From contig JADFDO010000012.1 of the NCBI GenBank assembly GCA_018262855.1, forward strand, positions 1 to 64,000: a stretch of 64,000 nt of DNA, read 5' to 3'. The notes below the pieces were generated by a model. The model ran no database searches and was not told the origin of the DNA. It worked only from the letters and a program-made list of their open reading frames with translations. This DNA is from Methanolinea sp. Its GTDB lineage: Archaea > Halobacteriota > Methanomicrobia > Methanomicrobiales > Methanospirillaceae. The translations under genes were made by a program, and so were the position numbers. Shown here piece by piece: positions 1 through 64,000 of the stretch. Within the stretch, counting starts at the first letter, position 1, and each line of letters starts with the position of its first letter.

Positions 1-2
1 CG

Positions 3-185
3 GTCTCTGTTGATGTCTCTGCTCGGATTGTCCGGTTGGAAAACCTTGACGAGGGCATGGTTGCAGGCAATTGCGAACCTGAAGAGAACCACGCACTGTT
101 GCGCTGCAGAGAAAACCGGGGTATATGGGACACCTGCTCATCAAAAAGCCAGGGTATTGTTTTTATCTTCTCGTCTGTTTTTTGA
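3..185 (+). CDS. Possible C-terminal end of a gene cut by the left edge
   Basis: The third forward frame is open from the left edge to a TGA at 183-185 and encodes about 60 residues of mixed, soluble-looking sequence ending in a hydrophobic tail. I do not recognise a family. The other two forward frames are no better supported, so this is a weak call resting on the open frame and its ordinary residue composition. From 186 to 440 I see no gene or clear regulatory element; the divergent ABC ATPase gene ends at 441. Confidence 0.25.
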   Translation, partial: VSVDVSARIVRLENLDEGMVAGNCEPEENHALLRCRENRGIWDTCSSKSQGIVFIFSSVF

Positions 186-440
186 GTTGTTCGACCCGTA
201 TCAAGTAGTATGATCGAAGGCTTGCTATATGAATTGAATAATCCAGATGAAGGTATTGAAGCAAATACTACCGGCACACAGACCATCACAACCAGGCAGA
301 TGCCGAGTAGAATTCTCCATTTTTGATTCATGGGGATCGCTTTTCACAGAGACATCCCCTTTCATCTATAAAGTTTTATGCAACCGGAAAGTTGAAGGAA
401 AAAGCTCAACTCACCGGGGATTCATTATGAAAAACCTTCC

Positions 441-1328
441 TCACGCCCCGATCTTGACCAGCATCTCTTCGAGGCTCGGGTAGTGGGACTCGATCCGCTC
501 GACCGATCCCCCTGCAGTGACGATCGCGTTCGAGACCCGTCCCATCTCATCAACGCTTGTGGCCTTCGCCCGGTAATATCCACCGTCAAGGACATACGAG
601 GTGAGCCCCTCCACCTTCGCGATGTCGCTGACGGTAAAATAGATGCTGTAGTAAATCGAGCCGAACATCTCCCGGAGCTCGTGCATGCTGCCGAACGCGA
701 CCCGTTCGCCACGGCGGAGGATGAGGATCTTGTCGCAGATCGCCTCGACCTGGTAGAGGTTGTGAGCCGAGAGGATGATCGTCTTTCCCTGGTCGCGGAG
801 TTCTCTCATGAGATCGACGATGTGCCGCGAGGTCATGGGGTCAAGGCCTGACGTTGCCTCATCGTAGATGAGGACCGAGGGGTTGTGCATGAGGGAGCGG
901 GCGATCGCAGCCTTCCGCTTCATTCCCTTCGAAAACTCCCCCATCTTCTTGCCGTTCGGCTGGAGTGAGAGCCAGTCGAGGAGTTCTTTGCTCCGGGCTC
1001 TTATCGAGGACCTGTCCATCCCGTAGATCTCGCCGAAGAAGGTGAGGTACTCGTCGACCTTCATGGTCTCGTAGAGGCGGGACTCTTCGGGGAGGTAGCC
1101 GATCATCTGCTTCATCCCGTCCGGCTCTTTAAGGATATCCGTCCCGTCGACCACCAGTTCGCCTGACGTAGGCTCGATGAGTCCTGCGAGGATCTTGAGG
1201 AGTGTGGTCTTTCCTGCCCCGTTGTGACCGATGACCCCGAATATCTGTGCCCTGTCGAGATCGAAACTGACGTGATCGAGGGCAGGAACAGTACCATAGA
1301 GCTTGGTGAGATCCCGGGCAGATATCAT
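441..1328 (-). CDS. ABC transporter ATP-binding protein (ABC-2 export type)
   Basis: This is a 295-residue cytoplasmic ATPase that would energise the membrane subunits encoded divergently at 1411-4313. The Walker A motif GHNGAGKTT lies at residues 34-42, followed by a degenerate signature (FSKGM instead of LSGGQ), Walker B with the catalytic glutamate (LIYDEATSGLD) and the H-loop (SAHNL). Length and motif order fit the ABC-2 drug, lipid or Na+ exporter ATPases of the CcmA/NatA type, and the C-terminal 80 residues are the usual regulatory extension. It is separated by 82 bp from the first permease gene on the opposite strand, so both sides probably share one promoter region. The substrate cannot be told from sequence. 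Confidence 0.93.
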   Translation of the reverse strand: MISARDLTKLYGTVPALDHVSFDLDRAQIFGVIGHNGAGKTTLLKILAGLIEPTSGELVVDGTDILKEPDGMKQMIGYLPEESRLYETMKVDEYLTFFGEIYGMDRSSIRARSKELLDWLSLQPNGKKMGEFSKGMKRKAAIARSLMHNPSVLIYDEATSGLDPMTSRHIVDLMRELRDQGKTIILSAHNLYQVEAICDKILILRRGERVAFGSMHELREMFGSIYYSIYFTVSDIAKVEGLTSYVLDGGYYRAKATSVDEMGRVSNAIVTAGGSVERIESHYPSLEEMLVKIGA

Positions 1329-1410
1329 GGATGCCTCGTGTTTTCGCGCTCAATTCCTCTACCTGTAATGTATTATAGGTACTGAACGTACCATACAGGC
1401 GATACAAGAC

Positions 1411-3237
1411 GTGAACTCCCTGCAGTTCCTCGGACAGATTGCAACGCTCGCCCGTTGGGAGGTCAGGCGGACCTTCGGGATCATGGGGAAGAGCATGCTG
1501 CCTGCGGCAATCATCCTCTTCGTACTCCTTATTGCTGTCACCGGATTTACTGCGGAACGCGGTCTCCACCTCCAGGACGGGTTATACCGGATGGGGGTAG
1601 ACGATCCGAAGCTGGCAACGATCTTTGGCGGAGACGAGCGTTTTTCGATTACGGTCAGGGACAGCGTCTCACTTGTCGAGCACCGGGCCGACTATGATAT
1701 TGTCATTGTCGGGAGCCAGGCATACGTCCAGAGGAATGACCGTGGAAGATCGGCCTTAAAGACCCTTCAGAGGGATTACCAGCAGTACCTCGACTCGGTC
1801 TACAGCCAGCAGCAGGACCTCTTTGCGGCCTATCCCCTCTGGATCGATCTCCTGGAAGTGAAGAGCGAGATTGACTTCTCGGCAACAGAAGCTGGGCAGA
1901 CGATATCCGTCTCGCCGGCATCTACTTCCCCGCCGGTCCCCGAAGGTCCGGTTGAGGAAATCCCCGAGCCCGATCCGGGTGTTGCGTTCTCTGCCGAAGA
2001 GCTCAGGCAGGGGCTCCAGGAGTCGCTCGGGCAGCAACAGGACCAGCTCGCACGGTACTCCGACCTCGTAGGCCCGGAGAGCCCGTTCGGGTCGTTCAAG
2101 ACGCCGTCGCAGCTCTCGCCCCCGCTCCCCTTCGACTCCATCATCCTCGTCTTCCTCTTCATCTTCCCGCTCTACTTCACCTCCCAGTTCTACATGATGA
2201 GCATCATGCAGGAGCGGCTCGAGCGGAAAGGTGAAGTGCTCCTCTCCACACCGGCCGGAGCACCTGCGATCATCTTCGGAAAAGCGCTCCCCTACTTCAT
2301 CGGTATGATTGCCATCTCCGCTGGAATCGCACTGTATCTCCAGGTCCCGCTCGAAATTCTCCTCCCGCTCTTCCCCGTGATCCTCTTCTTCCTCGCCAAT
2401 GCCCTTCTCATCGGGATGGCGTCCCGGAGTTTCAAGGAGCTCTCCTTCATCTCAATCTTCTTCTCGACGGTTGCAACCAGTTACCTCTTCTTCCCGAGCA
2501 TCTTCGCCAATGTCCACGTGATCAGTCTCGTCTCCCCGCTAACGCTTGTCGTCCTCACGCTCCAAGGGGAGGCATACACCTTGAGCCAGTACCTCTTCTC
2601 AACGGCCCTTTTCTTCCTGACAAGCGCCACTCTCTTTTACGTCGGGATCGTGAATTTCAAGGAGGAACGGCTCTTTTCCCAGGCTGGGATAGTCAGGCGT
2701 ATCCGGGAGTTCGTGTCGACCTCGCTCTCGGAAAGACATCCCTGGGCATCGCTCTTCGCGATGAACGCATTCGTGGTACCGTTCGTCTTCATGGTCCAGA
2801 TGCTGCTATTAGTCCTCTTCTTCAACCTGCCCATGCCGCTCTCACTCGTCCTTCTCATCGTCTCTGCCGCACTTGTGGAGGAGATTGCAAAGTCGATCGG
2901 GATCTGCACGTTCCTGCTTGAGCGCCCTCATAAATTCCCGTGGGCAAAGGTGGTGCTCGGGGCCGCAGTCACCGCCGCAGCATTCCTCTTCGCAGAGAAG
3001 CTCCTCCTCTTCGTGACACTCACCCAGATCACCGAGAGCGTGTTCGGGAGCATCCTCTTCCTGTCGTCCGGAGCCCTCACCCTCATCCTCCCATTCCTCC
3101 TCCACTTCACTGGCGCATTAATCGTCGCATCTCTCGTCAAGTTCAGGGGCTCGAAGGGGTATGTCCCTGGCATAATCCTCGCAACCCTTGTCCACTGTCT
3201 CTATAACGGGTATTTCATCCTGGGGTGGATGCTGTGA
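1411..3237 (+). CDS. ABC-2 permease fused to a C-terminal PrsW-like intramembrane protease domain
   Basis: The N-terminal half has one membrane segment (about residues 27-47), a long extracytoplasmic region rich in Gln and Pro (about 50-240), then a group of membrane helices (about 245-425) as in ABC-2 permeases. From about residue 450 a second membrane unit carries the PrsW pattern: E490-E491-x-x-K494, E529 in a helix, H565 in LLHFTG, and H595-x3-N599 in LVHCLYN. PrsW proteins are intramembrane proteases that cut anti-sigma factors in bacteria, so here the motif predicts a membrane-embedded metalloprotease on an exporter subunit. The start is GTG at 1411. The next permease gene overlaps the stop codon. 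The protease assignment rests on four conserved polar positions. Confidence 0.82.
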   Translation: MNSLQFLGQIATLARWEVRRTFGIMGKSMLPAAIILFVLLIAVTGFTAERGLHLQDGLYRMGVDDPKLATIFGGDERFSITVRDSVSLVEHRADYDIVIVGSQAYVQRNDRGRSALKTLQRDYQQYLDSVYSQQQDLFAAYPLWIDLLEVKSEIDFSATEAGQTISVSPASTSPPVPEGPVEEIPEPDPGVAFSAEELRQGLQESLGQQQDQLARYSDLVGPESPFGSFKTPSQLSPPLPFDSIILVFLFIFPLYFTSQFYMMSIMQERLERKGEVLLSTPAGAPAIIFGKALPYFIGMIAISAGIALYLQVPLEILLPLFPVILFFLANALLIGMASRSFKELSFISIFFSTVATSYLFFPSIFANVHVISLVSPLTLVVLTLQGEAYTLSQYLFSTALFFLTSATLFYVGIVNFKEERLFSQAGIVRRIREFVSTSLSERHPWASLFAMNAFVVPFVFMVQMLLLVLFFNLPMPLSLVLLIVSAALVEEIAKSIGICTFLLERPHKFPWAKVVLGAAVTAAAFLFAEKLLLFVTLTQITESVFGSILFLSSGALTLILPFLLHFTGALIVASLVKFRGSKGYVPGIILATLVHCLYNGYFILGWML

Positions 3238-4313
3238 ATTTCAGAAATATATTCCTCGTCATGAAGAAGGACCTTTCAGGTCTTGGAAAAGAGCGGACGA
3301 TCGTGCTCGCAATCCTCCTGCAGCTCTTCGTCGCACTCTTCTCATCATTCCTGATGGTAGGGCTGACCTCGATGTACGATCCCTCCTCCCTGGCACGGTA
3401 CTCCGGCGTGAAGTACCAGGTCGGCTATGTCGGTGAATCCCCTGATCTTCGGGATCTCCTCCAGAGGAGCAACCAGTTCCAGGTCTACCAGATGGATCTC
3501 TCGACCGCAGTCGCCGCCCTCACCGAGCGGAAACTTTCGGCTGTCGTCTATGTCCCGGATACAGGAATTGATGCCGATGATCCGGTCAAGATCACGCTCT
3601 ACAGCCTCCAGAACGATATCCAGTCTACCATCGTCAATGTCCAGTTAAAGGAAGTCTTCCTCGATTACGAAGAAGAGCTCCGGCAGGCACGTTCCGGGAG
3701 GCTCAACCTGATTCCGGTCACCGTCGAGTTCCCTGCGAGCCGCTCCAGTCCCGGCTTCTACGAGTTCATCTACGGCCTCTTGATCCCGCTCCTCCTCTTC
3801 ATGCCGGCGATCATCTCTGCTGCTCTCATCATCGATCTCGTCACGGAAGAGTACCAGCATCACACACTTGAGACACTTCTCTCAACGCCGATGACGATGG
3901 CGGAAGTGGTATGGGGCAAGATTGCCGCCTGCCTTGTGCTGGTCCCGGTCCAGGCAGGAACCTGGCTCCTCCTCCTTGCCATCAACCGCATTGCCATCGC
4001 GAACATGGTCGAGATCCTCCTGCTCGTGGTCACCTCATCCCTGGTGCTGATCCTGATTGGTGCGCTGACTGCGCTCTATTACAGGGAGCGGACTGCGGCG
4101 CAGTTTATCTTCTCGACCGCCGTCGTCGTCCTGATGCTTCTCGTCCTTGCATTCCCGAGGAATCCCCTGAACCTCATCGCACTGCTCGCCACGGACTCGG
4201 CCGGGATGGAACAGTGGGGGATTCTGGCAGGGGCTCTTTTCATGTGTGGGATCCTGGGATTCATCACCCATGCCTATTCAGCCAAGGTATCTACAAGAGC
4301 ACCGGGGGAATAG
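3234..4313 (+). CDS. ABC-2 type permease subunit
   Basis: About 359 residues in the NatB/YhfI-like permease layout: one N-terminal helix (about 25-45), an extracytoplasmic domain of about 140 residues, then five helices from about residue 175 to the end. The segment after the first of these, with EEYQHHTLETLLSTPM, is the coupling-helix region typical of ABC-2 permeases. I chose GTG at 3234 because it overlaps the upstream TGA as GTGA and follows a GGGGTGGA ribosome site; an in-frame GTG at 3225 is an alternative. With the divergent ATPase and the upstream fusion permease it forms a heterodimeric exporter. Substrate unknown. Confidence 0.88.
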   Translation: MNFRNIFLVMKKDLSGLGKERTIVLAILLQLFVALFSSFLMVGLTSMYDPSSLARYSGVKYQVGYVGESPDLRDLLQRSNQFQVYQMDLSTAVAALTERKLSAVVYVPDTGIDADDPVKITLYSLQNDIQSTIVNVQLKEVFLDYEEELRQARSGRLNLIPVTVEFPASRSSPGFYEFIYGLLIPLLLFMPAIISAALIIDLVTEEYQHHTLETLLSTPMTMAEVVWGKIAACLVLVPVQAGTWLLLLAINRIAIANMVEILLLVVTSSLVLILIGALTALYYRERTAAQFIFSTAVVVLMLLVLAFPRNPLNLIALLATDSAGMEQWGILAGALFMCGILGFITHAYSAKVSTRAPGE

Positions 4314-4457
4314 TGAAGGTGTGGTAAAAAAATCCCGAACCCACGAGTGATTTTGCCGAAATCTGGTCTTATCCGGCTATCTGTCCCTGCAGCAGAATAT
4401 TTCGATACATTCAAGTCACTCCCGTTGATTAGTACCTACAAGGAAGGAGCAGGAAGG

Positions 4458-5096
4458 ATGTACTGTCCCAAATGCGGAAGGGAGACGGAGAGTAGCGGGA
4501 GGTTCTGCCAGTGGTGCGGTGCAGATACCCGCGTTGCACCCCCGAAAGCCGTGTTGCGCAAGCGAGTGGGAGATATCACGACAGAAAAGTTCGCCGGCCT
4601 CGGGAGAAGGATCGCGTCCGGCATCATCGATATTCTCTTTCTCATCATCTTCGATATCATTGTTGCAGGCTTCCTCGCAGTCCTGACCTGGCTTATCCAG
4701 CGTCCAAGCCCGGTTTCAGAAGCAATCCTCCAGCTCTACCAGTATTACCGGCATGTCCCCCGCACCGATGCATACGGGAACGCGGTCAATGCGGCCGTTC
4801 CCTCCCAGATACTCCTCTCATCAGGGTTGCTCCTCCTTCTGGTGCCATGGCTCTACTTTGCCTACCTCGAGAGTTCCAGAAATCAGGCCACCCTTGGGAA
4901 GATAGTGACCCGGATCGCAGTCACCGACATGCAGGGCAACAGGATCACTTTTGCGAGGGCAACCCTCCGGTTCTTTACGATGTCGCTCTCGTTCCTCACC
5001 CTCTTCGTGGGGTTCATCATCCCGGCATTCACCAAGTACAGGCAGGGCCTCCATGATATGGTGGCAGGAACCCTGATGTTCCGACAGGAAATTTGA
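4458..5096 (+). CDS. Zinc-ribbon and RDD-domain membrane protein
   Basis: A 212-residue protein starting with a double-cysteine zinc ribbon (C3-x2-C6, C17-x2-C20) followed by an RDD domain: an Arg near the first helix, three hydrophobic helices and the GQGLHDM-like element seen here as RQGLHDMVAG near the C terminus. RDD proteins are small membrane proteins of mostly unknown role, with some acting in Na+/H+ exchange. The frame is open upstream to a GTG at 4347, but the ATG at 4458 begins the zinc ribbon exactly and follows the purine-rich GGAGCAGGAAGG, so that start is preferred. A T-rich stretch at 5103-5130 directly after the stop is a plausible archaeal terminator. Confidence 0.85.
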   Translation: MYCPKCGRETESSGRFCQWCGADTRVAPPKAVLRKRVGDITTEKFAGLGRRIASGIIDILFLIIFDIIVAGFLAVLTWLIQRPSPVSEAILQLYQYYRHVPRTDAYGNAVNAAVPSQILLSSGLLLLLVPWLYFAYLESSRNQATLGKIVTRIAVTDMQGNRITFARATLRFFTMSLSFLTLFVGFIIPAFTKYRQGLHDMVAGTLMFRQEI

Positions 5097-5102
5097 ACCA
5101 TC

Positions 5103-5130
5103 CGTTTTTTCAGTGTTTTCCTTTTTTCAG
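5103..5130 (+). terminator. T-tract terminator after the RDD gene
   Basis: Two runs of six T separated by a short spacer follow the RDD stop codon within 10-35 nt. Archaeal transcription commonly ends at such U-rich tracts. The next gene, on the same strand, starts at 5241. Confidence 0.4.
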
Positions 5131-5240
5131 ATGCCGGCAGGAAAGAGCTATGATTCCCTCACCTGCGGCCATGTTTCCCGGGAACTTTTTCACCCGGTGC
5201 GGGAAGGCCCCGTCATCGTACCAAAAAGTCCATACCTGAT

Positions 5241-7181
5241 ATGCAGAAATCCACTATGGTGAAGAAGATCTCGTTCTCCCGGTTCTCGCTTCGCTCCACC
5301 CTCATACTTTTTATCACCTCGATTATCCTGATCGTGATCCTGTTTCTGCTGGCTGCAGCATATAGTCAGGCATCGACCGAACTGTTGAGGCAGAGCGAAG
5401 AACAGGCACGGTTCAGCGAGATGTACTTAAAAGAGTCCCTGGTCATCGTCGACGAGGGGCTGAAACTCTACGACAGTTCCCTCGATTCGCAGATGGAGGA
5501 TGCATTCTCAGGGTATCTCGATGCGTATAATGAATCCGGTGGAGATATCCAGCTCATCGATCTCGACTCACTCAAAGACTCCTTAAGCCCCGGCTTTTCC
5601 GGAATCCTTGATCTCTACATCATCAACGAGAGCGGCGTCATCGCCGCCTCAACCGTTCCCTCCGTGATGCACCTTGATTTCCGGAACTACCCTGAGTTCT
5701 ACGAATCAATTACCCGCATCAGGGAAGGCGACATGTTCGTTGCCGACCGGGTTGTGCGATCTGTGACGAATACCACCGAGGGCACCGTCTCGGGCCAGCT
5801 CAGAAAATTTGCATTCATGCCGGTCCCAGATCACCAGTACCTGCTGGAGATGGGGCTGATCATGGAAGGCTTTGAGAGCCAGCGATCCGAGCTCTCCTAC
5901 GTCGATGTGGCAGACCGCATTCGGGAGATGAATCCCTCCATCGAAAGGATCCGAATCTTCGACATCAACCAGAACCTTATCCTGGAACAGGGTGTTATCC
6001 CACAGACCGGTGTAAACGGGACATTGATCGCGGAGATATTTACCTCCGGGACTGACCGGACCATCAGCAACCCGGGCAGCGATCAGGTGATCCGCTATCT
6101 CTATGTCGACCTGCGGGAGTCCTCCACTGCGTCCGATATGAGTCTGGTCGCAGAAGTCACGTACACGCTCGCACCGCTCAATGGGGCTCTCTCCCAGATA
6201 CTTCTCTACTACATCCTGATCGGGATCATCGCGGTCACCATGGGAATTGTCCTGGCATTCACCATTGCACGTTTCCTCTCCGCACCTATCGGCGACATCA
6301 TTGCTGACGTGGAGCAGATCGCACAGGGGGATCTCGGGCATACCATCCGGAGCATGCCGAACCCCGAGTTCCAGAAACTCGAAGAGAGTATCAACCTCAT
6401 GATCGGGAAGATCCAGACCTATTCGACAGAACTTGAACGTAGCAGGGCAGAGATACGGATTGCTGCCGAGATCCAGAAGACGTTTTTACCACGCCAGGGC
6501 CCGGATCTGGAGGAGTACGAGATCGCCGCGAGGAATATCCCTGCCCAGGAGGTCGGTGGCGACTATTACGACTTCATCCCCCTTGACGAGAGGAACCTCG
6601 GCATCGTGATCGCTGATGTGGCCGGGAAGGGCATCCCCGCGGCACTCTTCATGGCGCTCTCCCGCTCGATCATGAGAGCTGTCGCCTCGCCGGATAAAGC
6701 CACGGATGAGGTTGTCCGGGAATCAAACGATCTCATCACCGCCGACGCCTCTGCGGGAATGTTTGTAACCCTCTTTTACTGCGTGCTTGACAGGGACACC
6801 GGGCATCTGGTGTACGTCAATGCCGGGCACAATCCTCCCCTGCATTACCGCTGTGAAACCGGAACCCTCCACACCCTTCTCCCGACGGGTATGGCGATGG
6901 GTGTCATGCAGGGGAACACGTATTCTGTCGGGGACGTATCGCTCGCCCCAGGTGATCTCCTCGTGATGTATACTGATGGCGTGACCGAGGCCTTCAACCA
7001 GGGCGGTGAGGGATTCGGAGAAGGAAGGCTGATGGATGTGGTGGTTGCATCACACGATCGGAATGCTGCAGATATACTCGAGATCATTTTTTCACGGGTA
7101 AATGAATTTATAGGAGAGGCCACGCAATCCGATGATATCACCGTCGTGGTCATCAGGCGAACATCCAAGGGACACGCGTGA
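5241..7181 (+). CDS. Membrane sensor with HAMP and SpoIIE-type PP2C phosphatase domain
   Basis: A 646-residue sensor: a membrane helix at about 20-42, an extracytoplasmic sensing region of about 280 residues resembling a double-Cache fold, a second helix at about 320-345, a HAMP linker, a short coiled coil and a C-terminal SpoIIE-like PP2C phosphatase (about 415-640). The phosphatase carries the metal-site elements VGGDYYD, VIADVAGKGIPAA, NAGHNPPL and a late MYTDGVTE. Such proteins couple an outside signal to dephosphorylation of a partner, typically an anti-sigma-antagonist (STAS) protein in bacteria. No STAS or kinase gene lies next to it here, so the target is unknown. ATG at 5256 is an alternative start. 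Confidence 0.9.
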   Translation: MQKSTMVKKISFSRFSLRSTLILFITSIILIVILFLLAAAYSQASTELLRQSEEQARFSEMYLKESLVIVDEGLKLYDSSLDSQMEDAFSGYLDAYNESGGDIQLIDLDSLKDSLSPGFSGILDLYIINESGVIAASTVPSVMHLDFRNYPEFYESITRIREGDMFVADRVVRSVTNTTEGTVSGQLRKFAFMPVPDHQYLLEMGLIMEGFESQRSELSYVDVADRIREMNPSIERIRIFDINQNLILEQGVIPQTGVNGTLIAEIFTSGTDRTISNPGSDQVIRYLYVDLRESSTASDMSLVAEVTYTLAPLNGALSQILLYYILIGIIAVTMGIVLAFTIARFLSAPIGDIIADVEQIAQGDLGHTIRSMPNPEFQKLEESINLMIGKIQTYSTELERSRAEIRIAAEIQKTFLPRQGPDLEEYEIAARNIPAQEVGGDYYDFIPLDERNLGIVIADVAGKGIPAALFMALSRSIMRAVASPDKATDEVVRESNDLITADASAGMFVTLFYCVLDRDTGHLVYVNAGHNPPLHYRCETGTLHTLLPTGMAMGVMQGNTYSVGDVSLAPGDLLVMYTDGVTEAFNQGGEGFGEGRLMDVVVASHDRNAADILEIIFSRVNEFIGEATQSDDITVVVIRRTSKGHA

Positions 7182-7224
7182 ACACGTTGAAAAGAATTAT
7201 GTCTCACTTTTCCCGGAGAATATT

Positions 7225-7243
7225 CCTTTTTTCCGGAAAAAGG
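7225..7243. terminator. Near-perfect palindrome between converging genes
   Basis: CCTTTTTTCCGGAAAAAGG is palindromic except for one extra T. It sits between the end of the phosphatase gene (7181) and the end of the opposite-strand zinc protein (7247), and reads T-rich in both directions, which suits a bidirectional terminator. Confidence 0.45.
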
Positions 7244-7246
7244 CGA

Positions 7247-7444
7247 TTACTCGTCGTATTTTCCCTTCAACCCTGCCCAACCCGTGAAACCACAATAAAT
7301 GCAGCACTCACCTTCGCAATGCCTGCAGATTTTGGCAGGTGACCTCACCAGCACATAGCCAGTCTTGTCGCAGTAAATGCAGCCCGCCCCTTCACAATGT
7401 GAACATCGGACCTTCTCATACACAGGTCGTTCATTATCAGACAT
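7247..7444 (-). CDS. Small zinc-binding protein with DnaJ-like CxxCxGxG repeats
   Basis: A 65-residue protein with two pairs of zinc knuckles: CSHCEGAGCIYC near residues 14-25 and CRHCEGECCIYC near 40-51. The spacing C-x2-C-x-G-x-G/C resembles the DnaJ/HSP40 cysteine-rich domain and rubredoxin-like knuckles, so it probably binds two zinc ions. There is no J-domain. It could be a small chaperone-like, RNA-binding or regulatory protein; I cannot say which. It stands alone between a converging phosphatase gene and an upstream PPK2-family gene on the same strand 160 bp away. Confidence 0.75.
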   Translation of the reverse strand: MSDNERPVYEKVRCSHCEGAGCIYCDKTGYVLVRSPAKICRHCEGECCIYCGFTGWAGLKGKYDE

Positions 7445-7606
7445 TCTGGTTCAGTATACGTTGTCAGCATGCATGAGTTTAATGGTTCTCAATCAGACCT
7501 GGGCACAGGGATGGCAGTGTCTGTTGTCCAGTCTGGCAGCAAACACGGGATAATTCCTGCAGATTCCTGCAAGGACTCCCCAAAAGTTTCTCCCCATAGT
7601 CGATAA

Positions 7607-9142
7607 CTACCGGTCTCCGGTCCGTTTGTGAATCGCATCGACGATGGACTGGAGTGTCTGCACCCGCGAATAATACTTGTCATTTGCCGGAATCACAATC
7701 CAGGGGGCATCCTCCGTACTGGTGCAGGAAATCATTTGGGATACAACTTGCTCGTATTCGTTCCACCTTGCCCTGTTCCTCCAGTCTTCAGCAGTTATCT
7801 TCCACTGCTTCTCCGGGTCCTGTTCCCGCTCCCTGAACCTCCGTAACTGTTCGTCGGCATCGATATGCAGCCAGAACTTGAGGAGAAGAGCCCCGTCATT
7901 TGAGAGTGATCGCTCAAAGTCGTTGATCTCGCGGTAAGCCCTCTGCCATTCCTCCCTGGTAATGAGGGATTCCACTCGTTCAACGAGAACCCGCCCGTAC
8001 CAGCTCCTGTCGAAGATGGTGATGTGCCCCCTTTCCGGGAGTGCTGGCATGAACCTCCAGAGATAGTGGTGGGCAGCCTCTCTTTCTCCAGGAGGTCCGA
8101 CAGGGTATACAGTATACCCGCGGGGGTTGAGATACCGTGTCACTCTCATGATATTGCCCCCCTTTCCTGCTGCATCCCACCCTTCAAAGAGGAGGATGAG
8201 GGGGATCTTCTCCCGATACAGCTGCACCTGGCACTCTGCGAGCTCTTTCCCAAGATCCGCCATCCGTTCATCGTACTCCTGCCTCCCGAGCGCGAGGGAG
8301 AGATCAACTTTTTCGTGGTCGCCAGGTTCACCGGAGAAGGATTTTTTGGATTTCCTGCCCGGGGCCTGGTGGGCAGTATCAGGAATACCGCGGTCCGCCC
8401 GTTCGATTGAATTTCCAAGTTCCCGGATCAGGATCTCGAACGCATTCACGACGGCATATTGCCGGTCGTCGGCATCGATAATGTGCCATGGCGAGAAGGC
8501 AGGGCTTGTCCGGGCAAGCGTGTCGTCGATGAATGTGAGATAATCCCTGTATCGTATGTACCGGTCAAGATCGGGGTCGATATGATCCATGGTGAGCGGG
8601 TCCTTCCTGATCTTCCGGAGCCTCTGCTTCTGCTCCTTTTTACTGAGATGAAGATACAATTTCACAAGAAGCACCCCGCTGTCAGTCAGCGTCCGCTCGA
8701 ACGCATGGATCTCTGAAAGGAGTGGTTCGGGGACCCTCTCCCCGCTCCGGAGATCCATCCTGTCAAGGATGGTACGGGAGTACCATCCCCTGTCAAAAAT
8801 TGCTATCCTCCCTTTTTCGGGAGTCCTTATCCAGAACCGCCAGAAAAAATGGTGTTCCCGTGCCAGGGGACCGGGTGCGAAGATCGGATAATAGGAGAAT
8901 CCCCGGGGATCGAGGGAGCGGTTTAATTCTTTTACAAGGGTTGCAATCCCTGCTCCGTACCCTCCCTCAAAGAGGAAGATTACAGGCAGGCCGGAGTCGC
9001 GTGCTCTCCTCTGAAGGGCGCCAAGTGTTCTCCGCTGGGATTCATGAATCGAATGGTATTCTTTATCGTCAAGATGATGCGCCGGGTCATGGTCAGAGAG
9101 GACCAGAAGGGGGGGTTCCTCGTCCCTGACCATGGGTGTCAC
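7607..9142 (-). CDS. Two-domain PPK2-family phosphotransferase (polyphosphate:AMP phosphotransferase type)
   Basis: A 511-residue protein made of two PPK2 domains in tandem. The C-terminal domain has an intact P-loop [12 protein letters not shown], the [18 protein letters not shown] lid segment and [13 protein letters not shown]. The N-terminal domain keeps the fold markers (FDRGWYSR) but its P-loop reads [10 protein letters not shown], lacking the Lys, so it is probably not catalytic. This arrangement matches PAP-type class II PPK2 enzymes, which phosphorylate AMP to ADP with polyphosphate. Its ATG overlaps the ilvD stop codon by 4 nt, so the two genes are translationally coupled. Confidence 0.9.
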
Positions 9143-10788
9143 CTGCGCTCCAGGACTGCCCCCCTGTCAGCCTGGCCCACCATGGATGCATACCTTGCGA
9201 GCACCCCTTTCAACGGGCGCACCCGCGGTTTCCATCCCTTCCTGCGCTGTTCGAGTTCCTCCGGGGCCACCTGGACGTCAAGCGTCCGGGCATGGAGATC
9301 GATGGTGACCCTGTCCCCCTCCCTGACAAGGCCGATAGGCCCTCCAACCGCGGCTTCCGGGGTCACGTGACCAATGCAGGGGCCGCGGGTACCCCCGGAG
9401 AACCTTCCATCTGTCACAAGTGCGACCCTCGAGTACCCAAGCCCCACGATGGCTGACGTTGGGGAAAGCATCTCGGGCATGCCCGGTGATCCTCTTGGCC
9501 CCTCGTACCTGATGATCACGACGTCGCCCTCGTTGATCTTCCGATTGAGTATTGCAGACATCGCCTCCTGCTCGCCGTCAAACACGCGGGCAGGCCCGGC
9601 AAGTCTCCATGCCTCGACCGGGACTGCGGCGGACTTTATCACCGCACCCATCGGGGCAAGGCTTCCGAAGAGGATGCAGAGTCCTCCCGCGGCATTCACG
9701 GGATCTGCAGTGCTCCGTATAATGCCCTTTTCAGGGACCTTCGCGTCTCGTCCAATCTCCCTGATCCGCTTCCCCGAAACAGTCGGGGTATCGGCGAGGA
9801 ACGCAGAGAGTGCATTCAGCACCGCCGGGATGCCTCCCGACCTGTGGAGGGCAAGCATCGAATGGGGCCCGGATGGCTGCATGTGACAGATGTGGGGGAC
9901 CTGTTCGCCGATACGGATGAAAGAGTCAAGGGAGAGGTCAACTCCGGCCTCGGTAGCGATAGCCATCAGATGGAGGACAGTATTCGTAGAGCCGCCAAGC
10001 GCCATGTCCACGCGGATAGCGTTCTCGAGGCTCTCTTTTGTGACGATTTGGCGTGGGAGGACACCATCCTTCACGAGCGCCATGATCCGCTCGCCGGACT
10101 CTCTTGTGATCCTTAGTTTTGCTGCATCGACCGCGGGGATTGCCGCACATCCGGGGAGCGACATCCCCATCGCCTCGGTCATGCAGGCCATCGTATTCGC
10201 AGTGTAGAGTCCCTGGCAGCTGCCGCAGCCCGGCATCGCAGCACATTCGAGGGTGCAGAGATCCGCCTCGCTCATGGATCCCGCAGCAACCTTTCCGACC
10301 CCTTCAAAGATATCAATGAGCGAGAGATCGCGGCCTTCCATGTATCCCGGGAGCATCGCACCCCCCGTGACGACGATGGATGGGATGTTGCACCGAACCG
10401 CAGCCATCAGCATACCGGGGACGATCTTGTCACAGGTGCCGAGGAGCACCATCCCGTCGAACCTGTGAGCCTCTGCCATAAGTTCGACCGAGTCAGCGAT
10501 ATTCTCGCGGGAGGGAAGGGAGTAGCGCATCCCTTCATGACCCATGGCAACGCCGTCGCAGATCCCGATTACCCCGAACTCGAACGGGACACCGCCCGCG
10601 GCCGCAACCCCTTCTCTGATCTTCCCGGCGAGGGTGCGAAGATGGGTGTGGCCAGGCACGATATCGTTCCAGGCATTCGCGATGCCGATATAGGGCTTTT
10701 CGATCTCACTGTCGGTAATTCCCAGGGACCGTAAAAGAGCCCTGTTCGGCGCCCGCTGGTATCCTTTCTTAACCTCGTCACTTCGCAT
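9139..10788 (-). CDS. ilvD: Dihydroxy-acid dehydratase
   Basis: Catalyses the dehydration of 2,3-dihydroxy-3-methyl acids to 2-oxo acids in valine, leucine and isoleucine synthesis, using an Fe-S cluster. The protein has the family elements [17 protein letters not shown] near the N terminus, [29 protein letters not shown] and a C-terminal [11 protein letters not shown]. Cluster cysteines are those of CDK, PGCGSC and the N-terminal region. Typical family proteins begin MRSDxVKKG, so the ATG at 10788 is preferred over an in-frame GTG at 10806. It is followed with a 4-nt overlap by the PPK2-family gene, an unusual partner for this enzyme. Confidence 0.97.
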
Positions 10789-10919
10789 CATGCGTACAAT
10801 CCCCACATTCTTCTCTGCACTTCTCTTTTTACTGAAGCATAATCAAACCGGCTGCTAAAAATACGCCTCTACGATGAGGACGAAAAGATGGGGGCCTGCC
10901 GCCACGTTCCCAGGTGTAC

Positions 10920-12257
10920 TTAACTCCTTCGGTATGCGAGCGCCGAACGAACGAAGGAGACCACAAAATCAGGGGAGAAGTATGCATGGGTGTACGTCCC
11001 GAGGCTTTCGCCTGCATATAATCCATCGTTGCCATCCACGATTCCCTTTCCCCTGCAGAGCCGGATGGCGAACTCTGCATCGTGATGGCATTCAACCGTC
11101 GAGTAATGAAACTCGTGGCCGAGGATCCGTGCGCCGGACGGGGCATATCCCGGCCCCCCGGTCCAGGTGCCATCGGAATACCCGAGCGCCTGGATCTTGC
11201 CGGTCATGAACGCGTCGGCCGGGAGGATGCCTGCCATCCTGAAGGTACGATCGCCTGTAAACTTCCCGCAGAGGTAGAGAAGACCTCCGCACTCGGCATA
11301 GACGGGCATCCCGTCGTCAGCAGCGTGTGCCAGCTGCTCCCTGCATGGCGAGATTTCGAGCCCGGCAGCATGGAGTTCGGGGTATCCCCCGCCAAGGTAC
11401 ACTGCATCGACATCGGGGAGATTCCCGAACAGGGGGGAGAATGGCACGAGTTGTGCGCCTGAACGAACGAGAAGGTCCAGGTTGTCCTGGTAGTAAAAAC
11501 AGAATGCCGCGTCACGGGCGACACCGATCCTCACGCAGCTCTCGCGTCTCCCTTCCTCTGCAGGAGAGAACGGGAGGTCTGGTGCGGTCCTTGCTATCCC
11601 AAGAACGCGGTCGATATCGCAATGCTTCTCGATCAGCTCCGCAAGGTGCTCGGCCCGCCCGGTCTCGTGCGCCATCTCGAGCCCAAGATGCCGGCTCCGT
11701 ATCTCAAGACCCGGCTCACGGGGGATGTACCCGATGGCAGGGACTGTTTGCTCCTCCTCGATCATCTCCCTGTGCCGCGGGCTCCCCACCCTGTTGTAGA
11801 CCACCCCCGAGATCCTGATACCAGGCTCGTAGTCCATGAACCCCTTCACCAGCGCATGAACGCTCCGCGACATCCCCATGACGTCAGCAACGAGTAGTGC
11901 GGGAGATGCGAGGATCCGCATGACATGGGCCGTGCTCGCCCGGTCGCCCCCTTCGATGCCATCGTACATCCCCATAACACCTTCGATAACCGCTATATCC
12001 GCGCCTGAACAGTTGCGAGCAAATGTTGCCGCAAGTCCTTCCTCTCCCATCATGAAGGGATCAAGATTCCTGGAGACACGACCGCAGATCGCGGTATGGT
12101 GAGTCGGGTCGATAAAATCAGGACCCACCTTGAAAGGCTGGACCACGAGTCCCCTCGCAACGAGCGCTTCCATGATCCCTCGGGCTACCGTGGTCTTCCC
12201 GCATCCGCTGTGCGTCCCGGCAATCATGATCCGTGGAATGGAAAGCATCCGTATCAC
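10920..12257 (-). CDS. cfbB: Ni-sirohydrochlorin a,c-diamide synthase (CbiA/CobB family)
   Basis: A 445-residue glutamine-dependent amidotransferase. The N-terminal dethiobiotin-synthetase-like domain has the P-loop GTHSGCGKTT (residues 14-23) and KVGPDFIDPTHH; the C-terminal class I amidotransferase-like domain has the catalytic cysteine in YAECGGLLYL. In methanogens this family includes CfbB, which amidates the a and c side chains of Ni-sirohydrochlorin on the way to coenzyme F430, the cofactor of methyl-CoM reductase. The cobalamin-pathway enzyme CbiA is the alternative; sequence alone separates the two poorly, but a methanogen must encode CfbB and no cobalamin genes lie nearby. ATG at 12248 is an alternative start. 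Confidence 0.88.
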   Translation of the reverse strand: MIRMLSIPRIMIAGTHSGCGKTTVARGIMEALVARGLVVQPFKVGPDFIDPTHHTAICGRVSRNLDPFMMGEEGLAATFARNCSGADIAVIEGVMGMYDGIEGGDRASTAHVMRILASPALLVADVMGMSRSVHALVKGFMDYEPGIRISGVVYNRVGSPRHREMIEEEQTVPAIGYIPREPGLEIRSRHLGLEMAHETGRAEHLAELIEKHCDIDRVLGIARTAPDLPFSPAEEGRRESCVRIGVARDAAFCFYYQDNLDLLVRSGAQLVPFSPLFGNLPDVDAVYLGGGYPELHAAGLEISPCREQLAHAADDGMPVYAECGGLLYLCGKFTGDRTFRMAGILPADAFMTGKIQALGYSDGTWTGGPGYAPSGARILGHEFHYSTVECHHDAEFAIRLCRGKGIVDGNDGLYAGESLGTYTHAYFSPDFVVSFVRSALAYRRS

Positions 12258-12293
12258 CCTGTACCAGATACATCATCGCGGCTGGTATTGAAA

Positions 12294-12539
12294 AATGCCC
12301 TTCCCGGACTATCAATAAACAGGTGTAAAAGAATTGAGCGCGTAGCCGAGGATGGCACAACCATCATCGAACGGAATAATAAGAAGATATCCGGTATCAC
12401 GGCAGAGGATCACTTCATCCTCGGAATACCGCGGAAAGCCGGCTCGGAATATACCATCAGGATGATGATCGTCTCTCCCGATGAACGGGGGCTGGAGAAA
12501 GGCACACTCACGATCGGACCAATTCTTGCGCCCACGTGA
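12294..12539 (+). pseudogene. Possible decayed 3' end of a beta-rich protein gene
   Basis: Between the starts and ends of two minus-strand genes, the plus strand holds a frame of about 80 codons ending at 12539 with ordinary codon use and an alternating hydrophobic pattern like a beta-sandwich domain (for example HFILGIP and TLTIGPI). There is no suitable ATG, GTG or TTG start in the intergenic part of this frame. It may be the remnant of a deleted gene, or chance. I do not recognise a family. Confidence 0.25.
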
Positions 12540-12548
12540 GCGCCTGAA

Positions 12549-15020
12549 TCACCCGATTCCCCACTGGGCAAGCGTGGTCCGCGAGGGATCGATATCCGCC
12601 CAGTTCCACCCGAGCGCCTCGATGATCCGGGAGATGGGCTGTTTCACCGTCTTCTCCATCATCATCTCCCAGTCCACCTGGAACTCAGACGGCACCTGGT
12701 CCCCGTACTCGAAGCAGAGCACATCGGTCTTCTGGTATTTCGCGATCACGTTCTTTATATACACTCTCTTGGGCTTGCTCCCCTTCGCAAACTCCATTCC
12801 CAGGTTCTTGTTCGAGTATTTCGCACCCCTGACATGAGCGTCATCGGTCTGGTAATCGCCGAGATCCTTCCCTATACCCCCGGGTATACCGATCTCGTCG
12901 AGTGAGTATCTCCCGGCCCGGAAGTCGCGGATCACATCGCCCAGGTAGCGCTTGACCGGGTCGTATCCCTGGCCCATGAGGATGAGTTCCATCACCTTCC
13001 GCTGGACAACCTTGGTGATCTGGGGGTAATCGCTCCTCCGGATCTCGAAGCCCACGATATCGATCTCGTCAACATCGGCCCCCTCCTTCCAGACGAGGTG
13101 TCCTGCATAGCGCTTCTTTTTACCGGCCTGGAAGAAACGCCGGTACACTTTCTCGAATTTTATCGAGAAATAATGGGTATCGGCATTCAGTTCCCGCCGG
13201 GCAAAGTCTGCATAACTCGCGTTCAGGGCTTTTTCTATCTCTCTCGCCTTGTCAATGGTGGACTTGAGATCGAGACCAGGTAGTGCAACCATGCAGGAAT
13301 CGGTATCGCCGTAGATCACGTGCGAGCCGAGCGACTCTATCACGGATCTCGTGTGTTCGATGATTGCCCTTCCTACTGACGTGATGGCTGATCCTATCTC
13401 CCTGTCGTAGAGACGGAACCGTGTATATCCGCTGACCCCGTAATAGGTGTTCATGATCACCTTGAGCACGTTCTGTTGCATGTCATAGAGAATGTACTCA
13501 GGCGATCCGAAGGGGTAGCGATTCCGGAGCGCCTTCTTCTCGTCCCTCTCTTTCAGGAGATCGCTGATGATGCTCCGTGTGAGGCCGTCAGGATGCTTCC
13601 GGAACCGTATGCCGTTTGGAGCCCGCAGATCCCCTGATGGGTCCTTGGTCTCAGGGGATGCGTTGATAGTCATCATGGCCATGGGATAGAGGGACTTGAG
13701 ATCGAGGACGACCACGTTCTCCTTCACACCCCTGCTCGGGTCAAACACGGTCGCACCTTCGAACTCCTCGGCAGGAGCGTAACCCTTGGAAGGGAGCACA
13801 TAGCGGCCATGAGCCTTCCGCAGAACGAAGATATCGATGACATTTGACGAGTTCAGGGTCCTTTCAAGCGGGCAGCCCACATATCTCGCGATCTCCCGGT
13901 AGAACTCGATGATCCGGTTCTTTTCATCGATGGCAACGCAGAGCTTCACGTCCATGTGGTTGTATTCGACAAGTAGGCAGGGGTCGCTCTTCCAGAGGTC
14001 GCTGATCGTTCCCTTGTACCTGACCTTTGTTTCACCCACTTCCGCCTCCGCGACCGCGTCGAGCCGGTAGGATTCCCGAAGCGTCGCATGCATCTTCCGG
14101 TATGCAGGGAGGAGATCGAACATCGCGCGGCCGCGGAGCGCAAGCCTCTCCACGTCGCCTTCAAGCCGTGCGAGCATCGAGGGGGAGAGGGAGAGCGCCT
14201 CCATCCTCCGTTTGATGTAGGGGAGGTCGAATTCGAGGAAGTTCCACCCCGACAGGATGTCGGGATCGGTCTCCTTGAGATACACCGCAAAGGCTTTCAG
14301 CATCTCGGTCTCGGAGAAACAGACCCGGAGGGTATGCCTGCCGGGGTCAAAACAGCCCGATTTCAGGGGAGCTGCTTCGCGAAGCCTTACCTCGTCGGGT
14401 TCCTGTCCCTGCGGGAGGTAAAGGAAGGTTGCGTAGCGGTCAAGGTATGAGTCCCAGCAGGTGATACAGATGATGGCATCGCGGCCGGGGTCGGGAAACC
14501 CACGCTGGTCCTCGCACTCGATATCGAGCATGCAAACCCGAGCCGGGGCATATACTTCGGCGGGACGTATTTCACGGTAATCAGCGACGATTCCTGGCAG
14601 GACGACGCCACCCGTGAGCCCGGTATCGATCATGAACCTTGTCGCAAAGGGAATATCTGCCTCAAAATGATGGTACCGGTCCCTGACATCCCTCACATCG
14701 GTGGGCTTCCCCGTATAAAGGCGGACAACCTGATCCCCCTTGATCGAAGTAGCGCGGGCACCCATTTCGGGAGTCACCTGGGCGGGGAGTGTGCTTCGTT
14801 CCACCTGCTCGGCAGGCGCATAAAAATATGGGCGGAACCCTGTCACCTGGATATGCCGGGCAGTTCCATCCGCTTCTCGCCCGAATATGTGGATAAGGGG
14901 GCCTCCGGGAGTGTTGGAGTATTCCACCTGGGTGATCGACACCGTGCACTCCCTGTGGGGATTACCTGAAGGAAGACCTGATGGAGGTGCGTGGGTCCCG
15001 TTATCCTGCGACCGGTCCAT
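12549..15020 (-). CDS. polB: Family B DNA polymerase
   Basis: An 823-residue replicative or repair DNA polymerase with 3'-5' proofreading. Exonuclease motifs are DIE (LDIECEDQRG), NFLEFDLPY and YNHMDVKLC; polymerase motif A is DLKSLYPMAM, motif B is KVIMNTYYG and motif C is YGDTDS. These are all complete, so both activities are expected. The C terminus is acceptable for a PCNA-binding tail, though I see no strong PIP box. It lies 6 bp downstream of the malate dehydrogenase gene on the same strand, which suggests co-transcription. In Methanomicrobiales PolB works alongside the archaeal PolD. Confidence 0.96.
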   Translation of the reverse strand: MDRSQDNGTHAPPSGLPSGNPHRECTVSITQVEYSNTPGGPLIHIFGREADGTARHIQVTGFRPYFYAPAEQVERSTLPAQVTPEMGARATSIKGDQVVRLYTGKPTDVRDVRDRYHHFEADIPFATRFMIDTGLTGGVVLPGIVADYREIRPAEVYAPARVCMLDIECEDQRGFPDPGRDAIICITCWDSYLDRYATFLYLPQGQEPDEVRLREAAPLKSGCFDPGRHTLRVCFSETEMLKAFAVYLKETDPDILSGWNFLEFDLPYIKRRMEALSLSPSMLARLEGDVERLALRGRAMFDLLPAYRKMHATLRESYRLDAVAEAEVGETKVRYKGTISDLWKSDPCLLVEYNHMDVKLCVAIDEKNRIIEFYREIARYVGCPLERTLNSSNVIDIFVLRKAHGRYVLPSKGYAPAEEFEGATVFDPSRGVKENVVVLDLKSLYPMAMMTINASPETKDPSGDLRAPNGIRFRKHPDGLTRSIISDLLKERDEKKALRNRYPFGSPEYILYDMQQNVLKVIMNTYYGVSGYTRFRLYDREIGSAITSVGRAIIEHTRSVIESLGSHVIYGDTDSCMVALPGLDLKSTIDKAREIEKALNASYADFARRELNADTHYFSIKFEKVYRRFFQAGKKKRYAGHLVWKEGADVDEIDIVGFEIRRSDYPQITKVVQRKVMELILMGQGYDPVKRYLGDVIRDFRAGRYSLDEIGIPGGIGKDLGDYQTDDAHVRGAKYSNKNLGMEFAKGSKPKRVYIKNVIAKYQKTDVLCFEYGDQVPSEFQVDWEMMMEKTVKQPISRIIEALGWNWADIDPSRTTLAQWGIG

Positions 15021-15026
15021 GTCTCC

Positions 15027-15893
15027 TCAAACTCCAAGCTGTGCACAGAGGCCCGTGACAAACTCCCCTGCGTTCTCAAAGTGGGTGCGCTCCCATGCAT
15101 CCAGTTTCCATTCAAGGATCTCCGAGATGCCATCCCTCCCGACTTTCACGGGAACGCCAAGTGAGCATCCGGAGAGCCCGTATTCGCCATCAAGGATGCA
15201 GGAGCATATCTTCGTCGCTTTCTTATCTTCCACGATCGCCCTTACGAGATCCACGATATGATAGGCAGGCCCAAAGACTGTGCCCCCCTTCCCCTTGATG
15301 ATCTCCATGCTCGCTCCCCGGAGTTGGGTGAGAATCTCTTCGCGGAGGGGAACCGGGACTGATTTTTTCAGGCGACTGAAGAGCGGCACCTGGAACTCCC
15401 CATGATCCCCGAGAACATAGGCCTTCCCCGGGATACGTCTCTTTTTCAGTTCCAGGCCAAACCTTGCAGAGTCGAGCTGCCCTCCGAACCCGATGCATCG
15501 TGAGGAGTCGATGCCGTTCTTCCGGCAGAGATAGTAGTTGTTTGCATCCATCGGGTTGGTGACGGTGATCAGTATCCCCTCATAATTTTTGAGGACCTGG
15601 CTGCATTCGAATGCAACCGGGAGGTTTGCCTGGAGGAGGTCGGCCCTTGTTTTCACATCGGGATTCCGGGGGAGCCCTGCAGAAAAAATACAGATATCGC
15701 TCTTTTTCACCGACCTCCAATCGGTGCTTACCGGGATATCGAGCCCCGTGTGCTTGAGGTCAAGCACCTGGGAATTCAAAAATGCCGGGACTGCATCATA
15801 CATCACAAATTCATCCGCAAGTCCGAGCATCGCCGAGAGATAGGCAACCTGGCCCCCAACCCTGCCGACTCCCAGCACCGATATTGATGTCAT
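15027..15893 (-). CDS. mdh: Malate dehydrogenase (lactate/malate dehydrogenase superfamily)
   Basis: A 288-residue NAD(P)-dependent dehydrogenase. The Rossmann motif GVGRVGG is at residues 7-13; AGLPRNP carries a substrate-binding arginine; TNPMDANNYY and GFGGQLDSARF follow; and the catalytic histidine is in GDHGE. The family interconverts malate and oxaloacetate, which fits the incomplete reductive TCA cycle of methanogens. The form resembles archaeal LDH-like MDHs, somewhat shorter than the usual 300-310 residues. The gene is divergent from pyrD (61 bp apart) and leads into polB. Confidence 0.9.
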   Translation of the reverse strand: MTSISVLGVGRVGGQVAYLSAMLGLADEFVMYDAVPAFLNSQVLDLKHTGLDIPVSTDWRSVKKSDICIFSAGLPRNPDVKTRADLLQANLPVAFECSQVLKNYEGILITVTNPMDANNYYLCRKNGIDSSRCIGFGGQLDSARFGLELKKRRIPGKAYVLGDHGEFQVPLFSRLKKSVPVPLREEILTQLRGASMEIIKGKGGTVFGPAYHIVDLVRAIVEDKKATKICSCILDGEYGLSGCSLGVPVKVGRDGISEILEWKLDAWERTHFENAGEFVTGLCAQLGV

Positions 15894-15954
15894 ACCCTTG
15901 TATCATTCCCATCCGGAGAATAAATAATTACAATCACGATGATCTTTACTCTAC

Positions 15955-16842
15955 ATGGAAAAAATCCGTCCCGGGCAGGTCGAGGTTGGGGGTGTCGTGC
16001 TCGGGAACCACCTTCTGCTGGCGGCAGGCATCCTTGGCACCACCGGATCATCGCTCTCCCGGATTCTTTCTTCGGGCGCCGGTGGAGTTGTCACAAAATC
16101 GATAGGTCCGGTCCCTCTTGATGGCCACCCGGGCCCGTGCCTGGTTCCAGTCGAAGGGGGTCTTCTGAACGCCATGGGACTTCCCAACCCCTCGATGGAG
16201 TTCCTTGATGAGCTGGCCCCCCTTTCCGGAAAACCAGTGGTTGCCAGCATTTTCGGGGGCAGTCCTGCAGAGTTCGCTGCCGTTGCAGGATGGTTCAGGG
16301 GAAAGGTGAGCGCCGTCGAGCTGAACCTCTCCTGCCCTCATGCCCGGGGCTATGGAGCAGCGCTTGGAACAGACCCGGTCCTTGTAGAGGAATGCACCCG
16401 GGCAGTTGCAGGGCTCGGGATTCCCACCTGGGTGAAACTCACGCCAAATGTCACGGATATCGCGGAGATCGGAAGGGCCGCGGAAAAGGGAGGAGCCTCC
16501 GCACTTGTTGCCATTAACACCATAAAAGCGATGCGCATCTCTGTCGGCCTGAAAAGGCCGGTCCTTGGAAACCGCGTGGGTGGCCTGTCCGGCAGGGCTG
16601 TGTTTCCCGTTGCCGTCCGGTGTGTCTACGAACTGTATGATGCCTGTTCTATTCCAATAATAGGGTGTGGCGGCATTTCCAGTGCAGAAGACGTCCTCGA
16701 GATGATGATGGCCGGGGCATCAGCCGTTGAGCTCGGAACTGCGGTTATGGAGAATATCTCGGTCTTCTCAACTATCTCGTCCGATCTCTATGATAAGAAC
16801 GGTGTACCGGCATCGGCTATCGTGGGGTGTGCACATGACTGA
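15955..16842 (+). CDS. pyrD: Dihydroorotate dehydrogenase, catalytic subunit (class 1B)
   Basis: Oxidises dihydroorotate to orotate in pyrimidine synthesis with an FMN cofactor. The 295-residue protein has the class 1 active-site cysteine in NLSCPHARG, the GGLLNAMGLPNP segment, NTIKAM, and the FMN phosphate-binding elements GCGGISSAEDV and AVELGTA. Class 1B enzymes need an electron-transfer subunit, and the pyrK gene overlaps the 3' end by 8 nt. The ATG at 15955 gives the usual family N terminus. Confidence 0.95.
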   Translation: MEKIRPGQVEVGGVVLGNHLLLAAGILGTTGSSLSRILSSGAGGVVTKSIGPVPLDGHPGPCLVPVEGGLLNAMGLPNPSMEFLDELAPLSGKPVVASIFGGSPAEFAAVAGWFRGKVSAVELNLSCPHARGYGAALGTDPVLVEECTRAVAGLGIPTWVKLTPNVTDIAEIGRAAEKGGASALVAINTIKAMRISVGLKRPVLGNRVGGLSGRAVFPVAVRCVYELYDACSIPIIGCGGISSAEDVLEMMMAGASAVELGTAVMENISVFSTISSDLYDKNGVPASAIVGCAHD

Positions 16843-17599
16843 CGGACTCCCTCTCACAGTGACCATTACCGCAATAACAGAAGAGACAGCCCAGGTCAGG
16901 TCATTCTCATTCGATCACGAATTCTCCTTCAACCCCGGGCAGTTCGTCATGGTCTGGATCCCCGGAGTGGACGAGATCCCGATGGCGCTCTCTTCCGCAT
17001 CCTCAATCACGGTCCAGCGCGTAGGAGATGCGACCAGCGCACTCTTTTCCTTAACCGACGGAGATACACTTGGGATCCGCGGCCCGTTTGGTAACGGATT
17101 CCCCAATGTTCAGAATGTCCTCGCAGTCGCCGGGGGCGTGGGAGCAGCACCATTGATGCCGGCAATTCGCGCAGGAGCGGTCAGAAAATGCCTTCTTGGT
17201 GCGCGTTCGGCTTCGGATCTCCTCTTCGCGGAGAATATTCGAAGGTATGCCGATCTTGCGATCTCGACCGATGATGGATCTGAAGGTCACCATGGTTTTG
17301 TCGCGGATCTCCTCATTGACGAAGATCCCGAAAGGTATGACGCCCTCTTCTGCTGCGGCCCGGAGCGTATGATGGCCGCTGTTCACAAGATACTCCTTCA
17401 GTCAGGGCATGTGGAGATGGGGTACTTCAGCCTCCACAGGTACATGAAATGCGGTCTTGGAGTATGCGGCTCATGCTCCCTTGATCCCGAAGGGTTGAGG
17501 GTGTGCAGGGACGGACCTGTCTTCAGGGGAGATCTCCTCACAAGGAGCGAGTTCGGGCATTATTCCCGTGATGCAAGCGGAAGGCGGCGCTCTATATAA
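16835..17599 (+). CDS. pyrK: Dihydroorotate dehydrogenase electron-transfer subunit
   Basis: A 254-residue FAD- and [2Fe-2S]-containing subunit that passes electrons from dihydroorotate oxidation to NAD+. It shows a ferredoxin-reductase-like FAD domain (PGQFVMVW; GIRGPFGNGF), a nucleotide-binding segment (AVAGGVGAAPLM) and C-terminal cluster cysteines in CGLGVCGSC and a later VCRDG. The ATG at 16835 overlaps the pyrD stop by 8 nt and gives the expected N terminus; the frame is open further upstream but that would lie inside pyrD. Confidence 0.93.
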   Translation: MTDGLPLTVTITAITEETAQVRSFSFDHEFSFNPGQFVMVWIPGVDEIPMALSSASSITVQRVGDATSALFSLTDGDTLGIRGPFGNGFPNVQNVLAVAGGVGAAPLMPAIRAGAVRKCLLGARSASDLLFAENIRRYADLAISTDDGSEGHHGFVADLLIDEDPERYDALFCCGPERMMAAVHKILLQSGHVEMGYFSLHRYMKCGLGVCGSCSLDPEGLRVCRDGPVFRGDLLTRSEFGHYSRDASGRRRSI

Positions 17600-17639
17600 T
17601 GGCCTCTGTTGAACGGTGGTTTCGAGTAATGAATTCTGC

Positions 17640-17809
17640 CCGATTTTCCCACTATTTTAATTTAAACTATTGCAAAACGCCAATGCAGTGCAAAAATCAT
17701 TTAGAAAGGTATTAATAACACCAGAAAGGATTTTAATTTTGAACCTATACGCGAAGTGAATTACTGGAATGGTACAGTATAGGTAGGACATTCGAGAGGT
17801 GTGAAAAAA
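17640..17809 (+). promoter_or_regulatory. A/T-rich leader and likely promoter of the formate channel gene
   Basis: About 160 bp of strongly A/T-rich sequence, unlike the surrounding GC-rich coding DNA, precedes fdhC. It contains TATA-like stretches (TTTAATTTAAAC near 17657 and TTTTAATTTTGAA near 17731) and a near-direct repeat beginning AGAAAGG at about 17703 and 17726. A GAGAGGT ribosome site lies just before the start. I cannot fix the transcription start. Confidence 0.45.
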
Positions 17810-18688
17810 ATGGTGTTTCATCCCCCAGTAGCAATCGTCGCGAAAGCCGCCGACGCTGGGAAGTACAAAGTAGGGCTGCCCGCCTGGAACATGACCCTTC
17901 GTGGATTCATGGCCGGCGCATACATCGCCATGGGTGGCGCTCTTGCAACCATGTGCAGCACTGGAATCCAGGCATCTGATGCAGCATTGCGGTTTGGCAC
18001 TGCCAGTGCCGGTTTTAGCCAGTTGATTACGGGAGCTGTGTTCCCTGTTGGGCTTATTATCATCGTCCTTACCGGTGCAGAACTCTTCACTGGCGACGCG
18101 ATGCTTGCCCCGATGGCCGCGTTTATCCACAAAATCAGCTGGGCACAAGTGCTCAACCTCTGGGTATGGGTCTACATCGGAAACCTGATCGGTTCGATCT
18201 GGTATGCCTATATGATGGCATACGGACCACTGTGCAGTGTAGATGCCGCCGGACTGATTACTGCAAATGCATTCGGAACACGCGCAATCGCGATCGCATC
18301 TGCAAAAGTGAGCTATGTGACCATGGCTGGGCACTGGTCAGCATTCCTGAAAGCAATCGGTTGTAACTGGCTTGTCAACCTGGCTGTGCTCCTCGGTATC
18401 TGTGCCGATGATCTTATTGGGAAGTTCTTCGGGATCTGGTTCCCGATCATGGCCTTCGTTTCCAGCGGATTCGAGCACTGCGTTGCCAACATGTACTTCA
18501 TCCCGGCAGGGATCCTCACTCAAGGTTTCATTACCGATCCCACGAAGATTAATGCAGGGCTGAATTGGGTTTCCTTTTTCACAAACAACCTGATTGTTGT
18601 CACTATAGGCAACATCGTGGGTGGAATGGTCTTCGTGGGTGTTATTTACTGGGTTGCGTTCCGGAAAGAGATCGCAGCGCTCAAGTAG
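17810..18688 (+). CDS. fdhC: Formate channel/transporter of the FNT family
   Basis: A roughly 292-residue integral membrane protein with six helices. The family signature AELFTGDAML, the NWLVNLAVLLG element and the channel histidine in SSGFEHCVANMYF are present, all characteristic of formate/nitrite channels. In hydrogenotrophic methanogens this protein brings in formate as an electron donor, and the motif set fits FdhC better than a nitrite channel. The ATG at 17810 follows GAGAGGT and is preferred to a GTG at 17801. No formate dehydrogenase genes lie in the window. The long A/T-rich leader suggests a strong or regulated promoter. Confidence 0.93.
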   Translation: MVFHPPVAIVAKAADAGKYKVGLPAWNMTLRGFMAGAYIAMGGALATMCSTGIQASDAALRFGTASAGFSQLITGAVFPVGLIIIVLTGAELFTGDAMLAPMAAFIHKISWAQVLNLWVWVYIGNLIGSIWYAYMMAYGPLCSVDAAGLITANAFGTRAIAIASAKVSYVTMAGHWSAFLKAIGCNWLVNLAVLLGICADDLIGKFFGIWFPIMAFVSSGFEHCVANMYFIPAGILTQGFITDPTKINAGLNWVSFFTNNLIVVTIGNIVGGMVFVGVIYWVAFRKEIAALK

Positions 18689-18705
18689 ATTAACCGCCTA
18701 TATTT

Positions 18706-18725
18706 TTTCCGATGAAAATCGGAAA
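18706..18725 (+). promoter_or_regulatory. Hairpin with GAAA tetraloop across the next start codon
   Basis: TTTCCGAT-GAAA-ATCGGAAA is a perfect 8-bp stem closed by a GNRA-type tetraloop. The ATG of the following gene (18712-18714) lies at the top of the stem and loop. A T-run precedes it. It could mask the start codon, end the fdhC transcript, or be coincidental. Confidence 0.4.
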
Positions 18726-19230
18726 TGTTGATGTGAAGGTTTCAATCGTCTCAATTGGGGTGGTTGCAATCTTCGCTGTCTTTTTGGGATTTGCGTATTT
18801 TATCAGCAGGGACACAACACTCCTTCTATGGGGATCGTTTACTCTTGTTCTCCTCTTTCTATTCCCGCTTGGACTGAATTACCTGAGCCAGAGAGAATAT
18901 TCAGATATGGCCCCCCGATATGAGGCAGAAGCAAAGGCCGTCCGGATTAAACTTATCAATAAGGGCATGATAGGAAAACCGGTGCGAATTGAAGGCGTTG
19001 TTGAAAAGGTCCGTTACAAGATTCTGAATCGCCCGCAATACCAGGTGGCAGATCGGTCAGGTTCAATTTCAGTCAAGATGTTCACCAATCCCGGAGAGGA
19101 TGTGAATGTGGACGATATCGTTGAGGTACTCGGGCAGGTTATTCAAAGGTATGTATTCACAGGAGACCCGATTATCAACTGTGTCTCAATTAAGAAAATA
19201 AAGAAAGAGAAGTCATCTGAAAAATCCTGA
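18712..19230 (+). CDS. Two-helix membrane protein with C-terminal OB-fold-like domain
   Basis: A 172-residue protein with two hydrophobic helices (about residues 10-32 and 36-57), then a charged linker and a beta-rich domain from about 75 to 160 that reads like an OB fold: KPVRIEGVVEKVR, YQVADRSGSISVKMF and VDDIVEVLGQVIQRY match the strand pattern of tRNA-anti/RPA-type OB folds. The C-terminal tail is lysine-rich. The domain would face the cytoplasm if the N terminus is inside. It follows fdhC by 23 bp and may be co-transcribed. Function unknown; NfeD-like proteins are an alternative, but they usually have longer membrane parts. Confidence 0.7.
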   Translation: MKIGNVDVKVSIVSIGVVAIFAVFLGFAYFISRDTTLLLWGSFTLVLLFLFPLGLNYLSQREYSDMAPRYEAEAKAVRIKLINKGMIGKPVRIEGVVEKVRYKILNRPQYQVADRSGSISVKMFTNPGEDVNVDDIVEVLGQVIQRYVFTGDPIINCVSIKKIKKEKSSEKS

Positions 19231-19441
19231 AAACACATACCCTGTTTCGCTCTGTATTGTTTGAAAGCCACATGATTCCCTTAAACACCACCTGCATTTA
19301 TACTATGAGGCGTGAATGCGGTTTTCGTAGGTACCGCCAATTAACCATGAACATTCGAATTTTTAAAAATGAACACTTTCCAAGAATTTTCCCTTGGGAC
19401 AGAATCCATTTCCGAAAGGCCACAATCGTTTGAGATACCTT

Positions 19442-20260
19442 ATGAACGAAACAAAATCACTTGAAAAACACGGAGACAACATCACCCCATGGATGGAATT
19501 GGCAGTGCCCCTCTTCTCGTTCGGTGGAGCGGCGCTTGCCATCATTTTCTGGAAATTCAATATCCTGCTTGATATACGGATCAGCCTTCTCGGATGTGTA
19601 ATTGCATCCTGTATACTCGCCTACCTTGCATGGAACCAGCCACGGAAAGATATTGTCGCACTCTCAACACCCATTTATTCCTTGGTTTTTTTGGCGTCTC
19701 CGCCAGACATACTGCCTGCAATCATCCTTGAATTGTTATATGCGGTCAGTCTTACGATTCTGCTGGTACGGTTCAAGCATCGATACAGCACGCGGGAATC
19801 ACACGTTGCCAGGGATGACACCCTCGCAGGATCCCTTAAAACATATGTTGAAAGAACCAGGGATATGCTGACCGGCACACTCCCTGATACTGCAGATCTG
19901 GCAACAGATGTTTTTATCAAATTTGCAGAAGGGGAATACAGGGAAGCTGCCTTATCTGCAAAGGCCGTTACCACGAACAATGCTGCCTTAACTCGTGCAT
20001 TTTCCATAGTGGCGGAGCAGGCGACTCTCTTGGATCAATCTCTTCCCCGGCCCAGCACTTACGGAACTTTTCTTCCCGGCGATTCTGATTTCCTGGCTAT
20101 TTCCCCCCCTCCTGACGCGGCAGACGACAACAATTTCGATATAACACTCGACAATGCCCTCCTGCTCTTATTCAGCGCTGCATGGAATGGACCCGGGAAG
20201 GATCGTGTATATTTACAACCTGTCCTGTCGTTCGCTCATAGGCTGATCGAATCGGACTGA
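19442..20260 (+). CDS. Uncharacterised membrane protein
   Basis: A 272-residue protein with four closely spaced hydrophobic segments between about residues 18 and 110, followed by a soluble region of about 160 residues containing a short helix-rich segment and an acidic stretch (PPPDAADDNNFD). I recognise no motif. The ATG at 19442 starts just before a polar N terminus; an earlier ATG at 19394 is in frame but lies in A/T-rich leader sequence and lacks a ribosome site. It faces the ClC gene on the opposite strand. Confidence 0.65.
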   Translation: MNETKSLEKHGDNITPWMELAVPLFSFGGAALAIIFWKFNILLDIRISLLGCVIASCILAYLAWNQPRKDIVALSTPIYSLVFLASPPDILPAIILELLYAVSLTILLVRFKHRYSTRESHVARDDTLAGSLKTYVERTRDMLTGTLPDTADLATDVFIKFAEGEYREAALSAKAVTTNNAALTRAFSIVAEQATLLDQSLPRPSTYGTFLPGDSDFLAISPPPDAADDNNFDITLDNALLLLFSAAWNGPGKDRVYLQPVLSFAHRLIESD

Positions 20261-20337
20261 TCCTGAGAATTCATCGCTTTTCTGTTTACGCAGACCATGA
20301 GTCATAAAAAACCTTTTATTCCTGTCTTATCGCGGAG

Positions 20338-20358
20338 AGGATTCATCCTGTGAATCCT
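20338..20358. terminator. Inverted repeat between converging genes
   Basis: AGGATTCA-TCCTG-TGAATCCT has perfect 8-bp arms around a 5-nt loop. It lies between the end of the uncharacterised membrane protein gene and the end of the opposite-strand ClC gene. A role as a terminator or transcript-end hairpin is likely but unproven. Confidence 0.35.
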
Positions 20359-20450
20359 GGTGTCGATCTCTTCAGCTATGAAACGGGCAAACACGAAAGA
20401 TCCGGTAAGAAGCCGGGGATTACTGTTCGCACAGGTAAAAACACTGGATT

Positions 20451-22256
20451 CTAGACAGGGTGGGTTGACCGGATATAAACCTGCATGATATCGGTCCTCG
20501 ACAGAAAACCAACCAGTCGATCAGGTGATTCCCTTTCCACAACAGGGAGATGGTTGATTTCCTGGTTGACCATGATTTCAAGGGCTTCCTCGAGGGAGCT
20601 CTCGGGGTAAACCACTATGAGATTGCGGGTCATTGCTCCCCTGACTGAAGGGATAGCCTCTCCTGAAGCAGAATTATTGCGGGTGTCCCTGTTCGTAATA
20701 ATCCCAACAAGGCGATCACCGTCAAGGACGGGAAAGCCATTGTGCGCTGTTGTTGCAATGAGGTCGGATACCTTCATAGATGGATCCGATGGGGAGAGTG
20801 TGACAACATTCTGTCGGGGGATCATCGAATCCCGGACCAGGAGATGTTCGAGTACTTTCTTGTTATATTCTCCACGATGGGCACCGGACTGTGCTTTTGT
20901 CGGGATTTGTGAACGGAAGATGGTCTCCTCTCCAGTCAGCAGATTGGAGACGCCGACCGCTGCCATCGCCGGGACCAGGATCGTGATACTTCCGACCATC
21001 TCGACAACCATGATCAGCACCGCAATTGGTGCATTTGCAACCGCACCAAACAGTGATATCATCCCGACAATCACAAAGACCGGGACGGTCTCTATCGGGA
21101 CATACGACGGGTTGAGCAGGTGCAGGCCCATGCCAAGCGCTCCGCCGATTCCTGCACCGATGGTAAGTCCGGGTGCAAAAACACCTCCGCTCCCGCCAGA
21201 ACCAAGTGTCAGAGAGGTTGCAAGGATCTTGAAAAATGGCAGAAAGATGAGGACGACAATTGGGACCATCGAGTAGATCATGAGCTGATCAAATCCATAG
21301 CTTGATCCCAGACAAGCGAGACCGAGTACCTCTCCATCAGGGGATATGAAAGAGAGCGCGAGTAAGAGAATTCCAAGAAGAATCGCGCCCGAAACCGGTT
21401 TGAGGTATGCCGGGAGATTATAACGTTTGAAGGCTTCAGAGAACCGATCACGGCAGAAATAAAAGGTAAAAATATAGAGAAGACCGAACACCGCGCAGAG
21501 GACACCTAACAGGAGAAACATAGGGATCTGCCAGATATTCCAGACAATTGTGCCGAGTGCAAAGATGGGGGTATACCCTTCAAAAAATCCAAAGATAGCG
21601 TAACCAATCACCGAAGCAAGAAATGCCGGGACAATTGCATCAGATTCGAAGTCCCTGGTATAGAGAATTTCAGCCGCAAGAACCGCTCCACCCAGAGGTG
21701 CCTTGAATATCGTGCCAATCCCGGCACCGATTCCGGTTGTCATGGCGATCCTTCGTTCCCTCGGTGAAAGACCGAGCATATCGGCAACCATGGATCCGAA
21801 CCCCGCGGAAATCTGGGCAGACGGGCCTTCCCTTCCTGCACTTCCCCCGGTTGAAATGGTGAGAATTGCTGTGACTGCTTTGAGGATGGGGATTCTTTTC
21901 CGGATCCTGCCATCGCCATGGAATGCCCTGATCGCAGCGTCGGTACCGTGACCTTCAGCCTCAGGCGCAAGCCTGGTGACCAGGATACCGGTAACAAGGC
22001 TCCCGAAAATAAGAATGGGTATGAGAAGCATTAGCGATGAAGGTGCTGTCCATTGGCTGATCTCTGCAACGGTCTGGCCCTCCTTGGGATATGTCCAGTG
22101 CAGGAGATACCCCATGAAAAATGCCGTTCCCCACTTGATCCCTTCAAAAAAAAGGAGTGACCCTATACCAGCGATAATACCAACGATTATGGAAATGAGA
22201 ATAACTCTCCTTGTTGGTGCGATACCGCAGGGGTAAGAGAACTTCATGAATCCCAT
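20451..22256 (-). CDS. ClC-family chloride channel/transporter with C-terminal CBS pair
   Basis: A 601-residue protein. The first about 450 residues hold the ClC membrane fold with signatures GSAGREGPSAQ (the Glu is the fast-gate/proton glutamate) and GSGGSGGVFAPGL. The last about 130 residues form two CBS domains (LVRDSMIPRQNV... and VRGAMTRNLIVV...), which usually bind adenine nucleotides and regulate transport. The gating Glu suggests either a channel or a Cl-/H+ exchanger. The gene is alone on its strand with a 530-bp upstream region. Confidence 0.95.
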   Translation of the reverse strand: MGFMKFSYPCGIAPTRRVILISIIVGIIAGIGSLLFFEGIKWGTAFFMGYLLHWTYPKEGQTVAEISQWTAPSSLMLLIPILIFGSLVTGILVTRLAPEAEGHGTDAAIRAFHGDGRIRKRIPILKAVTAILTISTGGSAGREGPSAQISAGFGSMVADMLGLSPRERRIAMTTGIGAGIGTIFKAPLGGAVLAAEILYTRDFESDAIVPAFLASVIGYAIFGFFEGYTPIFALGTIVWNIWQIPMFLLLGVLCAVFGLLYIFTFYFCRDRFSEAFKRYNLPAYLKPVSGAILLGILLLALSFISPDGEVLGLACLGSSYGFDQLMIYSMVPIVVLIFLPFFKILATSLTLGSGGSGGVFAPGLTIGAGIGGALGMGLHLLNPSYVPIETVPVFVIVGMISLFGAVANAPIAVLIMVVEMVGSITILVPAMAAVGVSNLLTGEETIFRSQIPTKAQSGAHRGEYNKKVLEHLLVRDSMIPRQNVVTLSPSDPSMKVSDLIATTAHNGFPVLDGDRLVGIITNRDTRNNSASGEAIPSVRGAMTRNLIVVYPESSLEEALEIMVNQEINHLPVVERESPDRLVGFLSRTDIMQVYIRSTHPV

Positions 22257-22788
22257 GATTTTTTTTTAATTTTCTCATGCTGCTACTTTACTATTCTCAT
22301 TTACTTTTTCGCTAATGTTCAGGATAAGTGTTAACCAATGTCAGGATATCCCTGTTGTGAATGTCGCCAGGCTGGATTGAATGTACTCATCATCATTTGT
22401 CGTATTGCCTACACAAATGCACCGGATATCCCGGATCACCAGGCACCCTGAAAACAAACAGCGAAAGTGTACGTTCTCATTCGGACATCAGTGCCGACAT
22501 TCACTGAAAAGGAATACTAAAGCACAGCCCACTTGATCCTGTCGAAGGCAAGACCCCCGGATATTGCGAATCTCCGGATTTTCCTCCAAGGATATCAGGA
22601 TATGGTAATATTTCATTCTTTTTGTTCATTTTTTCCTCATAAAGGCACCAGGCACTGCAGCGATTTTGCTGCATTGTAACCACAAAAAGACCGGATCCTC
22701 TTTAGCAATACACGTTAAATCACGTCTAACGTTTTTGTAAAAAATCAGTCAGGTTAACATGCCTTGTACGAATATCTTCTAAAAGATA
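22257..22788. other. Intergenic region of about 530 bp with no gene seen
   Basis: The stretch separates the divergent ClC and GrpB-family genes and must hold both promoters. It is A/T-rich next to the ClC start (a run of nine T at 22260). A small inverted repeat ACGTTA-N9-TAACGT lies at 22712-22732, about 57 bp before the GrpB start and followed by a short T run. No open frame in it looks coding. Confidence 0.5.
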
Positions 22789-23370
22789 ATGACCCGAAGC
22801 CTGGATGAGATGACCGATGAGGAACTCTGGCAGTTGTTTCCGATTGTGCTGAGTGAGTATCAGCCAATTTGGAAAGAATGCTACCTTGCGGAAAAGAAGG
22901 TCATCATACAGGCAATCGGTACTCACAAAATTGTCAGAATCCACCACATAGGCAGCACTGCCGTTCCCGGCCTGCTGGCAAAACCAACGATCGATATCCT
23001 GGTTGAGATAGAGGATGCAACCGATACCAGTTCCCTCATCTCAGCTATGCAGGAATGCGGGTACAGATACCTGAAACAACCGGAGAATCCGCCTCCCCAC
23101 ATGATGTTCATCAAAGGGTATGCACCGGAAGGATTTGCCGGTCAGGCCTATCATGTCCATGTGAGATATCAGGGCGACTGGGATGAGATCCGGTTCAGGG
23201 ATTATCTTATAACCCACCCGGATACAGCGCGGGAATACGGGAAGTTGAAAAAGAATCTGAAAGACCTTCATGAGCACAACCGGGATGCATACACTGCTGC
23301 AAAGACCGAATTTATCCGGCGGGTCTGTGAACTATCCCGCAAAGAAATGAAGAATTCACAAGATTCCTGA
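22789..23370 (+). CDS. GrpB family (UPF0157) nucleotidyltransferase-fold protein
   Basis: A 193-residue protein whose centre carries the GrpB signature HIGSTAVPGLLAKPTIDILVE (about residues 48-68), a nucleotidyltransferase-like G-S-T...D-x-D arrangement, and a later AYHVHVR. The family is widespread and sits in the nucleotidyltransferase superfamily; some members are fused to dephospho-CoA kinase. Its reaction is not established. The gene stands alone. Confidence 0.88.
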   Translation: MTRSLDEMTDEELWQLFPIVLSEYQPIWKECYLAEKKVIIQAIGTHKIVRIHHIGSTAVPGLLAKPTIDILVEIEDATDTSSLISAMQECGYRYLKQPENPPPHMMFIKGYAPEGFAGQAYHVHVRYQGDWDEIRFRDYLITHPDTAREYGKLKKNLKDLHEHNRDAYTAAKTEFIRRVCELSRKEMKNSQDS

Positions 23371-23537
23371 CGCAATCGTGATTGAAACCAAAGATGGGAC
23401 CTGTTGGTTTCTAAAGTCTGTTAAACGATGTTGAGGATTGCCATCCTGGAAAATCGCTGAACCCTTTTTTTTGTATGCACAACTTTTTAGGCAATATGCC
23501 AAAAAGTTTATGCATAATGCCAAGATAACATTGCATT

Positions 23538-24362
23538 GTGAAAACAATGAAGTCCAAAAAGATACTTCTGGGAGGCCTCCTCATTGCGGGGATCCTCATC
23601 ACAACATTCGGGATTACCGCAGCATATGGCATATTCCCGCCGTACATCACACTCGATCCGATTACAGATCCGGACGCGGGAGACCTGCTCATACTATCCG
23701 GAACAACCAACCTTCCGGAAGGATCAGAACTCCTGGTGAAGATCGCCGAAGAACCGGGCGAATCGGGGAATGAATTCGAGAAGACAAATACCGGCACATC
23801 GGCGAGGGTACTCAGAAATGCTGAAGGCCCAAGCCAATGGACCGCCGCGATAGATACCTCGACCCTGAGACCGGATACGTATCGCGTGGAGGTCACCCAG
23901 ATGACATATGATCATGTAAACTGGAAGATTATCCTTGGGGATACTTCAGCAACCGCATACTTCACTCTGACTGGCGAATACCTCGGAAATGATCCCTCCC
24001 TGCCGGAGCGTGCGACTGAAGATCCTTTCTTCCGGATTGATGCGGTAGGGAAAAAACACACAGGCGACCAGTTCCTTGTCACAGGCGTTACGAACCTTGC
24101 CGTCGGTTCTGATGTGATCTGGGAGGTCGACCCGGCCGTCGCACCTGATTTCCCGGATAGCGGGACGTTTTCAGGGATGATGGCGAATTCAGAGGTGACA
24201 AGAGGGGATGGAGATGAAAACTGCGTATCACTCGCAGTAGACACCACTCTCCTGGAGCCCGGAGAGTACACCATCAAGGTATCAAACGTCATCGGTGACA
24301 TATATTCTTCCGACTTCCGTATGGGTGACATTTCAGCGTCTGCGGAGCTTGTCCTGACATGA
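23538..24362 (+). CDS. Membrane-anchored surface protein with two TTNLP-type beta-sandwich domains
   Basis: A 274-residue protein with an N-terminal hydrophobic segment (about 8-30) acting as signal or anchor, then two copies of a domain that starts with YITLDPITD or FFRIDAVGK and contains the element SGTTNLPEGSELLVKI (second copy VTGVTNLAVGSDVIWEV), ending with a PDTYRVEV or PGEYTIKVSN strand. The same element occurs in the genes at 24580 and 26732. It resembles the DUF3821-type domain frequent in Methanomicrobiales exported proteins. The start is GTG at 23538 or ATG at 23547. Expected outside the cell; function unknown, probably adhesion or envelope structure. Confidence 0.75.
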   Translation: MKTMKSKKILLGGLLIAGILITTFGITAAYGIFPPYITLDPITDPDAGDLLILSGTTNLPEGSELLVKIAEEPGESGNEFEKTNTGTSARVLRNAEGPSQWTAAIDTSTLRPDTYRVEVTQMTYDHVNWKIILGDTSATAYFTLTGEYLGNDPSLPERATEDPFFRIDAVGKKHTGDQFLVTGVTNLAVGSDVIWEVDPAVAPDFPDSGTFSGMMANSEVTRGDGDENCVSLAVDTTLLEPGEYTIKVSNVIGDIYSSDFRMGDISASAELVLT

Positions 24363-24579
24363 ACCTGTACCAGGGGGTCCGGGGGACCATCTTGTCATTG
24401 AGAATCCCCGGTATGCTCCAGGCCAAATCCGCTGTGGTTGGCCGATGCCAGAAGGACATCGTGCGTATCCATGGATCCGCAGGGGGAAACCGCGATCCCC
24501 TTCCTCCGGAGTATTCCATGAAGAAGAAGAAAAGGAAACTAATTTCGGGAACACCACTGAACAGATCCGTTGGGAGCCT

Positions 24580-25764
24580 ATGAAAAGGACAGCGCTTCTC
24601 CCGATCGGAATCGCGTCTGCGACAATCCTCGTTCTCATGGCTCTCTGGATCCTGGTTACCGGTACGTTCTATCTCGTACCCACGATCACGATCGATCCCA
24701 TTGGAGACGAGCCGCTTGATGAATTCGGCATGCTGGTCCTGACCGGGACCACCAACCTGCCGCTCAATTCTCATCTCTTCATCAATGTCTCACCGGCATA
24801 CGGGACTGACGGAGCATACAGGACCGGACTGGCATCAGTGGCGTTCGGGACAGGGGGACGGAACTCGTGGAGAGCGGTGGTAAATGCTTCCGCATTACCT
24901 CCGGGGAGGTATGTGGCCCGGGTCTCTGACATCGCGCTGACAGAAGGCGGCAGTCCCATCATGCCGGGTGTCGTAACAGCCATTTCAGAGATCTCTCTTC
25001 CCAGTCAACCGGCGTTTGTTGTCCCCGAAAAGGAGCCTTACATCCGGATCAATACCATTGGCCAGGTTGCCACGGGAAAGATCTCCGAGATCTCCGGCAC
25101 CACGAGCCTCCCGCCAGGAACTGTCGCGGTATGGAAGGTTGATCCGGTTCCCTGTTCCGGGAACGGCACCCCAGGGTCTCCGGACATCACAAGGGGTGCC
25201 GCCATGGCAGAAGGTTCAACGACCGTAACAGAGGGGATCTCCGGCATCCACAGGTGGTCGTGTTTTCTTGACCCGGTCGGCGCGATGCCGGGGTGTTACC
25301 GGATTGTCGTGCTTGGAGAAACATCTGAAGGGGCTGCAGAGTTTACCATTACCAGCGATCCCTCCCAGGGTAGATACCAGCCACCCAGGTTCATCACGAT
25401 CGATACATTCCCGGACCCTCCGCGAAACACGATGGTCGTGCTCACCGGCACGACAAATCTCCCCGCCGGAGAGGAACTCACAGTAGTAATAATTCCCGAC
25501 ATGAAGAGCGAGTATGACTTTCTGGTGAACCCGCAGGACAGGTCCCAGGGTGCGAGCTTTTCCGGCGTTATCGGGTCGATCACCGCACAGCCCGGGTCAG
25601 GTGGGATCAACCTCTGGTCGATGGACTTCGATACCTATCGCCTCGATCCCGGCAAGTATACGGTGGAAGTGAGCAACTCAAAGACGAACCAGACCACCTT
25701 CATGCTCGAACAGGGTGATGTGTCGGCTGCAACAGGCTTTATAATCGGGGGAGAGCCCGCATGA
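24580..25764 (+). CDS. Membrane-anchored surface protein with three TTNLP-type domains
   Basis: A 394-residue paralogue of the gene just upstream. A hydrophobic anchor at about residues 8-30 is followed by three beta-sandwich repeats with TGTTNLPLNSHL, SGTTSLPPGTVAVWKV and TGTTNLPAGEELTVVI, each ending in a PGRYVARVSD/PGCYRIVV/PGKYTVEVSN strand. The ATG at 24580 follows a GGGAG ribosome site; the frame is open upstream but codes for nothing like a signal peptide. Its stop overlaps the next gene (25761) by 4 nt, so it is coupled to the DUF2178-like protein. Confidence 0.75.
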   Translation: MKRTALLPIGIASATILVLMALWILVTGTFYLVPTITIDPIGDEPLDEFGMLVLTGTTNLPLNSHLFINVSPAYGTDGAYRTGLASVAFGTGGRNSWRAVVNASALPPGRYVARVSDIALTEGGSPIMPGVVTAISEISLPSQPAFVVPEKEPYIRINTIGQVATGKISEISGTTSLPPGTVAVWKVDPVPCSGNGTPGSPDITRGAAMAEGSTTVTEGISGIHRWSCFLDPVGAMPGCYRIVVLGETSEGAAEFTITSDPSQGRYQPPRFITIDTFPDPPRNTMVVLTGTTNLPAGEELTVVIIPDMKSEYDFLVNPQDRSQGASFSGVIGSITAQPGSGGINLWSMDFDTYRLDPGKYTVEVSNSKTNQTTFMLEQGDVSAATGFIIGGEPA

Positions 25765-26339
25765 AAAGGATCACCTACCTTATCTGCATCCTCCTTACCT
25801 CTGCACTTGTCGCGGCGATGGTGGGCTGGTCGTTCGCTGCCGGTGCCCTCCTCGTCCCTATGATTGCTGTCCCGCTTGGCGTCATCGTGATCCTCGCCTG
25901 CCGCCAGCAGGTCACCACGGTAATATCGGACGAGAGGACCTCAAGGATACGGTCGAAGGCCGCGATAAAGACAATCGAAGTCCTCCTTATCCTCGGCGTG
26001 ATCGGGACAGCCGTCTTCGCCTCGTACGCCTATTCTGCACCCCTCGCACCCTCGGTGAACGGGAAAATTGCGATCAATAATGACGGAACGCGGTCGATGA
26101 CCCTTACCCTCACGAGGGGAGGATTCCCGGGGTTGCCGGAGGAGGTGGTGCGGTCGCTCACGATCCATGATATCGATTCCATGAACGAGACGGAAGCAAG
26201 GGCCTACGGCCTCTTCTGGGAAGAAGGACTGCGGCAATACGAAGAGAGCGGAATAATCGCACGGACTCTCCTCTGCTGCCTGGGAGCGTGCCTTGTCACG
26301 TTCGGGATCTTCTACCTTTACTATACGAGGAAATTTTGA
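25761..26339 (+). CDS. DUF2178-like four-helix membrane protein
   Basis: A 192-residue membrane protein: two helices at about 5-25 and 27-47, a cytoplasmic stretch with [15 protein letters not shown], a third helix at about 73-95, a roughly 65-residue polar region and a fourth helix at about 167-187. The ISDER-x-R...A pattern is typical of DUF2178 proteins, which are regularly encoded next to a short XRE regulator, as here. It overlaps the upstream surface-protein gene by 4 nt and is followed 13 bp later by the regulator. The pair may sense the membrane or envelope; this is inference. Confidence 0.65.
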
Positions 26340-26352
26340 CGGCAGCATCGCC

Positions 26353-26580
26353 ATGAAGAACAGGATACGGGTCCTTCGGGCCGAACGGGAGATGACTCAG
26401 GAAGAGCTTGCGGAGCTGGTTGGAGTGACGAGAAATACCATCATGTCCCTCGAGAAGGGCAAATATTACCCCTCCCTGAAACTCGCATACCGGATCGCGG
26501 ATGTGTTCGGGGTGGGAATCGACAACGTATTCACGTACGAACGCGAGAAGGACGGGCCGGGAACGGAGGAAGACGAATGA
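26353..26580 (+). CDS. Small XRE-family transcriptional regulator
   Basis: A 75-residue helix-turn-helix protein: [19 protein letters not shown] followed by [16 protein letters not shown] and the dimerisation helix. It is the minimal YozG/cro-like form with an acidic tail. The ATG at 26353 gives the exact HTH start. It follows the DUF2178-like membrane gene by 13 bp, a common pairing in which the membrane protein is thought to modulate the regulator. It likely controls this surface locus. Confidence 0.88.
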
Positions 26581-26731
26581 CAGGTGGATTGCCTTTTCAC
26601 CCGGTTGTTCCATTGCAGGAAAAAACCGGGAACCCCGTACTCCGTTTCTGTCATTATTACGGGATTTCATCATGGAATACCAGGGTTTCCCACTTTTCCT
26701 GGAAAATTCAGCCTTTCAGGGGTGATCTCCC

Positions 26732-29080
26732 ATGACAGGCAAGCGGGATTGGATCCTTGTCACTGCAGGGGTTGCATCAGGTATCCTGATCGCAGTCGGC
26801 CTTGTCGGAGTGCTCCAGGTTCTCTCTCCGGGGACCGGGGCACTGCCACTTCACTATCTTTCCGGGAGCGACGATATCATGCCTGTTTCCGAGGGGATAG
26901 AACGGTTGGTCTCTACGGAAGACGTGAGCAGATTCATAACAAGCCACACTGATGGAAACGAAGAGACCGGGGCCGGATTGATCCCAGTTACCGTGCCGAC
27001 CACCCCCGTTTCACAAACCGGGGAGGGGGTGCGGGCGTGGCGCTATAATGTCGATACGACGGCATTCAACCCGGGCGAATATATTGTCAGGGTGTCGTCA
27101 ATCACCCGCTCCATTACCGCATCTGCGGTCTTCAATCTCTATGCCGAGTCTTCCGATTCAAGTACTATCCCAAAATTCAATTATTTCCCCATTTCGCAGG
27201 AACGCGACACTGACGGATTTTTTATCACCATCGACCCGGTCAGGGACCATGGAGTTGGCGAAACGTTCACCATCACGGGAACCACCAACCTCCCCACAGG
27301 CAATGACGAGATGCTCGTCGAAGTGGTCTCCTCCTCCTTTGCCCCAACCGCAAAGACCCAGAGAGGAGAGTTCTCAGGCACGACCGGTACGATTCGTGCC
27401 TCTGGAGGAGGTGGTCGCGGTGGTGGTGGTGGCGCTGCTGGCAGTTATTTAAGTACCTCCCCTGTTCCCACACTCGCTCCCACTATCGCCCCTCCATACA
27501 GGGAATACTCCAGGACAAATATCCAGGTGAAGGATGTCGACGAGGCTGATATCGTCAAGACAGACGGGACCAATATTTATGTTGTTTCAGGAAATGCGCT
27601 TTACATTATCGATGCGTATCCGGCGGAAACCGCAATGGTCCTGTCGACCACACGCTTTACAGGGAAGCCGCTCTCCCTCTACCTGCACGGGGACAAGATC
27701 GCGCTGATATGCAGGGATGACCGCACACCTGCATACTGGACTTGCGGGCCAGGGCAATGCAGGCAATCTCCCACTGTCGGCGAAAAGACTGTCCTCTACA
27801 TATTCTCGGTGAAGGATCCCGTATCCCCCACGCTCGAGCGGGAGGTGGGAATAGACGGGGAATACACGAACTCACGATTGATTGGTGACTGGCTCTATTT
27901 CCTGACCACGAAGCAAGTGGATCGCTATGATCCCGATTTCACATTCCCGGAGATCCGTGATGGCAGAAATGTGACCTTCACTCCAGCCGCGTATTCCATT
28001 GAAGGGAAGGACAAAGCGTTTGCCTTCACCACCATAGGATCGGTGAGCCTTGATTCCGATGCGGCAGTACAAGCGAAGTCATTCCTCATTGGAACGGCCG
28101 GGACTGTGTATGTATCCCCGGATAACCTTTACATAGGCATTCATTCAACCGGCATCCCATCGCCTCTAAGGCATGTCGACGCTGAGGGGCGAGAGGTTGG
28201 GGGAGGAGCCGATCGCACTGAGATCTATTCATTTTCCCTTGAAGACGGTGCAATCAGGTTCGGTGCCCATGGTACGGTCGATGGAAAGCTTCTCAACCAG
28301 TACGCAATGGACGAGTACAAGGGCAACCTCCGCCTCGCGACAACCGTCACCGAATTCGGTTCGCTGCCTTCCACAACCTCCAGCGAAGTGACAGTGCTCG
28401 ACAGTAACCTTGCTCCCATTGGACGTGTGAGTGATATCGCGCCCGGAGAACGCATCTATGCCACCAGGTTCATGGGAGACAGACTCTACATGGTCACGTT
28501 CCTCGAGATAGATCCCTTTTTCGTCGTCGATCTCGCTGACCCGCACAATCCGTCCCTGGCAGGTAAGCTCAAGCTCCCGGGGTTCTCGAACTATCTCCAC
28601 CCATACGACAGCTCCCACATTATCGGCGTAGGAAAGGCTTCGACATGGGGTCCAGTCAAGCTCTCCCTCTTTGATGTCGGCGATATCACGAACCCTTCAC
28701 TTATCGACAGCGTGGTGCTTGGCGAGAGCGGGAGCAACTCAGAGGTGCTCAACGATCCGAAAGCGTTCCTCTTCGACAAGGAGAAGGATCTCCTCGTCCT
28801 GCCCCTGCATCTGAGAGGATCCTATGAGACAACAGACGTTCGCGGAGTGACTAATACCCATATGATCTGGGGTGGTGCGTATGTATTCTCAATCGATCCT
28901 GCCCGGGGCTTCTCACTCAAGGGGATGGTACAACACTACGATGAATTATCTTCGGATCAGGCTCAGGTAAAGAGAGCACTTTATATTGAAGATACCCTTT
29001 ATACAATTTCGTCTTGGGCGATCTATATAAGCGATCTCGGCAATGGGGTGAAATATCTCAATAAGGTAACGCTTGGGTGA
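26732..29080 (+). CDS. Exported beta-propeller protein with TTNLP-type domain
   Basis: A 782-residue protein with an N-terminal hydrophobic anchor (about 8-30), an incomplete repeat (about 85-135), one TTNLP-type domain (FFITIDPVRD, TGTTNLPTGNDEMLVEV; about 162-225), a glycine-rich linker encoded by a GGT/GGC-rich stretch at 27403-27443, and then a large domain (about 258-780) beginning VKDVDEADIVKTDGTNIYVV. That start and the repeated blades match the archaeal/bacterial beta-propeller family PF09826. It is probably displayed on the cell surface. Ligand unknown. It belongs to the same locus as the two smaller repeat proteins upstream, with a 150-bp gap that may hold its own promoter. Confidence 0.85.
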   Translation: MTGKRDWILVTAGVASGILIAVGLVGVLQVLSPGTGALPLHYLSGSDDIMPVSEGIERLVSTEDVSRFITSHTDGNEETGAGLIPVTVPTTPVSQTGEGVRAWRYNVDTTAFNPGEYIVRVSSITRSITASAVFNLYAESSDSSTIPKFNYFPISQERDTDGFFITIDPVRDHGVGETFTITGTTNLPTGNDEMLVEVVSSSFAPTAKTQRGEFSGTTGTIRASGGGGRGGGGGAAGSYLSTSPVPTLAPTIAPPYREYSRTNIQVKDVDEADIVKTDGTNIYVVSGNALYIIDAYPAETAMVLSTTRFTGKPLSLYLHGDKIALICRDDRTPAYWTCGPGQCRQSPTVGEKTVLYIFSVKDPVSPTLEREVGIDGEYTNSRLIGDWLYFLTTKQVDRYDPDFTFPEIRDGRNVTFTPAAYSIEGKDKAFAFTTIGSVSLDSDAAVQAKSFLIGTAGTVYVSPDNLYIGIHSTGIPSPLRHVDAEGREVGGGADRTEIYSFSLEDGAIRFGAHGTVDGKLLNQYAMDEYKGNLRLATTVTEFGSLPSTTSSEVTVLDSNLAPIGRVSDIAPGERIYATRFMGDRLYMVTFLEIDPFFVVDLADPHNPSLAGKLKLPGFSNYLHPYDSSHIIGVGKASTWGPVKLSLFDVGDITNPSLIDSVVLGESGSNSEVLNDPKAFLFDKEKDLLVLPLHLRGSYETTDVRGVTNTHMIWGGAYVFSIDPARGFSLKGMVQHYDELSSDQAQVKRALYIEDTLYTISSWAIYISDLGNGVKYLNKVTLG

Positions 29081-29237
29081 TGGCAAGGCGAATCTCTTTT
29101 TTAGCAAGAATTCCAGAAACATGAAATCCCAGCCGTATCCCTGAAAAAAGCACGTACCATCTTTGATGACGAGGGAATAATAAGGGAAATAACATAAGGA
29201 ATATCCGGCCTATGAAGATGATGGAGAGGATGTATCC

Positions 29238-29648
29238 ATGAACCGGATTATCCATTTTGAGATACAGGCTGACGATCCTGAACAGGTTGCAAAGTTCTAC
29301 CGATCCGTATTCGGGTGGGAGATCAACGAATGGGTCCTTCCCGGATTTGAGATGAAGGACGAGGACCGGTACTGGATGGTGATAACCGGTGCTGAAGGCG
29401 AACCCGGCATCAACGGGGGCCTCGTATTCCGCCATGGCCCCAGGCCTCCCGGCGGATTGTCAGCGAACGCGTTCTTCTGCACGATCGGTGTTGCCGACCT
29501 TGACAAGTTCGTCAGGAAAGTGACCGATGCCGGAGGAAAAATCGTCGTCACCAGAATGGCAATCCGGGGAGTGGGCTGGTGGGTGTCCTGCCTGGACCCC
29601 GAAGGAAACCAGTTCGGCATGATGCAGGAAGACCCGGATGCAGGATAG
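29238..29648 (+). CDS. VOC-family (glyoxalase/dioxygenase fold) protein
   Basis: A 136-residue protein with a two-module vicinal-oxygen-chelate fold: IHFEIQADDPEQVAKFYRSVFGWEI at the N terminus and VADLDKFVRKVTDAGG...WVSCLDPEGNQFGMMQ at the C terminus. Family members bind a metal and act on small molecules or bind drugs; the reaction is not predictable. A GGAGAGG ribosome site precedes the ATG. The gene appears to be single. Confidence 0.9.
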   Translation: MNRIIHFEIQADDPEQVAKFYRSVFGWEINEWVLPGFEMKDEDRYWMVITGAEGEPGINGGLVFRHGPRPPGGLSANAFFCTIGVADLDKFVRKVTDAGGKIVVTRMAIRGVGWWVSCLDPEGNQFGMMQEDPDAG

Positions 29649-29805
29649 CGTGCCGGGCTATCCATGTCCATCGCTGGACAGTCCCGGTGGATACGGCTCC
29701 GTTCTATTTTTTGAACAGGACACCGGGGGGACCGGGCCAGAATTCCATGCGGTGAATTCAGCAGATACACTTTCGCAGATTCACCGGATCCCCGATGGAC
29801 GATAG

Positions 29806-30897
29806 ATGAACTCTTCAGAGATCCTCAGTCTCCGTCTTTCCAATTCCGGATTAAGCCATTCTCCGTTCCAAAGCCCAACGGATGCTGTCACCCACCTTGC
29901 GGCCGTCCAGGCCCAGGATTTCACTGCCGCAAAATGGTCCCTGGGACTTCGCGTAAAAAAATCCACCAATGCTGACATCGAACGGGCTTTCAACGAAGGC
30001 AGAATTCAGCGTATCCACGTAATGCGTCCTACCTGGCATTTGGTCATGCCGGAGGATCTCCGGTGGATGCTCGAACTTACGGCTCCACGGGTGAAATCTC
30101 TTGTCGCGGCTTCCAACCGGAGGATAGGTCTCGATGGGGCGTTGCTTGCAAAGAGTAATGCCGCCATCGTGAAAGCCCTGGAAGGTCACCGCTATCTTAC
30201 ACGGCAGGAACTGAAAACGATCCTGAATGATATCGGGATCAAGACCGATGTCCAGCAACTGGCTCATGCCATTATGCACGCCGAGTTGGACGGATTGATC
30301 TGCAGCGGGCCAAAGCGCGGTACACAATTCACATACGCTCTTCTCGACGAGAGGGTCAAGGAATCCGCAAGGATCAGCCGGGAAGAAGCCCTGAAAAAAA
30401 TCGCACTCAGATACTTTACCAGCCACGGACCCGCACAGCAGAAGGATTTCTCCTGGTGGTCGGGGCTTGCAGACAAGGATGCGAAAAACGCCATTGAGTT
30501 GATCGGATCCCATCTGAATCGGGAGACCGTGAACAGAAAAGAATACTGGTTCGCTCCACGGGAACCAGGGGCGATCCCCGATTCTCCCACTGCATTGCTG
30601 CTTTCAGTGTACGATGAATATACGATCGCGTACAAAGATAGAAGCGATCTCAGCGAAGCACGGGAAATCGAGCGGATGATTGCCATGGGGAACTCCCTGA
30701 CCGCAGTCCTCATACTCGACGGGAAAGTGGCGGGCACATGGAAAAAACGCATGAAGAACCAGGCCGTCGAGATCCGCCTGGATCCTTTCCGAATCCTGGA
30801 TGATGATGAGCAGGAGGCGGTGGAGGCAGAAGCCTCCCGGTACGGAAGGTTTTTTGGAGTTCCTGTGGTATTCGTGATGGAACCATTCGGTCGGTAG
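29806..30897 (+). CDS. AlkZ/YcaQ-like winged-helix DNA glycosylase family protein
   Basis: A 363-residue protein of the winged-helix family PF06224, which contains the bacterial interstrand-crosslink glycosylases AlkZ and YcaQ (AlkX). The catalytic QxQ motif is Q35-A36-Q37 within AAVQAQDF, followed by the MRPTWHLV stretch and SVYDEYTIAYKDR near the C terminus. The Q-x-Q form is that of AlkZ, whereas YcaQ has Q-x-D, so DNA glycosylase activity is plausible. Direct action on crosslinks is inference. It has no obvious operon partner. Confidence 0.85.
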   Translation: MNSSEILSLRLSNSGLSHSPFQSPTDAVTHLAAVQAQDFTAAKWSLGLRVKKSTNADIERAFNEGRIQRIHVMRPTWHLVMPEDLRWMLELTAPRVKSLVAASNRRIGLDGALLAKSNAAIVKALEGHRYLTRQELKTILNDIGIKTDVQQLAHAIMHAELDGLICSGPKRGTQFTYALLDERVKESARISREEALKKIALRYFTSHGPAQQKDFSWWSGLADKDAKNAIELIGSHLNRETVNRKEYWFAPREPGAIPDSPTALLLSVYDEYTIAYKDRSDLSEAREIERMIAMGNSLTAVLILDGKVAGTWKKRMKNQAVEIRLDPFRILDDDEQEAVEAEASRYGRFFGVPVVFVMEPFGR

Positions 30898-30983
30898 ATC
30901 GCTGCCATCCTGGGTGTTGATCCGGGTTGAACCAGTGATCCACAGGTTCTGTTCCGTCCTTAAACATAGTGTCCGGGATCGGA

Positions 30984-31772
30984 CTATTTCCCTTTCTCCG
31001 TATCTGTCGGACACACCGGGCACTCCGTGACACAGAGGCTGCAGGGCATGGCAGCATGCCTGGCAATCCAAGGCACCAGTGGTCCGACGAAACGAAGAAG
31101 CAGTGCCCGGCGGAGCATCCATTTCGCAGCAGGGACAAGGCACAGGGGAATCCATGTGCTCAACGACTGACACCTGAACGCATCGACACCATCCCTTCCA
31201 ATCGCGTGTCCGGGGCATGCACGGATGCACCGCTCGCACCCGGTGCATAACGTTGACTCTGGTCTTTCGAATCCTCCCGATTTTTGGGCTGATCGTGCGG
31301 TGACGACTCCGCCCAGTACCACACGGGGGCCGAACTGGGGAGTGAGGAGGAGGGTGCTCTTTCCGATCGATCCAAGTCCCCCCGCTGCTGCGATCTGCTT
31401 CAACCTGACAAGCCCCTGCACCCTGCCATCGATGATCCTGACCGGGAACAGGAACGGAACAGGCACAGAGGGGAATTGTTCTGCATTCAGGCATTCTGCA
31501 AGGGACCTGGCAGTTGCATCAAGCGAACCTGCGATACGGTACATCTCCTTCGTCTTCTCCTTTGCGGCCATTGTAAATACGAAGGCAGGGACTTCCCTTC
31601 CAAAGACTATCACAGAGCGTGCCTCGGGGAGAAATTCATGGACTGATGATCGGTCTTTCCCGGAGAGAACGGACACACTGACCTCGGAAAAAATATCCAC
31701 TTCGTGTTCCCTGAAAAAAGAATCGGGATCCAATGATATCCTCCTGCCGATCCATTGGGATGCCTCTCGCAT
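30984..31772 (-). CDS. QueG-like iron-sulfur protein
   Basis: A 262-residue protein with a substrate-binding-like N-terminal part (about 1-170; ARSVIVFGREVPAF, GLGSIGKSTLLLTPQFGP) and ferredoxin-type cysteines: CTGCERCIRACPGHAI at about 193-208 and a second set CSLCVTECPVC near the C terminus. It resembles shortened epoxyqueuosine-reductase-like proteins common in methanogens and bacteria, without the HEAT repeats of QueG, so queuosine synthesis should not be assumed. The ATG at 31772 is preferred: an earlier ATG at 31841 would leave only 8 bp to the divergent gene starting at 31850. Confidence 0.8.
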   Translation of the reverse strand: MREASQWIGRRISLDPDSFFREHEVDIFSEVSVSVLSGKDRSSVHEFLPEARSVIVFGREVPAFVFTMAAKEKTKEMYRIAGSLDATARSLAECLNAEQFPSVPVPFLFPVRIIDGRVQGLVRLKQIAAAGGLGSIGKSTLLLTPQFGPRVVLGGVVTARSAQKSGGFERPESTLCTGCERCIRACPGHAIGRDGVDAFRCQSLSTWIPLCLVPAAKWMLRRALLLRFVGPLVPWIARHAAMPCSLCVTECPVCPTDTEKGK

Positions 31773-31849
31773 GAGTGTATCGGTTTTCGTGTTGCGATGC
31801 CGGTGTTCGGCAGATAATTCTTGATTCCTGCCATCAATCACTTTTTCAT

Positions 31850-32446
31850 ATGCAGGTTCTGGTAGTCCTGGCTCACCCGGATGATGCGAGTTTCAACCAT
31901 GCAATTGCACGGACCGTATGCGAGACTCTTGATGCGAATAACCACGACGTCGTCTTTCTCGATCTCTACAAGGAAGGATTCGATCCCGTTCTTCCAGCGC
32001 CTGAACTTTCAAGAGATGCTATCCTGGATCCCGTGATCGAACGACACTGCAAAATCCTGTCCGATGCTGACGGCATCGTCATTGTCCATCCGAACTGGTG
32101 GGGGATGCCCCCGGCAATCCTCGCAGGCTGGATCGACAGGGTGTTCCGGCCGGGACGCGCCTACCGCTTTGTTGAGGGAGACAAAGGAGAGGGAGTTCCT
32201 GAAGGACTGCTGAGAGCCCGGGTGGCCATTGTACTCAATACCTCAAACACGGAAGAATCGAGGGAACTGGAGGTTTTTGGAGACCCGCTTGAACGAATCT
32301 GGAAGAACTGCGTGTGTGATCTGTGCGGAATTCCCAGGTTTCAGCGGAAAATGTTCAGGGTTATTGTCACGAGCACCTATGAACAGCGTATCGACTGGCT
32401 CAATGAAACAAGGGGCATCATTTCTGCATTTTTTCCGGCCGGATGA
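31850..32446 (+). CDS. Flavodoxin-fold NAD(P)H oxidoreductase
   Basis: A 198-residue protein of the NAD(P)H:quinone oxidoreductase/KefF type. It begins MQVLVVLAHPDDASFNHAIA, followed by the FMN-binding and dimer elements VHPNWWGMPPAILAGWIDRVF and GRAYRF, with a later VVLNTSNTEESR. These enzymes use FMN to reduce quinones, aromatic compounds or flavins with NAD(P)H. The ATG at 31850 starts the beta strand of the fold; the earlier in-frame ATG at 31775 lies in the shared divergent region. Divergent partner is the Fe-S protein, which may act in the same redox pathway. Confidence 0.88.
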   Translation: MQVLVVLAHPDDASFNHAIARTVCETLDANNHDVVFLDLYKEGFDPVLPAPELSRDAILDPVIERHCKILSDADGIVIVHPNWWGMPPAILAGWIDRVFRPGRAYRFVEGDKGEGVPEGLLRARVAIVLNTSNTEESRELEVFGDPLERIWKNCVCDLCGIPRFQRKMFRVIVTSTYEQRIDWLNETRGIISAFFPAG

Positions 32447-32547
32447 ACGGGAACTCCGGGCTGGTTTGCTCTCGGGAAATTTTTCCGGGCATATGGTGAA
32501 ACCTTAAGACAACAAGATATTTGCCGGAGAGGCCTGAACATAAGTCA

Positions 32548-33327
32548 ATGGACGATACTAAAATCATCGATCTCACCCCCGACAGCATCGCGGAGTACGG
32601 TGTCTGCGGCTATAAAGACGTGGAAAAACACGTGGAGCTGCAGAGAAAAATCGCGTGGTTCAAAAAATATTACCCGAAAGGCCTGAGGATAAAGGCACTC
32701 GTTTCAGAAACAGGAGGGTACCAGGGCATGCTCGAGTACATGCCCGGAGAGTATGCCCATCGCCCCGTTGATGCGGACGGGTACATGTTCATCCAGTGCA
32801 TTTTTGTGGGGTTCAGGAATGAATTCAAGGGAAAAGGATATGCATCATCCATGATCGATGCGTGCATCCAGGAGGCAAGAGATGCTCATATGAAGGGTGT
32901 CGCCGTGGTGACACGGAAAGGCTCCTTTATGGCAAAACGGGATATTTTCCTCAAACGTGGATTCACTCTGGCAGATACGGCGGAACCTGATTTTGAACTG
33001 CTAGTCCTGAAATTCGATCCGGCTACCGCGAATCCCCGGTTCAAACCAACCCTGAAGAAACACCACGACCTGTATGCAGAAGGCCTGACAATCTTGCGTT
33101 CACCCCAGTGCCCCTATTCCGAGAAGAATGTAAACGCCATCATGGAGACCGCAAGGAAAAAGTATGGTCTTTCCCCCCGGCTGATCGAGATGGAGGATGC
33201 AGAATCCGTCCAGGATTCCCCGTGTGCGTTCGGGACGTTCTGTATTGTGTATAACGGGGAAGTCATCAGTCATCACCCGATCAGCAACGGGCGGTTTGAG
33301 AATATTATGGAAAAGATAAGGGGATGA
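32548..33327 (+). CDS. GNAT acetyltransferase with C-terminal YoaP domain
   Basis: A 259-residue protein: a GNAT acetyltransferase domain (about 1-165; acetyl-CoA site RNEFKGKGYASSMI) followed by a thioredoxin-like YoaP domain (about 172-255) with CPYSEKNVNAI, the CPY..K pattern of that family. The Cys in CPYS sits where thioredoxin-like proteins have their first active-site Cys. Substrate unknown; YoaP proteins are usually seen as GNAT partners. The ATG at 32548 gives the normal start; a TTG at 32521 is in frame. Confidence 0.85.
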   Translation: MDDTKIIDLTPDSIAEYGVCGYKDVEKHVELQRKIAWFKKYYPKGLRIKALVSETGGYQGMLEYMPGEYAHRPVDADGYMFIQCIFVGFRNEFKGKGYASSMIDACIQEARDAHMKGVAVVTRKGSFMAKRDIFLKRGFTLADTAEPDFELLVLKFDPATANPRFKPTLKKHHDLYAEGLTILRSPQCPYSEKNVNAIMETARKKYGLSPRLIEMEDAESVQDSPCAFGTFCIVYNGEVISHHPISNGRFENIMEKIRG

Positions 33328-33610
33328 AAAAATCCGGACCCCCTTTTCCCGGGATGCGGCAGGATGATGCCTCATTATCTCTTCATTTCTGTTGTTCCCT
33401 ATCCAAAATATGCCCTTTTTGGCCTCCGTTTACTCTCATTTTCACAACCACCCCATATTCCACTGGAAATAATGTCCACCCGCATGAAAAAGTGCAATTA
33501 AATCCATCCTTTTCGTGAAAAATCCATTGAGCATCAAGGAAAAAAATGCTCTTTATTGCCCCGGATATCGTGACTCTAAAAGCATGGGTAGTTTTACCTG
33601 TCTTGAGAGA
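33328..33610. other. Intergenic region before the cysteine-rich protein, no gene seen
   Basis: A stretch of about 280 bp with A/T-rich segments (for example CTTTTTGGCC near 33415 and the poly-A run at 33540) and no convincing frame on either strand. It ends at the hairpin at 33611. Confidence 0.4.
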
Positions 33611-33631
33611 GAACGCCTGCTGGAGGCGTTC
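33611..33631 (+). promoter_or_regulatory. Hairpin enclosing the ribosome site of the next gene
   Basis: GAACGCC-TGCTGGA-GGCGTTC has perfect 7-bp arms. The loop and right arm contain TGGAGGCG, the likely ribosome-binding site of the ATG at 33633, so pairing would block translation. Confidence 0.4.
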
Positions 33632-33632
33632 T

Positions 33633-34106
33633 ATGGAGAGGTCTGAAATCACAGGCATCCGTGCACGTTGCGGATTTCTCTGCAGCGACTGCCGAGCTTA
33701 TAAAGAGAACATTCATTCCGACGCCGACCGGGAACGTCTGAATGTCGTGTTCGAAAAAATCTATGGATACACCATCGCTCCCGGTAATGTGAACTGTGAC
33801 GGATGCATAGAACCTGATCAAAATAGTCCCCAGCGGCTGGGAACGAAACGCTGTCCCATCCGGGACTGTGTGCTTGAAAAGGGGATCGTTCATTGCGGGA
33901 GATGTGATATATTTCCCTGCGACCTGATGGAGAGGCACCTGGCAACGGTTGAGACAGTTGTCACCAAAGCTCGTATAATGCTGACGCCGGAAGAATACCG
34001 GGATTTTGTAGAGCCTTACCTTTCGCGGGAATATTTAAGCAGAAAGAATGATCGGATAGGTGTTTGGAGGCTCCTTACTTTCACCCCATCCCCCTCCCAC
34101 TTATAA
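33633..34106 (+). CDS. Cysteine-rich DUF3795-like protein
   Basis: A 157-residue protein with a cysteine pattern CGFLCSDCRAYKEN near the N terminus, NCDGC, KRCPIRDCVLEKGIVHCGRCDIFPCD in the middle (about residues 70-100) and a helical C terminus. This layout matches small archaeal and bacterial DUF3795 proteins that probably bind zinc or an Fe-S cluster. The ATG at 33633 follows GGAGGCG at the correct distance. The last segment after about residue 135 is variable and may be divergent. Confidence 0.75.
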   Translation: MERSEITGIRARCGFLCSDCRAYKENIHSDADRERLNVVFEKIYGYTIAPGNVNCDGCIEPDQNSPQRLGTKRCPIRDCVLEKGIVHCGRCDIFPCDLMERHLATVETVVTKARIMLTPEEYRDFVEPYLSREYLSRKNDRIGVWRLLTFTPSPSHL

Positions 34107-34135
34107 CCCACCCTGTCCCATGAGTACCATGTGAA

Positions 34136-35296
34136 ATGAAGCTCGTTCACATCGCTGACACCCATCTCGGCCTCTCCCAGTTCAACCGGCTCGATCCCGA
34201 ATCCGGGATGAATCTCCGGGAGAAGCAGATCTATGAGAACTTCCTGTCAGCGGTTGAGATGATTGTTGCCAAGAGACCCGATGTGCTCGTACATGCCGGG
34301 GATCTCTTTGATACGGTGAAGCCGAAGACCCGGGCCTATACCACCGTGCTTGAAGCGCTCGAACGGCTTCATACCGCAGGCATTCCTCTTGTCGTGATTG
34401 CCGGAAACCACAGCATGGTGAAGACCCGGTATACGACCTCGCCATTCGAAGTGCTCTCGTATCACCCGGGCGAGATCTATGCGGCGTACTCGTTCCGGTA
34501 TGAACGTATGGAGGTTGGAGATACCATTTTTCACCTCATCCCGAACATGCTCCGGCCCGAGGATTACCGGACCGCATACGACGCCATCGAACTCTCTGGG
34601 GACTATCATAATGTCCTGATCACGCACGGGCTTGCCACGCAAATCCGGGACAAGCGCCTCGCAACCGTCGCCGAACACGAGCTTGACAGCACCATCCTCT
34701 CCGGTGAATTCGACTATATTGCACTCGGGCATTACCACCGCCAGTCCCGGATCACGGAAAATGCCTGGTACGCGGGTTCGATCGAGTACCTCTCGTACGG
34801 TGAGATCTCCGACACGAAAGGCGGACTCATTGTTGACCTCGACCACTCATCACAAGACGATCATCACGGCGTCGCACCTCTTCTGCTTCCCCGGACCCCC
34901 ATGGTTGATCTCGGCACCATCACGTCCGGGGAGATCCCTGCAAATGATATCCCGGGCGAGATAGAGTCCCGGGTTAAAGCCCGCAACGTGCCCCACCTCT
35001 CGATGGCCCAGGTGACGCTTGACGGCCTCTCTCGTGAACATGCGAAAGGGCCTGACATGAAAGAACTGAGCGCGGTCAGGGAGTGGCTGCTTGACCTGAA
35101 GATCCGGCTTCGCTCCACTGAAGAGAGCAATGCCGCCCCTCTCCAGCAGGATATCCGGGCAATCGACTACCTCGGCGAGTTCTCCTCGTTCCTTAATGTA
35201 CAGGCCCTCGGACCGGGAGAGAAGGAGTACGTCGCCTCATGCGGCCAGAGAGTGCTCAGGGCCGTCATGGACCGCCACAGGGAGAATGCCGAGTGA
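34136..35296 (+). CDS. mre11: Mre11 nuclease (SbcD homologue)
   Basis: A 386-residue Mn2+-dependent nuclease of the Mre11-Rad50 complex that processes DNA double-strand breaks. Metal-binding phosphoesterase motifs are all present: HIADTHLG (D8, H10), HAGDLFD, AGNHS, ITHGLA and GHYH. The C-terminal about 100 residues, with a helical capping region, lead to Rad50 binding. It is the first gene of an operon mre11-rad50-nurA-herA; the next gene starts 65 bp downstream. Confidence 0.97.
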   Translation: MKLVHIADTHLGLSQFNRLDPESGMNLREKQIYENFLSAVEMIVAKRPDVLVHAGDLFDTVKPKTRAYTTVLEALERLHTAGIPLVVIAGNHSMVKTRYTTSPFEVLSYHPGEIYAAYSFRYERMEVGDTIFHLIPNMLRPEDYRTAYDAIELSGDYHNVLITHGLATQIRDKRLATVAEHELDSTILSGEFDYIALGHYHRQSRITENAWYAGSIEYLSYGEISDTKGGLIVDLDHSSQDDHHGVAPLLLPRTPMVDLGTITSGEIPANDIPGEIESRVKARNVPHLSMAQVTLDGLSREHAKGPDMKELSAVREWLLDLKIRLRSTEESNAAPLQQDIRAIDYLGEFSSFLNVQALGPGEKEYVASCGQRVLRAVMDRHRENAE

Positions 35297-35360
35297 CGAA
35301 AACCCTGAGATACGATGAACAACTCAGGGCTGCCTGCAGAATGCACGCAGGAGAGATCCC

Positions 35361-37799
35361 ATGATCATCGACCGCCTTATCCTCAAGAATTTCAAGAGGT
35401 TCAGGCACCAGGAGATACGGTTCCGCGACGGGATAACGGGGATTCTCGGCAACAATGGGACCGGGAAGAGCAGCATTGTCGAGGGCATCTTCTTTGCGCT
35501 GTATGGTGTCCAGGCAACAGGAATCCAGGCCGATTATATCGTCTCCTCGTATGCTGGCCCCAAGGACAAGTGCGAAGTCAGGCTCGACTTCCGTGTTGGG
35601 GGAGAGGAGTATACCGTGCTGCGGACATTTAAAAAGGGGAAAGCAATCCAGCACGATGCATCCTTCTACCGGGCCGGGAAACTCCGGGCAAGCGGAGTGA
35701 GCCAGGTCGCAGTCGAAGTGGAGAGGACGCTTGGCATGGGGCCTGTCGACTTCAGGAACACGATCTATGCCGGACAGAAAGACCTCCTCACCCTCCTTGA
35801 GAACACCCCGGGGAAGAGGAAAGAGTGGTTTCTCCGGGCGCTCGGGATCGATTATCTGAAGACCGAGAGCGACAGGATCCTGAAAGCTCGCATCGATGTG
35901 AAGGACCGGGATCTTCAGCTTCTTGACGGTGAACTCAGGGGACTTACCGCACGCCACGACCCCGCGGCCTTGAAGAGCCTGCAAGATCTGGCTCTAAAAA
36001 AGCAGGCTGCTCTCAAGAACCTTGCCCATGCTATCGGTGATCATGCCGCGAGAAGAAAAGAGATTGCATCACGGGTTGCGGAATTCATGGAGAAGAAGAA
36101 CGAGCACACCCGCCTGTTGGAGCGACAACGGTTTCTCGAATCGGAAACAGGCGACCTGGCCAGGCAGAAGGATCGGATCGAATCACAGGTTGAATCCCTC
36201 GAAGGGCAGGAGAAAGAGTATGCGGTTCTTGCTCAGCAACTCTCCGGGCTTGAAGAGAAGAAGAGATCTCTCGAGAACCTGAAAAAACAGAGAGCAGAGA
36301 ATGATTCGCTCTCCGCGGAGAAGCGGTTTGTCGAACAGGAATGTGCAATGCTTCGCACAAGGCTTGCAAAGGAACAGTCAAAGGTTGATGCACTCGTTGC
36401 CGATGCCGGAAGACTTGCCCTTCTTCTGAAGGAAATCCGGGATCTCCTCCATATTCCTCCAAAAGTACCTGATGTGGATCTTGAACGAACAGTGGTGTCA
36501 CGGGAAGCGGACCTGCAGCATACGATCGGGAACCTCTCCGGAAGGCTCGCACATCTTGTCGCGGAGAGGAAAAAACTGGCCGCGGACTGGAACACCATAC
36601 GGGAAGCTGGTGAAGGGGGCAGATGCCCTCTCTGCCACCAGACACTCGGTGCGCACTTCGGGAAGATCGATGAAGAGTTTTCATCCAGGCTCGAGCAGAT
36701 CCAGGATGACGCACTCCGGCTGAAGTGCGAGCATGATCGCCTCACCGAAGAACGGGAGGCGATAACTCGCCAGAAACCGGCTTTTGCAGAAATCCGGTCC
36801 ATCTCCGAGCGGACGAAGACCCGGGGTGCGATTGAACACGAGATGATGGATCTGTCAGGGCAGCTGAGGGAGAAGGAGGCCGCAAAGCAAACCCTCGCCG
36901 CGAAGATCCATGCGATTGCCTTTGACCCGGCTGTCTGTTCTTCGATGGAAAAGGAAGTCGCAGATCTGGAACATTACCATGCACGGTTCATAGAGATCGG
37001 GAAGGTACTCGCGCATGGCGCTGCACTGAAAACTCAAGCGAAAGACCTGGGCCAGCGGATTCTGGAGAAACAGGATGAATTGAACCAGCTCAGGCTCCAG
37101 ATCGAAAAGTCAGGGTTCGACAGCGCGACCGGGCAACAGCTCGACCGCGACCTTGACGCAGCAGAGACCGCCCTGCGGACAGCGGAAGCAGAGAATGCAC
37201 GAACAATGGAACATCTCCGGCACACACAATCGGAGATCGATAGGCTGACCCGGGAAGACCATGCGATTGAAGAGTTGAAAACGAAGAAAACAGCGCTCGA
37301 GGACGAAATCGGACTCCTCCGGATGACCCGGTCACTGATCGGCGAATACGTGATATACCTCATGCAGGTTGTCAGGAGCAGGATCGAAGGCGAGGTAAGC
37401 CGTATTCTCAATGAGATTACAGGAGGCCGGTACGAACAGGTTCTCATCGACGAGGACTTCAACATCCTTATCAGGGACATCGACAATGATTACCCCGTCG
37501 CCAGGTTCAGCGGGGGAGAGCAGGATGATATCGCAGTAGCCCTCCGGATTGCCCTCTCCCGGTACCTTGCCGAGCTCCACCAGGTCCACGAGAGCACGCT
37601 CCTCATATTCGACGAGATATTCGGGAGCCAGGATGAAGAGCGGCGTTCCAACCTTCTTTCCGCACTCCGGACCCAGGAATCGCGGTTCCCCCAGATCATC
37701 CTGATCTCGCACATCCCCGAGATCCAGGGGGAATTCTCCACCACGATGATGGTCGAGATGGGAACCGATCTCTCGAGCGTCGTACGGGAAGTGACCTGA
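35361..37799 (+). CDS. rad50: Rad50 ATPase
   Basis: An 812-residue SMC-like ATPase that tethers DNA ends and drives Mre11. The Walker A motif NNGTGKSS lies near residues 30-40, a long coiled coil follows, and the zinc hook C422-P-L-C425 joins two Rad50 molecules. The signature FSGGEQDD and Walker B LLIFDEIFGSQDE form the C-terminal ATPase half. The hook lies about halfway along, so the coiled-coil arms are short for an archaeal Rad50. Its TGA overlaps the nurA ATG by 1 nt. Confidence 0.97.
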   Translation: MIIDRLILKNFKRFRHQEIRFRDGITGILGNNGTGKSSIVEGIFFALYGVQATGIQADYIVSSYAGPKDKCEVRLDFRVGGEEYTVLRTFKKGKAIQHDASFYRAGKLRASGVSQVAVEVERTLGMGPVDFRNTIYAGQKDLLTLLENTPGKRKEWFLRALGIDYLKTESDRILKARIDVKDRDLQLLDGELRGLTARHDPAALKSLQDLALKKQAALKNLAHAIGDHAARRKEIASRVAEFMEKKNEHTRLLERQRFLESETGDLARQKDRIESQVESLEGQEKEYAVLAQQLSGLEEKKRSLENLKKQRAENDSLSAEKRFVEQECAMLRTRLAKEQSKVDALVADAGRLALLLKEIRDLLHIPPKVPDVDLERTVVSREADLQHTIGNLSGRLAHLVAERKKLAADWNTIREAGEGGRCPLCHQTLGAHFGKIDEEFSSRLEQIQDDALRLKCEHDRLTEEREAITRQKPAFAEIRSISERTKTRGAIEHEMMDLSGQLREKEAAKQTLAAKIHAIAFDPAVCSSMEKEVADLEHYHARFIEIGKVLAHGAALKTQAKDLGQRILEKQDELNQLRLQIEKSGFDSATGQQLDRDLDAAETALRTAEAENARTMEHLRHTQSEIDRLTREDHAIEELKTKKTALEDEIGLLRMTRSLIGEYVIYLMQVVRSRIEGEVSRILNEITGGRYEQVLIDEDFNILIRDIDNDYPVARFSGGEQDDIAVALRIALSRYLAELHQVHESTLLIFDEIFGSQDEERRSNLLSALRTQESRFPQIILISHIPEIQGEFSTTMMVEMGTDLSSVVREVT

Positions 37800-38827
37800 T
37801 GGCAGCGGACCGGGAATTTTCCAACGCGGCAAAGGAGATGGCGGAACGCATACGAAGGACCGTTCCCGCGGACCTTGTTGAACTATTCGAAAAGGCAAGC
37901 GGTCTTACTCCGGCAGATTTCCGGTCCTGCACACGCCAGCACTGCGGGGAAGTCAGCGCAGTGGACGGGAGCAACGCCTTCATTCTCGAGTCCGGGAGCA
38001 TGGCGGTTGTTGCCGTAAGGGCTGCCCAGAGCACCTTCTCCGGGATGGAACGGGTAAGGCGCTCCCTCACCGCCCTCCATCTCGCCCTTATCGGGAATGA
38101 AGACGAGAACGAAGATTTTGTTAGCCTATATCTCGAATGCTTCGGCCAGAGACCTGGAATTCCACTTCAGAACGATGACCGGAACAGGACTGCAGGGATC
38201 CTCCGCGATACCGTCGAATACTGGGTGATGGCAGAGATGGCCGCCACTCTCAATTCCGGCGCCCTGCTCCTGCGTGACGGGCCGCTCCGGGTCTCCCATG
38301 CAAGCCATGATCCTATTCTCTCTCGAATAGAGGACATGTGCGTGTCTCGGGAGATCATGTTCGCCGGGGTGAGCAAGCAGACGTCTGCCACATGGGGTGG
38401 CGGCCATCCGCTCCTCCCTTCTGTTGCTGGCCTTGCAGATGCCTTTAAGATCCGTGCTCCCTGGTGGATCCGGATCGATCCGGCCATGCTCGATCGAACG
38501 CAGTTTTCGCAATGGCAGCACGGAGAGATGTATGTCGCTTCCCTGCACCGGGGAGCAAGGTCTCCCCTGAAGATTGAACTCCGGAATGATCTCCCGGACC
38601 AGGAGGCACAGCAGATCATGGACCGCCTCGCGGCATGTTCAGGGGATGGAAGAATCCCCGGATATCCCTATCCTCTCTTTGATGCACACCGGACCGTCGT
38701 CCTTACGAAAGAGATCGTGGCGGATGCAAGGTCGAACCTGCTGAATCTGATCGCCTCGGCCGGAATCCGGCGACACACCTATGAGATCCTGTTTGGAGAT
38801 TACCATGATGAATTTGCACGATACTGA
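37799..38827 (+). CDS. nurA: NurA nuclease
   Basis: A 342-residue protein of the NurA family, a 5'-3' nuclease that works with HerA on resected ends. The N-terminal metal-site motif VDGSNA is at residues 55-60, and later acidic positions lie in DGPLRVS and RIDPA stretches as in the family. It starts with a 1-nt overlap after rad50 and overlaps herA by 23 nt, so the four resection genes are clearly co-translated. Confidence 0.94.
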   Translation: MAADREFSNAAKEMAERIRRTVPADLVELFEKASGLTPADFRSCTRQHCGEVSAVDGSNAFILESGSMAVVAVRAAQSTFSGMERVRRSLTALHLALIGNEDENEDFVSLYLECFGQRPGIPLQNDDRNRTAGILRDTVEYWVMAEMAATLNSGALLLRDGPLRVSHASHDPILSRIEDMCVSREIMFAGVSKQTSATWGGGHPLLPSVAGLADAFKIRAPWWIRIDPAMLDRTQFSQWQHGEMYVASLHRGARSPLKIELRNDLPDQEAQQIMDRLAACSGDGRIPGYPYPLFDAHRTVVLTKEIVADARSNLLNLIASAGIRRHTYEILFGDYHDEFARY

Positions 38828-40427
38828 TACAGAGGATTACTCGAAATTCCGATTGATCGGGAGATCAGTCCTCTCTTACCGGTTTATCGCTCCCTATGAT
38901 GCCACGCTCTATATCGGGGAGATAAAGAAGATCACGGACAATACCAAAGGAGTCACGTTCTTTGCAAAGGTCACTGACCTCTCCCATGACAGCAACTTCG
39001 CGGACACCAGGTGGGATACGCGGGTATATGCCGAACAGTTTTACGGGCTTGGCGAGGATGTCTTTCTCACCGTGGATGCTGTGCCGCTCGGGTACGTGGA
39101 TCGCTCTGATGGAAAATTCCACAAGCCAAGGACAATCCCTTCGAAATTTTCAAAGGTCGGGGAGCCCGATGCCGAAGACTTCCGGTTCCTCACTGACCTG
39201 ATGGGCGAAATAGAAGTCGGCCAGATGCGGAGCGGTCAGGACGTGATCAGGGATGTTGCGGTCAGGATCCCCTCCCGGGTGTTACCCCAGCACATGGGTG
39301 TCTTTGCAACCACCGGGATGGGTAAGAGCAACTTCATGAAGACCTTCTGCGCTTCCTGCATGAAGGAGAAGCAGTTCGGGCTCCTCGTTGTTGACCCGCA
39401 TGGGGAATATGTCAGCGGGGGAAAATCTTCCATCGGCGAACCGACAAAAGGCCTCGTCCACTACACCGGAGGGAGGGACGGTCTCGCCATCTTCACGATC
39501 CGGCCTGAATCCGACCGGAAGAAGTACGGCATGAACCGCCTCTCACTTGAGTACGATGACTTCAGGATCGGGGATCTTGCGATCCTGTATGATCTCTCCG
39601 CCGCACAGTCAGAGATCGTCGAGGCCTTCTCAAGTGTCCCGGGAAAGGAGGTTATCGAGTTCTTCAAATCCATTGATCCCGAGATCTTCCCAATCAGGGA
39701 CCCGGCAGCAGCAGGGATTGCCGAGGGCAGCCTCGCATGGAAGATAAGGAACTCGATGGGCGGACCCATCCGGGTGATCAAGAGCCATCTCGAGAATATC
39801 GTCAACGGCAACAGGGCGTTCTTCAAAGCCCAGGGCTCATCGCTTCGTGAGATCATTGATTACCTGCACGACCAAAGGGTCGTCCTTGTTGACATCCCCG
39901 ACATGAGCGAACGGAGCGAACTCTTTGTCCTCTCGATCATCACCCGGAAGATCATGGAACGGCACCGGTCAGAGACGAGGAGCTATGGGATCGATGAACG
40001 GCAGGAGGTATCCCACCAGGTCCTGATCACCATCGAAGAAGCCCAGAGGGTGCTCGCAAGCGGGGGTTCCGCAACCCAGGTCTTTCGCGAATGTGCCATG
40101 GAAGGCCGGAAATTCGGTGTCGGTCTCTGCGTGATCACCCAGCAGCCGAAGAACATTGATCCAAAGGTGCTCGCCCAGATCAACACCTTTGTCGTGATGG
40201 GCCTCGGAGACCGGGGCGACCGCGATATCATCATGGGGAGTGCAAAGCAGGACCTCTCGCGGATGGAGATCGAGATCCAGACCCTCGACCGGGGTGAAGC
40301 GATCATCAGCACCATCGGGATCCCCTTCCCTGTCAGCACCAGGATCCACAAATTCGAAGAGTATATCGCGGAGCTGAACATGTCTGAGAGGATATCCCTG
40401 TCTGATGGGCTGGAATCGGGATTTTAA
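38805..40427 (+). CDS. herA: HerA bipolar DNA helicase/translocase
   Basis: A 540-residue hexameric ATPase of the FtsK-HerA family. An N-terminal HAS-barrel (about 1-110) precedes the ATPase domain with Walker A TTGMGKSNF (K174), VVDPHGEY, Walker B ITIEEAQRV and an arginine-finger region MEGRKFGVGLCVITQQPKN. HerA pumps DNA for the NurA nuclease during strand resection. ATG at 38805 or 38808 follows GGAGATT; both lie inside the nurA 3' end. Confidence 0.96.
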   Translation: MMNLHDTDTEDYSKFRLIGRSVLSYRFIAPYDATLYIGEIKKITDNTKGVTFFAKVTDLSHDSNFADTRWDTRVYAEQFYGLGEDVFLTVDAVPLGYVDRSDGKFHKPRTIPSKFSKVGEPDAEDFRFLTDLMGEIEVGQMRSGQDVIRDVAVRIPSRVLPQHMGVFATTGMGKSNFMKTFCASCMKEKQFGLLVVDPHGEYVSGGKSSIGEPTKGLVHYTGGRDGLAIFTIRPESDRKKYGMNRLSLEYDDFRIGDLAILYDLSAAQSEIVEAFSSVPGKEVIEFFKSIDPEIFPIRDPAAAGIAEGSLAWKIRNSMGGPIRVIKSHLENIVNGNRAFFKAQGSSLREIIDYLHDQRVVLVDIPDMSERSELFVLSIITRKIMERHRSETRSYGIDERQEVSHQVLITIEEAQRVLASGGSATQVFRECAMEGRKFGVGLCVITQQPKNIDPKVLAQINTFVVMGLGDRGDRDIIMGSAKQDLSRMEIEIQTLDRGEAIISTIGIPFPVSTRIHKFEEYIAELNMSERISLSDGLESGF

Positions 40428-40580
40428 ACCGGCATCACCAGTTTAAAAAGAATCGCCAGTACCCGATTCTCTGTTTTCCTTGTTTGAAGAACAGGACACA
40501 TGAACAATAATCTTCAAAAAATTATTCGCCCCTGACCGGGGGTATCTTATTATCAGGTCTTCTCATACTCATATGGTGAT

Positions 40581-40766
40581 ATGGTGTCCAAACCGGCAAT
40601 CGACGCAGTTTTTGAGGCAATGTTCATACTCACCGATATCCGTGTGATGCTCAGGGAGACTGCCCCCGGCCACGTGCTCTCGCCTGCCCAGAGGGAGGAG
40701 ACGGTCGCCCTTCTGGGCACCCTCGAGAAGAAGGTAGAGATCCTGCGGCGGGAGCTCGTGCCATGA
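40581..40766 (+). CDS. Small helical protein coupled to SepCysS, candidate truncated SepCysE
   Basis: A 61-residue, mostly alpha-helical protein with two amphipathic helices (about 4-27 and 33-58) and a short turn (PGHVLSPAQ). Its stop overlaps the SepCysS ATG by 4 nt. In class I methanogens SepCysE bridges SepRS and SepCysS, and C-terminally truncated SepCysE homologues are known to be fused or genetically coupled to SepCysS genes. This protein fits that position and size, but I cannot align it here. If so, it would tether the Sep-charged tRNA pathway. Confidence 0.55.
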   Translation: MVSKPAIDAVFEAMFILTDIRVMLRETAPGHVLSPAQREETVALLGTLEKKVEILRRELVP

Positions 40767-41941
40767 AGTGTGCAGGCCCAATCGATGTGAGGGATGTCGA
40801 TGAGTCCTCAATCAACATCGACCCCATCCAGGTTGGCGGGCGGCTGACTCCCGAGGCGATGAAGGCAATCATCGCGTATGGCGATGGCTATTCGATCTGC
40901 GATAACTGTCGGAAGCCATTCAGGCTCGATTACATAAAAACACCGCCTGTCGACGTGTTCATGCGGGACCTTGCGGCATTCCTGCACATGGATGTGGCAC
41001 GGGTGGTTCCCGGGGCCCGCCGGGGATTCCAGGCAGTCGCCGATACCTACGTGGAGAGAGGCGATCCCGTCCTGATCACCGCCCTCTCGCACTATACCGA
41101 GGTGCTGGCAATCGAGAGCAGGGGTGGCCTCATCCGCGAGATCCCAAAGACGACGGAGAACCTGATCACCCCGGACGCAACAGCCGGGAAGATCGAGGAC
41201 GTCACGCGGGAGACCGGAAAGACCCCCTCTCTCATCTTCATCGATCATGTGGATTACCAGTACGGAAACCTCCACCCCGTCAGGGAGATCATCAAAGCCG
41301 TACACCAGTATGACATCCCAGTCCTCCTCAATGGTGCGTATACCGCCGGGATCATGGAAGTGGATGGAAAAGACCTCGAGGCTGACTTCATCGTCGGGTC
41401 AGGGCACAAGAGCATGGCCGCCCCTGCACCATCAGGCGTGCTCGCGGCAACGGCCGAGCGGGGATCGGAGGTGTTCCGGACCACGTCCGTGAAGACCGAT
41501 GTTACTTCGCGGACATTCGGGATCAAGGAGGTGGAGATGATGGGCTGCACTCTTATGGGAGTAACCCTTGTCGGCATGATGGCCTCCTTCCCCCGCGTGC
41601 AGGAGAGGGTCAGACGCTGGGACCAGGAGCTTGCGAACGGAAACCTCGTGGTCGATGCGCTGAAGAGCATCCAGGGCACTGAGATACGAAGCGAATACCC
41701 GAGGAAGCACACGCTCACCCGCGTCGATACGACAAAGTCCTTTGACATTGTCGCAAAAAATCACAAGAAGCGGGGATATTTCTTTTCAAGCGCCCTGAAG
41801 ACAAAGGGTATCGCAGGCATCATACCGGGAGCAACCCAGGTTTGGAAATTCAATACCTATGGCATGACGCGGGCACAGGCAGAACACGTGGCTTCGTCGT
41901 TTAAGGAGATTGCCGCAGAAAACGGGCTTTCTGTCCTATAA
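40763..41941 (+). CDS. pscS: O-phosphoseryl-tRNA:Cys-tRNA synthase (SepCysS)
   Basis: A 392-residue PLP enzyme that converts phosphoseryl-tRNA(Cys) to cysteinyl-tRNA(Cys) in methanogens that lack CysRS-dependent charging. The PLP-binding Lys is K216 in GSGHKSMAAP, preceded by VLLNGAYTAGIM. The three functional cysteines of the family are present as C46 and C49 (CDNC) and C262 (MMGCTLMG). It follows the small helical gene with a 4-nt overlap. The sulfur source and the partner SepRS are not in the window. Confidence 0.96.
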   Translation: MKCAGPIDVRDVDESSINIDPIQVGGRLTPEAMKAIIAYGDGYSICDNCRKPFRLDYIKTPPVDVFMRDLAAFLHMDVARVVPGARRGFQAVADTYVERGDPVLITALSHYTEVLAIESRGGLIREIPKTTENLITPDATAGKIEDVTRETGKTPSLIFIDHVDYQYGNLHPVREIIKAVHQYDIPVLLNGAYTAGIMEVDGKDLEADFIVGSGHKSMAAPAPSGVLAATAERGSEVFRTTSVKTDVTSRTFGIKEVEMMGCTLMGVTLVGMMASFPRVQERVRRWDQELANGNLVVDALKSIQGTEIRSEYPRKHTLTRVDTTKSFDIVAKNHKKRGYFFSSALKTKGIAGIIPGATQVWKFNTYGMTRAQAEHVASSFKEIAAENGLSVL

Positions 41942-42143
41942 CCTTCCTTTTATTCAGGAAATGCTTCCGGTATTTAGCTGCTTTATGCTCGACCGCTCGG
42001 CAGCCATACGCAGTTCTCATAAAAATGGCTCTGCCATGTTCACTGAGCAGGCATGTGTCTCGACCGGAGGATCATGTGGTTTTATGAAAATTCTTTCCCT
42101 GGAGAAGATCTCAGATTTTTCTTTTCTTGCCGGGAACTCCGCT

Positions 42144-42704
42144 TCATCCCTCACAGATCTCAAGGAAAGACTTCACGACCCGGTCGTTTCTGACTTCCGG
42201 GTGAAACAATACCCCGAAGAAGGGACGCTCAGGATCCCGAATTGCCTGGATGCAGATCTCTGACTCAGCGAGGATCTCCCAACCATGAGGAGGAACGCAC
42301 GAATGGGTGTGAAGCTCGTAGGCCATGAACGATGGCGGATCGGGGAGGATCTGGTGTGGAACCGTGATCCGTATCGAAGTCATCCCGATCTCGCATCCCG
42401 GTCGCACCGATCCGCCGAATGCCAGGCAGAGGACCTGCATCCCTGCGCAGACCCCAAGCACTGGCACCCTCGCATTCCGGAGCCAGGAAAAACGCTCCAG
42501 GTTCTCCAGGAAGGCATTGTCTTTCAGCGCCGTACCGCAGATGATGATTCCCGCTGCATCCCTCAATTCGTCCTCATTGAGTGCAGTATAGTGCTGGCAT
42601 GCCCAGGGCAACCCGGCTCGCTCGACAATCCCGGCAATGGAGCAGACGAATTCATCGTAGCCAAGCGAGCCCTCACGGAAACCCGGATCGACGAGAAGGA
42701 TCAT
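42144..42704 (-). CDS. Class I glutamine amidotransferase domain protein
   Basis: A 186-residue stand-alone glutaminase of the GuaA/TrpG type. The nucleophile Cys is in GVCAGMQVL and the catalytic His-Glu pair in FHPEV; AYELHTHSC resembles the GMP-synthase small subunit. Archaeal GMP synthetases use separate glutaminase subunits, so a GuaAa role is one possibility. However its ATG lies in a 4-nt overlap with the upstream diphthine-ammonia ligase gene, so it may instead feed ammonia to that enzyme. Confidence 0.85.
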   Translation of the reverse strand: MILLVDPGFREGSLGYDEFVCSIAGIVERAGLPWACQHYTALNEDELRDAAGIIICGTALKDNAFLENLERFSWLRNARVPVLGVCAGMQVLCLAFGGSVRPGCEIGMTSIRITVPHQILPDPPSFMAYELHTHSCVPPHGWEILAESEICIQAIRDPERPFFGVLFHPEVRNDRVVKSFLEICEG

Positions 42705-43381
42705 TTTTCCTCCAAGGATGCTCGTTTCACGGAGAGGACACCCCTGAAATTACGATAGTGCCGCTCCGACTCCTGGATCACGATCTTCCTGTTGAAGAAC
42801 GGTGCATCAAGGACAAGTGTCTCGTACTCCCCCCCCTCTCCTGTGAGGGTGATGCCATAGTCCCGAGCATATCCTGAAAGGATCTCAAGTGTTGTCCCGT
42901 CAAGCTCCCTCCCGAGCCATGATTCATCGAACGGTTCGGCGAAGACTCCGGACACTACCACCCGGAACCCGGATGCCATCAGGGTATTCATGTATCGCAC
43001 GGGATCGGTATACCACAGGGGATTGAAGCACCAGAGATCCAGGTCCTTGCAGATACGCTGGATGCGGGTGGCCTGGTAGACTGACATGAGGGCCCCGGTC
43101 ACCACTCCCTCGATCCCGTATTCGGTAACAGCAATTTTTAAGACTTCCGAGAGGTCGCGAAGTTCCGCATCCTCAATTCCCTCGGTCTGGAACGATTTAA
43201 GCGGGAGACCTGCAGCGTCGGCCTGAAGGGGAACCATGTGGAGGTTCGGGGTGTGGAACATGTAGCTCTCCAGATTCTCCGGGAAAAGCGTGATCAGGCA
43301 GGCGACCTCTTCCTTTTGCATAGCCCGGAAACACGCAAAGAGCGAGTCTTTTCCACCAGAACAGAGCACACCGAGTTTCAT
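42701..43381 (-). CDS. dph6: Diphthine-ammonia ligase (DPH6-type ATP pyrophosphatase)
   Basis: A 226-residue N-type ATP pyrophosphatase. The PP-loop is SGGKDSLFA at residues 9-17, with GVVTGALMSVYQATRIQRIC and GEGGEYETLVLDAPFF, the last typical of DPH6. It adenylates diphthine on elongation factor 2 and replaces the AMP with ammonia to form diphthamide, a modified histidine found in archaea and eukaryotes. The overlapping downstream gene encodes a glutamine amidotransferase, so ammonia could come from glutamine. Confidence 0.9.
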   Translation of the reverse strand: MKLGVLCSGGKDSLFACFRAMQKEEVACLITLFPENLESYMFHTPNLHMVPLQADAAGLPLKSFQTEGIEDAELRDLSEVLKIAVTEYGIEGVVTGALMSVYQATRIQRICKDLDLWCFNPLWYTDPVRYMNTLMASGFRVVVSGVFAEPFDESWLGRELDGTTLEILSGYARDYGITLTGEGGEYETLVLDAPFFNRKIVIQESERHYRNFRGVLSVKRASLEEK

Positions 43382-43519
43382 GAGCAGTCAGCAGTACCGT
43401 TCAGGATCAGATGTGAAAGGAGAAGAATGTCACGCCAAAACTGCATCATTCCACCAATGATTCCCGAAAAATGTACAAAGACCGAAAAAATTTAATCGCG
43501 AACCATGGGTTTTTACCAT

Positions 43520-44698
43520 TCATCGCCGGATCTGCTGAAAATTATGGTAAAGCATCCGTGAATACTCACTGGGATACTGCCACCAGTGCAAGTCGGGTTT
43601 TCCATCGTGAATGAGGTCGGGCCTGAATGCCCAGTGATACGCAGCCCGGACTTTCATGGGGTAAGTCGGCATCCTTTCGAGTATCTGGTGAAGGAGGAGT
43701 TCCTTACCCTCACGCCGCTTCTCCATGTGCGAAAGGGCGAATTTTTCGTCTTTTCCAGTTTCCGGCCAATGGGAAAAATCGTATTCATCAGGTATAGTAA
43801 ATCCTGTCCACTGCCGGGCAAGACCTACCGCTCTCTCTACTGCATTTTTTCCTTGCCATTCAACGCTTCGCGCCATGACCTTTGGCCAGAGTGCATGGGA
43901 TGTGATATACTCACCGATACGCTGGATATCAGTCACCCAGGAGAGACGAAGCATGGGCTCATGAAAAAGGCTCATGTGGATTGCAGAATAGAGGAGGGCA
44001 TCTGCAGGATCGAGACTCCTGATATGACCATTGGGGGTATGGATCCTCTCCGACCTGGCAATGAGTGCGGCAGGATTGACATTCTCGCCAGGCCCAGGAA
44101 GGAACAATGGCCTCCAGTGCAGTTCGATTACCTGCTGGTTTTTTTTCCTGGGAAAAAAACACGCATGATGATAGAACCGGGGCATAACCTGGAAGGTATC
44201 ATACCTGAGATCGTAGCCCAGACCTCGCAATACTTCCCGGCAACTCCTGTATTGTTCTGGCGCAACAAGCATATCGACGTCGCTTCCCGTTCGAAGGCCC
44301 GGCTCTTGATAGTACGCATGGCCAATCGCAGGGCTCTTTAAGACCAGCACGCGAATCCCTTCGTTCTCACACGCCATACAGACCTCTTCGGCCTGTTTCA
44401 TAGCCTGGTCGGAATGAAAACTGCTCCTGAGATATTGGATGGCACACAACCTCCTGATGTGACCGGGAGGATGGCAAAATGGTGGCATCGAGCTCAACAG
44501 GTACGAGAGGTAGGGTATGATGCCATGAGGTCCCAGCATCTCAACGAACCGATCCCATTCTTCACTGGAAAGTGATGGTGAAGGTACAGGGATTCGATAG
44601 AGTGTTCCCACCAGCCATTCAAGGCACGAATCAGGTGCATCCAGGATCTGGAAACCGTTCTTTTCAGAGGGAAAATATTCCTTGCAGTACGCTCGCAA
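43520..44698 (-). CDS. Nucleotidyltransferase of the PF14907 type (NTP_transf_5)
   Basis: A 392-residue protein with the core VLVLKSPAIGHAYY, RTGSDVDMLV (the metal D-x-D) and VIELHWRPLF, then HMSLFHEPMLRLSWVTD, all matching the uncharacterised nucleotidyltransferases that often sit in lasso-peptide and other peptide-modification clusters. A PqqD-like gene and an ABC exporter lie upstream on the same strand. The annotated start is TTG at 44698; no clear ribosome site precedes it, and the true start may differ. Substrate unknown. Confidence 0.82.
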   Translation of the reverse strand: MRAYCKEYFPSEKNGFQILDAPDSCLEWLVGTLYRIPVPSPSLSSEEWDRFVEMLGPHGIIPYLSYLLSSMPPFCHPPGHIRRLCAIQYLRSSFHSDQAMKQAEEVCMACENEGIRVLVLKSPAIGHAYYQEPGLRTGSDVDMLVAPEQYRSCREVLRGLGYDLRYDTFQVMPRFYHHACFFPRKKNQQVIELHWRPLFLPGPGENVNPAALIARSERIHTPNGHIRSLDPADALLYSAIHMSLFHEPMLRLSWVTDIQRIGEYITSHALWPKVMARSVEWQGKNAVERAVGLARQWTGFTIPDEYDFSHWPETGKDEKFALSHMEKRREGKELLLHQILERMPTYPMKVRAAYHWAFRPDLIHDGKPDLHWWQYPSEYSRMLYHNFQQIRR

Positions 44699-45328
44699 TG
44701 CTTCCGGGAGGGGAGGTGATACTGTAACCGAATCGTTCAGGGGTTTTCCCCTCCGTCCAGCTCGGTTTCAGGAAATACATATTTATCACTTTTCGGCAGC
44801 AATGGCGAATCAACAAACGGCCGGAATATTGGCCGGATATACCAGTATCGCCCATTATTCACAGGCTGTTGTATGAGGATATTGTAAAGTAAGTGCTGGA
44901 GACCGATATCCCCTGGTGTGCTAATGCCGATGATCCTGTTTGGGCTTATACGTGGAGTCAGGTTCTTCAAATCATGTGGAAAAAATGCAGGGTGCATGTG
45001 CCGGGTTCAACCTCAAGGTGCGATTCTTCCTTTATCCTTGCTGATGAATCTTTGGTTTTTCCTCTTGTGATTTCTCGTGATCAACAATATCAAAGGGAAA
45101 TCATGCATCCATCGTGATAATAATTGTGTTTCCGTTCCTGCATCCAGCACGGGAAATCTCGTCAGAGCCCCTTAAGTAAAGAGGATATTCAGTTGAACAT
45201 GGCATTAGAGCGGATATGGTGGTATTTCTTTCGGTTCGGTGTAACTTTCGAAACCCATGAGGAATGCGACCGGGAATTCAAAAGAACCAAATGCATCTGT
45301 TCCAATTCAATCCAGATCGAATACCCGT
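44699..45328 (-). other. Gap of about 630 bp between two cassette genes
   Basis: No convincing gene is seen. It is A/T-richer than the flanking genes. Short minus-strand frames exist, for example one of 31 codons (about 45012-45107) and one of 35 codons (about 45190-45297), but none has a recognisable leader, cleavage site or core of a ribosomal peptide. It could be decayed sequence where a maturase or precursor was lost. The ABC exporter gene ends at its right side. Confidence 0.4.
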
Positions 45329-47179
45329 TCACCGGTACTGTAGAGCCTGGGTTTCGTAGAGACGAGCATATCGCCCCTTCCGGGCAATGAGTTCATCGTG
45401 TGTTCCTTCCTCAACGATCCTTCCCGCTTCCAGGAAAAAGATGCGATCTGCAGCTCTGACCGAGGAGAGCCTGTGGCTGATGATGACCGTTGTCCGGCCT
45501 TCAGAAATCTTCTTTAACTTTCGGAGCACCTCGGCTTCGGCAAGAGGGTCGAGGGAACTGGTCGGTTCATCCATGACGATGAGTTGTGCATCCCTGATAA
45601 ATGCCCTTGCCAGTGCAATTTTTTGCCATTCCCCTATCGAGAGTTCCGCTCCCTTCTCGAAGAGTTTTCCAAGGGTCGTTTCATAACGCTGGTCGAGCTG
45701 ATCGATCACGGAGTCTGCTCCGGATGCTTCTGCTGCTTTTACCACCTGATCGTGATCCACCGGTTGCCCCCCACTCCCGAATGCGATGTTCTCCCAGGCG
45801 GTCAGGTTATACCGTGCATAGTCCTGGAAAATGATGCTGATCTCCTTTCGCAAATCGAGGGTCCTGAACATGCGGATATCGTTTCCATCAAGGGTGATCC
45901 TGCCCGATTCCGGATCATAGAGCCTGCAGAGAAGTTTGATCAGCGTGGTCTTCCCGGACCCGTTCTCCCCGACAAGGGCAACGGTCTTCCCTGCGGGTAT
46001 CATCAGGTTGACATCTGTAAGAGTGAGGGATTCCGATTCAGGGTAACGGAAATGCACATGGTCAAAAGAGATCCCGGTTGTCACTGGCATAGGAACCGGG
46101 AGCGGGCGTTCCGGTTCCATCACCTTCGGGCGGAGATCAAGGAATTCATAGAGGTTCGTGAGAAAGATCGTATCTTCATAGAGGCCTGCAAGGCCTGAGA
46201 GCAACGTATTCATGAATGACTGGCTCTGCTGGATAAGTCCGAAGTAAAGAACGAGATCTCCAAGTGTGATACTTCCGTTGACGGCATTGTATGCAATGAA
46301 AAGAAATGAGATGAAAAGAGCCAGTACGGCAAACGATTGTGCAAGAATGTCCGCAATGACCTTCTTCCTGGAGATTGACAGGTGTTCCTGCCGGATATAC
46401 GTCCGGAGATCCCTGTAACGTTCGATAAACCGTCGGCCCAGGTTGAAGAGCCTGATCTCCTTGGCGTGGCTGTCCCCGGTGAGCATCCAGTGAAAATAAT
46501 ACGATTCCCGCTCTTTCGAAGTCCTGCTCTTTTTCCACTGGTATTCGATATCGGCGTATTTCCAGCGGACGTAGGCAACCGGCGCGACCGCAGCAAGTAA
46601 CAGGACTGCAAGAGTCCAGCTGAAAGAAACGAGGAGGATTAATGTGGCACAGAGCGTAATGGCACTCTGGCCAACCTGTACAAGGCCGTTCACTATCCTG
46701 GTCGGTCTCGCAGGGGCTTCGGCCTGGGCCCGGTAGAATGCGTCATAATAGGTGGGGTTCTCGTAGTATTCCAGGTCTACCTCGATAGATTTTGCATGGA
46801 TAATCTCTTGGACGTGATCGGTGGTAAACGCCGACTGGGCCTCGCTTATATAATTTGAGAGGGATCGTGAGAGGATTGTAACCAGGAGGAGGACGCAAAA
46901 AATGATAAGCAGAGGGAGTATGGCTCCGAAAGATCCCTCGAGAGGACCTGCCGCTATTCCTGTTGTGACGGTATCGATGATGAGTTTTAAGACGTAGAGC
47001 GTCGCCAGCGGAAGGATCCCCTGGAGGACGATGAGAATCCCTCCTGCAAGGGTCCAGCCGGGTGCACACGCCCAGACAAGGGACACTGCCCGGCGGATAC
47101 CAAAGAGCGTCTGGATCCTGTGACCGAGATCACGTAATCCTGCTGGTGCAGGTGGTACTTCTGTCATCAGGTCGTCCAC
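45329..47179 (-). CDS. ABC exporter with fused membrane and ATPase domains
   Basis: A 616-residue half-transporter: six membrane helices (about 40-335) and a nucleotide-binding domain (about 365-610) with Walker A GENGSGKTTLI, signature LSIGEWQKIALARA, Walker B LIVMDEPTSSLD and H-loop ISHRLSSV. The GEWQ signature is common in exporters of peptide-modification clusters. It begins with GTG directly after the PqqD-like stop codon and so is translated with it. It likely exports a peptide or small molecule made by this cassette. The ATG at 47167 is an alternative start. Confidence 0.92.
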   Translation of the reverse strand: MDDLMTEVPPAPAGLRDLGHRIQTLFGIRRAVSLVWACAPGWTLAGGILIVLQGILPLATLYVLKLIIDTVTTGIAAGPLEGSFGAILPLLIIFCVLLLVTILSRSLSNYISEAQSAFTTDHVQEIIHAKSIEVDLEYYENPTYYDAFYRAQAEAPARPTRIVNGLVQVGQSAITLCATLILLVSFSWTLAVLLLAAVAPVAYVRWKYADIEYQWKKSRTSKERESYYFHWMLTGDSHAKEIRLFNLGRRFIERYRDLRTYIRQEHLSISRKKVIADILAQSFAVLALFISFLFIAYNAVNGSITLGDLVLYFGLIQQSQSFMNTLLSGLAGLYEDTIFLTNLYEFLDLRPKVMEPERPLPVPMPVTTGISFDHVHFRYPESESLTLTDVNLMIPAGKTVALVGENGSGKTTLIKLLCRLYDPESGRITLDGNDIRMFRTLDLRKEISIIFQDYARYNLTAWENIAFGSGGQPVDHDQVVKAAEASGADSVIDQLDQRYETTLGKLFEKGAELSIGEWQKIALARAFIRDAQLIVMDEPTSSLDPLAEAEVLRKLKKISEGRTTVIISHRLSSVRAADRIFFLEAGRIVEEGTHDELIARKGRYARLYETQALQYR

Positions 47180-47521
47180 TCACAAAAATATATGATGAGG
47201 ATGATGCAGGGAACGATATATTTTATCAAATCCACTCAACTGTTTTATCTTTACGAATACTTGAGCAATGCATACCGTGTCATTTTTTATCGGAATAACC
47301 TCACATGTCTCTTCCCCGATCTCAAATTCTGACATGAGAGAATCCCTGATCTCTTTTACCGGTATGGACGTCTGCAGCATGTTCCAAATCCTCGCACCGA
47401 CAGGGTTCATCGTGTAATACATTCCCTGATCAAGGGAGAGGATTACCGCTTCTCCGGCAAGATCGCAGGAGACCTGGTTCTTTGCCGCACAGACCATTGA
47501 TTGCATTGATATCCTGCCCAT
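47180..47521 (-). CDS. PqqD-like peptide-recognition protein
   Basis: A 113-residue protein with the PqqD/RRE pattern: VSCDLAGEAVILSLDQGMYYTMNPVGARIW, then MLQTSIPVKEIRDSLMSEFEIGEETC. Such domains bind the leader of a precursor peptide and hand it to a modifying enzyme. The C-terminal part after residue 75 is divergent, with what looks like an insertion. The ATG at 47521 follows AAGGGGGT. It is the first gene of the minus-strand cassette with the ABC exporter and nucleotidyltransferase. Confidence 0.8.
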   Translation of the reverse strand: MGRISMQSMVCAAKNQVSCDLAGEAVILSLDQGMYYTMNPVGARIWNMLQTSIPVKEIRDSLMSEFEIGEETCEVIPIKNDTVCIAQVFVKIKQLSGFDKIYRSLHHPHHIFL

Positions 47522-47677
47522 ACAGATACCCCCTTCTCTTCTATACCTGTACTTATCATTAACAAAAAGGGTGGTGACATCCTTCTCTTTCCATCCGCTC
47601 GATCCGAAAACGCAGGATCATACATTGAATCATTGCAATTACCTTAATGGGATTCCCGTACAATCTTGTGTTACGGA

Positions 47678-50272
47678 ATGAAAAAACCAGGATTTTCAGA
47701 TATTTTTAAGAACCTGTCCTCCCGTGGCTCATTCGGAAGATACCTCCCACTTATCTTAATCCTCCTTATAGCATGTGTCGGATTCCTCCTCCGCATTCTC
47801 CCGGTATTTTTCATCCACGACGATCCCCTCAATGGTATCGAGAGTGTTGACACGCTCTACCAGCTCCGCCAGGTCGAGTTGATGGTAGCAAATTTCCCAT
47901 CCTACCCATTCTTTGACCCGATGACCTTCTTCCCATATGGTTATCTCATCAACTGGGGTCCCGTCTACGGGTATATCCTGACGTTATTCTGTATTCTAGC
48001 CGGAGCTGCCACCCGGGTAGAGATTGTGAGGACGGCAGTATTCGTTCCGCCACTCCTCGCTATTCTCACCATTCCACTCGTCTTTTTGATAGGGAAAAAG
48101 ATCCATTCGACCTGGTGCGGGATTGTTGCGGCGGCAATCCTCGCGGTGATACCGGGCTCGTTCTTTTTCATTTCCTACTTCGGAGTAATAGACCACCATG
48201 TCGTAGAAGTTCTCTTCGGCACTGCATTCTGCCTCTCCTACATGACCGCTCTCATGATGATAAACCGGAAAGACTGGAGCGGCGAAGCCTTCAAAAAACA
48301 GGCATTCATCCTGGTCTCGATTCTTTCCGGTCTCCTCTACCTTCTTGGCTTCCTCAATATGCCAACGATGATCATCTTTGCGCTCGTCGCCACAGTGTTC
48401 ACCTTCCTGCAGTATCTCCTGGATTTCAGGGCAGGCGCACAGAACGTGAACCTTCTCATCCTGAATGCCTGCGTGTTCGGAATTGCAGCAGCCGGTTCAT
48501 ATCTTTTCATGCAGGAATCCAGGACATTTCTCCTGACAATGTATTCTCTTGGTCACCCTGTCATGTATCTCTTGATCATCGCGGGAACCGCAGCACTCTT
48601 CCTCTTCGGACAGGTTCTCCATGGACGTTCATTCAGGACGTATATGCTTATCCTGTCGGGACTCATTGCCGGGTGCATCACAGGTATCGCTCTTCTTGTT
48701 CCCCATATTCTCGGGACCGCCCTCAACGGCCTCCTTGAAATCTTTGGACAGAAAGAACTGGCAATTACCATTGTGGAGACGGAAGTGATCGGCGCTGCAG
48801 GCCTTTGGGAACTTTATTCCTTCGGACTGATCCTTTTTTTTGCGGGGATAGTTCTCCTGGGCTACAGGATATGGAAGGAAAAGAGGCCTGAATTCCTCTT
48901 CATCGTCACATGGACCGTACTCATACTTCTTGCATCCTACCAGCACCTTCGCTATAATTACCTCCTCGCAGTCCCCTTCGCGCTGGTCTCGGGGTATTTC
49001 GTCTTGAGCGTAATCGGATACGGGGATCGGGAATACCGGTCGTTCCTTGCATGGCTGTCCCTAAAAAAAGCAGAGCAGGCTGAAACGGGAGGATCACGGA
49101 ATAAGAAGAAAAAGATTCGCGTGCAGAAGGAAAAAGCGCCTGACGAATGGAGAGAGATTGCTGTTGGATGCACCATCCTTCTCTGCGCAGCATTCATCCT
49201 CAACGCAGTATGGGTTGATCTACACAGGGAACCTGTAACAGTTCCAGCCGGATGGAGAGATTCGATGGCCTGGATTGAGAAGAATACACCGGACCCGGGC
49301 ATCGTTTATACGAACATCTACACCTACCAGGATTTTTCTTATCCCCCGCAGGCATACGGGATCATGTCATGGTGGGATTACGGCCACCTTATCACATATT
49401 TTGGCAAGCGTATCCCGAACAGCAATCCCTTCCAAGCAGGTGTCCGGGGGAAGAACGGGGCAGCTGCGTTTTTCATGGAACAGGATGAGAACACTGCAGA
49501 AACGGTCATCCAGGCCCTCGGATCACGGTACATCGTGACCGATGTAACGATGGCCACCTCAAAATTCTGGGCGATAGCAACATGGTATAACACCCCCAAT
49601 ACAACATCCCCCTACATCATTCGGTTCAACACCCCTGTTGATCCTGCGAAGAGATCCTTCCAGTCACTCCAGTTCCTGACACCAGCGTATCACAGCACGC
49701 TCGTCACGAGGCTTCATCTCTTTGACGGTTCAGAAAAGACTCCAGCATATGTGACCTATATCGAATATATACCTCCATCAAAGGAAGGGTCCATCCCAGA
49801 GATTCAATCCATCGAAAATATTTCATGGGATATGTTGCATGATCATATCAATTCAAGGGCTGGGGAGATAGCCCCCTCTCTTCAGGCAATGGTGGTCACA
49901 AAAGACTACATGATCCCCGCTTCAAAAATTCCCGCATTATCTCATTTCCGCCTCATCTACGAATCTCCGGATAATGCATCTCTGCCAGAGGGATACGATA
50001 TACGCGAGGAGTTGAAGCAGGTCAAGATATTTGAATATGTGAAAGGGGCACGAGTACAGGGTTCGGGGCGCATCCAGATTGACCTCGAGACAAATACCGG
50101 GCGCCGGTTCTCGTATATCCAGGAAAGCAGGGATGGAGAATTCGTCGTTCCATATGCAACAGACACTCCGAATGGTGCAGTAAGCGCCCTTGGCCCCTAT
50201 AAAATTATTCACGAGAACAGGACCGTCCAGGTTTCAGAGTCAGCGATCCAGAAAGGCCTGGTGGTGATGTAG
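47678..50272 (+). CDS. aglB: AglB oligosaccharyltransferase (STT3 family)
   Basis: An 864-residue membrane enzyme that transfers lipid-linked glycans to Asn in exported proteins. The N-terminal half has about 12-13 helices, with acidic loop residues in GIESVDTLYQLRQVE and GVIDHHVVEVLFG. The soluble C-terminal half carries the catalytic-site motif WWDYGHLI. The ATG at 47678 is preferred over a TTG at 47666. A divergent gene lies 157 bp upstream. It would glycosylate S-layer and surface proteins such as those at 23.5-29 kb. Confidence 0.95.
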   Translation: MKKPGFSDIFKNLSSRGSFGRYLPLILILLIACVGFLLRILPVFFIHDDPLNGIESVDTLYQLRQVELMVANFPSYPFFDPMTFFPYGYLINWGPVYGYILTLFCILAGAATRVEIVRTAVFVPPLLAILTIPLVFLIGKKIHSTWCGIVAAAILAVIPGSFFFISYFGVIDHHVVEVLFGTAFCLSYMTALMMINRKDWSGEAFKKQAFILVSILSGLLYLLGFLNMPTMIIFALVATVFTFLQYLLDFRAGAQNVNLLILNACVFGIAAAGSYLFMQESRTFLLTMYSLGHPVMYLLIIAGTAALFLFGQVLHGRSFRTYMLILSGLIAGCITGIALLVPHILGTALNGLLEIFGQKELAITIVETEVIGAAGLWELYSFGLILFFAGIVLLGYRIWKEKRPEFLFIVTWTVLILLASYQHLRYNYLLAVPFALVSGYFVLSVIGYGDREYRSFLAWLSLKKAEQAETGGSRNKKKKIRVQKEKAPDEWREIAVGCTILLCAAFILNAVWVDLHREPVTVPAGWRDSMAWIEKNTPDPGIVYTNIYTYQDFSYPPQAYGIMSWWDYGHLITYFGKRIPNSNPFQAGVRGKNGAAAFFMEQDENTAETVIQALGSRYIVTDVTMATSKFWAIATWYNTPNTTSPYIIRFNTPVDPAKRSFQSLQFLTPAYHSTLVTRLHLFDGSEKTPAYVTYIEYIPPSKEGSIPEIQSIENISWDMLHDHINSRAGEIAPSLQAMVVTKDYMIPASKIPALSHFRLIYESPDNASLPEGYDIREELKQVKIFEYVKGARVQGSGRIQIDLETNTGRRFSYIQESRDGEFVVPYATDTPNGAVSALGPYKIIHENRTVQVSESAIQKGLVVM

Positions 50273-50408
50273 TGTCTCCTGTTAAGGTTTGCTTCACCAA
50301 CGGTATGCAACGAAGAAGACGCTCGGTATCCAAGCCGGGGAAGGACATACATGCGGGGTGAGATAAATAACGTTTGATAGCGGGTCCTCTCCCGGTTTCA
50401 CCCCCACG

Positions 50409-51770
50409 ATGAAACGGGTTATCCTCTTTATCGCCATCATCAGCAGTTTCATCACCCCGTTCGATGGATCCTCGGTCAACATCGCTCTTCCCTCAATCGG
50501 GGAAGAGTTCTCGCTCGACGCGGTGACCCTCTCCTGGATCACGACTGCCTATCTCCTCTCGATCGCCATTCTCCTGGTCCCGTTTGGGAAAATTGCCGAC
50601 ATTTTCGGTAGAAAACGCGTGTTCCTGCTCGGGATCTCTCTCTTTACCGCGACCTCGTTCCTTGTGACATTCTCGGCAGATGTGAGTATGCTGATCGGAC
50701 TCCGCCTCCTCCAGGGAGCGGGATGTGCGATGATCTTCGGGACAAGCCTCGCCATACTCGCAGCGGCCTTTCCACCTGGAGAGAGGGGAAAGGCACTAGG
50801 CATCACCATAGCCGCAGTGTATCTCGGTCTTTCTCTCGGTCCCTTCCTTGGCGGAATCCTGACCGAGACCCTTGGGTGGCGCAGTATCTTCCTCGTCAAC
50901 GTCCCGCTCGGTATTCTCTGCGTACTCTTCACGATCTGGAAACTGCCAATGGAATGGCGCGATGCGGCAGGGGAACGATTCGATCTCAAGGGTTCGGTCC
51001 TCTGGGGAGTGGCGCTGGTCACAAGCATCTACGGCCTTTCGATCCTTCCGGGTCTCTCGGGACTTGTCCTGATTGCAAGCGGGATTGTCGCCCTCCTCGT
51101 TTTTATTCTGTTGGAAGTGCGAATCCCGAATCCTGTGCTGAATATGTACCTTTTCCTGGGAAACCGTGTATTCACCTTTTCAAACCTCGCGGCACTCATC
51201 AATTACAGCGCAACGTATGCGGTGACCTTCCTGCTCTCGCTCTACCTCCAGATTGCAAAAGGATTTTCAGCCGAATATGCCGGCCTGGCCCTTGTGGCGC
51301 AACCGGTGATGCAGGCCCTCTTCTCTCCGCTTGCAGGAAAATTGTCAGACCGGGTCGATCCCGGACGGGTCGCCTCGGCTGGAATGGCAGTCACGGTGGC
51401 AGGGCTCTTCCTGCTGACGTTCCTCGAGGCAGATACGACCATTGTGTTCATCCTGGCGTGCCTGGTGCTTCTTGGGGCCGGATTCGGGATCTTCTCATCT
51501 CCCAATACCAATGCCATACTGAGTTCGGTCGAACGGAAGTTTTACGGTGTTGCATCCGGGATGGTGGGGACCATGCGCCTGCTCGGCCAGATGCTCTCCA
51601 TGGGGCTCGCAATGACGATCTTTGCACTATTCATTGGAAAAGAGCAGCTCGAACAGGCCACGCTCTCATCCTTTATTGAGAGTATCCGTGTCGCGTTTCT
51701 CATCTTCTTCGTTCTCTGCCTTTTGGGGATGGCATTCTCCCTTGTCCGGGTTAAGAAGATGCAAGGATAA
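50409..51770 (+). CDS. MFS transporter, DHA2-type drug exporter
   Basis: A 453-residue major-facilitator protein with about 12-14 helices. MFS motif A is GKIADIFGRKRVF, the LRLLQGAGCAMIFG segment and motif C (SLGPFLGGIL) follow as in drug/H+ antiporters of the EmrB/QacA type. The first segment IALPSIGEEF matches the D1 motif of DHA2 exporters. Substrate unknown. The gene is alone; the ATG at 50409 begins the first helix. Confidence 0.92.
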   Translation: MKRVILFIAIISSFITPFDGSSVNIALPSIGEEFSLDAVTLSWITTAYLLSIAILLVPFGKIADIFGRKRVFLLGISLFTATSFLVTFSADVSMLIGLRLLQGAGCAMIFGTSLAILAAAFPPGERGKALGITIAAVYLGLSLGPFLGGILTETLGWRSIFLVNVPLGILCVLFTIWKLPMEWRDAAGERFDLKGSVLWGVALVTSIYGLSILPGLSGLVLIASGIVALLVFILLEVRIPNPVLNMYLFLGNRVFTFSNLAALINYSATYAVTFLLSLYLQIAKGFSAEYAGLALVAQPVMQALFSPLAGKLSDRVDPGRVASAGMAVTVAGLFLLTFLEADTTIVFILACLVLLGAGFGIFSSPNTNAILSSVERKFYGVASGMVGTMRLLGQMLSMGLAMTIFALFIGKEQLEQATLSSFIESIRVAFLIFFVLCLLGMAFSLVRVKKMQG

Positions 51771-51865
51771 GAGGTGAGGGATGTGAATCCCATCCTTATC
51801 AGTGCCTGCCAGAAGTGGTATCATGCCATGCCAACAGGACGAATTGAGGGTTACAGGGCAGGCGA

Positions 51866-52384
51866 TTATTTTTTTTCGTCTTTTTCCGCGTCTTCACGCC
51901 TTATAATCTTGAGCTCGCACGTGCGATCGCCCGTGCACATGCTCCTCACGAACCGCAGGGTGAAGCCAGGGTTCAATGCCTCAACGGTCGCGATAGAGAA
52001 TGCAAGGCACCGCGAGAGAAGGCACTCGGTCCCCCCTCTCATTGCAAGTTCTCTCGCGATGAAAGGGCACCGCTTGATCATGAGGACAGATCTCTCGGAG
52101 TTGATGGGTATCTCTTCGGTGCGGAGATCCGGCCCGAAAAAAACGAGAAAGATGATCCTGAGCGTATCCATGATTTCCCCGGCATTGCCTGCCGGAAGGT
52201 TCGCGCTCTCTGCGAATGCCTTTGCCTCCCCAGCCAGATGGATCCATACCTGGTGTTCGAGGGCATCATAGCGATCCCCGACTGTATCGCGGAAGGTGAT
52301 ATCGTACATCACCGGCAGGCTCGTGAAGAGCCGCGATACAACCTGCCATTTCAGTTCAGGGGGGATGGGATCCCTGACAGGCAT
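51866..52384 (-). CDS. Uncharacterised cysteine-containing protein
   Basis: A 172-residue soluble protein. The N-terminal part is helical, and the C-terminal half has a cysteine pattern KRCPFIARELAM, TECLLSRCLAF and MCTGDRTCELKII near residues 106-160. The last element resembles the C-terminal G-D-x-x-C-x-x motif of V4R and related small-molecule-binding domains, but I cannot assign a family. The ATG at 52384 lies 22 bp after the DUF1848 gene, so the two are probably co-transcribed. An earlier ATG lies inside that gene. Confidence 0.6.
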   Translation of the reverse strand: MPVRDPIPPELKWQVVSRLFTSLPVMYDITFRDTVGDRYDALEHQVWIHLAGEAKAFAESANLPAGNAGEIMDTLRIIFLVFFGPDLRTEEIPINSERSVLMIKRCPFIARELAMRGGTECLLSRCLAFSIATVEALNPGFTLRFVRSMCTGDRTCELKIIRREDAEKDEKK

Positions 52385-52406
52385 ATGGTGGTGTTGCCCG
52401 GCGGGC

Positions 52407-53459
52407 TTATATCTCTTCCCGCCTTCCCGTGATCGTGTCAGGGAAGATCCCTGCCTGTGCTCTTTCGAGATACCTGGTATAATTGTCCACGACAGGGAGG
52501 GTGCCCGCATTGGCATAGCAGTACCTGCAGTGGTGCATGCAGGTCGAATACTGGCCTATGTCCTTACTTGCGATGCACCCGCATGCACCCCTCTGTCCCG
52601 GATCCTTCAGGTTCCTGAAGGGAATGCTTCTCCTCCCTGAACCCTGCACCGGGCCGGGATGGCCGAGAAAGCCCATCAGGGCCTCATCATTTGGGAACTC
52701 TTCTTTCATCAGGCTGCCAGAGATGCACTGTCCCCGTGAAATGCCGTATGCAGAGAGATCTTCGTCCTCGCCACAGGCGGAGATAGAAAGCCCCCAGCCC
52801 GCATTCAACTCCTGCAGTCCTCTGCAGAACCCGATCATCTCGTCCCGCGAGAATTCCCGGACTCCCGGACTACCCGCTCTTTCGAGGTTCTTTCGGACTC
52901 TTGGGTACTTCGCGATATCGATGAAACTCATGACCATCCGCCTCGTATGGTGATAAAGCCGGGAACCGATCCGCTCTATTCTCAAGAGAAGGTCGTCAAC
53001 CGACAGAGTGTCTGAAAGAAGGAGGGGGTCGTACCGCCATACCACCCTCCCCTTCCCGACCATCTCAGATACCTGTATGAATGTATCCACACGTTCGGCA
53101 AGTGACGGGATGCCAGGTTCAAGGCCTTCGGGAGCGTAATCATTGAGCGTGTAGAGAAAATAGTACGGGATCTTCTTTTCGTCAAGCAGGGGAAGGAATC
53201 TGATGAACGGTTCCGGATTCTTCGACCAGAACACAATTGCCCGTGTCTTTGCAAAAGAGACATAGAATTTACGCCCGTTCCAGGGATTGATCCAGGCAGC
53301 ATACTCACTGTCCAGGCGGTGCATGAACCATTCCCCGAAGAACGCAGGGATGTCGGTGGACCGGCTCGCCGAAATGATCACGGGAGCAAGTGCATCGCGA
53401 AGAATTCCTCCGTCATCCACGATCCGCACGTGGTCCCACCCTTTAAACTTCCCAGTCAT
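52407..53459 (-). CDS. DUF1848 family Fe-S protein
   Basis: A 350-residue protein of the DUF1848 family: ISASRSTDIPAFFGEWF at the N terminus, ARDAIVFWSKNPEPF-like FAKTRAIVFWSKNP, and the C-terminal cluster motif CMHHCRYCYAN with C-x3-C-x2-C at about residues 306-313. The family has a radical-SAM-like cysteine motif at the C terminus rather than the N terminus. Reaction unknown. It is followed by the cysteine-containing gene at 51866. Confidence 0.9.
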   Translation of the reverse strand: MTGKFKGWDHVRIVDDGGILRDALAPVIISASRSTDIPAFFGEWFMHRLDSEYAAWINPWNGRKFYVSFAKTRAIVFWSKNPEPFIRFLPLLDEKKIPYYFLYTLNDYAPEGLEPGIPSLAERVDTFIQVSEMVGKGRVVWRYDPLLLSDTLSVDDLLLRIERIGSRLYHHTRRMVMSFIDIAKYPRVRKNLERAGSPGVREFSRDEMIGFCRGLQELNAGWGLSISACGEDEDLSAYGISRGQCISGSLMKEEFPNDEALMGFLGHPGPVQGSGRRSIPFRNLKDPGQRGACGCIASKDIGQYSTCMHHCRYCYANAGTLPVVDNYTRYLERAQAGIFPDTITGRREEI

Positions 53460-53624
53460 AATCTTCCTTCACTACTCTTCTTGGGGCATCATCAAGAACC
53501 CTGCCAGGCAACGGAAAGCCACACGGTACTCACACGGTACTATTCGAGCAAGCTATATCAAAAATGAGGGCTAATGAGATTGATCGGATACATCTGGCAG
53601 GATCACGGATGTAAGGGATGGGCA

Positions 53625-54920
53625 ATGGGCATCCGGTTTTTTCGCGGGCAGAAGATAAAATACGAGCATGAATTCGGGCAGCTTCAGGAGATAGTCGAGA
53701 TACTCAGGAAAGAGTACCCGAAGGAGCCTGTCTACCTTCTTACAGGTGTCCTTGTCGCCAACGGGCAGATCGACTGCGTGATACTCACAAAAAATGGCCC
53801 CCTGATCCTCGATCTCAAGGCATTTAAAGGCGAGATTACCGGGGTTGAGAATGGCAACTGGGAGGTAAAGACAAAAGACGGGACCCTGCCCCTCCCCAAC
53901 CTCTTCCTCCAGGCCAAGATTCACCGCCAGGACTTTATCGACCGGATTATACCCACATGCAGGAGTAATTTTCCCCATATAGGCGAGGCAAACCTCCGAA
54001 AGACCGGATCGTGGCTCTATTTGTGCCGGGGCAGCACGTATCCTGACGGCCAGATCGATTTTCGAAAGGTAAAATGGTTCCGAATCGCAACAGGAGATGA
54101 CCTTATCCAGAAGATGCGATTCCTGGAATCAGGATATACCCTGCGCATCCAGGATATGGACGCCATTGTCAAAGCACTGCGGCTCGAGGAGTATTCATTT
54201 GAGGATGATGCCCCGCTTGTTCCCGTTTCAAAAACGCCCAAAAAACCGCTTGTCTCGAGGACAACCCTCATCCTGCTCCTCATTATCCTTGCACTCTTCT
54301 GCCTTGCTCTCTTTATCATCCTGGCGTTCCCCGGAGCGAAGATCGCGGCGGCGAACGCCCTGCATGGAGTGATAACTCTTACCGGAGGCTGGGTACATAC
54401 CGTCGCAAAAGATTCTTTCAAAACAAACTCGTCACAGGAAGACAGCCAGCAGGCACTCATATACTTAAACCGCCTCCGTTTTGGAGAGGGGGAGGCCCCA
54501 CTCTCCTTTGATGAACGGGCATATTCACTCGCACTTTCGCGTGCAAGGGATATGGCTGAGTTCAAGTACCTCAATTATACCAACCCCAACACGGGGTCAT
54601 CCGCTCTCGCGCTGAAACGATTGCATGGTTTTACCGAGAATGAAACCGTCTTCGAGACGCTCTATAGCCAGTGGACCGGGTATACGCCTGGTATCGAGCG
54701 GCAGGCGATTGACTCCTGGATCTCGGACCCCGGCAACCGCCAAAGACTCCTGTTTGACCACCCGTCAGGAGGGATGGCATGTGCTGACGGCTATTGTTCG
54801 TATATAGGGGTGCGAACGGTCCCACATACTCCCGCTGTCACGGATCTCACCGGTAATCTCACGAATGCCACAGATCCCTCACCGGCGTTAGCACTCCCGG
54901 GCCCCTCATCACTTTTTTAA
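53625..54920 (+). CDS. NERD nuclease-like domain joined through a membrane helix to a CAP domain
   Basis: A 431-residue fusion. Residues about 10-120 resemble the NERD domain, a nuclease-related fold, with GVLVANGQIDCVILTKNG and the following LDLKAFKGEI as the D...E-x-K-like active-site strip (here DLKAFKG). A hydrophobic helix spans about 213-237. From about 272 to 375 lies a CAP (SCP/PR-1) domain with YLNRLRFGEG, SRARDMAEFKYLNY and later WISDPGNRQRLL. Orientation would put NERD inside and CAP outside. The ATG at 53625 gives a plausible start. Function unknown. Confidence 0.82.
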   Translation: MGIRFFRGQKIKYEHEFGQLQEIVEILRKEYPKEPVYLLTGVLVANGQIDCVILTKNGPLILDLKAFKGEITGVENGNWEVKTKDGTLPLPNLFLQAKIHRQDFIDRIIPTCRSNFPHIGEANLRKTGSWLYLCRGSTYPDGQIDFRKVKWFRIATGDDLIQKMRFLESGYTLRIQDMDAIVKALRLEEYSFEDDAPLVPVSKTPKKPLVSRTTLILLLIILALFCLALFIILAFPGAKIAAANALHGVITLTGGWVHTVAKDSFKTNSSQEDSQQALIYLNRLRFGEGEAPLSFDERAYSLALSRARDMAEFKYLNYTNPNTGSSALALKRLHGFTENETVFETLYSQWTGYTPGIERQAIDSWISDPGNRQRLLFDHPSGGMACADGYCSYIGVRTVPHTPAVTDLTGNLTNATDPSPALALPGPSSLF

Positions 54921-54975
54921 CAAGGACGAGAGATTCGCTCTTTTCATGGTGCATGGATGTGTCCCGACCGGGGAA

Positions 54976-56178
54976 TCATATGGTTTCGATCCGGCCGTTG
55001 AGTGCAGTATACATCCGGATATTCTCGAGGACTGCAGACACATGAGATTGCATCTCAACTACCTCTTCCAGTGTCTTGATTTCATTAGGTTTTGAGATGG
55101 TGGCAGCAATCCTCGGTACCACTGAACATGCAAGATCGCCAGGATGAGAATCGAACGTGCCGATCTTCTTCGCCAGATGTACAGTCTCCTGCTTATCAAA
55201 CGCGAGCAGGGGACGAAGCAGCGGGACAGTTGCAGCACCTGAGACTACAGCCAGGTTGGCCATGGTCTGGGAGGCCACCTGGCCCAGGCTATCACCGGTG
55301 CAGAGGGCAAGATGGCCTTCACGCATCGCAAGTTCGCTCCCAAGATGCATCATGAATCGCTTACACAGGACGCAGCGCAGGCGGGGTGTCGCTCTCTCGA
55401 TGAGCGTTTCATAAAAATGCCCGGCATCAGCCTGATACAATCTCATGGGAAATCCGGAGCACCAGGTTGAGAGAATGGATAAGTGCCGGAGTGCGGTCGG
55501 CAGGACGTCCCTGCCTGCATAGGGCCCTGAATGAATATGTAGCGCATCGACCTCGCAGCCCCGTCTCATCATCTGCCAGATGGCGACAGGTGAGTCGATT
55601 CCGGATGAGAGTAAGGCAAGTATCTTCCCCTGCGTTCCCCAGGGAAGGCCGCCAGGTGCCGGGAGCCGGGTATCGTATACAAGTCCCCCGAACTCTCTCA
55701 ATTCCACGAATATTTCATACTCAGGCGAACCAAGGTCAACCCAGGCACCTGGTATGGCATTGATGATTGCAGAGCCCACGTCTGCTGCAAGTTCCTGGCT
55801 GGATAATCCCTCCACACCCTGGCGGCGGGCCCTGACGGCAAAACTCTGACCGCGGTGCAGTCTGACTGTGGCATATACGACTGCAGCGTCTTTCACTGCT
55901 TCAGGGTCCGGTGTTGTGCGAGTGCAAACCGAGACATCGACGACCCCGAAAATTCGCGAGAGTATTCGGGCTATTTCATCGGGCTTCTCCCCATGGAGTA
56001 GTATTCGTCCGCGATGCACCTCGGCACGGAAGGAGAGTCCGGCGGATTCGAGGGCACGCCCGCAATTCCTCAAAAGGAGACCGACGAAGTGCCGCTTGAC
56101 TGGTTCACTCTTGAGGAAGAGCTCCCCATACCGAAGCATCACAACTTTTTCTTCCGGAAAAGCAGGCCCATGCAACAT
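54976..56178 (-). CDS. thiI: ThiI-type tRNA 4-thiouridine synthase
   Basis: A 400-residue protein with an N-terminal ferredoxin-like/THUMP region (about 1-165) and a PP-loop ATP-pyrophosphatase domain with LLSSGIDSPVAIW near residue 190. A CVLCKR pair follows. It activates U8 of tRNA for 4-thiouridine formation; archaeal members use a CxxC pair for sulfur transfer instead of a rhodanese domain. No rhodanese extension is present, which fits archaea. An ATG 13 codons downstream could also be used. Confidence 0.9.
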   Translation of the reverse strand: MLHGPAFPEEKVVMLRYGELFLKSEPVKRHFVGLLLRNCGRALESAGLSFRAEVHRGRILLHGEKPDEIARILSRIFGVVDVSVCTRTTPDPEAVKDAAVVYATVRLHRGQSFAVRARRQGVEGLSSQELAADVGSAIINAIPGAWVDLGSPEYEIFVELREFGGLVYDTRLPAPGGLPWGTQGKILALLSSGIDSPVAIWQMMRRGCEVDALHIHSGPYAGRDVLPTALRHLSILSTWCSGFPMRLYQADAGHFYETLIERATPRLRCVLCKRFMMHLGSELAMREGHLALCTGDSLGQVASQTMANLAVVSGAATVPLLRPLLAFDKQETVHLAKKIGTFDSHPGDLACSVVPRIAATISKPNEIKTLEEVVEMQSHVSAVLENIRMYTALNGRIETI

Positions 56179-56380
56179 GGTGTGATGTGTATGTGATGTG
56201 AAGAATGATAATAGCAGGGTAAAACATCGCTCTAATCAGGGGGGATGGAACAAGGATTTTGGAGGTTCGTATCCGGTTGAATTGATCATGTAAATCGGAA
56301 TGATAGCGAACATTGAACGGAAAGTCACCTCCTTTTCTGTCAAATTCCGATACACCTTTAATATAAAGGAGAATACCTGT

Positions 56381-57019
56381 ATGACAATGGCAAAAAAGAA
56401 GGAGAAAGCAGCAAGCGCCGAGGAGCCGCTCAAACTGTTCTATATCTTCTACAACCAGGAGCGGTGGGACAACTGGATAAAGACACTCCGGGAGTCGAAT
56501 TTCGAGGCAGACCCCAAGAGCGAGGAGATGCCTGAAGGGTATACCACACTCTACAACTTCTCAATGGATATCACCCTCTCGGTTCTGAAGATAGTCAAAC
56601 TCTTCCAGAACGGACGGTACACGAAGGAAGAAGCGATCGAGAAACTGAATGCAGTCGAGGCAATCGTCATGTGCGAAGCCCCAGAGGACGATCTCGAGGA
56701 GTATATCGAGTCCCTGCAGCTCTCGCTCCTGGCCCTCTTTGCCAGCTGCCGGAAATTCCTTGACGGGGGATACCAGAGCGATATAAAGACGCTCGTCAAG
56801 GACGGGAGAAAGATTGTTGAGAAGGATATGGAGAAAGCCCTCGACATTGCAGCCGATATCGGGGCGAGCGTGATTGGCGGGGCTTCCTGTTGCGGGAAGT
56901 ATGTAAAAGATGATATCGAACAGCCTACCCTCTTCGACGAGTGGTTGATCGAGATCGAGAGCATGGCAGAAGCAGTCGCGTCCCTCAAGAACTTCGATGA
57001 AGAGGCCGGCGAGACGTGA
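56381..57019 (+). CDS. DUF2150 family protein
   Basis: A 212-residue soluble helical protein with the family opening FYIFYNQERWDNWIKTLRESNFEADPK, then KEEAIEKLNAVEAIVM and DEWLIEIESMAE. DUF2150 is restricted to archaea, mainly methanogens, and has no known function. The ATG at 56381 follows AAAGGAGAA. Its stop overlaps a GTG start of the next gene (57016) as GTGA, so the two proteins are likely made together. Confidence 0.85.
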   Translation: MTMAKKKEKAASAEEPLKLFYIFYNQERWDNWIKTLRESNFEADPKSEEMPEGYTTLYNFSMDITLSVLKIVKLFQNGRYTKEEAIEKLNAVEAIVMCEAPEDDLEEYIESLQLSLLALFASCRKFLDGGYQSDIKTLVKDGRKIVEKDMEKALDIAADIGASVIGGASCCGKYVKDDIEQPTLFDEWLIEIESMAEAVASLKNFDEEAGET

Positions 57020-57468
57020 TTGCCCAGAAGGCACGTTTCCGGCATGCCCGGAAACTCGAACGCCTGGCAGGCTACCGGATCCCCGACCAGGCGTTCCACG
57101 GCGCGACCCTTGAAGCGGTCTCATCGAGGCTCAACTACGACCGCCTCGACCATACCCTCCATGACCAGATGCTCAACTTCATCCACTCCTTCATGCGCTG
57201 CAGGTGCCGGGAGACTCCGCTCTGCGGGTGCCCTGAGAAAAAATTCTCAAGGGAGATCCTGGAACTGCGTGAGAACGACCTTGACCACCGCCAGATCGCC
57301 CAGTTCCTCCAGGAAGAGTACGGGATTGATATCTACCCTGCCGATATACTTTCATACCTCGAGGATTCCGTCCACGTCCTCGAGGCGATTCGTGACATCG
57401 CCCGCCTGCAGGAGATGCCCGACCTCTGCAGCAAGGCCGGGACCCACATCGATATGCTGGAACGCTGA
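57016..57468 (+). CDS. DUF5814-like helicase-associated domain protein
   Basis: A 150-residue protein with an RCRCRETPLCGCPEKKFS cysteine-rich element at about 62-79 followed by LRENDLDHRQIAQFLQEEYGIDIYPADILSYLEDSVHVLEA. The second part resembles the DUF5814 domain found at the C terminus of archaeal superfamily II helicases, here on its own. The cysteines could bind zinc. It is translationally coupled to the DUF2150 gene. Function unknown; binding nucleic acid or a partner helicase is plausible. Confidence 0.65.
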   Translation: MIAQKARFRHARKLERLAGYRIPDQAFHGATLEAVSSRLNYDRLDHTLHDQMLNFIHSFMRCRCRETPLCGCPEKKFSREILELRENDLDHRQIAQFLQEEYGIDIYPADILSYLEDSVHVLEAIRDIARLQEMPDLCSKAGTHIDMLER

Positions 57469-57640
57469 GTCCTTTCTGATGATGGTGTGGTAACGATCCC
57501 CGGGTTTCCTCATTGCCGGAATTCAGGTATACTCAAAATCTTCAGACATTCGCTTCTGAATCACCAGGGCTAATCCGTGCGGACAATCTGTAATTATATT
57601 GCAACGGATATCATTCCCTTTGTATGAGTGTGAGAGTGCC

Positions 57641-58036
57641 ATGAGGGAACCGATGAAAAAGATGCTCTCCGTGACATGGACACGTCTCCCGGGGGAAGAA
57701 AGACCCTGTGTTCGCTGTAGCGATACCGGGGTGTCTTTCTCCGAGCTTCTCTCGTCAATCCGCCCGCTTTTAGAGAGAGATGGCATCAAAGTTACCTGTG
57801 AAGAGAACACTCAGCTACCTTCCGAGACATCCCGCGATGGAACCTTCATGCTGAACGGTAAAAACCTTGAAGACCTGGTGAGGGAAGCCGATCGGGCTGG
57901 CTTTTTGTGCCATTCTTCGAAATGCCAGCCGTTTACCTCTTCTGTCGAGATTACACGGAATGAACGAGGAGAACGGTGCGTGAAGGCTCCCGAGATCCTC
58001 TTCAGAAAAGCGATCCTCGCGTCCCTGGAAGATTAA
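57641..58036 (+). CDS. DUF2703 family protein
   Basis: A 131-residue protein with VTWTRLPGEERPCVRCSDTG, typical of the DUF2703 family (thioredoxin-like fold with a CxxC pair: C-V-R-C), followed by LLERDGIKVTCEENTQLP and NGKNLEDL. The CxxC pair suggests a redox or metal-binding role. ATG at 57641 is the most likely start. It faces the slipin gene. Function unknown. Confidence 0.78.
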   Translation: MREPMKKMLSVTWTRLPGEERPCVRCSDTGVSFSELLSSIRPLLERDGIKVTCEENTQLPSETSRDGTFMLNGKNLEDLVREADRAGFLCHSSKCQPFTSSVEITRNERGERCVKAPEILFRKAILASLED

Positions 58037-58102
58037 CTCTACCGGAAGAGGTTTTATCCCCCTCAGGACTGTAATTGTGTATTAAAATAAAAAATGAGCA
58101 TA

Positions 58103-59068
58103 TCAGGCTGAATCAACCGGTTCTTTCTTCTCTTTGTTATCTTTCTCATCCAGTTGAGTTGTTTTCCTGTTTTGCCCCTTCACCATCGCCTGGTCCTGGA
58201 GCTGCCGCGAGAGGGCTATCATCCCGGAAGTATCCCCGAGTGTCATCGTATCAAGAACCGATGCGGGAACGATGACAAGGCTGGCCTTCTCTTTCAGGCC
58301 CTCGTACAGCATGTTCATCGCCCTAAGGTGGAGCGCGGTCGGGTTATTCTGGTAGGTCCTCGCAGCCTCCTCGAACTTCTCCGCGACCTGACGTTCGGAG
58401 TCGCCGAGGATCACCCTGGCCTGGCGCTCGCGTTCCGCCTGGGCCTGCATGGACATGGCGTCCTGCAACTCGTTCGGGATCAGCACATCCCGGATCTCGA
58501 CGGATGACACATGGATGCCCCAGTGTTCCGCCCTGCCCTCGATGATTTTCTGGAGCTCGAGGTCAAGTTTCTCTCTTCCTTCGAGCATCTCTGCAAGGTT
58601 GGATCTCCCGATGACCTCCCGGAGAGCCGTCTGGGCCGCCCAGCTTACAGCGGTCTTGTAATCCTCAACTTCAAGTGCCGCCCGCTGCGGATCCACCACT
58701 TTCCAGAACAACACGGCTTCGACATCGACAGGGACCGTATCCTTGGTGAGTGTCTTTTCAGCGGTGAAGGAGGTCGTGATGATACGGGTATCTATCCAGT
58801 AGGCGACTGTCTCGGCAAGAGGGGTGATCACGAAGACCCCCGGACCGTAGAGCCCCTTGTACTTCCCGAGCCGGAGCACGACTGCCTTTTCCCACTGGTT
58901 TGCGAGCTGGATAGCTGCAGCGACAATGAGGGCAACAACAAGCATGGCAAGTGCAATGCCAAGGAAGAGGCCCTGTCCGGTCATGGAATAGAGGGCATAG
59001 GCAATCCAGATACCGATGAGGAACAGGATCGCGAAGATAGCGGCCTGGAGCGGATTCGGCTGCTTCAT
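58103..59068 (-). CDS. Slipin (SPFH/band 7 family) membrane protein
   Basis: A 321-residue protein with two hydrophobic helices (about 8-30 and 33-53) and a following SPFH domain with VVLRLGKYKGLYGPGVFVITPLAE and VDVEAVLFWKVVDPQRA, a later RAEHWGIHVSSVEIRDV, and a C-terminal coiled-coil region. Slipins scaffold membrane microdomains and are often paired with an NfeD protease; no such gene is adjacent here. Placement near the methyltransferase gene is coincidental. Confidence 0.93.
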   Translation of the reverse strand: MKQPNPLQAAIFAILFLIGIWIAYALYSMTGQGLFLGIALAMLVVALIVAAAIQLANQWEKAVVLRLGKYKGLYGPGVFVITPLAETVAYWIDTRIITTSFTAEKTLTKDTVPVDVEAVLFWKVVDPQRAALEVEDYKTAVSWAAQTALREVIGRSNLAEMLEGREKLDLELQKIIEGRAEHWGIHVSSVEIRDVLIPNELQDAMSMQAQAERERQARVILGDSERQVAEKFEEAARTYQNNPTALHLRAMNMLYEGLKEKASLVIVPASVLDTMTLGDTSGMIALSRQLQDQAMVKGQNRKTTQLDEKDNKEKKEPVDSA

Positions 59069-59152
59069 AGCTGTCCACTCTCCATCCTCATCCCATAAGA
59101 CTATGGATGGAGGTATCCTCCATGAGATGCCAGGGATCCGGACATTCGGGTG

Positions 59153-59983
59153 TTACCAGATGGGATACGCAGCATCAGATGTATCCCAAGAGCGTTCCAT
59201 ATCGAATACGTACCTGCCAATTCCTGGTGCCACGTTTCCGCATCTCCGGATACAACGAATTTTCAGCCCCGCACCGGAATACTCCTTCGCAAGAGCAGGG
59301 ATTTGCGTTGGGTTCTTGAAGGTGTAGAAGTGTACTATTCCCCCCGGGCGGACAAGGGGCATGACAAGGAAGAGGGAACGATCAAACCCATAGGGTGCAG
59401 GGATTATCGCACGGTCATAGCCGGGACAAAGGGTGGGGATGATCTCCTCCAGGTCTCCTTCAAAAAGAATGATGTGCGTTTCAACACGGTTAAACCTGGC
59501 ATTCTCCCTGAGAAAAATGCATGAATCAGGGTTCTTCTCGATCGCAGTCACCCATCCACCCCTCCTCGCCGGAGGTATTGCGAAGGGCCCTACTCCCGCA
59601 AAGGGAACCAGGACTCTTTCATCTTCGCTCACCTGAGTCCAGACACGCCTTCTCTCATATGCGAGCCTGCTTGAGAAGAACGATCGTGCAACATCAAGCC
59701 TGTAGGAGAACCCATATTCCCTGTGCAGTGTGGTGGTCGTTGTTCCTGAAACAAGTTCCATGGCTGGGACTCGGTAGTCTCCTCTGGGTATAGGATCCTT
59801 AAAAAGGACAGAGCGGATATTGTGGTGGCGCGAGAGAATTGCTGACACGATATGAGCCCGGAAGTCACCGAGATGGGGAGGCAGGGATACTACTGCAATA
59901 TCTCCTATGATCTGGAACCCTGAAGGCACGTCCCTTACAACATCCTGAGGAAGGACACTGATGAGATCATCTTTGAGAGCCAA
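59153..59983 (-). CDS. Trm5/TYW2-like class I SAM methyltransferase
   Basis: A 276-residue protein with MVGD..V-type N-terminal part (IIGDIAVVSLP), the conserved stretch LHREYGFSYRLDVARSFFSSRLAYERRRV, the SAM-binding motif LVPFAGVGPFAI and FKNPTQIP near the C terminus. The pattern fits tRNA(Phe) G37 methyltransferase (Trm5) or the wybutosine enzyme TYW2. The residue group normally reading NLP(P) is here PAPYGF, so activity is not certain. It has no operon partner. Confidence 0.75.
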   Translation of the reverse strand: MALKDDLISVLPQDVVRDVPSGFQIIGDIAVVSLPPHLGDFRAHIVSAILSRHHNIRSVLFKDPIPRGDYRVPAMELVSGTTTTTLHREYGFSYRLDVARSFFSSRLAYERRRVWTQVSEDERVLVPFAGVGPFAIPPARRGGWVTAIEKNPDSCIFLRENARFNRVETHIILFEGDLEEIIPTLCPGYDRAIIPAPYGFDRSLFLVMPLVRPGGIVHFYTFKNPTQIPALAKEYSGAGLKIRCIRRCGNVAPGIGRYVFDMERSWDTSDAAYPIW

Positions 59984-60062
59984 GGCATTGAACCGGGTTG
60001 TTCATATTCCTACATGAAAGTATCCGGCATCGCAGAGGGAACGACTCGAAGGATCGGGAGAA

Positions 60063-60584
60063 ATGGTTCTGCTTCCTTCATTACTGGCCAGAAGGGAAAG
60101 GAATGGGTTCCATTTTTACTGTGAAGTTGTTATGGGAGAGGATCATTGCAGGCGGATCCTGGCCTATGATGTGGACTTTGAACTGGTACGTCGAAGATGT
60201 GAATTTTACCTGGGTATCATATCCATTGGAACGGGCGGTGAAAAGCCCCTGTGCTGCCACCCTCTGGCCGGGTTGGGATCCGGTTCTCTCGAACCTCAGC
60301 GAGAAGGATCCAATCACCACCTTATCTTCTGCGAGGGTGGTTTTTTCAAGGATGTGCATATCCACTTCATGGACCACGATCCCAAATGGAGAGAGGAACT
60401 GCCTGAAGAAATCAAGGTGGCACGGGTGTTCTCCCTTGGTAAAGATCCCATTCACAAGGAGAGACTGGAGCAGGATCTCCCCTATCCGGGAGTCGCACCG
60501 TCCATTCATTGGTGGCTCCCCTCCCTCCCGGATCGTTCTGTGTTCATCGGAGGGGTTTCGGGGTATGAGAATATATTCCGTTGA
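60063..60584 (+). CDS. Uncharacterised protein, possibly frameshifted at its 5' end
   Basis: A 173-residue frame with archaeal-looking codon use and features such as GFHFYCEVVMGEDHCRR, ILAYDVDFELVRRRCEF and VHIHFMDHDPKW, ending in VSGYENIF. I recognise no family. A second frame starting at 60014 encodes 35 residues (MKVSGIAEGTTRR...) and would join it after a one-base shift near 60105-60120, so the true start may be 60014 with a frameshift. The opposite strand has an overlapping open frame with weaker composition. Confidence 0.4.
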   Translation: MVLLPSLLARRERNGFHFYCEVVMGEDHCRRILAYDVDFELVRRRCEFYLGIISIGTGGEKPLCCHPLAGLGSGSLEPQREGSNHHLIFCEGGFFKDVHIHFMDHDPKWREELPEEIKVARVFSLGKDPIHKERLEQDLPYPGVAPSIHWWLPSLPDRSVFIGGVSGYENIFR

Positions 60585-60695
60585 AGGGATGATGCTCTCT
60601 GGTCCTCATTGATAGACATACGAAACAGATTCTCCCCGAAGTATCCTGACTCCAGTTCTTGTATAGATGAGAGAAGACCATATTTATCACGGGGT

Positions 60696-60743
60696 TTCAC
60701 ATTCATCGCTGCGATGAATATTCATCATCAAAATGAATGTGAA
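60696..60743 (+). promoter_or_regulatory. Tandem inverted-repeat operator before the prenyltransferase gene
   Basis: Two adjacent copies of the 19-bp site ATTCAT-N7-ATGAAT (60701-60719 and 60720-60738) meet at the palindrome GATGAATATTCATC (60713-60726). The outer ends pair as TTCACATTCAT and ATGAATGTGAA over 11 bp. A TATA-like CATATTTATC lies at 60680-60689, so the sites cover the expected transcription start of the gene at 60767, suggesting repression by a dimeric or tetrameric regulator. Confidence 0.7.
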
Positions 60744-60766
60744 CTTCATCGATTCCTTTTATCCTC

Positions 60767-61678
60767 ATGGATTATATGAGGCCAGGCCACGGTGAATTCG
60801 GAGTTGAAAAGTACTTAAATTACCTGTTTCACGATGCAAAAAGAGTATGGGATTTTTTCCTTTATAGTTCGCTCTTTCTTGCAGTCGCAGCATTGGGCAT
60901 GGCATATATCTCATGCATGATCCAGGATATTGTATTTTCCCCCGCCATCGCTGCGATTCTTGCGATGGTGGTGTTTTCGGTGTATAACCTGAACAGAAAG
61001 ACGGATGAGGCCGAAGATGCCCTCAATCATGCCAGCCGTTTTAAGATCACAAATTCCTACTCACGGCCGCTCCTTTACCTTGCGATCGCAGCGTATATGG
61101 CAGCCCTTTGTATCTCCGCAGCGCATAATGCGACTGCTCTCGCCGTGACCACCATTCCACTCATCTGCGGTGTCCTCTACAGCTTACCAATCCTTCCCAG
61201 GTCTCTCGGGTATTCTCGTCTCAAGGAAATCCCGGTAGTAAAGAATCTGGTAGTGTCTCTTGCCTGGGGAAGTGCATTCGCGCTTGTGCCGTTATCAATC
61301 TCAGGGCTCGGACCCAATTCCAGCACGTTTATTGCATTCTTCCTGATATTCTGCTGGACATTTATCGCTTCAACATTACCTGATATCAGGGATAAAAATG
61401 GAGACGCGGCAACCGGGATAGTCACAATACCCGTCCTGATGGGAGTCTCAAGGACACGCACCATTCTCACAATCTTCAACGCATTCTCAGGGATCGTCAT
61501 CATTTTTCTCGCGAAAGGGATCCTTGCATCCAGAGTCGTCGGGTTAATAATTCTCTCCCTGCTGTATTCGGAGGGATGTATCCTGATCATACACACCACG
61601 GGAAATGACGACCTCCTCTGCGATGTAATATCTGATGGGCAATTTCTCGCGATTGGGCTGGCAGGGTTATTCTTTTAA
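60767..61678 (+). CDS. UbiA-family prenyltransferase
   Basis: A 303-residue membrane protein with about eight helices. The first Asp-rich motif is NLNRKTDEAED (N-x3-D-x3-D) near residues 76-86 and the second is LPDIRDKNGD near 205-214, which bind Mg2+ and the prenyl diphosphate. In archaea this family makes digeranylgeranylglyceryl phosphate lipids, quinone-like or heme-type products; the sequence does not decide. The gene follows the tandem operator and is followed by a DUF1724-type regulator. Confidence 0.85.
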   Translation: MDYMRPGHGEFGVEKYLNYLFHDAKRVWDFFLYSSLFLAVAALGMAYISCMIQDIVFSPAIAAILAMVVFSVYNLNRKTDEAEDALNHASRFKITNSYSRPLLYLAIAAYMAALCISAAHNATALAVTTIPLICGVLYSLPILPRSLGYSRLKEIPVVKNLVVSLAWGSAFALVPLSISGLGPNSSTFIAFFLIFCWTFIASTLPDIRDKNGDAATGIVTIPVLMGVSRTRTILTIFNAFSGIVIIFLAKGILASRVVGLIILSLLYSEGCILIIHTTGNDDLLCDVISDGQFLAIGLAGLFF

Positions 61679-61791
61679 TCCTGGATGTGTGTCTCATATA
61701 CCCCCATTCATTTTCTGAAGGATTGATGACTTCCGGAAGGAGGGATCAAATCGAATAGCATATTTTAAGGGGCGTGTTATCTGTACCTGAT

Positions 61792-62616
61792 ATGGATCCC
61801 CTTGAGATCTATGAACAGCATGCCAAGCTGATCCATTCAATTTACAACTCCCGTCTCAAGATACAGATACTGCTCACTCTTCTCAAAGGACAGGCTTCCC
61901 TTTCCCGGCTCAGAGACGTCACCGGCAGCACTTCACAGGCTATCATTCCAAAGATACGAGGATTGCAATCCCTGGCACTGGTGGAGCCCGAGGGATATGA
62001 TTACCGGCTCAGTGCTCTTGGCCGGGTAATCGCTGCTGAAGTGGAGACATATGTATACCTTATGGGAGGGATCGGGTCGCACCAGCAGTTCTGGGCTACT
62101 CATGATCTCCTGGGAATCCCGCCAAAACTCCTCGCCAGGATAGGTGACCTCCAGCTCGCAGAAGTCCAGTATGATACGACTGTGGATATGTTCTCGGTTT
62201 ATACGCATTACCTTTCCATCCTCAAGGAGGCTGCCTATATCCACGGGATCTCATCCGTGGCGAGCCCCGGTCTCGCACAGTTTCTAGCCGATAAGGTAAA
62301 AGAGGGCGTTCCTGTAGATCTCATCGTGAACGAGGAAGTTATCACAATTTTGAAGCAGGAACCTTATTCGGGCAATATCCGCAGCCTCTCGGGATTTTCG
62401 AATTTCAGGATATTCATTACCAGTGAGTACCTCATGCTTGGGCTCACTGTCACTGACAAGAATCTTTCCCTCGGGTTTTTTAAGAAAGACAGCAACCTCT
62501 ATGACAGCTCCGCCGATCTCTTCAGTGCAGATCCCACCGCGGTGGCGTGGGGCGAGGATCTTTTTAAGTATTTCAAGACACGTTCCACCCGGCTTGATAT
62601 CGATTCCGGGTTCTGA
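61792..62616 (+). CDS. Winged-helix transcriptional regulator of the DUF1724 type
   Basis: A 274-residue regulator common in methanogens. Residues about 1-85 form a winged helix-turn-helix (SRLKIQILLTLLKGQASLSRL, TGSTSQAIIPKIRGL), followed by a C-terminal domain (about 110-270) of the DUF1724/FilR1 family with AAYIHGISSVASPGL. Those regulators respond to unknown signals. The ATG at 61792 starts with the usual MDPLEI; an upstream start at 61774 is possible. It lies 110 bp after the prenyltransferase gene, so it may control it, but no matching operator appears in its own leader. Confidence 0.88.
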   Translation: MDPLEIYEQHAKLIHSIYNSRLKIQILLTLLKGQASLSRLRDVTGSTSQAIIPKIRGLQSLALVEPEGYDYRLSALGRVIAAEVETYVYLMGGIGSHQQFWATHDLLGIPPKLLARIGDLQLAEVQYDTTVDMFSVYTHYLSILKEAAYIHGISSVASPGLAQFLADKVKEGVPVDLIVNEEVITILKQEPYSGNIRSLSGFSNFRIFITSEYLMLGLTVTDKNLSLGFFKKDSNLYDSSADLFSADPTAVAWGEDLFKYFKTRSTRLDIDSGF

Positions 62617-62654
62617 CATGATACAAAGGACCTGATGATCATAGTATTGCACCA

Positions 62655-63275
62655 TCACGGTGCCAGCAAGAACGCGGATGCAAGGTAATAGGACCCGAAG
62701 ATCATCAGAAAGAGCCCGCACACCCGCAGGACCCAGGTATACATACGTTCATCGAATATCTTCCTGCCCTGGTGGATGCTTGCAGAAACAACGGTATACC
62801 ACCCGAAGTCTGCCAGCCAGTGTCCTGCAAGGAACGCAACCGCAAAGTAGAGTGCATTCTGCGCCGCAGTGAGGAGAAGTGCACTGCCGACAGTCAGCCA
62901 CCACATCCAGAAATAGGGATTTGCAATACTTGTGAGGAACCCGGCAAGGTATGGATTTGCAACTACGGATTCTGCTTTTCCTTCAGGGATAGCACTCCCT
63001 GCACTTCGCAAGGTCAGGATCCCGAACACGAGGAGGGCGGTTCCCCCGATGACGGCAATCACAGTTGAATATTGCCCGGATATTCCAATCGATCCGATAC
63101 CAAGAATGATAAGGACAAAGATACACGCCTCCACAAAGGCGTGGCCCGCAGATATTCGGAGACCTGTTGCCCACCCTCCGCGGACTGATGCGTTGATGGT
63201 TGCCACGAGCGTGGGACCGGGAACGAGCGCACCGGTAAGTCCTATCATGAGGCCAAGGAGGAAGGTCTGGATCAC
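62655..63275 (-). CDS. LysE-family exporter
   Basis: A 206-residue membrane protein with six helices, beginning FLLGLMIGLTGALVPGPTLVATINASVRGGWATGL, the hallmark of LysE/RhtB amino-acid exporters, and later AGFLTSIANPYFWMWW. Probable export of amino acids or small cations; substrate not predictable. The GTG start at 63275 overlaps the TGA of a weak upstream frame as GTGA. Confidence 0.93.
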   Translation of the reverse strand: MIQTFLLGLMIGLTGALVPGPTLVATINASVRGGWATGLRISAGHAFVEACIFVLIILGIGSIGISGQYSTVIAVIGGTALLVFGILTLRSAGSAIPEGKAESVVANPYLAGFLTSIANPYFWMWWLTVGSALLLTAAQNALYFAVAFLAGHWLADFGWYTVVSASIHQGRKIFDERMYTWVLRVCGLFLMIFGSYYLASAFLLAP

Positions 63276-63541
63276 GGGATCCCTCTTTGATTGTGAATTA
63301 GGTGCTCATCGGTAATGTGATATCCTATCCGGTACGACCCGGTGGGAACGCCTTTTAATGGGAGAAGGATTGCATTTCCGGGTAGAGATGGTTGAGAATT
63401 TTTTTTGCCTTTCCGGCGATCCGAGCCTTTCAGGGTGACTATATCTATGGTATGCTCAACCAATGTACTATTCAACCATACACAGGCCCCGGCGGACTCT
63501 TTCGCATGCGGGGCATCATTGGTGATTGTTCCTGGATACAA
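63272..63541 (-). CDS. Uncertain small protein overlapping the LysE start
   Basis: A 89-residue frame from a TTG at 63541 to a TGA that overlaps the LysE GTG. It has a mostly beta pattern with ACVWLNSTL, NAILLPLKG and PTGSYRIGYHI, similar in flavour to CopC-like or PEGA-like domains, but no family is recognised. The overlap suggests coupling to LysE; the opposite-strand uracil glycosylase start lies only 26 bp away. Weak call. Confidence 0.3.
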   Translation of the reverse strand: MYPGTITNDAPHAKESAGACVWLNSTLVEHTIDIVTLKGSDRRKGKKNSQPSLPGNAILLPLKGVPTGSYRIGYHITDEHLIHNQRGIP

Positions 63542-63567
63542 GAGAGAGAGACACCCTGAAAACCGCG

Positions 63568-64000
63568 ATGGAACGCCTTGCAAAGGAGATCGAGACCTGT
63601 AGTGCATGCAACCTTTCAGGTTCACGGACTAGGACTGTCCCGGGGGAGGGACCGGTTCCCTGCCGGATCATGCTGATCGGTGAAGGCCCCGGCAAGAAGG
63701 AGGACGAGACCGGGAGGCCGTTTGTGGGTCGTGCAGGAACAATACTCTCCACTCTCCTGTCAGATATCGGACTCTCCCGCGAGGAGGTCTTCATCACGAG
63801 CGTGGTAAAATGCCGGCCCCCGAAAAACCGCACCCCGGGAAGGGAAGAGATCGCATCCTGCATCCCTTTTCTGCATACGCAGATCGAGATCCTTTCGCCT
63901 GAAGCCATTGTCACCATGGGGAGGGTTGCCTCTGCTGCGGTATTCGAGATGTTCGAGATTCAGTTCCCGTCGTTCAAAGAGGTCCGGGGCAGGGCATTTC
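63568..64000 (+). CDS. Uracil-DNA glycosylase, family 4/5, cut by the right edge
   Basis: The first 144 residues of a [4Fe-4S] uracil-DNA glycosylase. Cluster cysteines C11 and C14 are in CSACNL; the family motif GEGPGKKEDETGRPFVGRAG is at about 38-57; VVKCRPPKNRTP follows, with the third cluster cysteine (VVKC), and MGRVASAAVF near the edge. The remaining cysteine and the C-terminal HPS motif lie beyond the window. It removes uracil from deaminated DNA. Start is ATG at 63568. Confidence 0.93.
   Translation, partial: MERLAKEIETCSACNLSGSRTRTVPGEGPVPCRIMLIGEGPGKKEDETGRPFVGRAGTILSTLLSDIGLSREEVFITSVVKCRPPKNRTPGREEIASCIPFLHTQIEILSPEAIVTMGRVASAAVFEMFEIQFPSFKEVRGRAF

Follow-up and report, generated by a model that had tools for sequence, protein, structure and literature searches.

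A class I glutamine amidotransferase gene paired with dph6 in Methanomicrobiales: a candidate two-subunit, glutamine-dependent diphthamide synthetase

Two adjoining genes in the 64,000-nucleotide stretch of Methanolinea sp. DNA analysed here (the window), one for Dph6 and the other for a class I glutamine amidotransferase (GAT), probably encode a single enzyme, a two-subunit glutamine-dependent diphthamide synthetase. We put the probability of this reading at about 0.78, inferring the complex, the transfer of ammonia and the use of glutamine as donor in vivo from the presence of both genes, an intact catalytic triad in the window GAT, co-conservation, gene fusions, the shared gain and loss of the two genes, and a genome that also has dph2 and dph5. 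An enzyme of this kind had been proposed in a sequence-only reading of the window, and comparative genomics supports the proposal: GuaAa is encoded separately, the pair is conserved and fusions occur.

The gene pair and its products

Both genes lie on the minus strand and start with ATG. Dph6, diphthine--ammonia ligase (226 aa; 42701..43381), is read first, followed by the GAT subunit (186 aa; 42144..42704), and the stop codon of dph6 and the start codon of the GAT gene share the ATGA at 42701..42704. The 4-nt overlap reported in the sequence-only reading was thus confirmed. As the overlap is conserved, the two genes are likely to be translationally coupled. Three other gene groups were observed around the pair. 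A nucleotidyltransferase (NTP_transf_5), an 86-aa open reading frame of no assigned family, an ABC transporter and a PqqD-like protein are encoded consecutively at 43520-47521 (minus strand) and look like a cluster of the RiPP (peptide natural product) type. Overlapping genes for the NurA nuclease and the HerA helicase, the usual archaeal end-resection pair, lie at 37799-40427 (plus strand), and the oligosaccharyltransferase AglB (STT3) is encoded at 47666-50272 (plus strand).

The product of the first gene scored 214 bits against PF01902 (Pfam) and 263.7 bits against the TIGR03679 'diphthine--ammonia ligase' equivalog (NCBIfam), above the cut-off of 197.3. It carries the PP-loop SGGKDS at residue 8, SVYQ at 100 and EGGEYE at 182, and so has both the SGGxDS and the EGGExE motifs of archaeal Dph6. 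Its solved relatives are PH1257 (2d13) and PF0828 (3rk1). Profile searches, on which the paralogue counts for this genome are based, found no other PF01902 gene in the 99%-complete assembly, while the pathway partners dph2 (259 bits) and dph5 (280 bits) were both detected above their cut-offs. Five close relatives (G011, G002, G003, G007 and G008) each have a second Dph6 match, which has no counterpart in the window genome.

The second product matched PF00117 with 74.9 bits (Pfam cut-off 22.8), a score that places it among class I GATs. Its Cys-His-Glu triad is whole, with C86 in GVCAGMQ and H168 and E170 in FHPEV, the two motifs on which its original identification had relied. Residues specific to the family are E18, G57-T58, D62 and FHPEVRN. 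An AlphaFold2 model of the subunit (pLDDT 95.8) had archaeal GuaAa proteins as its closest solved folds, with a TM-score of about 0.82.

GuaAa, the glutaminase subunit of GMP synthetase, is indeed the family closest to the pair GAT by profile, sequence and fold, and the alternative had been raised that the gene is a GuaAa that has moved next to dph6. This failed on several counts. The window GAT scored 76 bits against the GuaAa model NF001975, far below the cut-off of 198, whereas the genuine GuaAa of the genome, with 232.7 bits, lies on another contig (G000:C1:33326-33874). The presence of this full GuaAa means that the pair GAT is neither the only one in the genome nor a displaced copy. An above-cut-off GuaAa was likewise found elsewhere in 49 of 50 further pair-bearing genomes, the exception being a draft assembly of about 100 contigs. 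The pair GATs formed a single clade (SH-aLRT 98) and GuaAa a separate one (97) in a quick tree whose outgroup branches were long. This tree took in GuaAa, TrpG, HisH, CarA and a further GAT encoded in the genome; it placed the pair-GAT clade outside all of them and left its nearest relative open. We therefore rule out a relocated GuaAa as having next to no probability. Since GuaAa is the best-scoring family model, annotation pipelines could nevertheless mislabel the pair GAT as GuaAa. In one genus (g12; L089 and L091), the pair has the genuine GuaAa gene as a near neighbour, at a distance of about 3 kb.

Conservation, fusion and joint exchange of the pair

The GAT and Dph6 were searched for in 391 genomes of the phylum with a completeness of at least 90%. 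Dph6 was present in 384 and the GAT in 87 (our own count, with GuaAa-type partial hits set aside), the latter distributed over Methanomicrobiales families f1-f5 and over f21, f27 and f9, three family-level groups outside that order. Loci were extracted and compared by profiles. Dph6 precedes the GAT on the same strand in each of the 99 non-redundant loci. The spacing, in which a few start codons are uncertain, was an exact 4-nt overlap, the one seen in the window, in 80 loci and another short gap or overlap (up to 154 nt) in 15; the remaining four comprised three fusions and a single pair with 1.4 kb between its genes. This sole distant pair (L101, minus strand) has a TnpB-like gene (388 aa, with a CPEC..CKC zinc motif) between Dph6 and the GAT. 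At L103 and L104 (f2, g18), which have a gap of 90-154 nt after Dph6, the GAT carries an insert between its nucleophile half and its FHPEV half.

Gene overlaps are frequent in the operons of archaea, and the two genes might be chance or merely operonic neighbours that share no function. As a control for gene order, we followed SepCysS, the other neighbour of the pair in the window, which stayed close to the pair at no more than 28 of 110 loci, each from a close relative. That the same overlap persists at so many loci while SepCysS decays argues for linkage beyond chance. Mere neighbourhood is also at odds with the invariant same-strand linkage, with the fusions and with the joint replacement of the GAT and the Dph6 type described below; we reject it, chiefly on the fusions and the control, as having almost no chance of being correct. 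Conservation of the pair, on which the sequence-only reading had made its proposal depend, is thus borne out in Methanomicrobiales and in three groups beyond.

The three fusions are in frame and have a linker. Two (L073 and L074) belong to one genus of f21 and the third (L075) to f2; both domains were detected by Pfam and NCBIfam in L073 and L075. The identical layout of L073 and L074 disfavours an assembly error. AlphaFold2 modelling of L073 (437 residues) gave a pLDDT of 91.5 and a pTM of 0.84, and this high pTM for a two-domain chain suggests that the predicted domains take up a definite arrangement. A Foldseek search with the model yielded one-domain matches, the Dph6 part to PF0828/PH1257 and the GAT part to archaeal GuaAa, and no solved structure covering both domains together.

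When 'GAT present' was mapped as a label onto a tree built from 123 Dph6 proteins, it required 2 changes, as compared with a mean of 23 after shuffling. The Dph6 proteins of GAT-less Methanomicrobiales (families f1, f3, f4 and f6) fall into a different clade, which a long branch separates from the rest, and all five that were scanned scored above the Dph6 equivalog cut-off. Both kinds, with and without a GAT, occur within families f1, f3 and f4 and within individual genera (g5 and g20 among them), indicating that the Dph6 type and the GAT were swapped as a unit. L128 (G322) accounts for the other change on the tree: a pair-type Dph6 is kept there, the GAT is lost and the next gene starts shortly downstream. 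Outside Methanomicrobiales the association is patchier, with f9 containing genomes both with and without the GAT, and many relatives have Dph6 and no GAT. Distances of the GAT and of Dph6 were correlated (r = 0.86), partly as a result of shared ancestry.

Loss of the nucleophile and rival functions

The full triad was found in 73 of the 98 GATs on the tree, across all family-level groups, and was broken in the other 25, a distribution needing 5 changes. Among the broken GATs, 24 lack the Cys and one (L099) lacks the His only. All Methanoculleus-type GATs sampled (f5, g21) read GISSGM, with Ser in place of Cys, while those of one f21 group (g60) read GISTGAA or GIATGAA and have lost the His too; the nucleophile is replaced by Gly in the fusion L075 and by Ser in L025. 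The nucleophile was lost at least four times with the pair retained, in the sampled Methanoculleus, in one f21 genus and in others. The term glutaminase, used of this subunit from the outset, holds for the window genome and for most lineages and fails for the 24 GATs without a nucleophile; the broken triads imply that some lineages can do without glutaminase activity.

The dead GATs still adjoin Dph6. Their dN/dS was 0.25-0.31, as compared with 0.14-0.29 in active groups, with dS near saturation in some; values near or beyond the top of the active range are consistent with some loss of constraint. In these lineages the GAT probably persists as a relic or as a structural subunit of a free-ammonia enzyme, by analogy with CPS1, in which a Cys-to-Ser change made the enzyme ammonia-dependent while the GAT domain was retained (PMC4655335). 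CPS1 parallels the Methanoculleus GATs in keeping a class I domain after the same substitution, but it is an ATP-grasp synthetase of another pathway. The literature on high-ammonia biogas reactors mentions Methanoculleus; a tie between its Cys loss and high-ammonia habitats is only suggestive.

These dead GATs lend weight to the main rival of a glutamine-dependent synthetase, namely that the GAT-like protein is chiefly a structural or regulatory subunit of Dph6, acting in EF-2 docking, stability or glutamine sensing rather than as an ammonia donor, its triad serving for sensing or being ancestral. The pair has outlived repeated loss of the nucleophile, the dead proteins remain under constraint, and even a fused GAT (L075) has no Cys. 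A whole triad in nearly three-quarters of the GATs and in every family-level group is, however, hard to explain without hydrolysis; the raised dN/dS of the dead groups fits a partial release from constraint, and CPS1 offers a precedent for loss of glutaminase activity with the domain kept. We regard a mainly structural or regulatory role as rather improbable, though it is the strongest of the rivals. It is less probable still that the pair amidates a substrate other than diphthine, Dph6 having been neofunctionalised. Members of PF01902 are known to differ in function (PMC3541065), but the window protein is the sole member in a nearly complete genome that has dph2 and dph5, it scores well above the Dph6 equivalog cut-off and its EGGExE motif is kept, so that we consider this a slim prospect.

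A proposed glutamine-dependent Dph6 and its known relatives

In the synthetase that we propose, Dph6, a PP-loop N-type ATP pyrophosphatase, would adenylate the diphthine carboxylate on EF-2, and the class I GAT subunit would hydrolyse glutamine at Cys86. By analogy with GMP synthetase, the ammonia released would pass to the active site of Dph6, which would hold the adenylated carboxylate. Archaeal GMP synthetase (GuaAa and GuaAb) likewise joins a class I GAT, of the family and fold nearest to the pair GAT, to a substrate-adenylating PP-loop ATP pyrophosphatase, and its subunits, too, occur both separately (in archaea) and fused (elsewhere). It differs in that the pair GAT forms its own clade, below the GuaAa cut-off, and has Dph6 rather than GuaAb as its partner.

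An ammonia source attached to Dph6 is not without precedent. When Dph6 was proposed in 2012, its ammonia source was described as possibly variable: a few archaea have fusions to a class II GAT of the AsnB type, and many eukaryotes have RidA domains (PMC3541065). The AsnB-Dph6 fusions of Methanosarcinaceae and others resemble the window pair in that a GAT attached to Dph6 was proposed to supply ammonia (PMC3541065). Their GAT, however, is of the unrelated class II (Ntn) type, lies N-terminally and comes with an additional Asn synthase domain, whereas the pair has a class I triad GAT that is C-terminal (in fusions) or a separate gene; only PF01902 and PF00117 were found in the window pair, which lacks the features of the class II fusions. 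AsnB-Dph6 fusions were confirmed in the phylum. Cys2 is kept in L158 and L162 (f8 members keep it) and is replaced in two others, by Ser (MSRI..) in L160 (f10; L160:1152-3284, plus strand) and by Thr (MTGI..) in L161 (f18; L161:1521-3428, minus strand). Together with the dead class I GATs, these show that both kinds of attached glutaminase have lost their nucleophile in some lineages. Eukaryotic DPH6 with C-terminal RidA/YjgF also carries an additional module proposed as an ammonia supplier (PMC3541065, PMC3585130), but one of a deaminase type and not a glutaminase. How archaeal Dph6 manages without extra domains was left open in PMC3585130.

The sequence-only reading had set the pair against a Dph6 described as a free-ammonia enzyme. 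The idea of a glutamine-dependent Dph6 is older than that reading, having been preceded by the AsnB fusion proposal (PMC3541065); no account of a class I GAT-Dph6 pair was found in the open-licence PMC literature. Judged from its genes, the pair would be a glutamine-dependent amidating synthetase of a known general type, Dph6 with an attached GAT, in a class I version that is new within that literature.

In many methanogenic archaea and related lineages, the enzyme that completes diphthamide on EF-2 has a glutamine-splitting subunit of its own encoded beside it, at times as a fusion, and glutamine, not free ammonia, is therefore the probable nitrogen source of the final step. It is possible, though doubtful, that a captured class I glutaminase gates this last step of EF-2 maturation by glutamine, tying completion of the translation factor to nitrogen status, and that it later decayed, as in Methanoculleus, to a pseudo-subunit for EF-2 docking or ammonia uptake. 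The Dph6-GAT pair provides a concrete second polypeptide that can be tested, and the occurrence of intact, dead, fused and absent glutaminases in close species constitutes a natural experiment on the gain and loss of glutamine dependence in amidotransferases.
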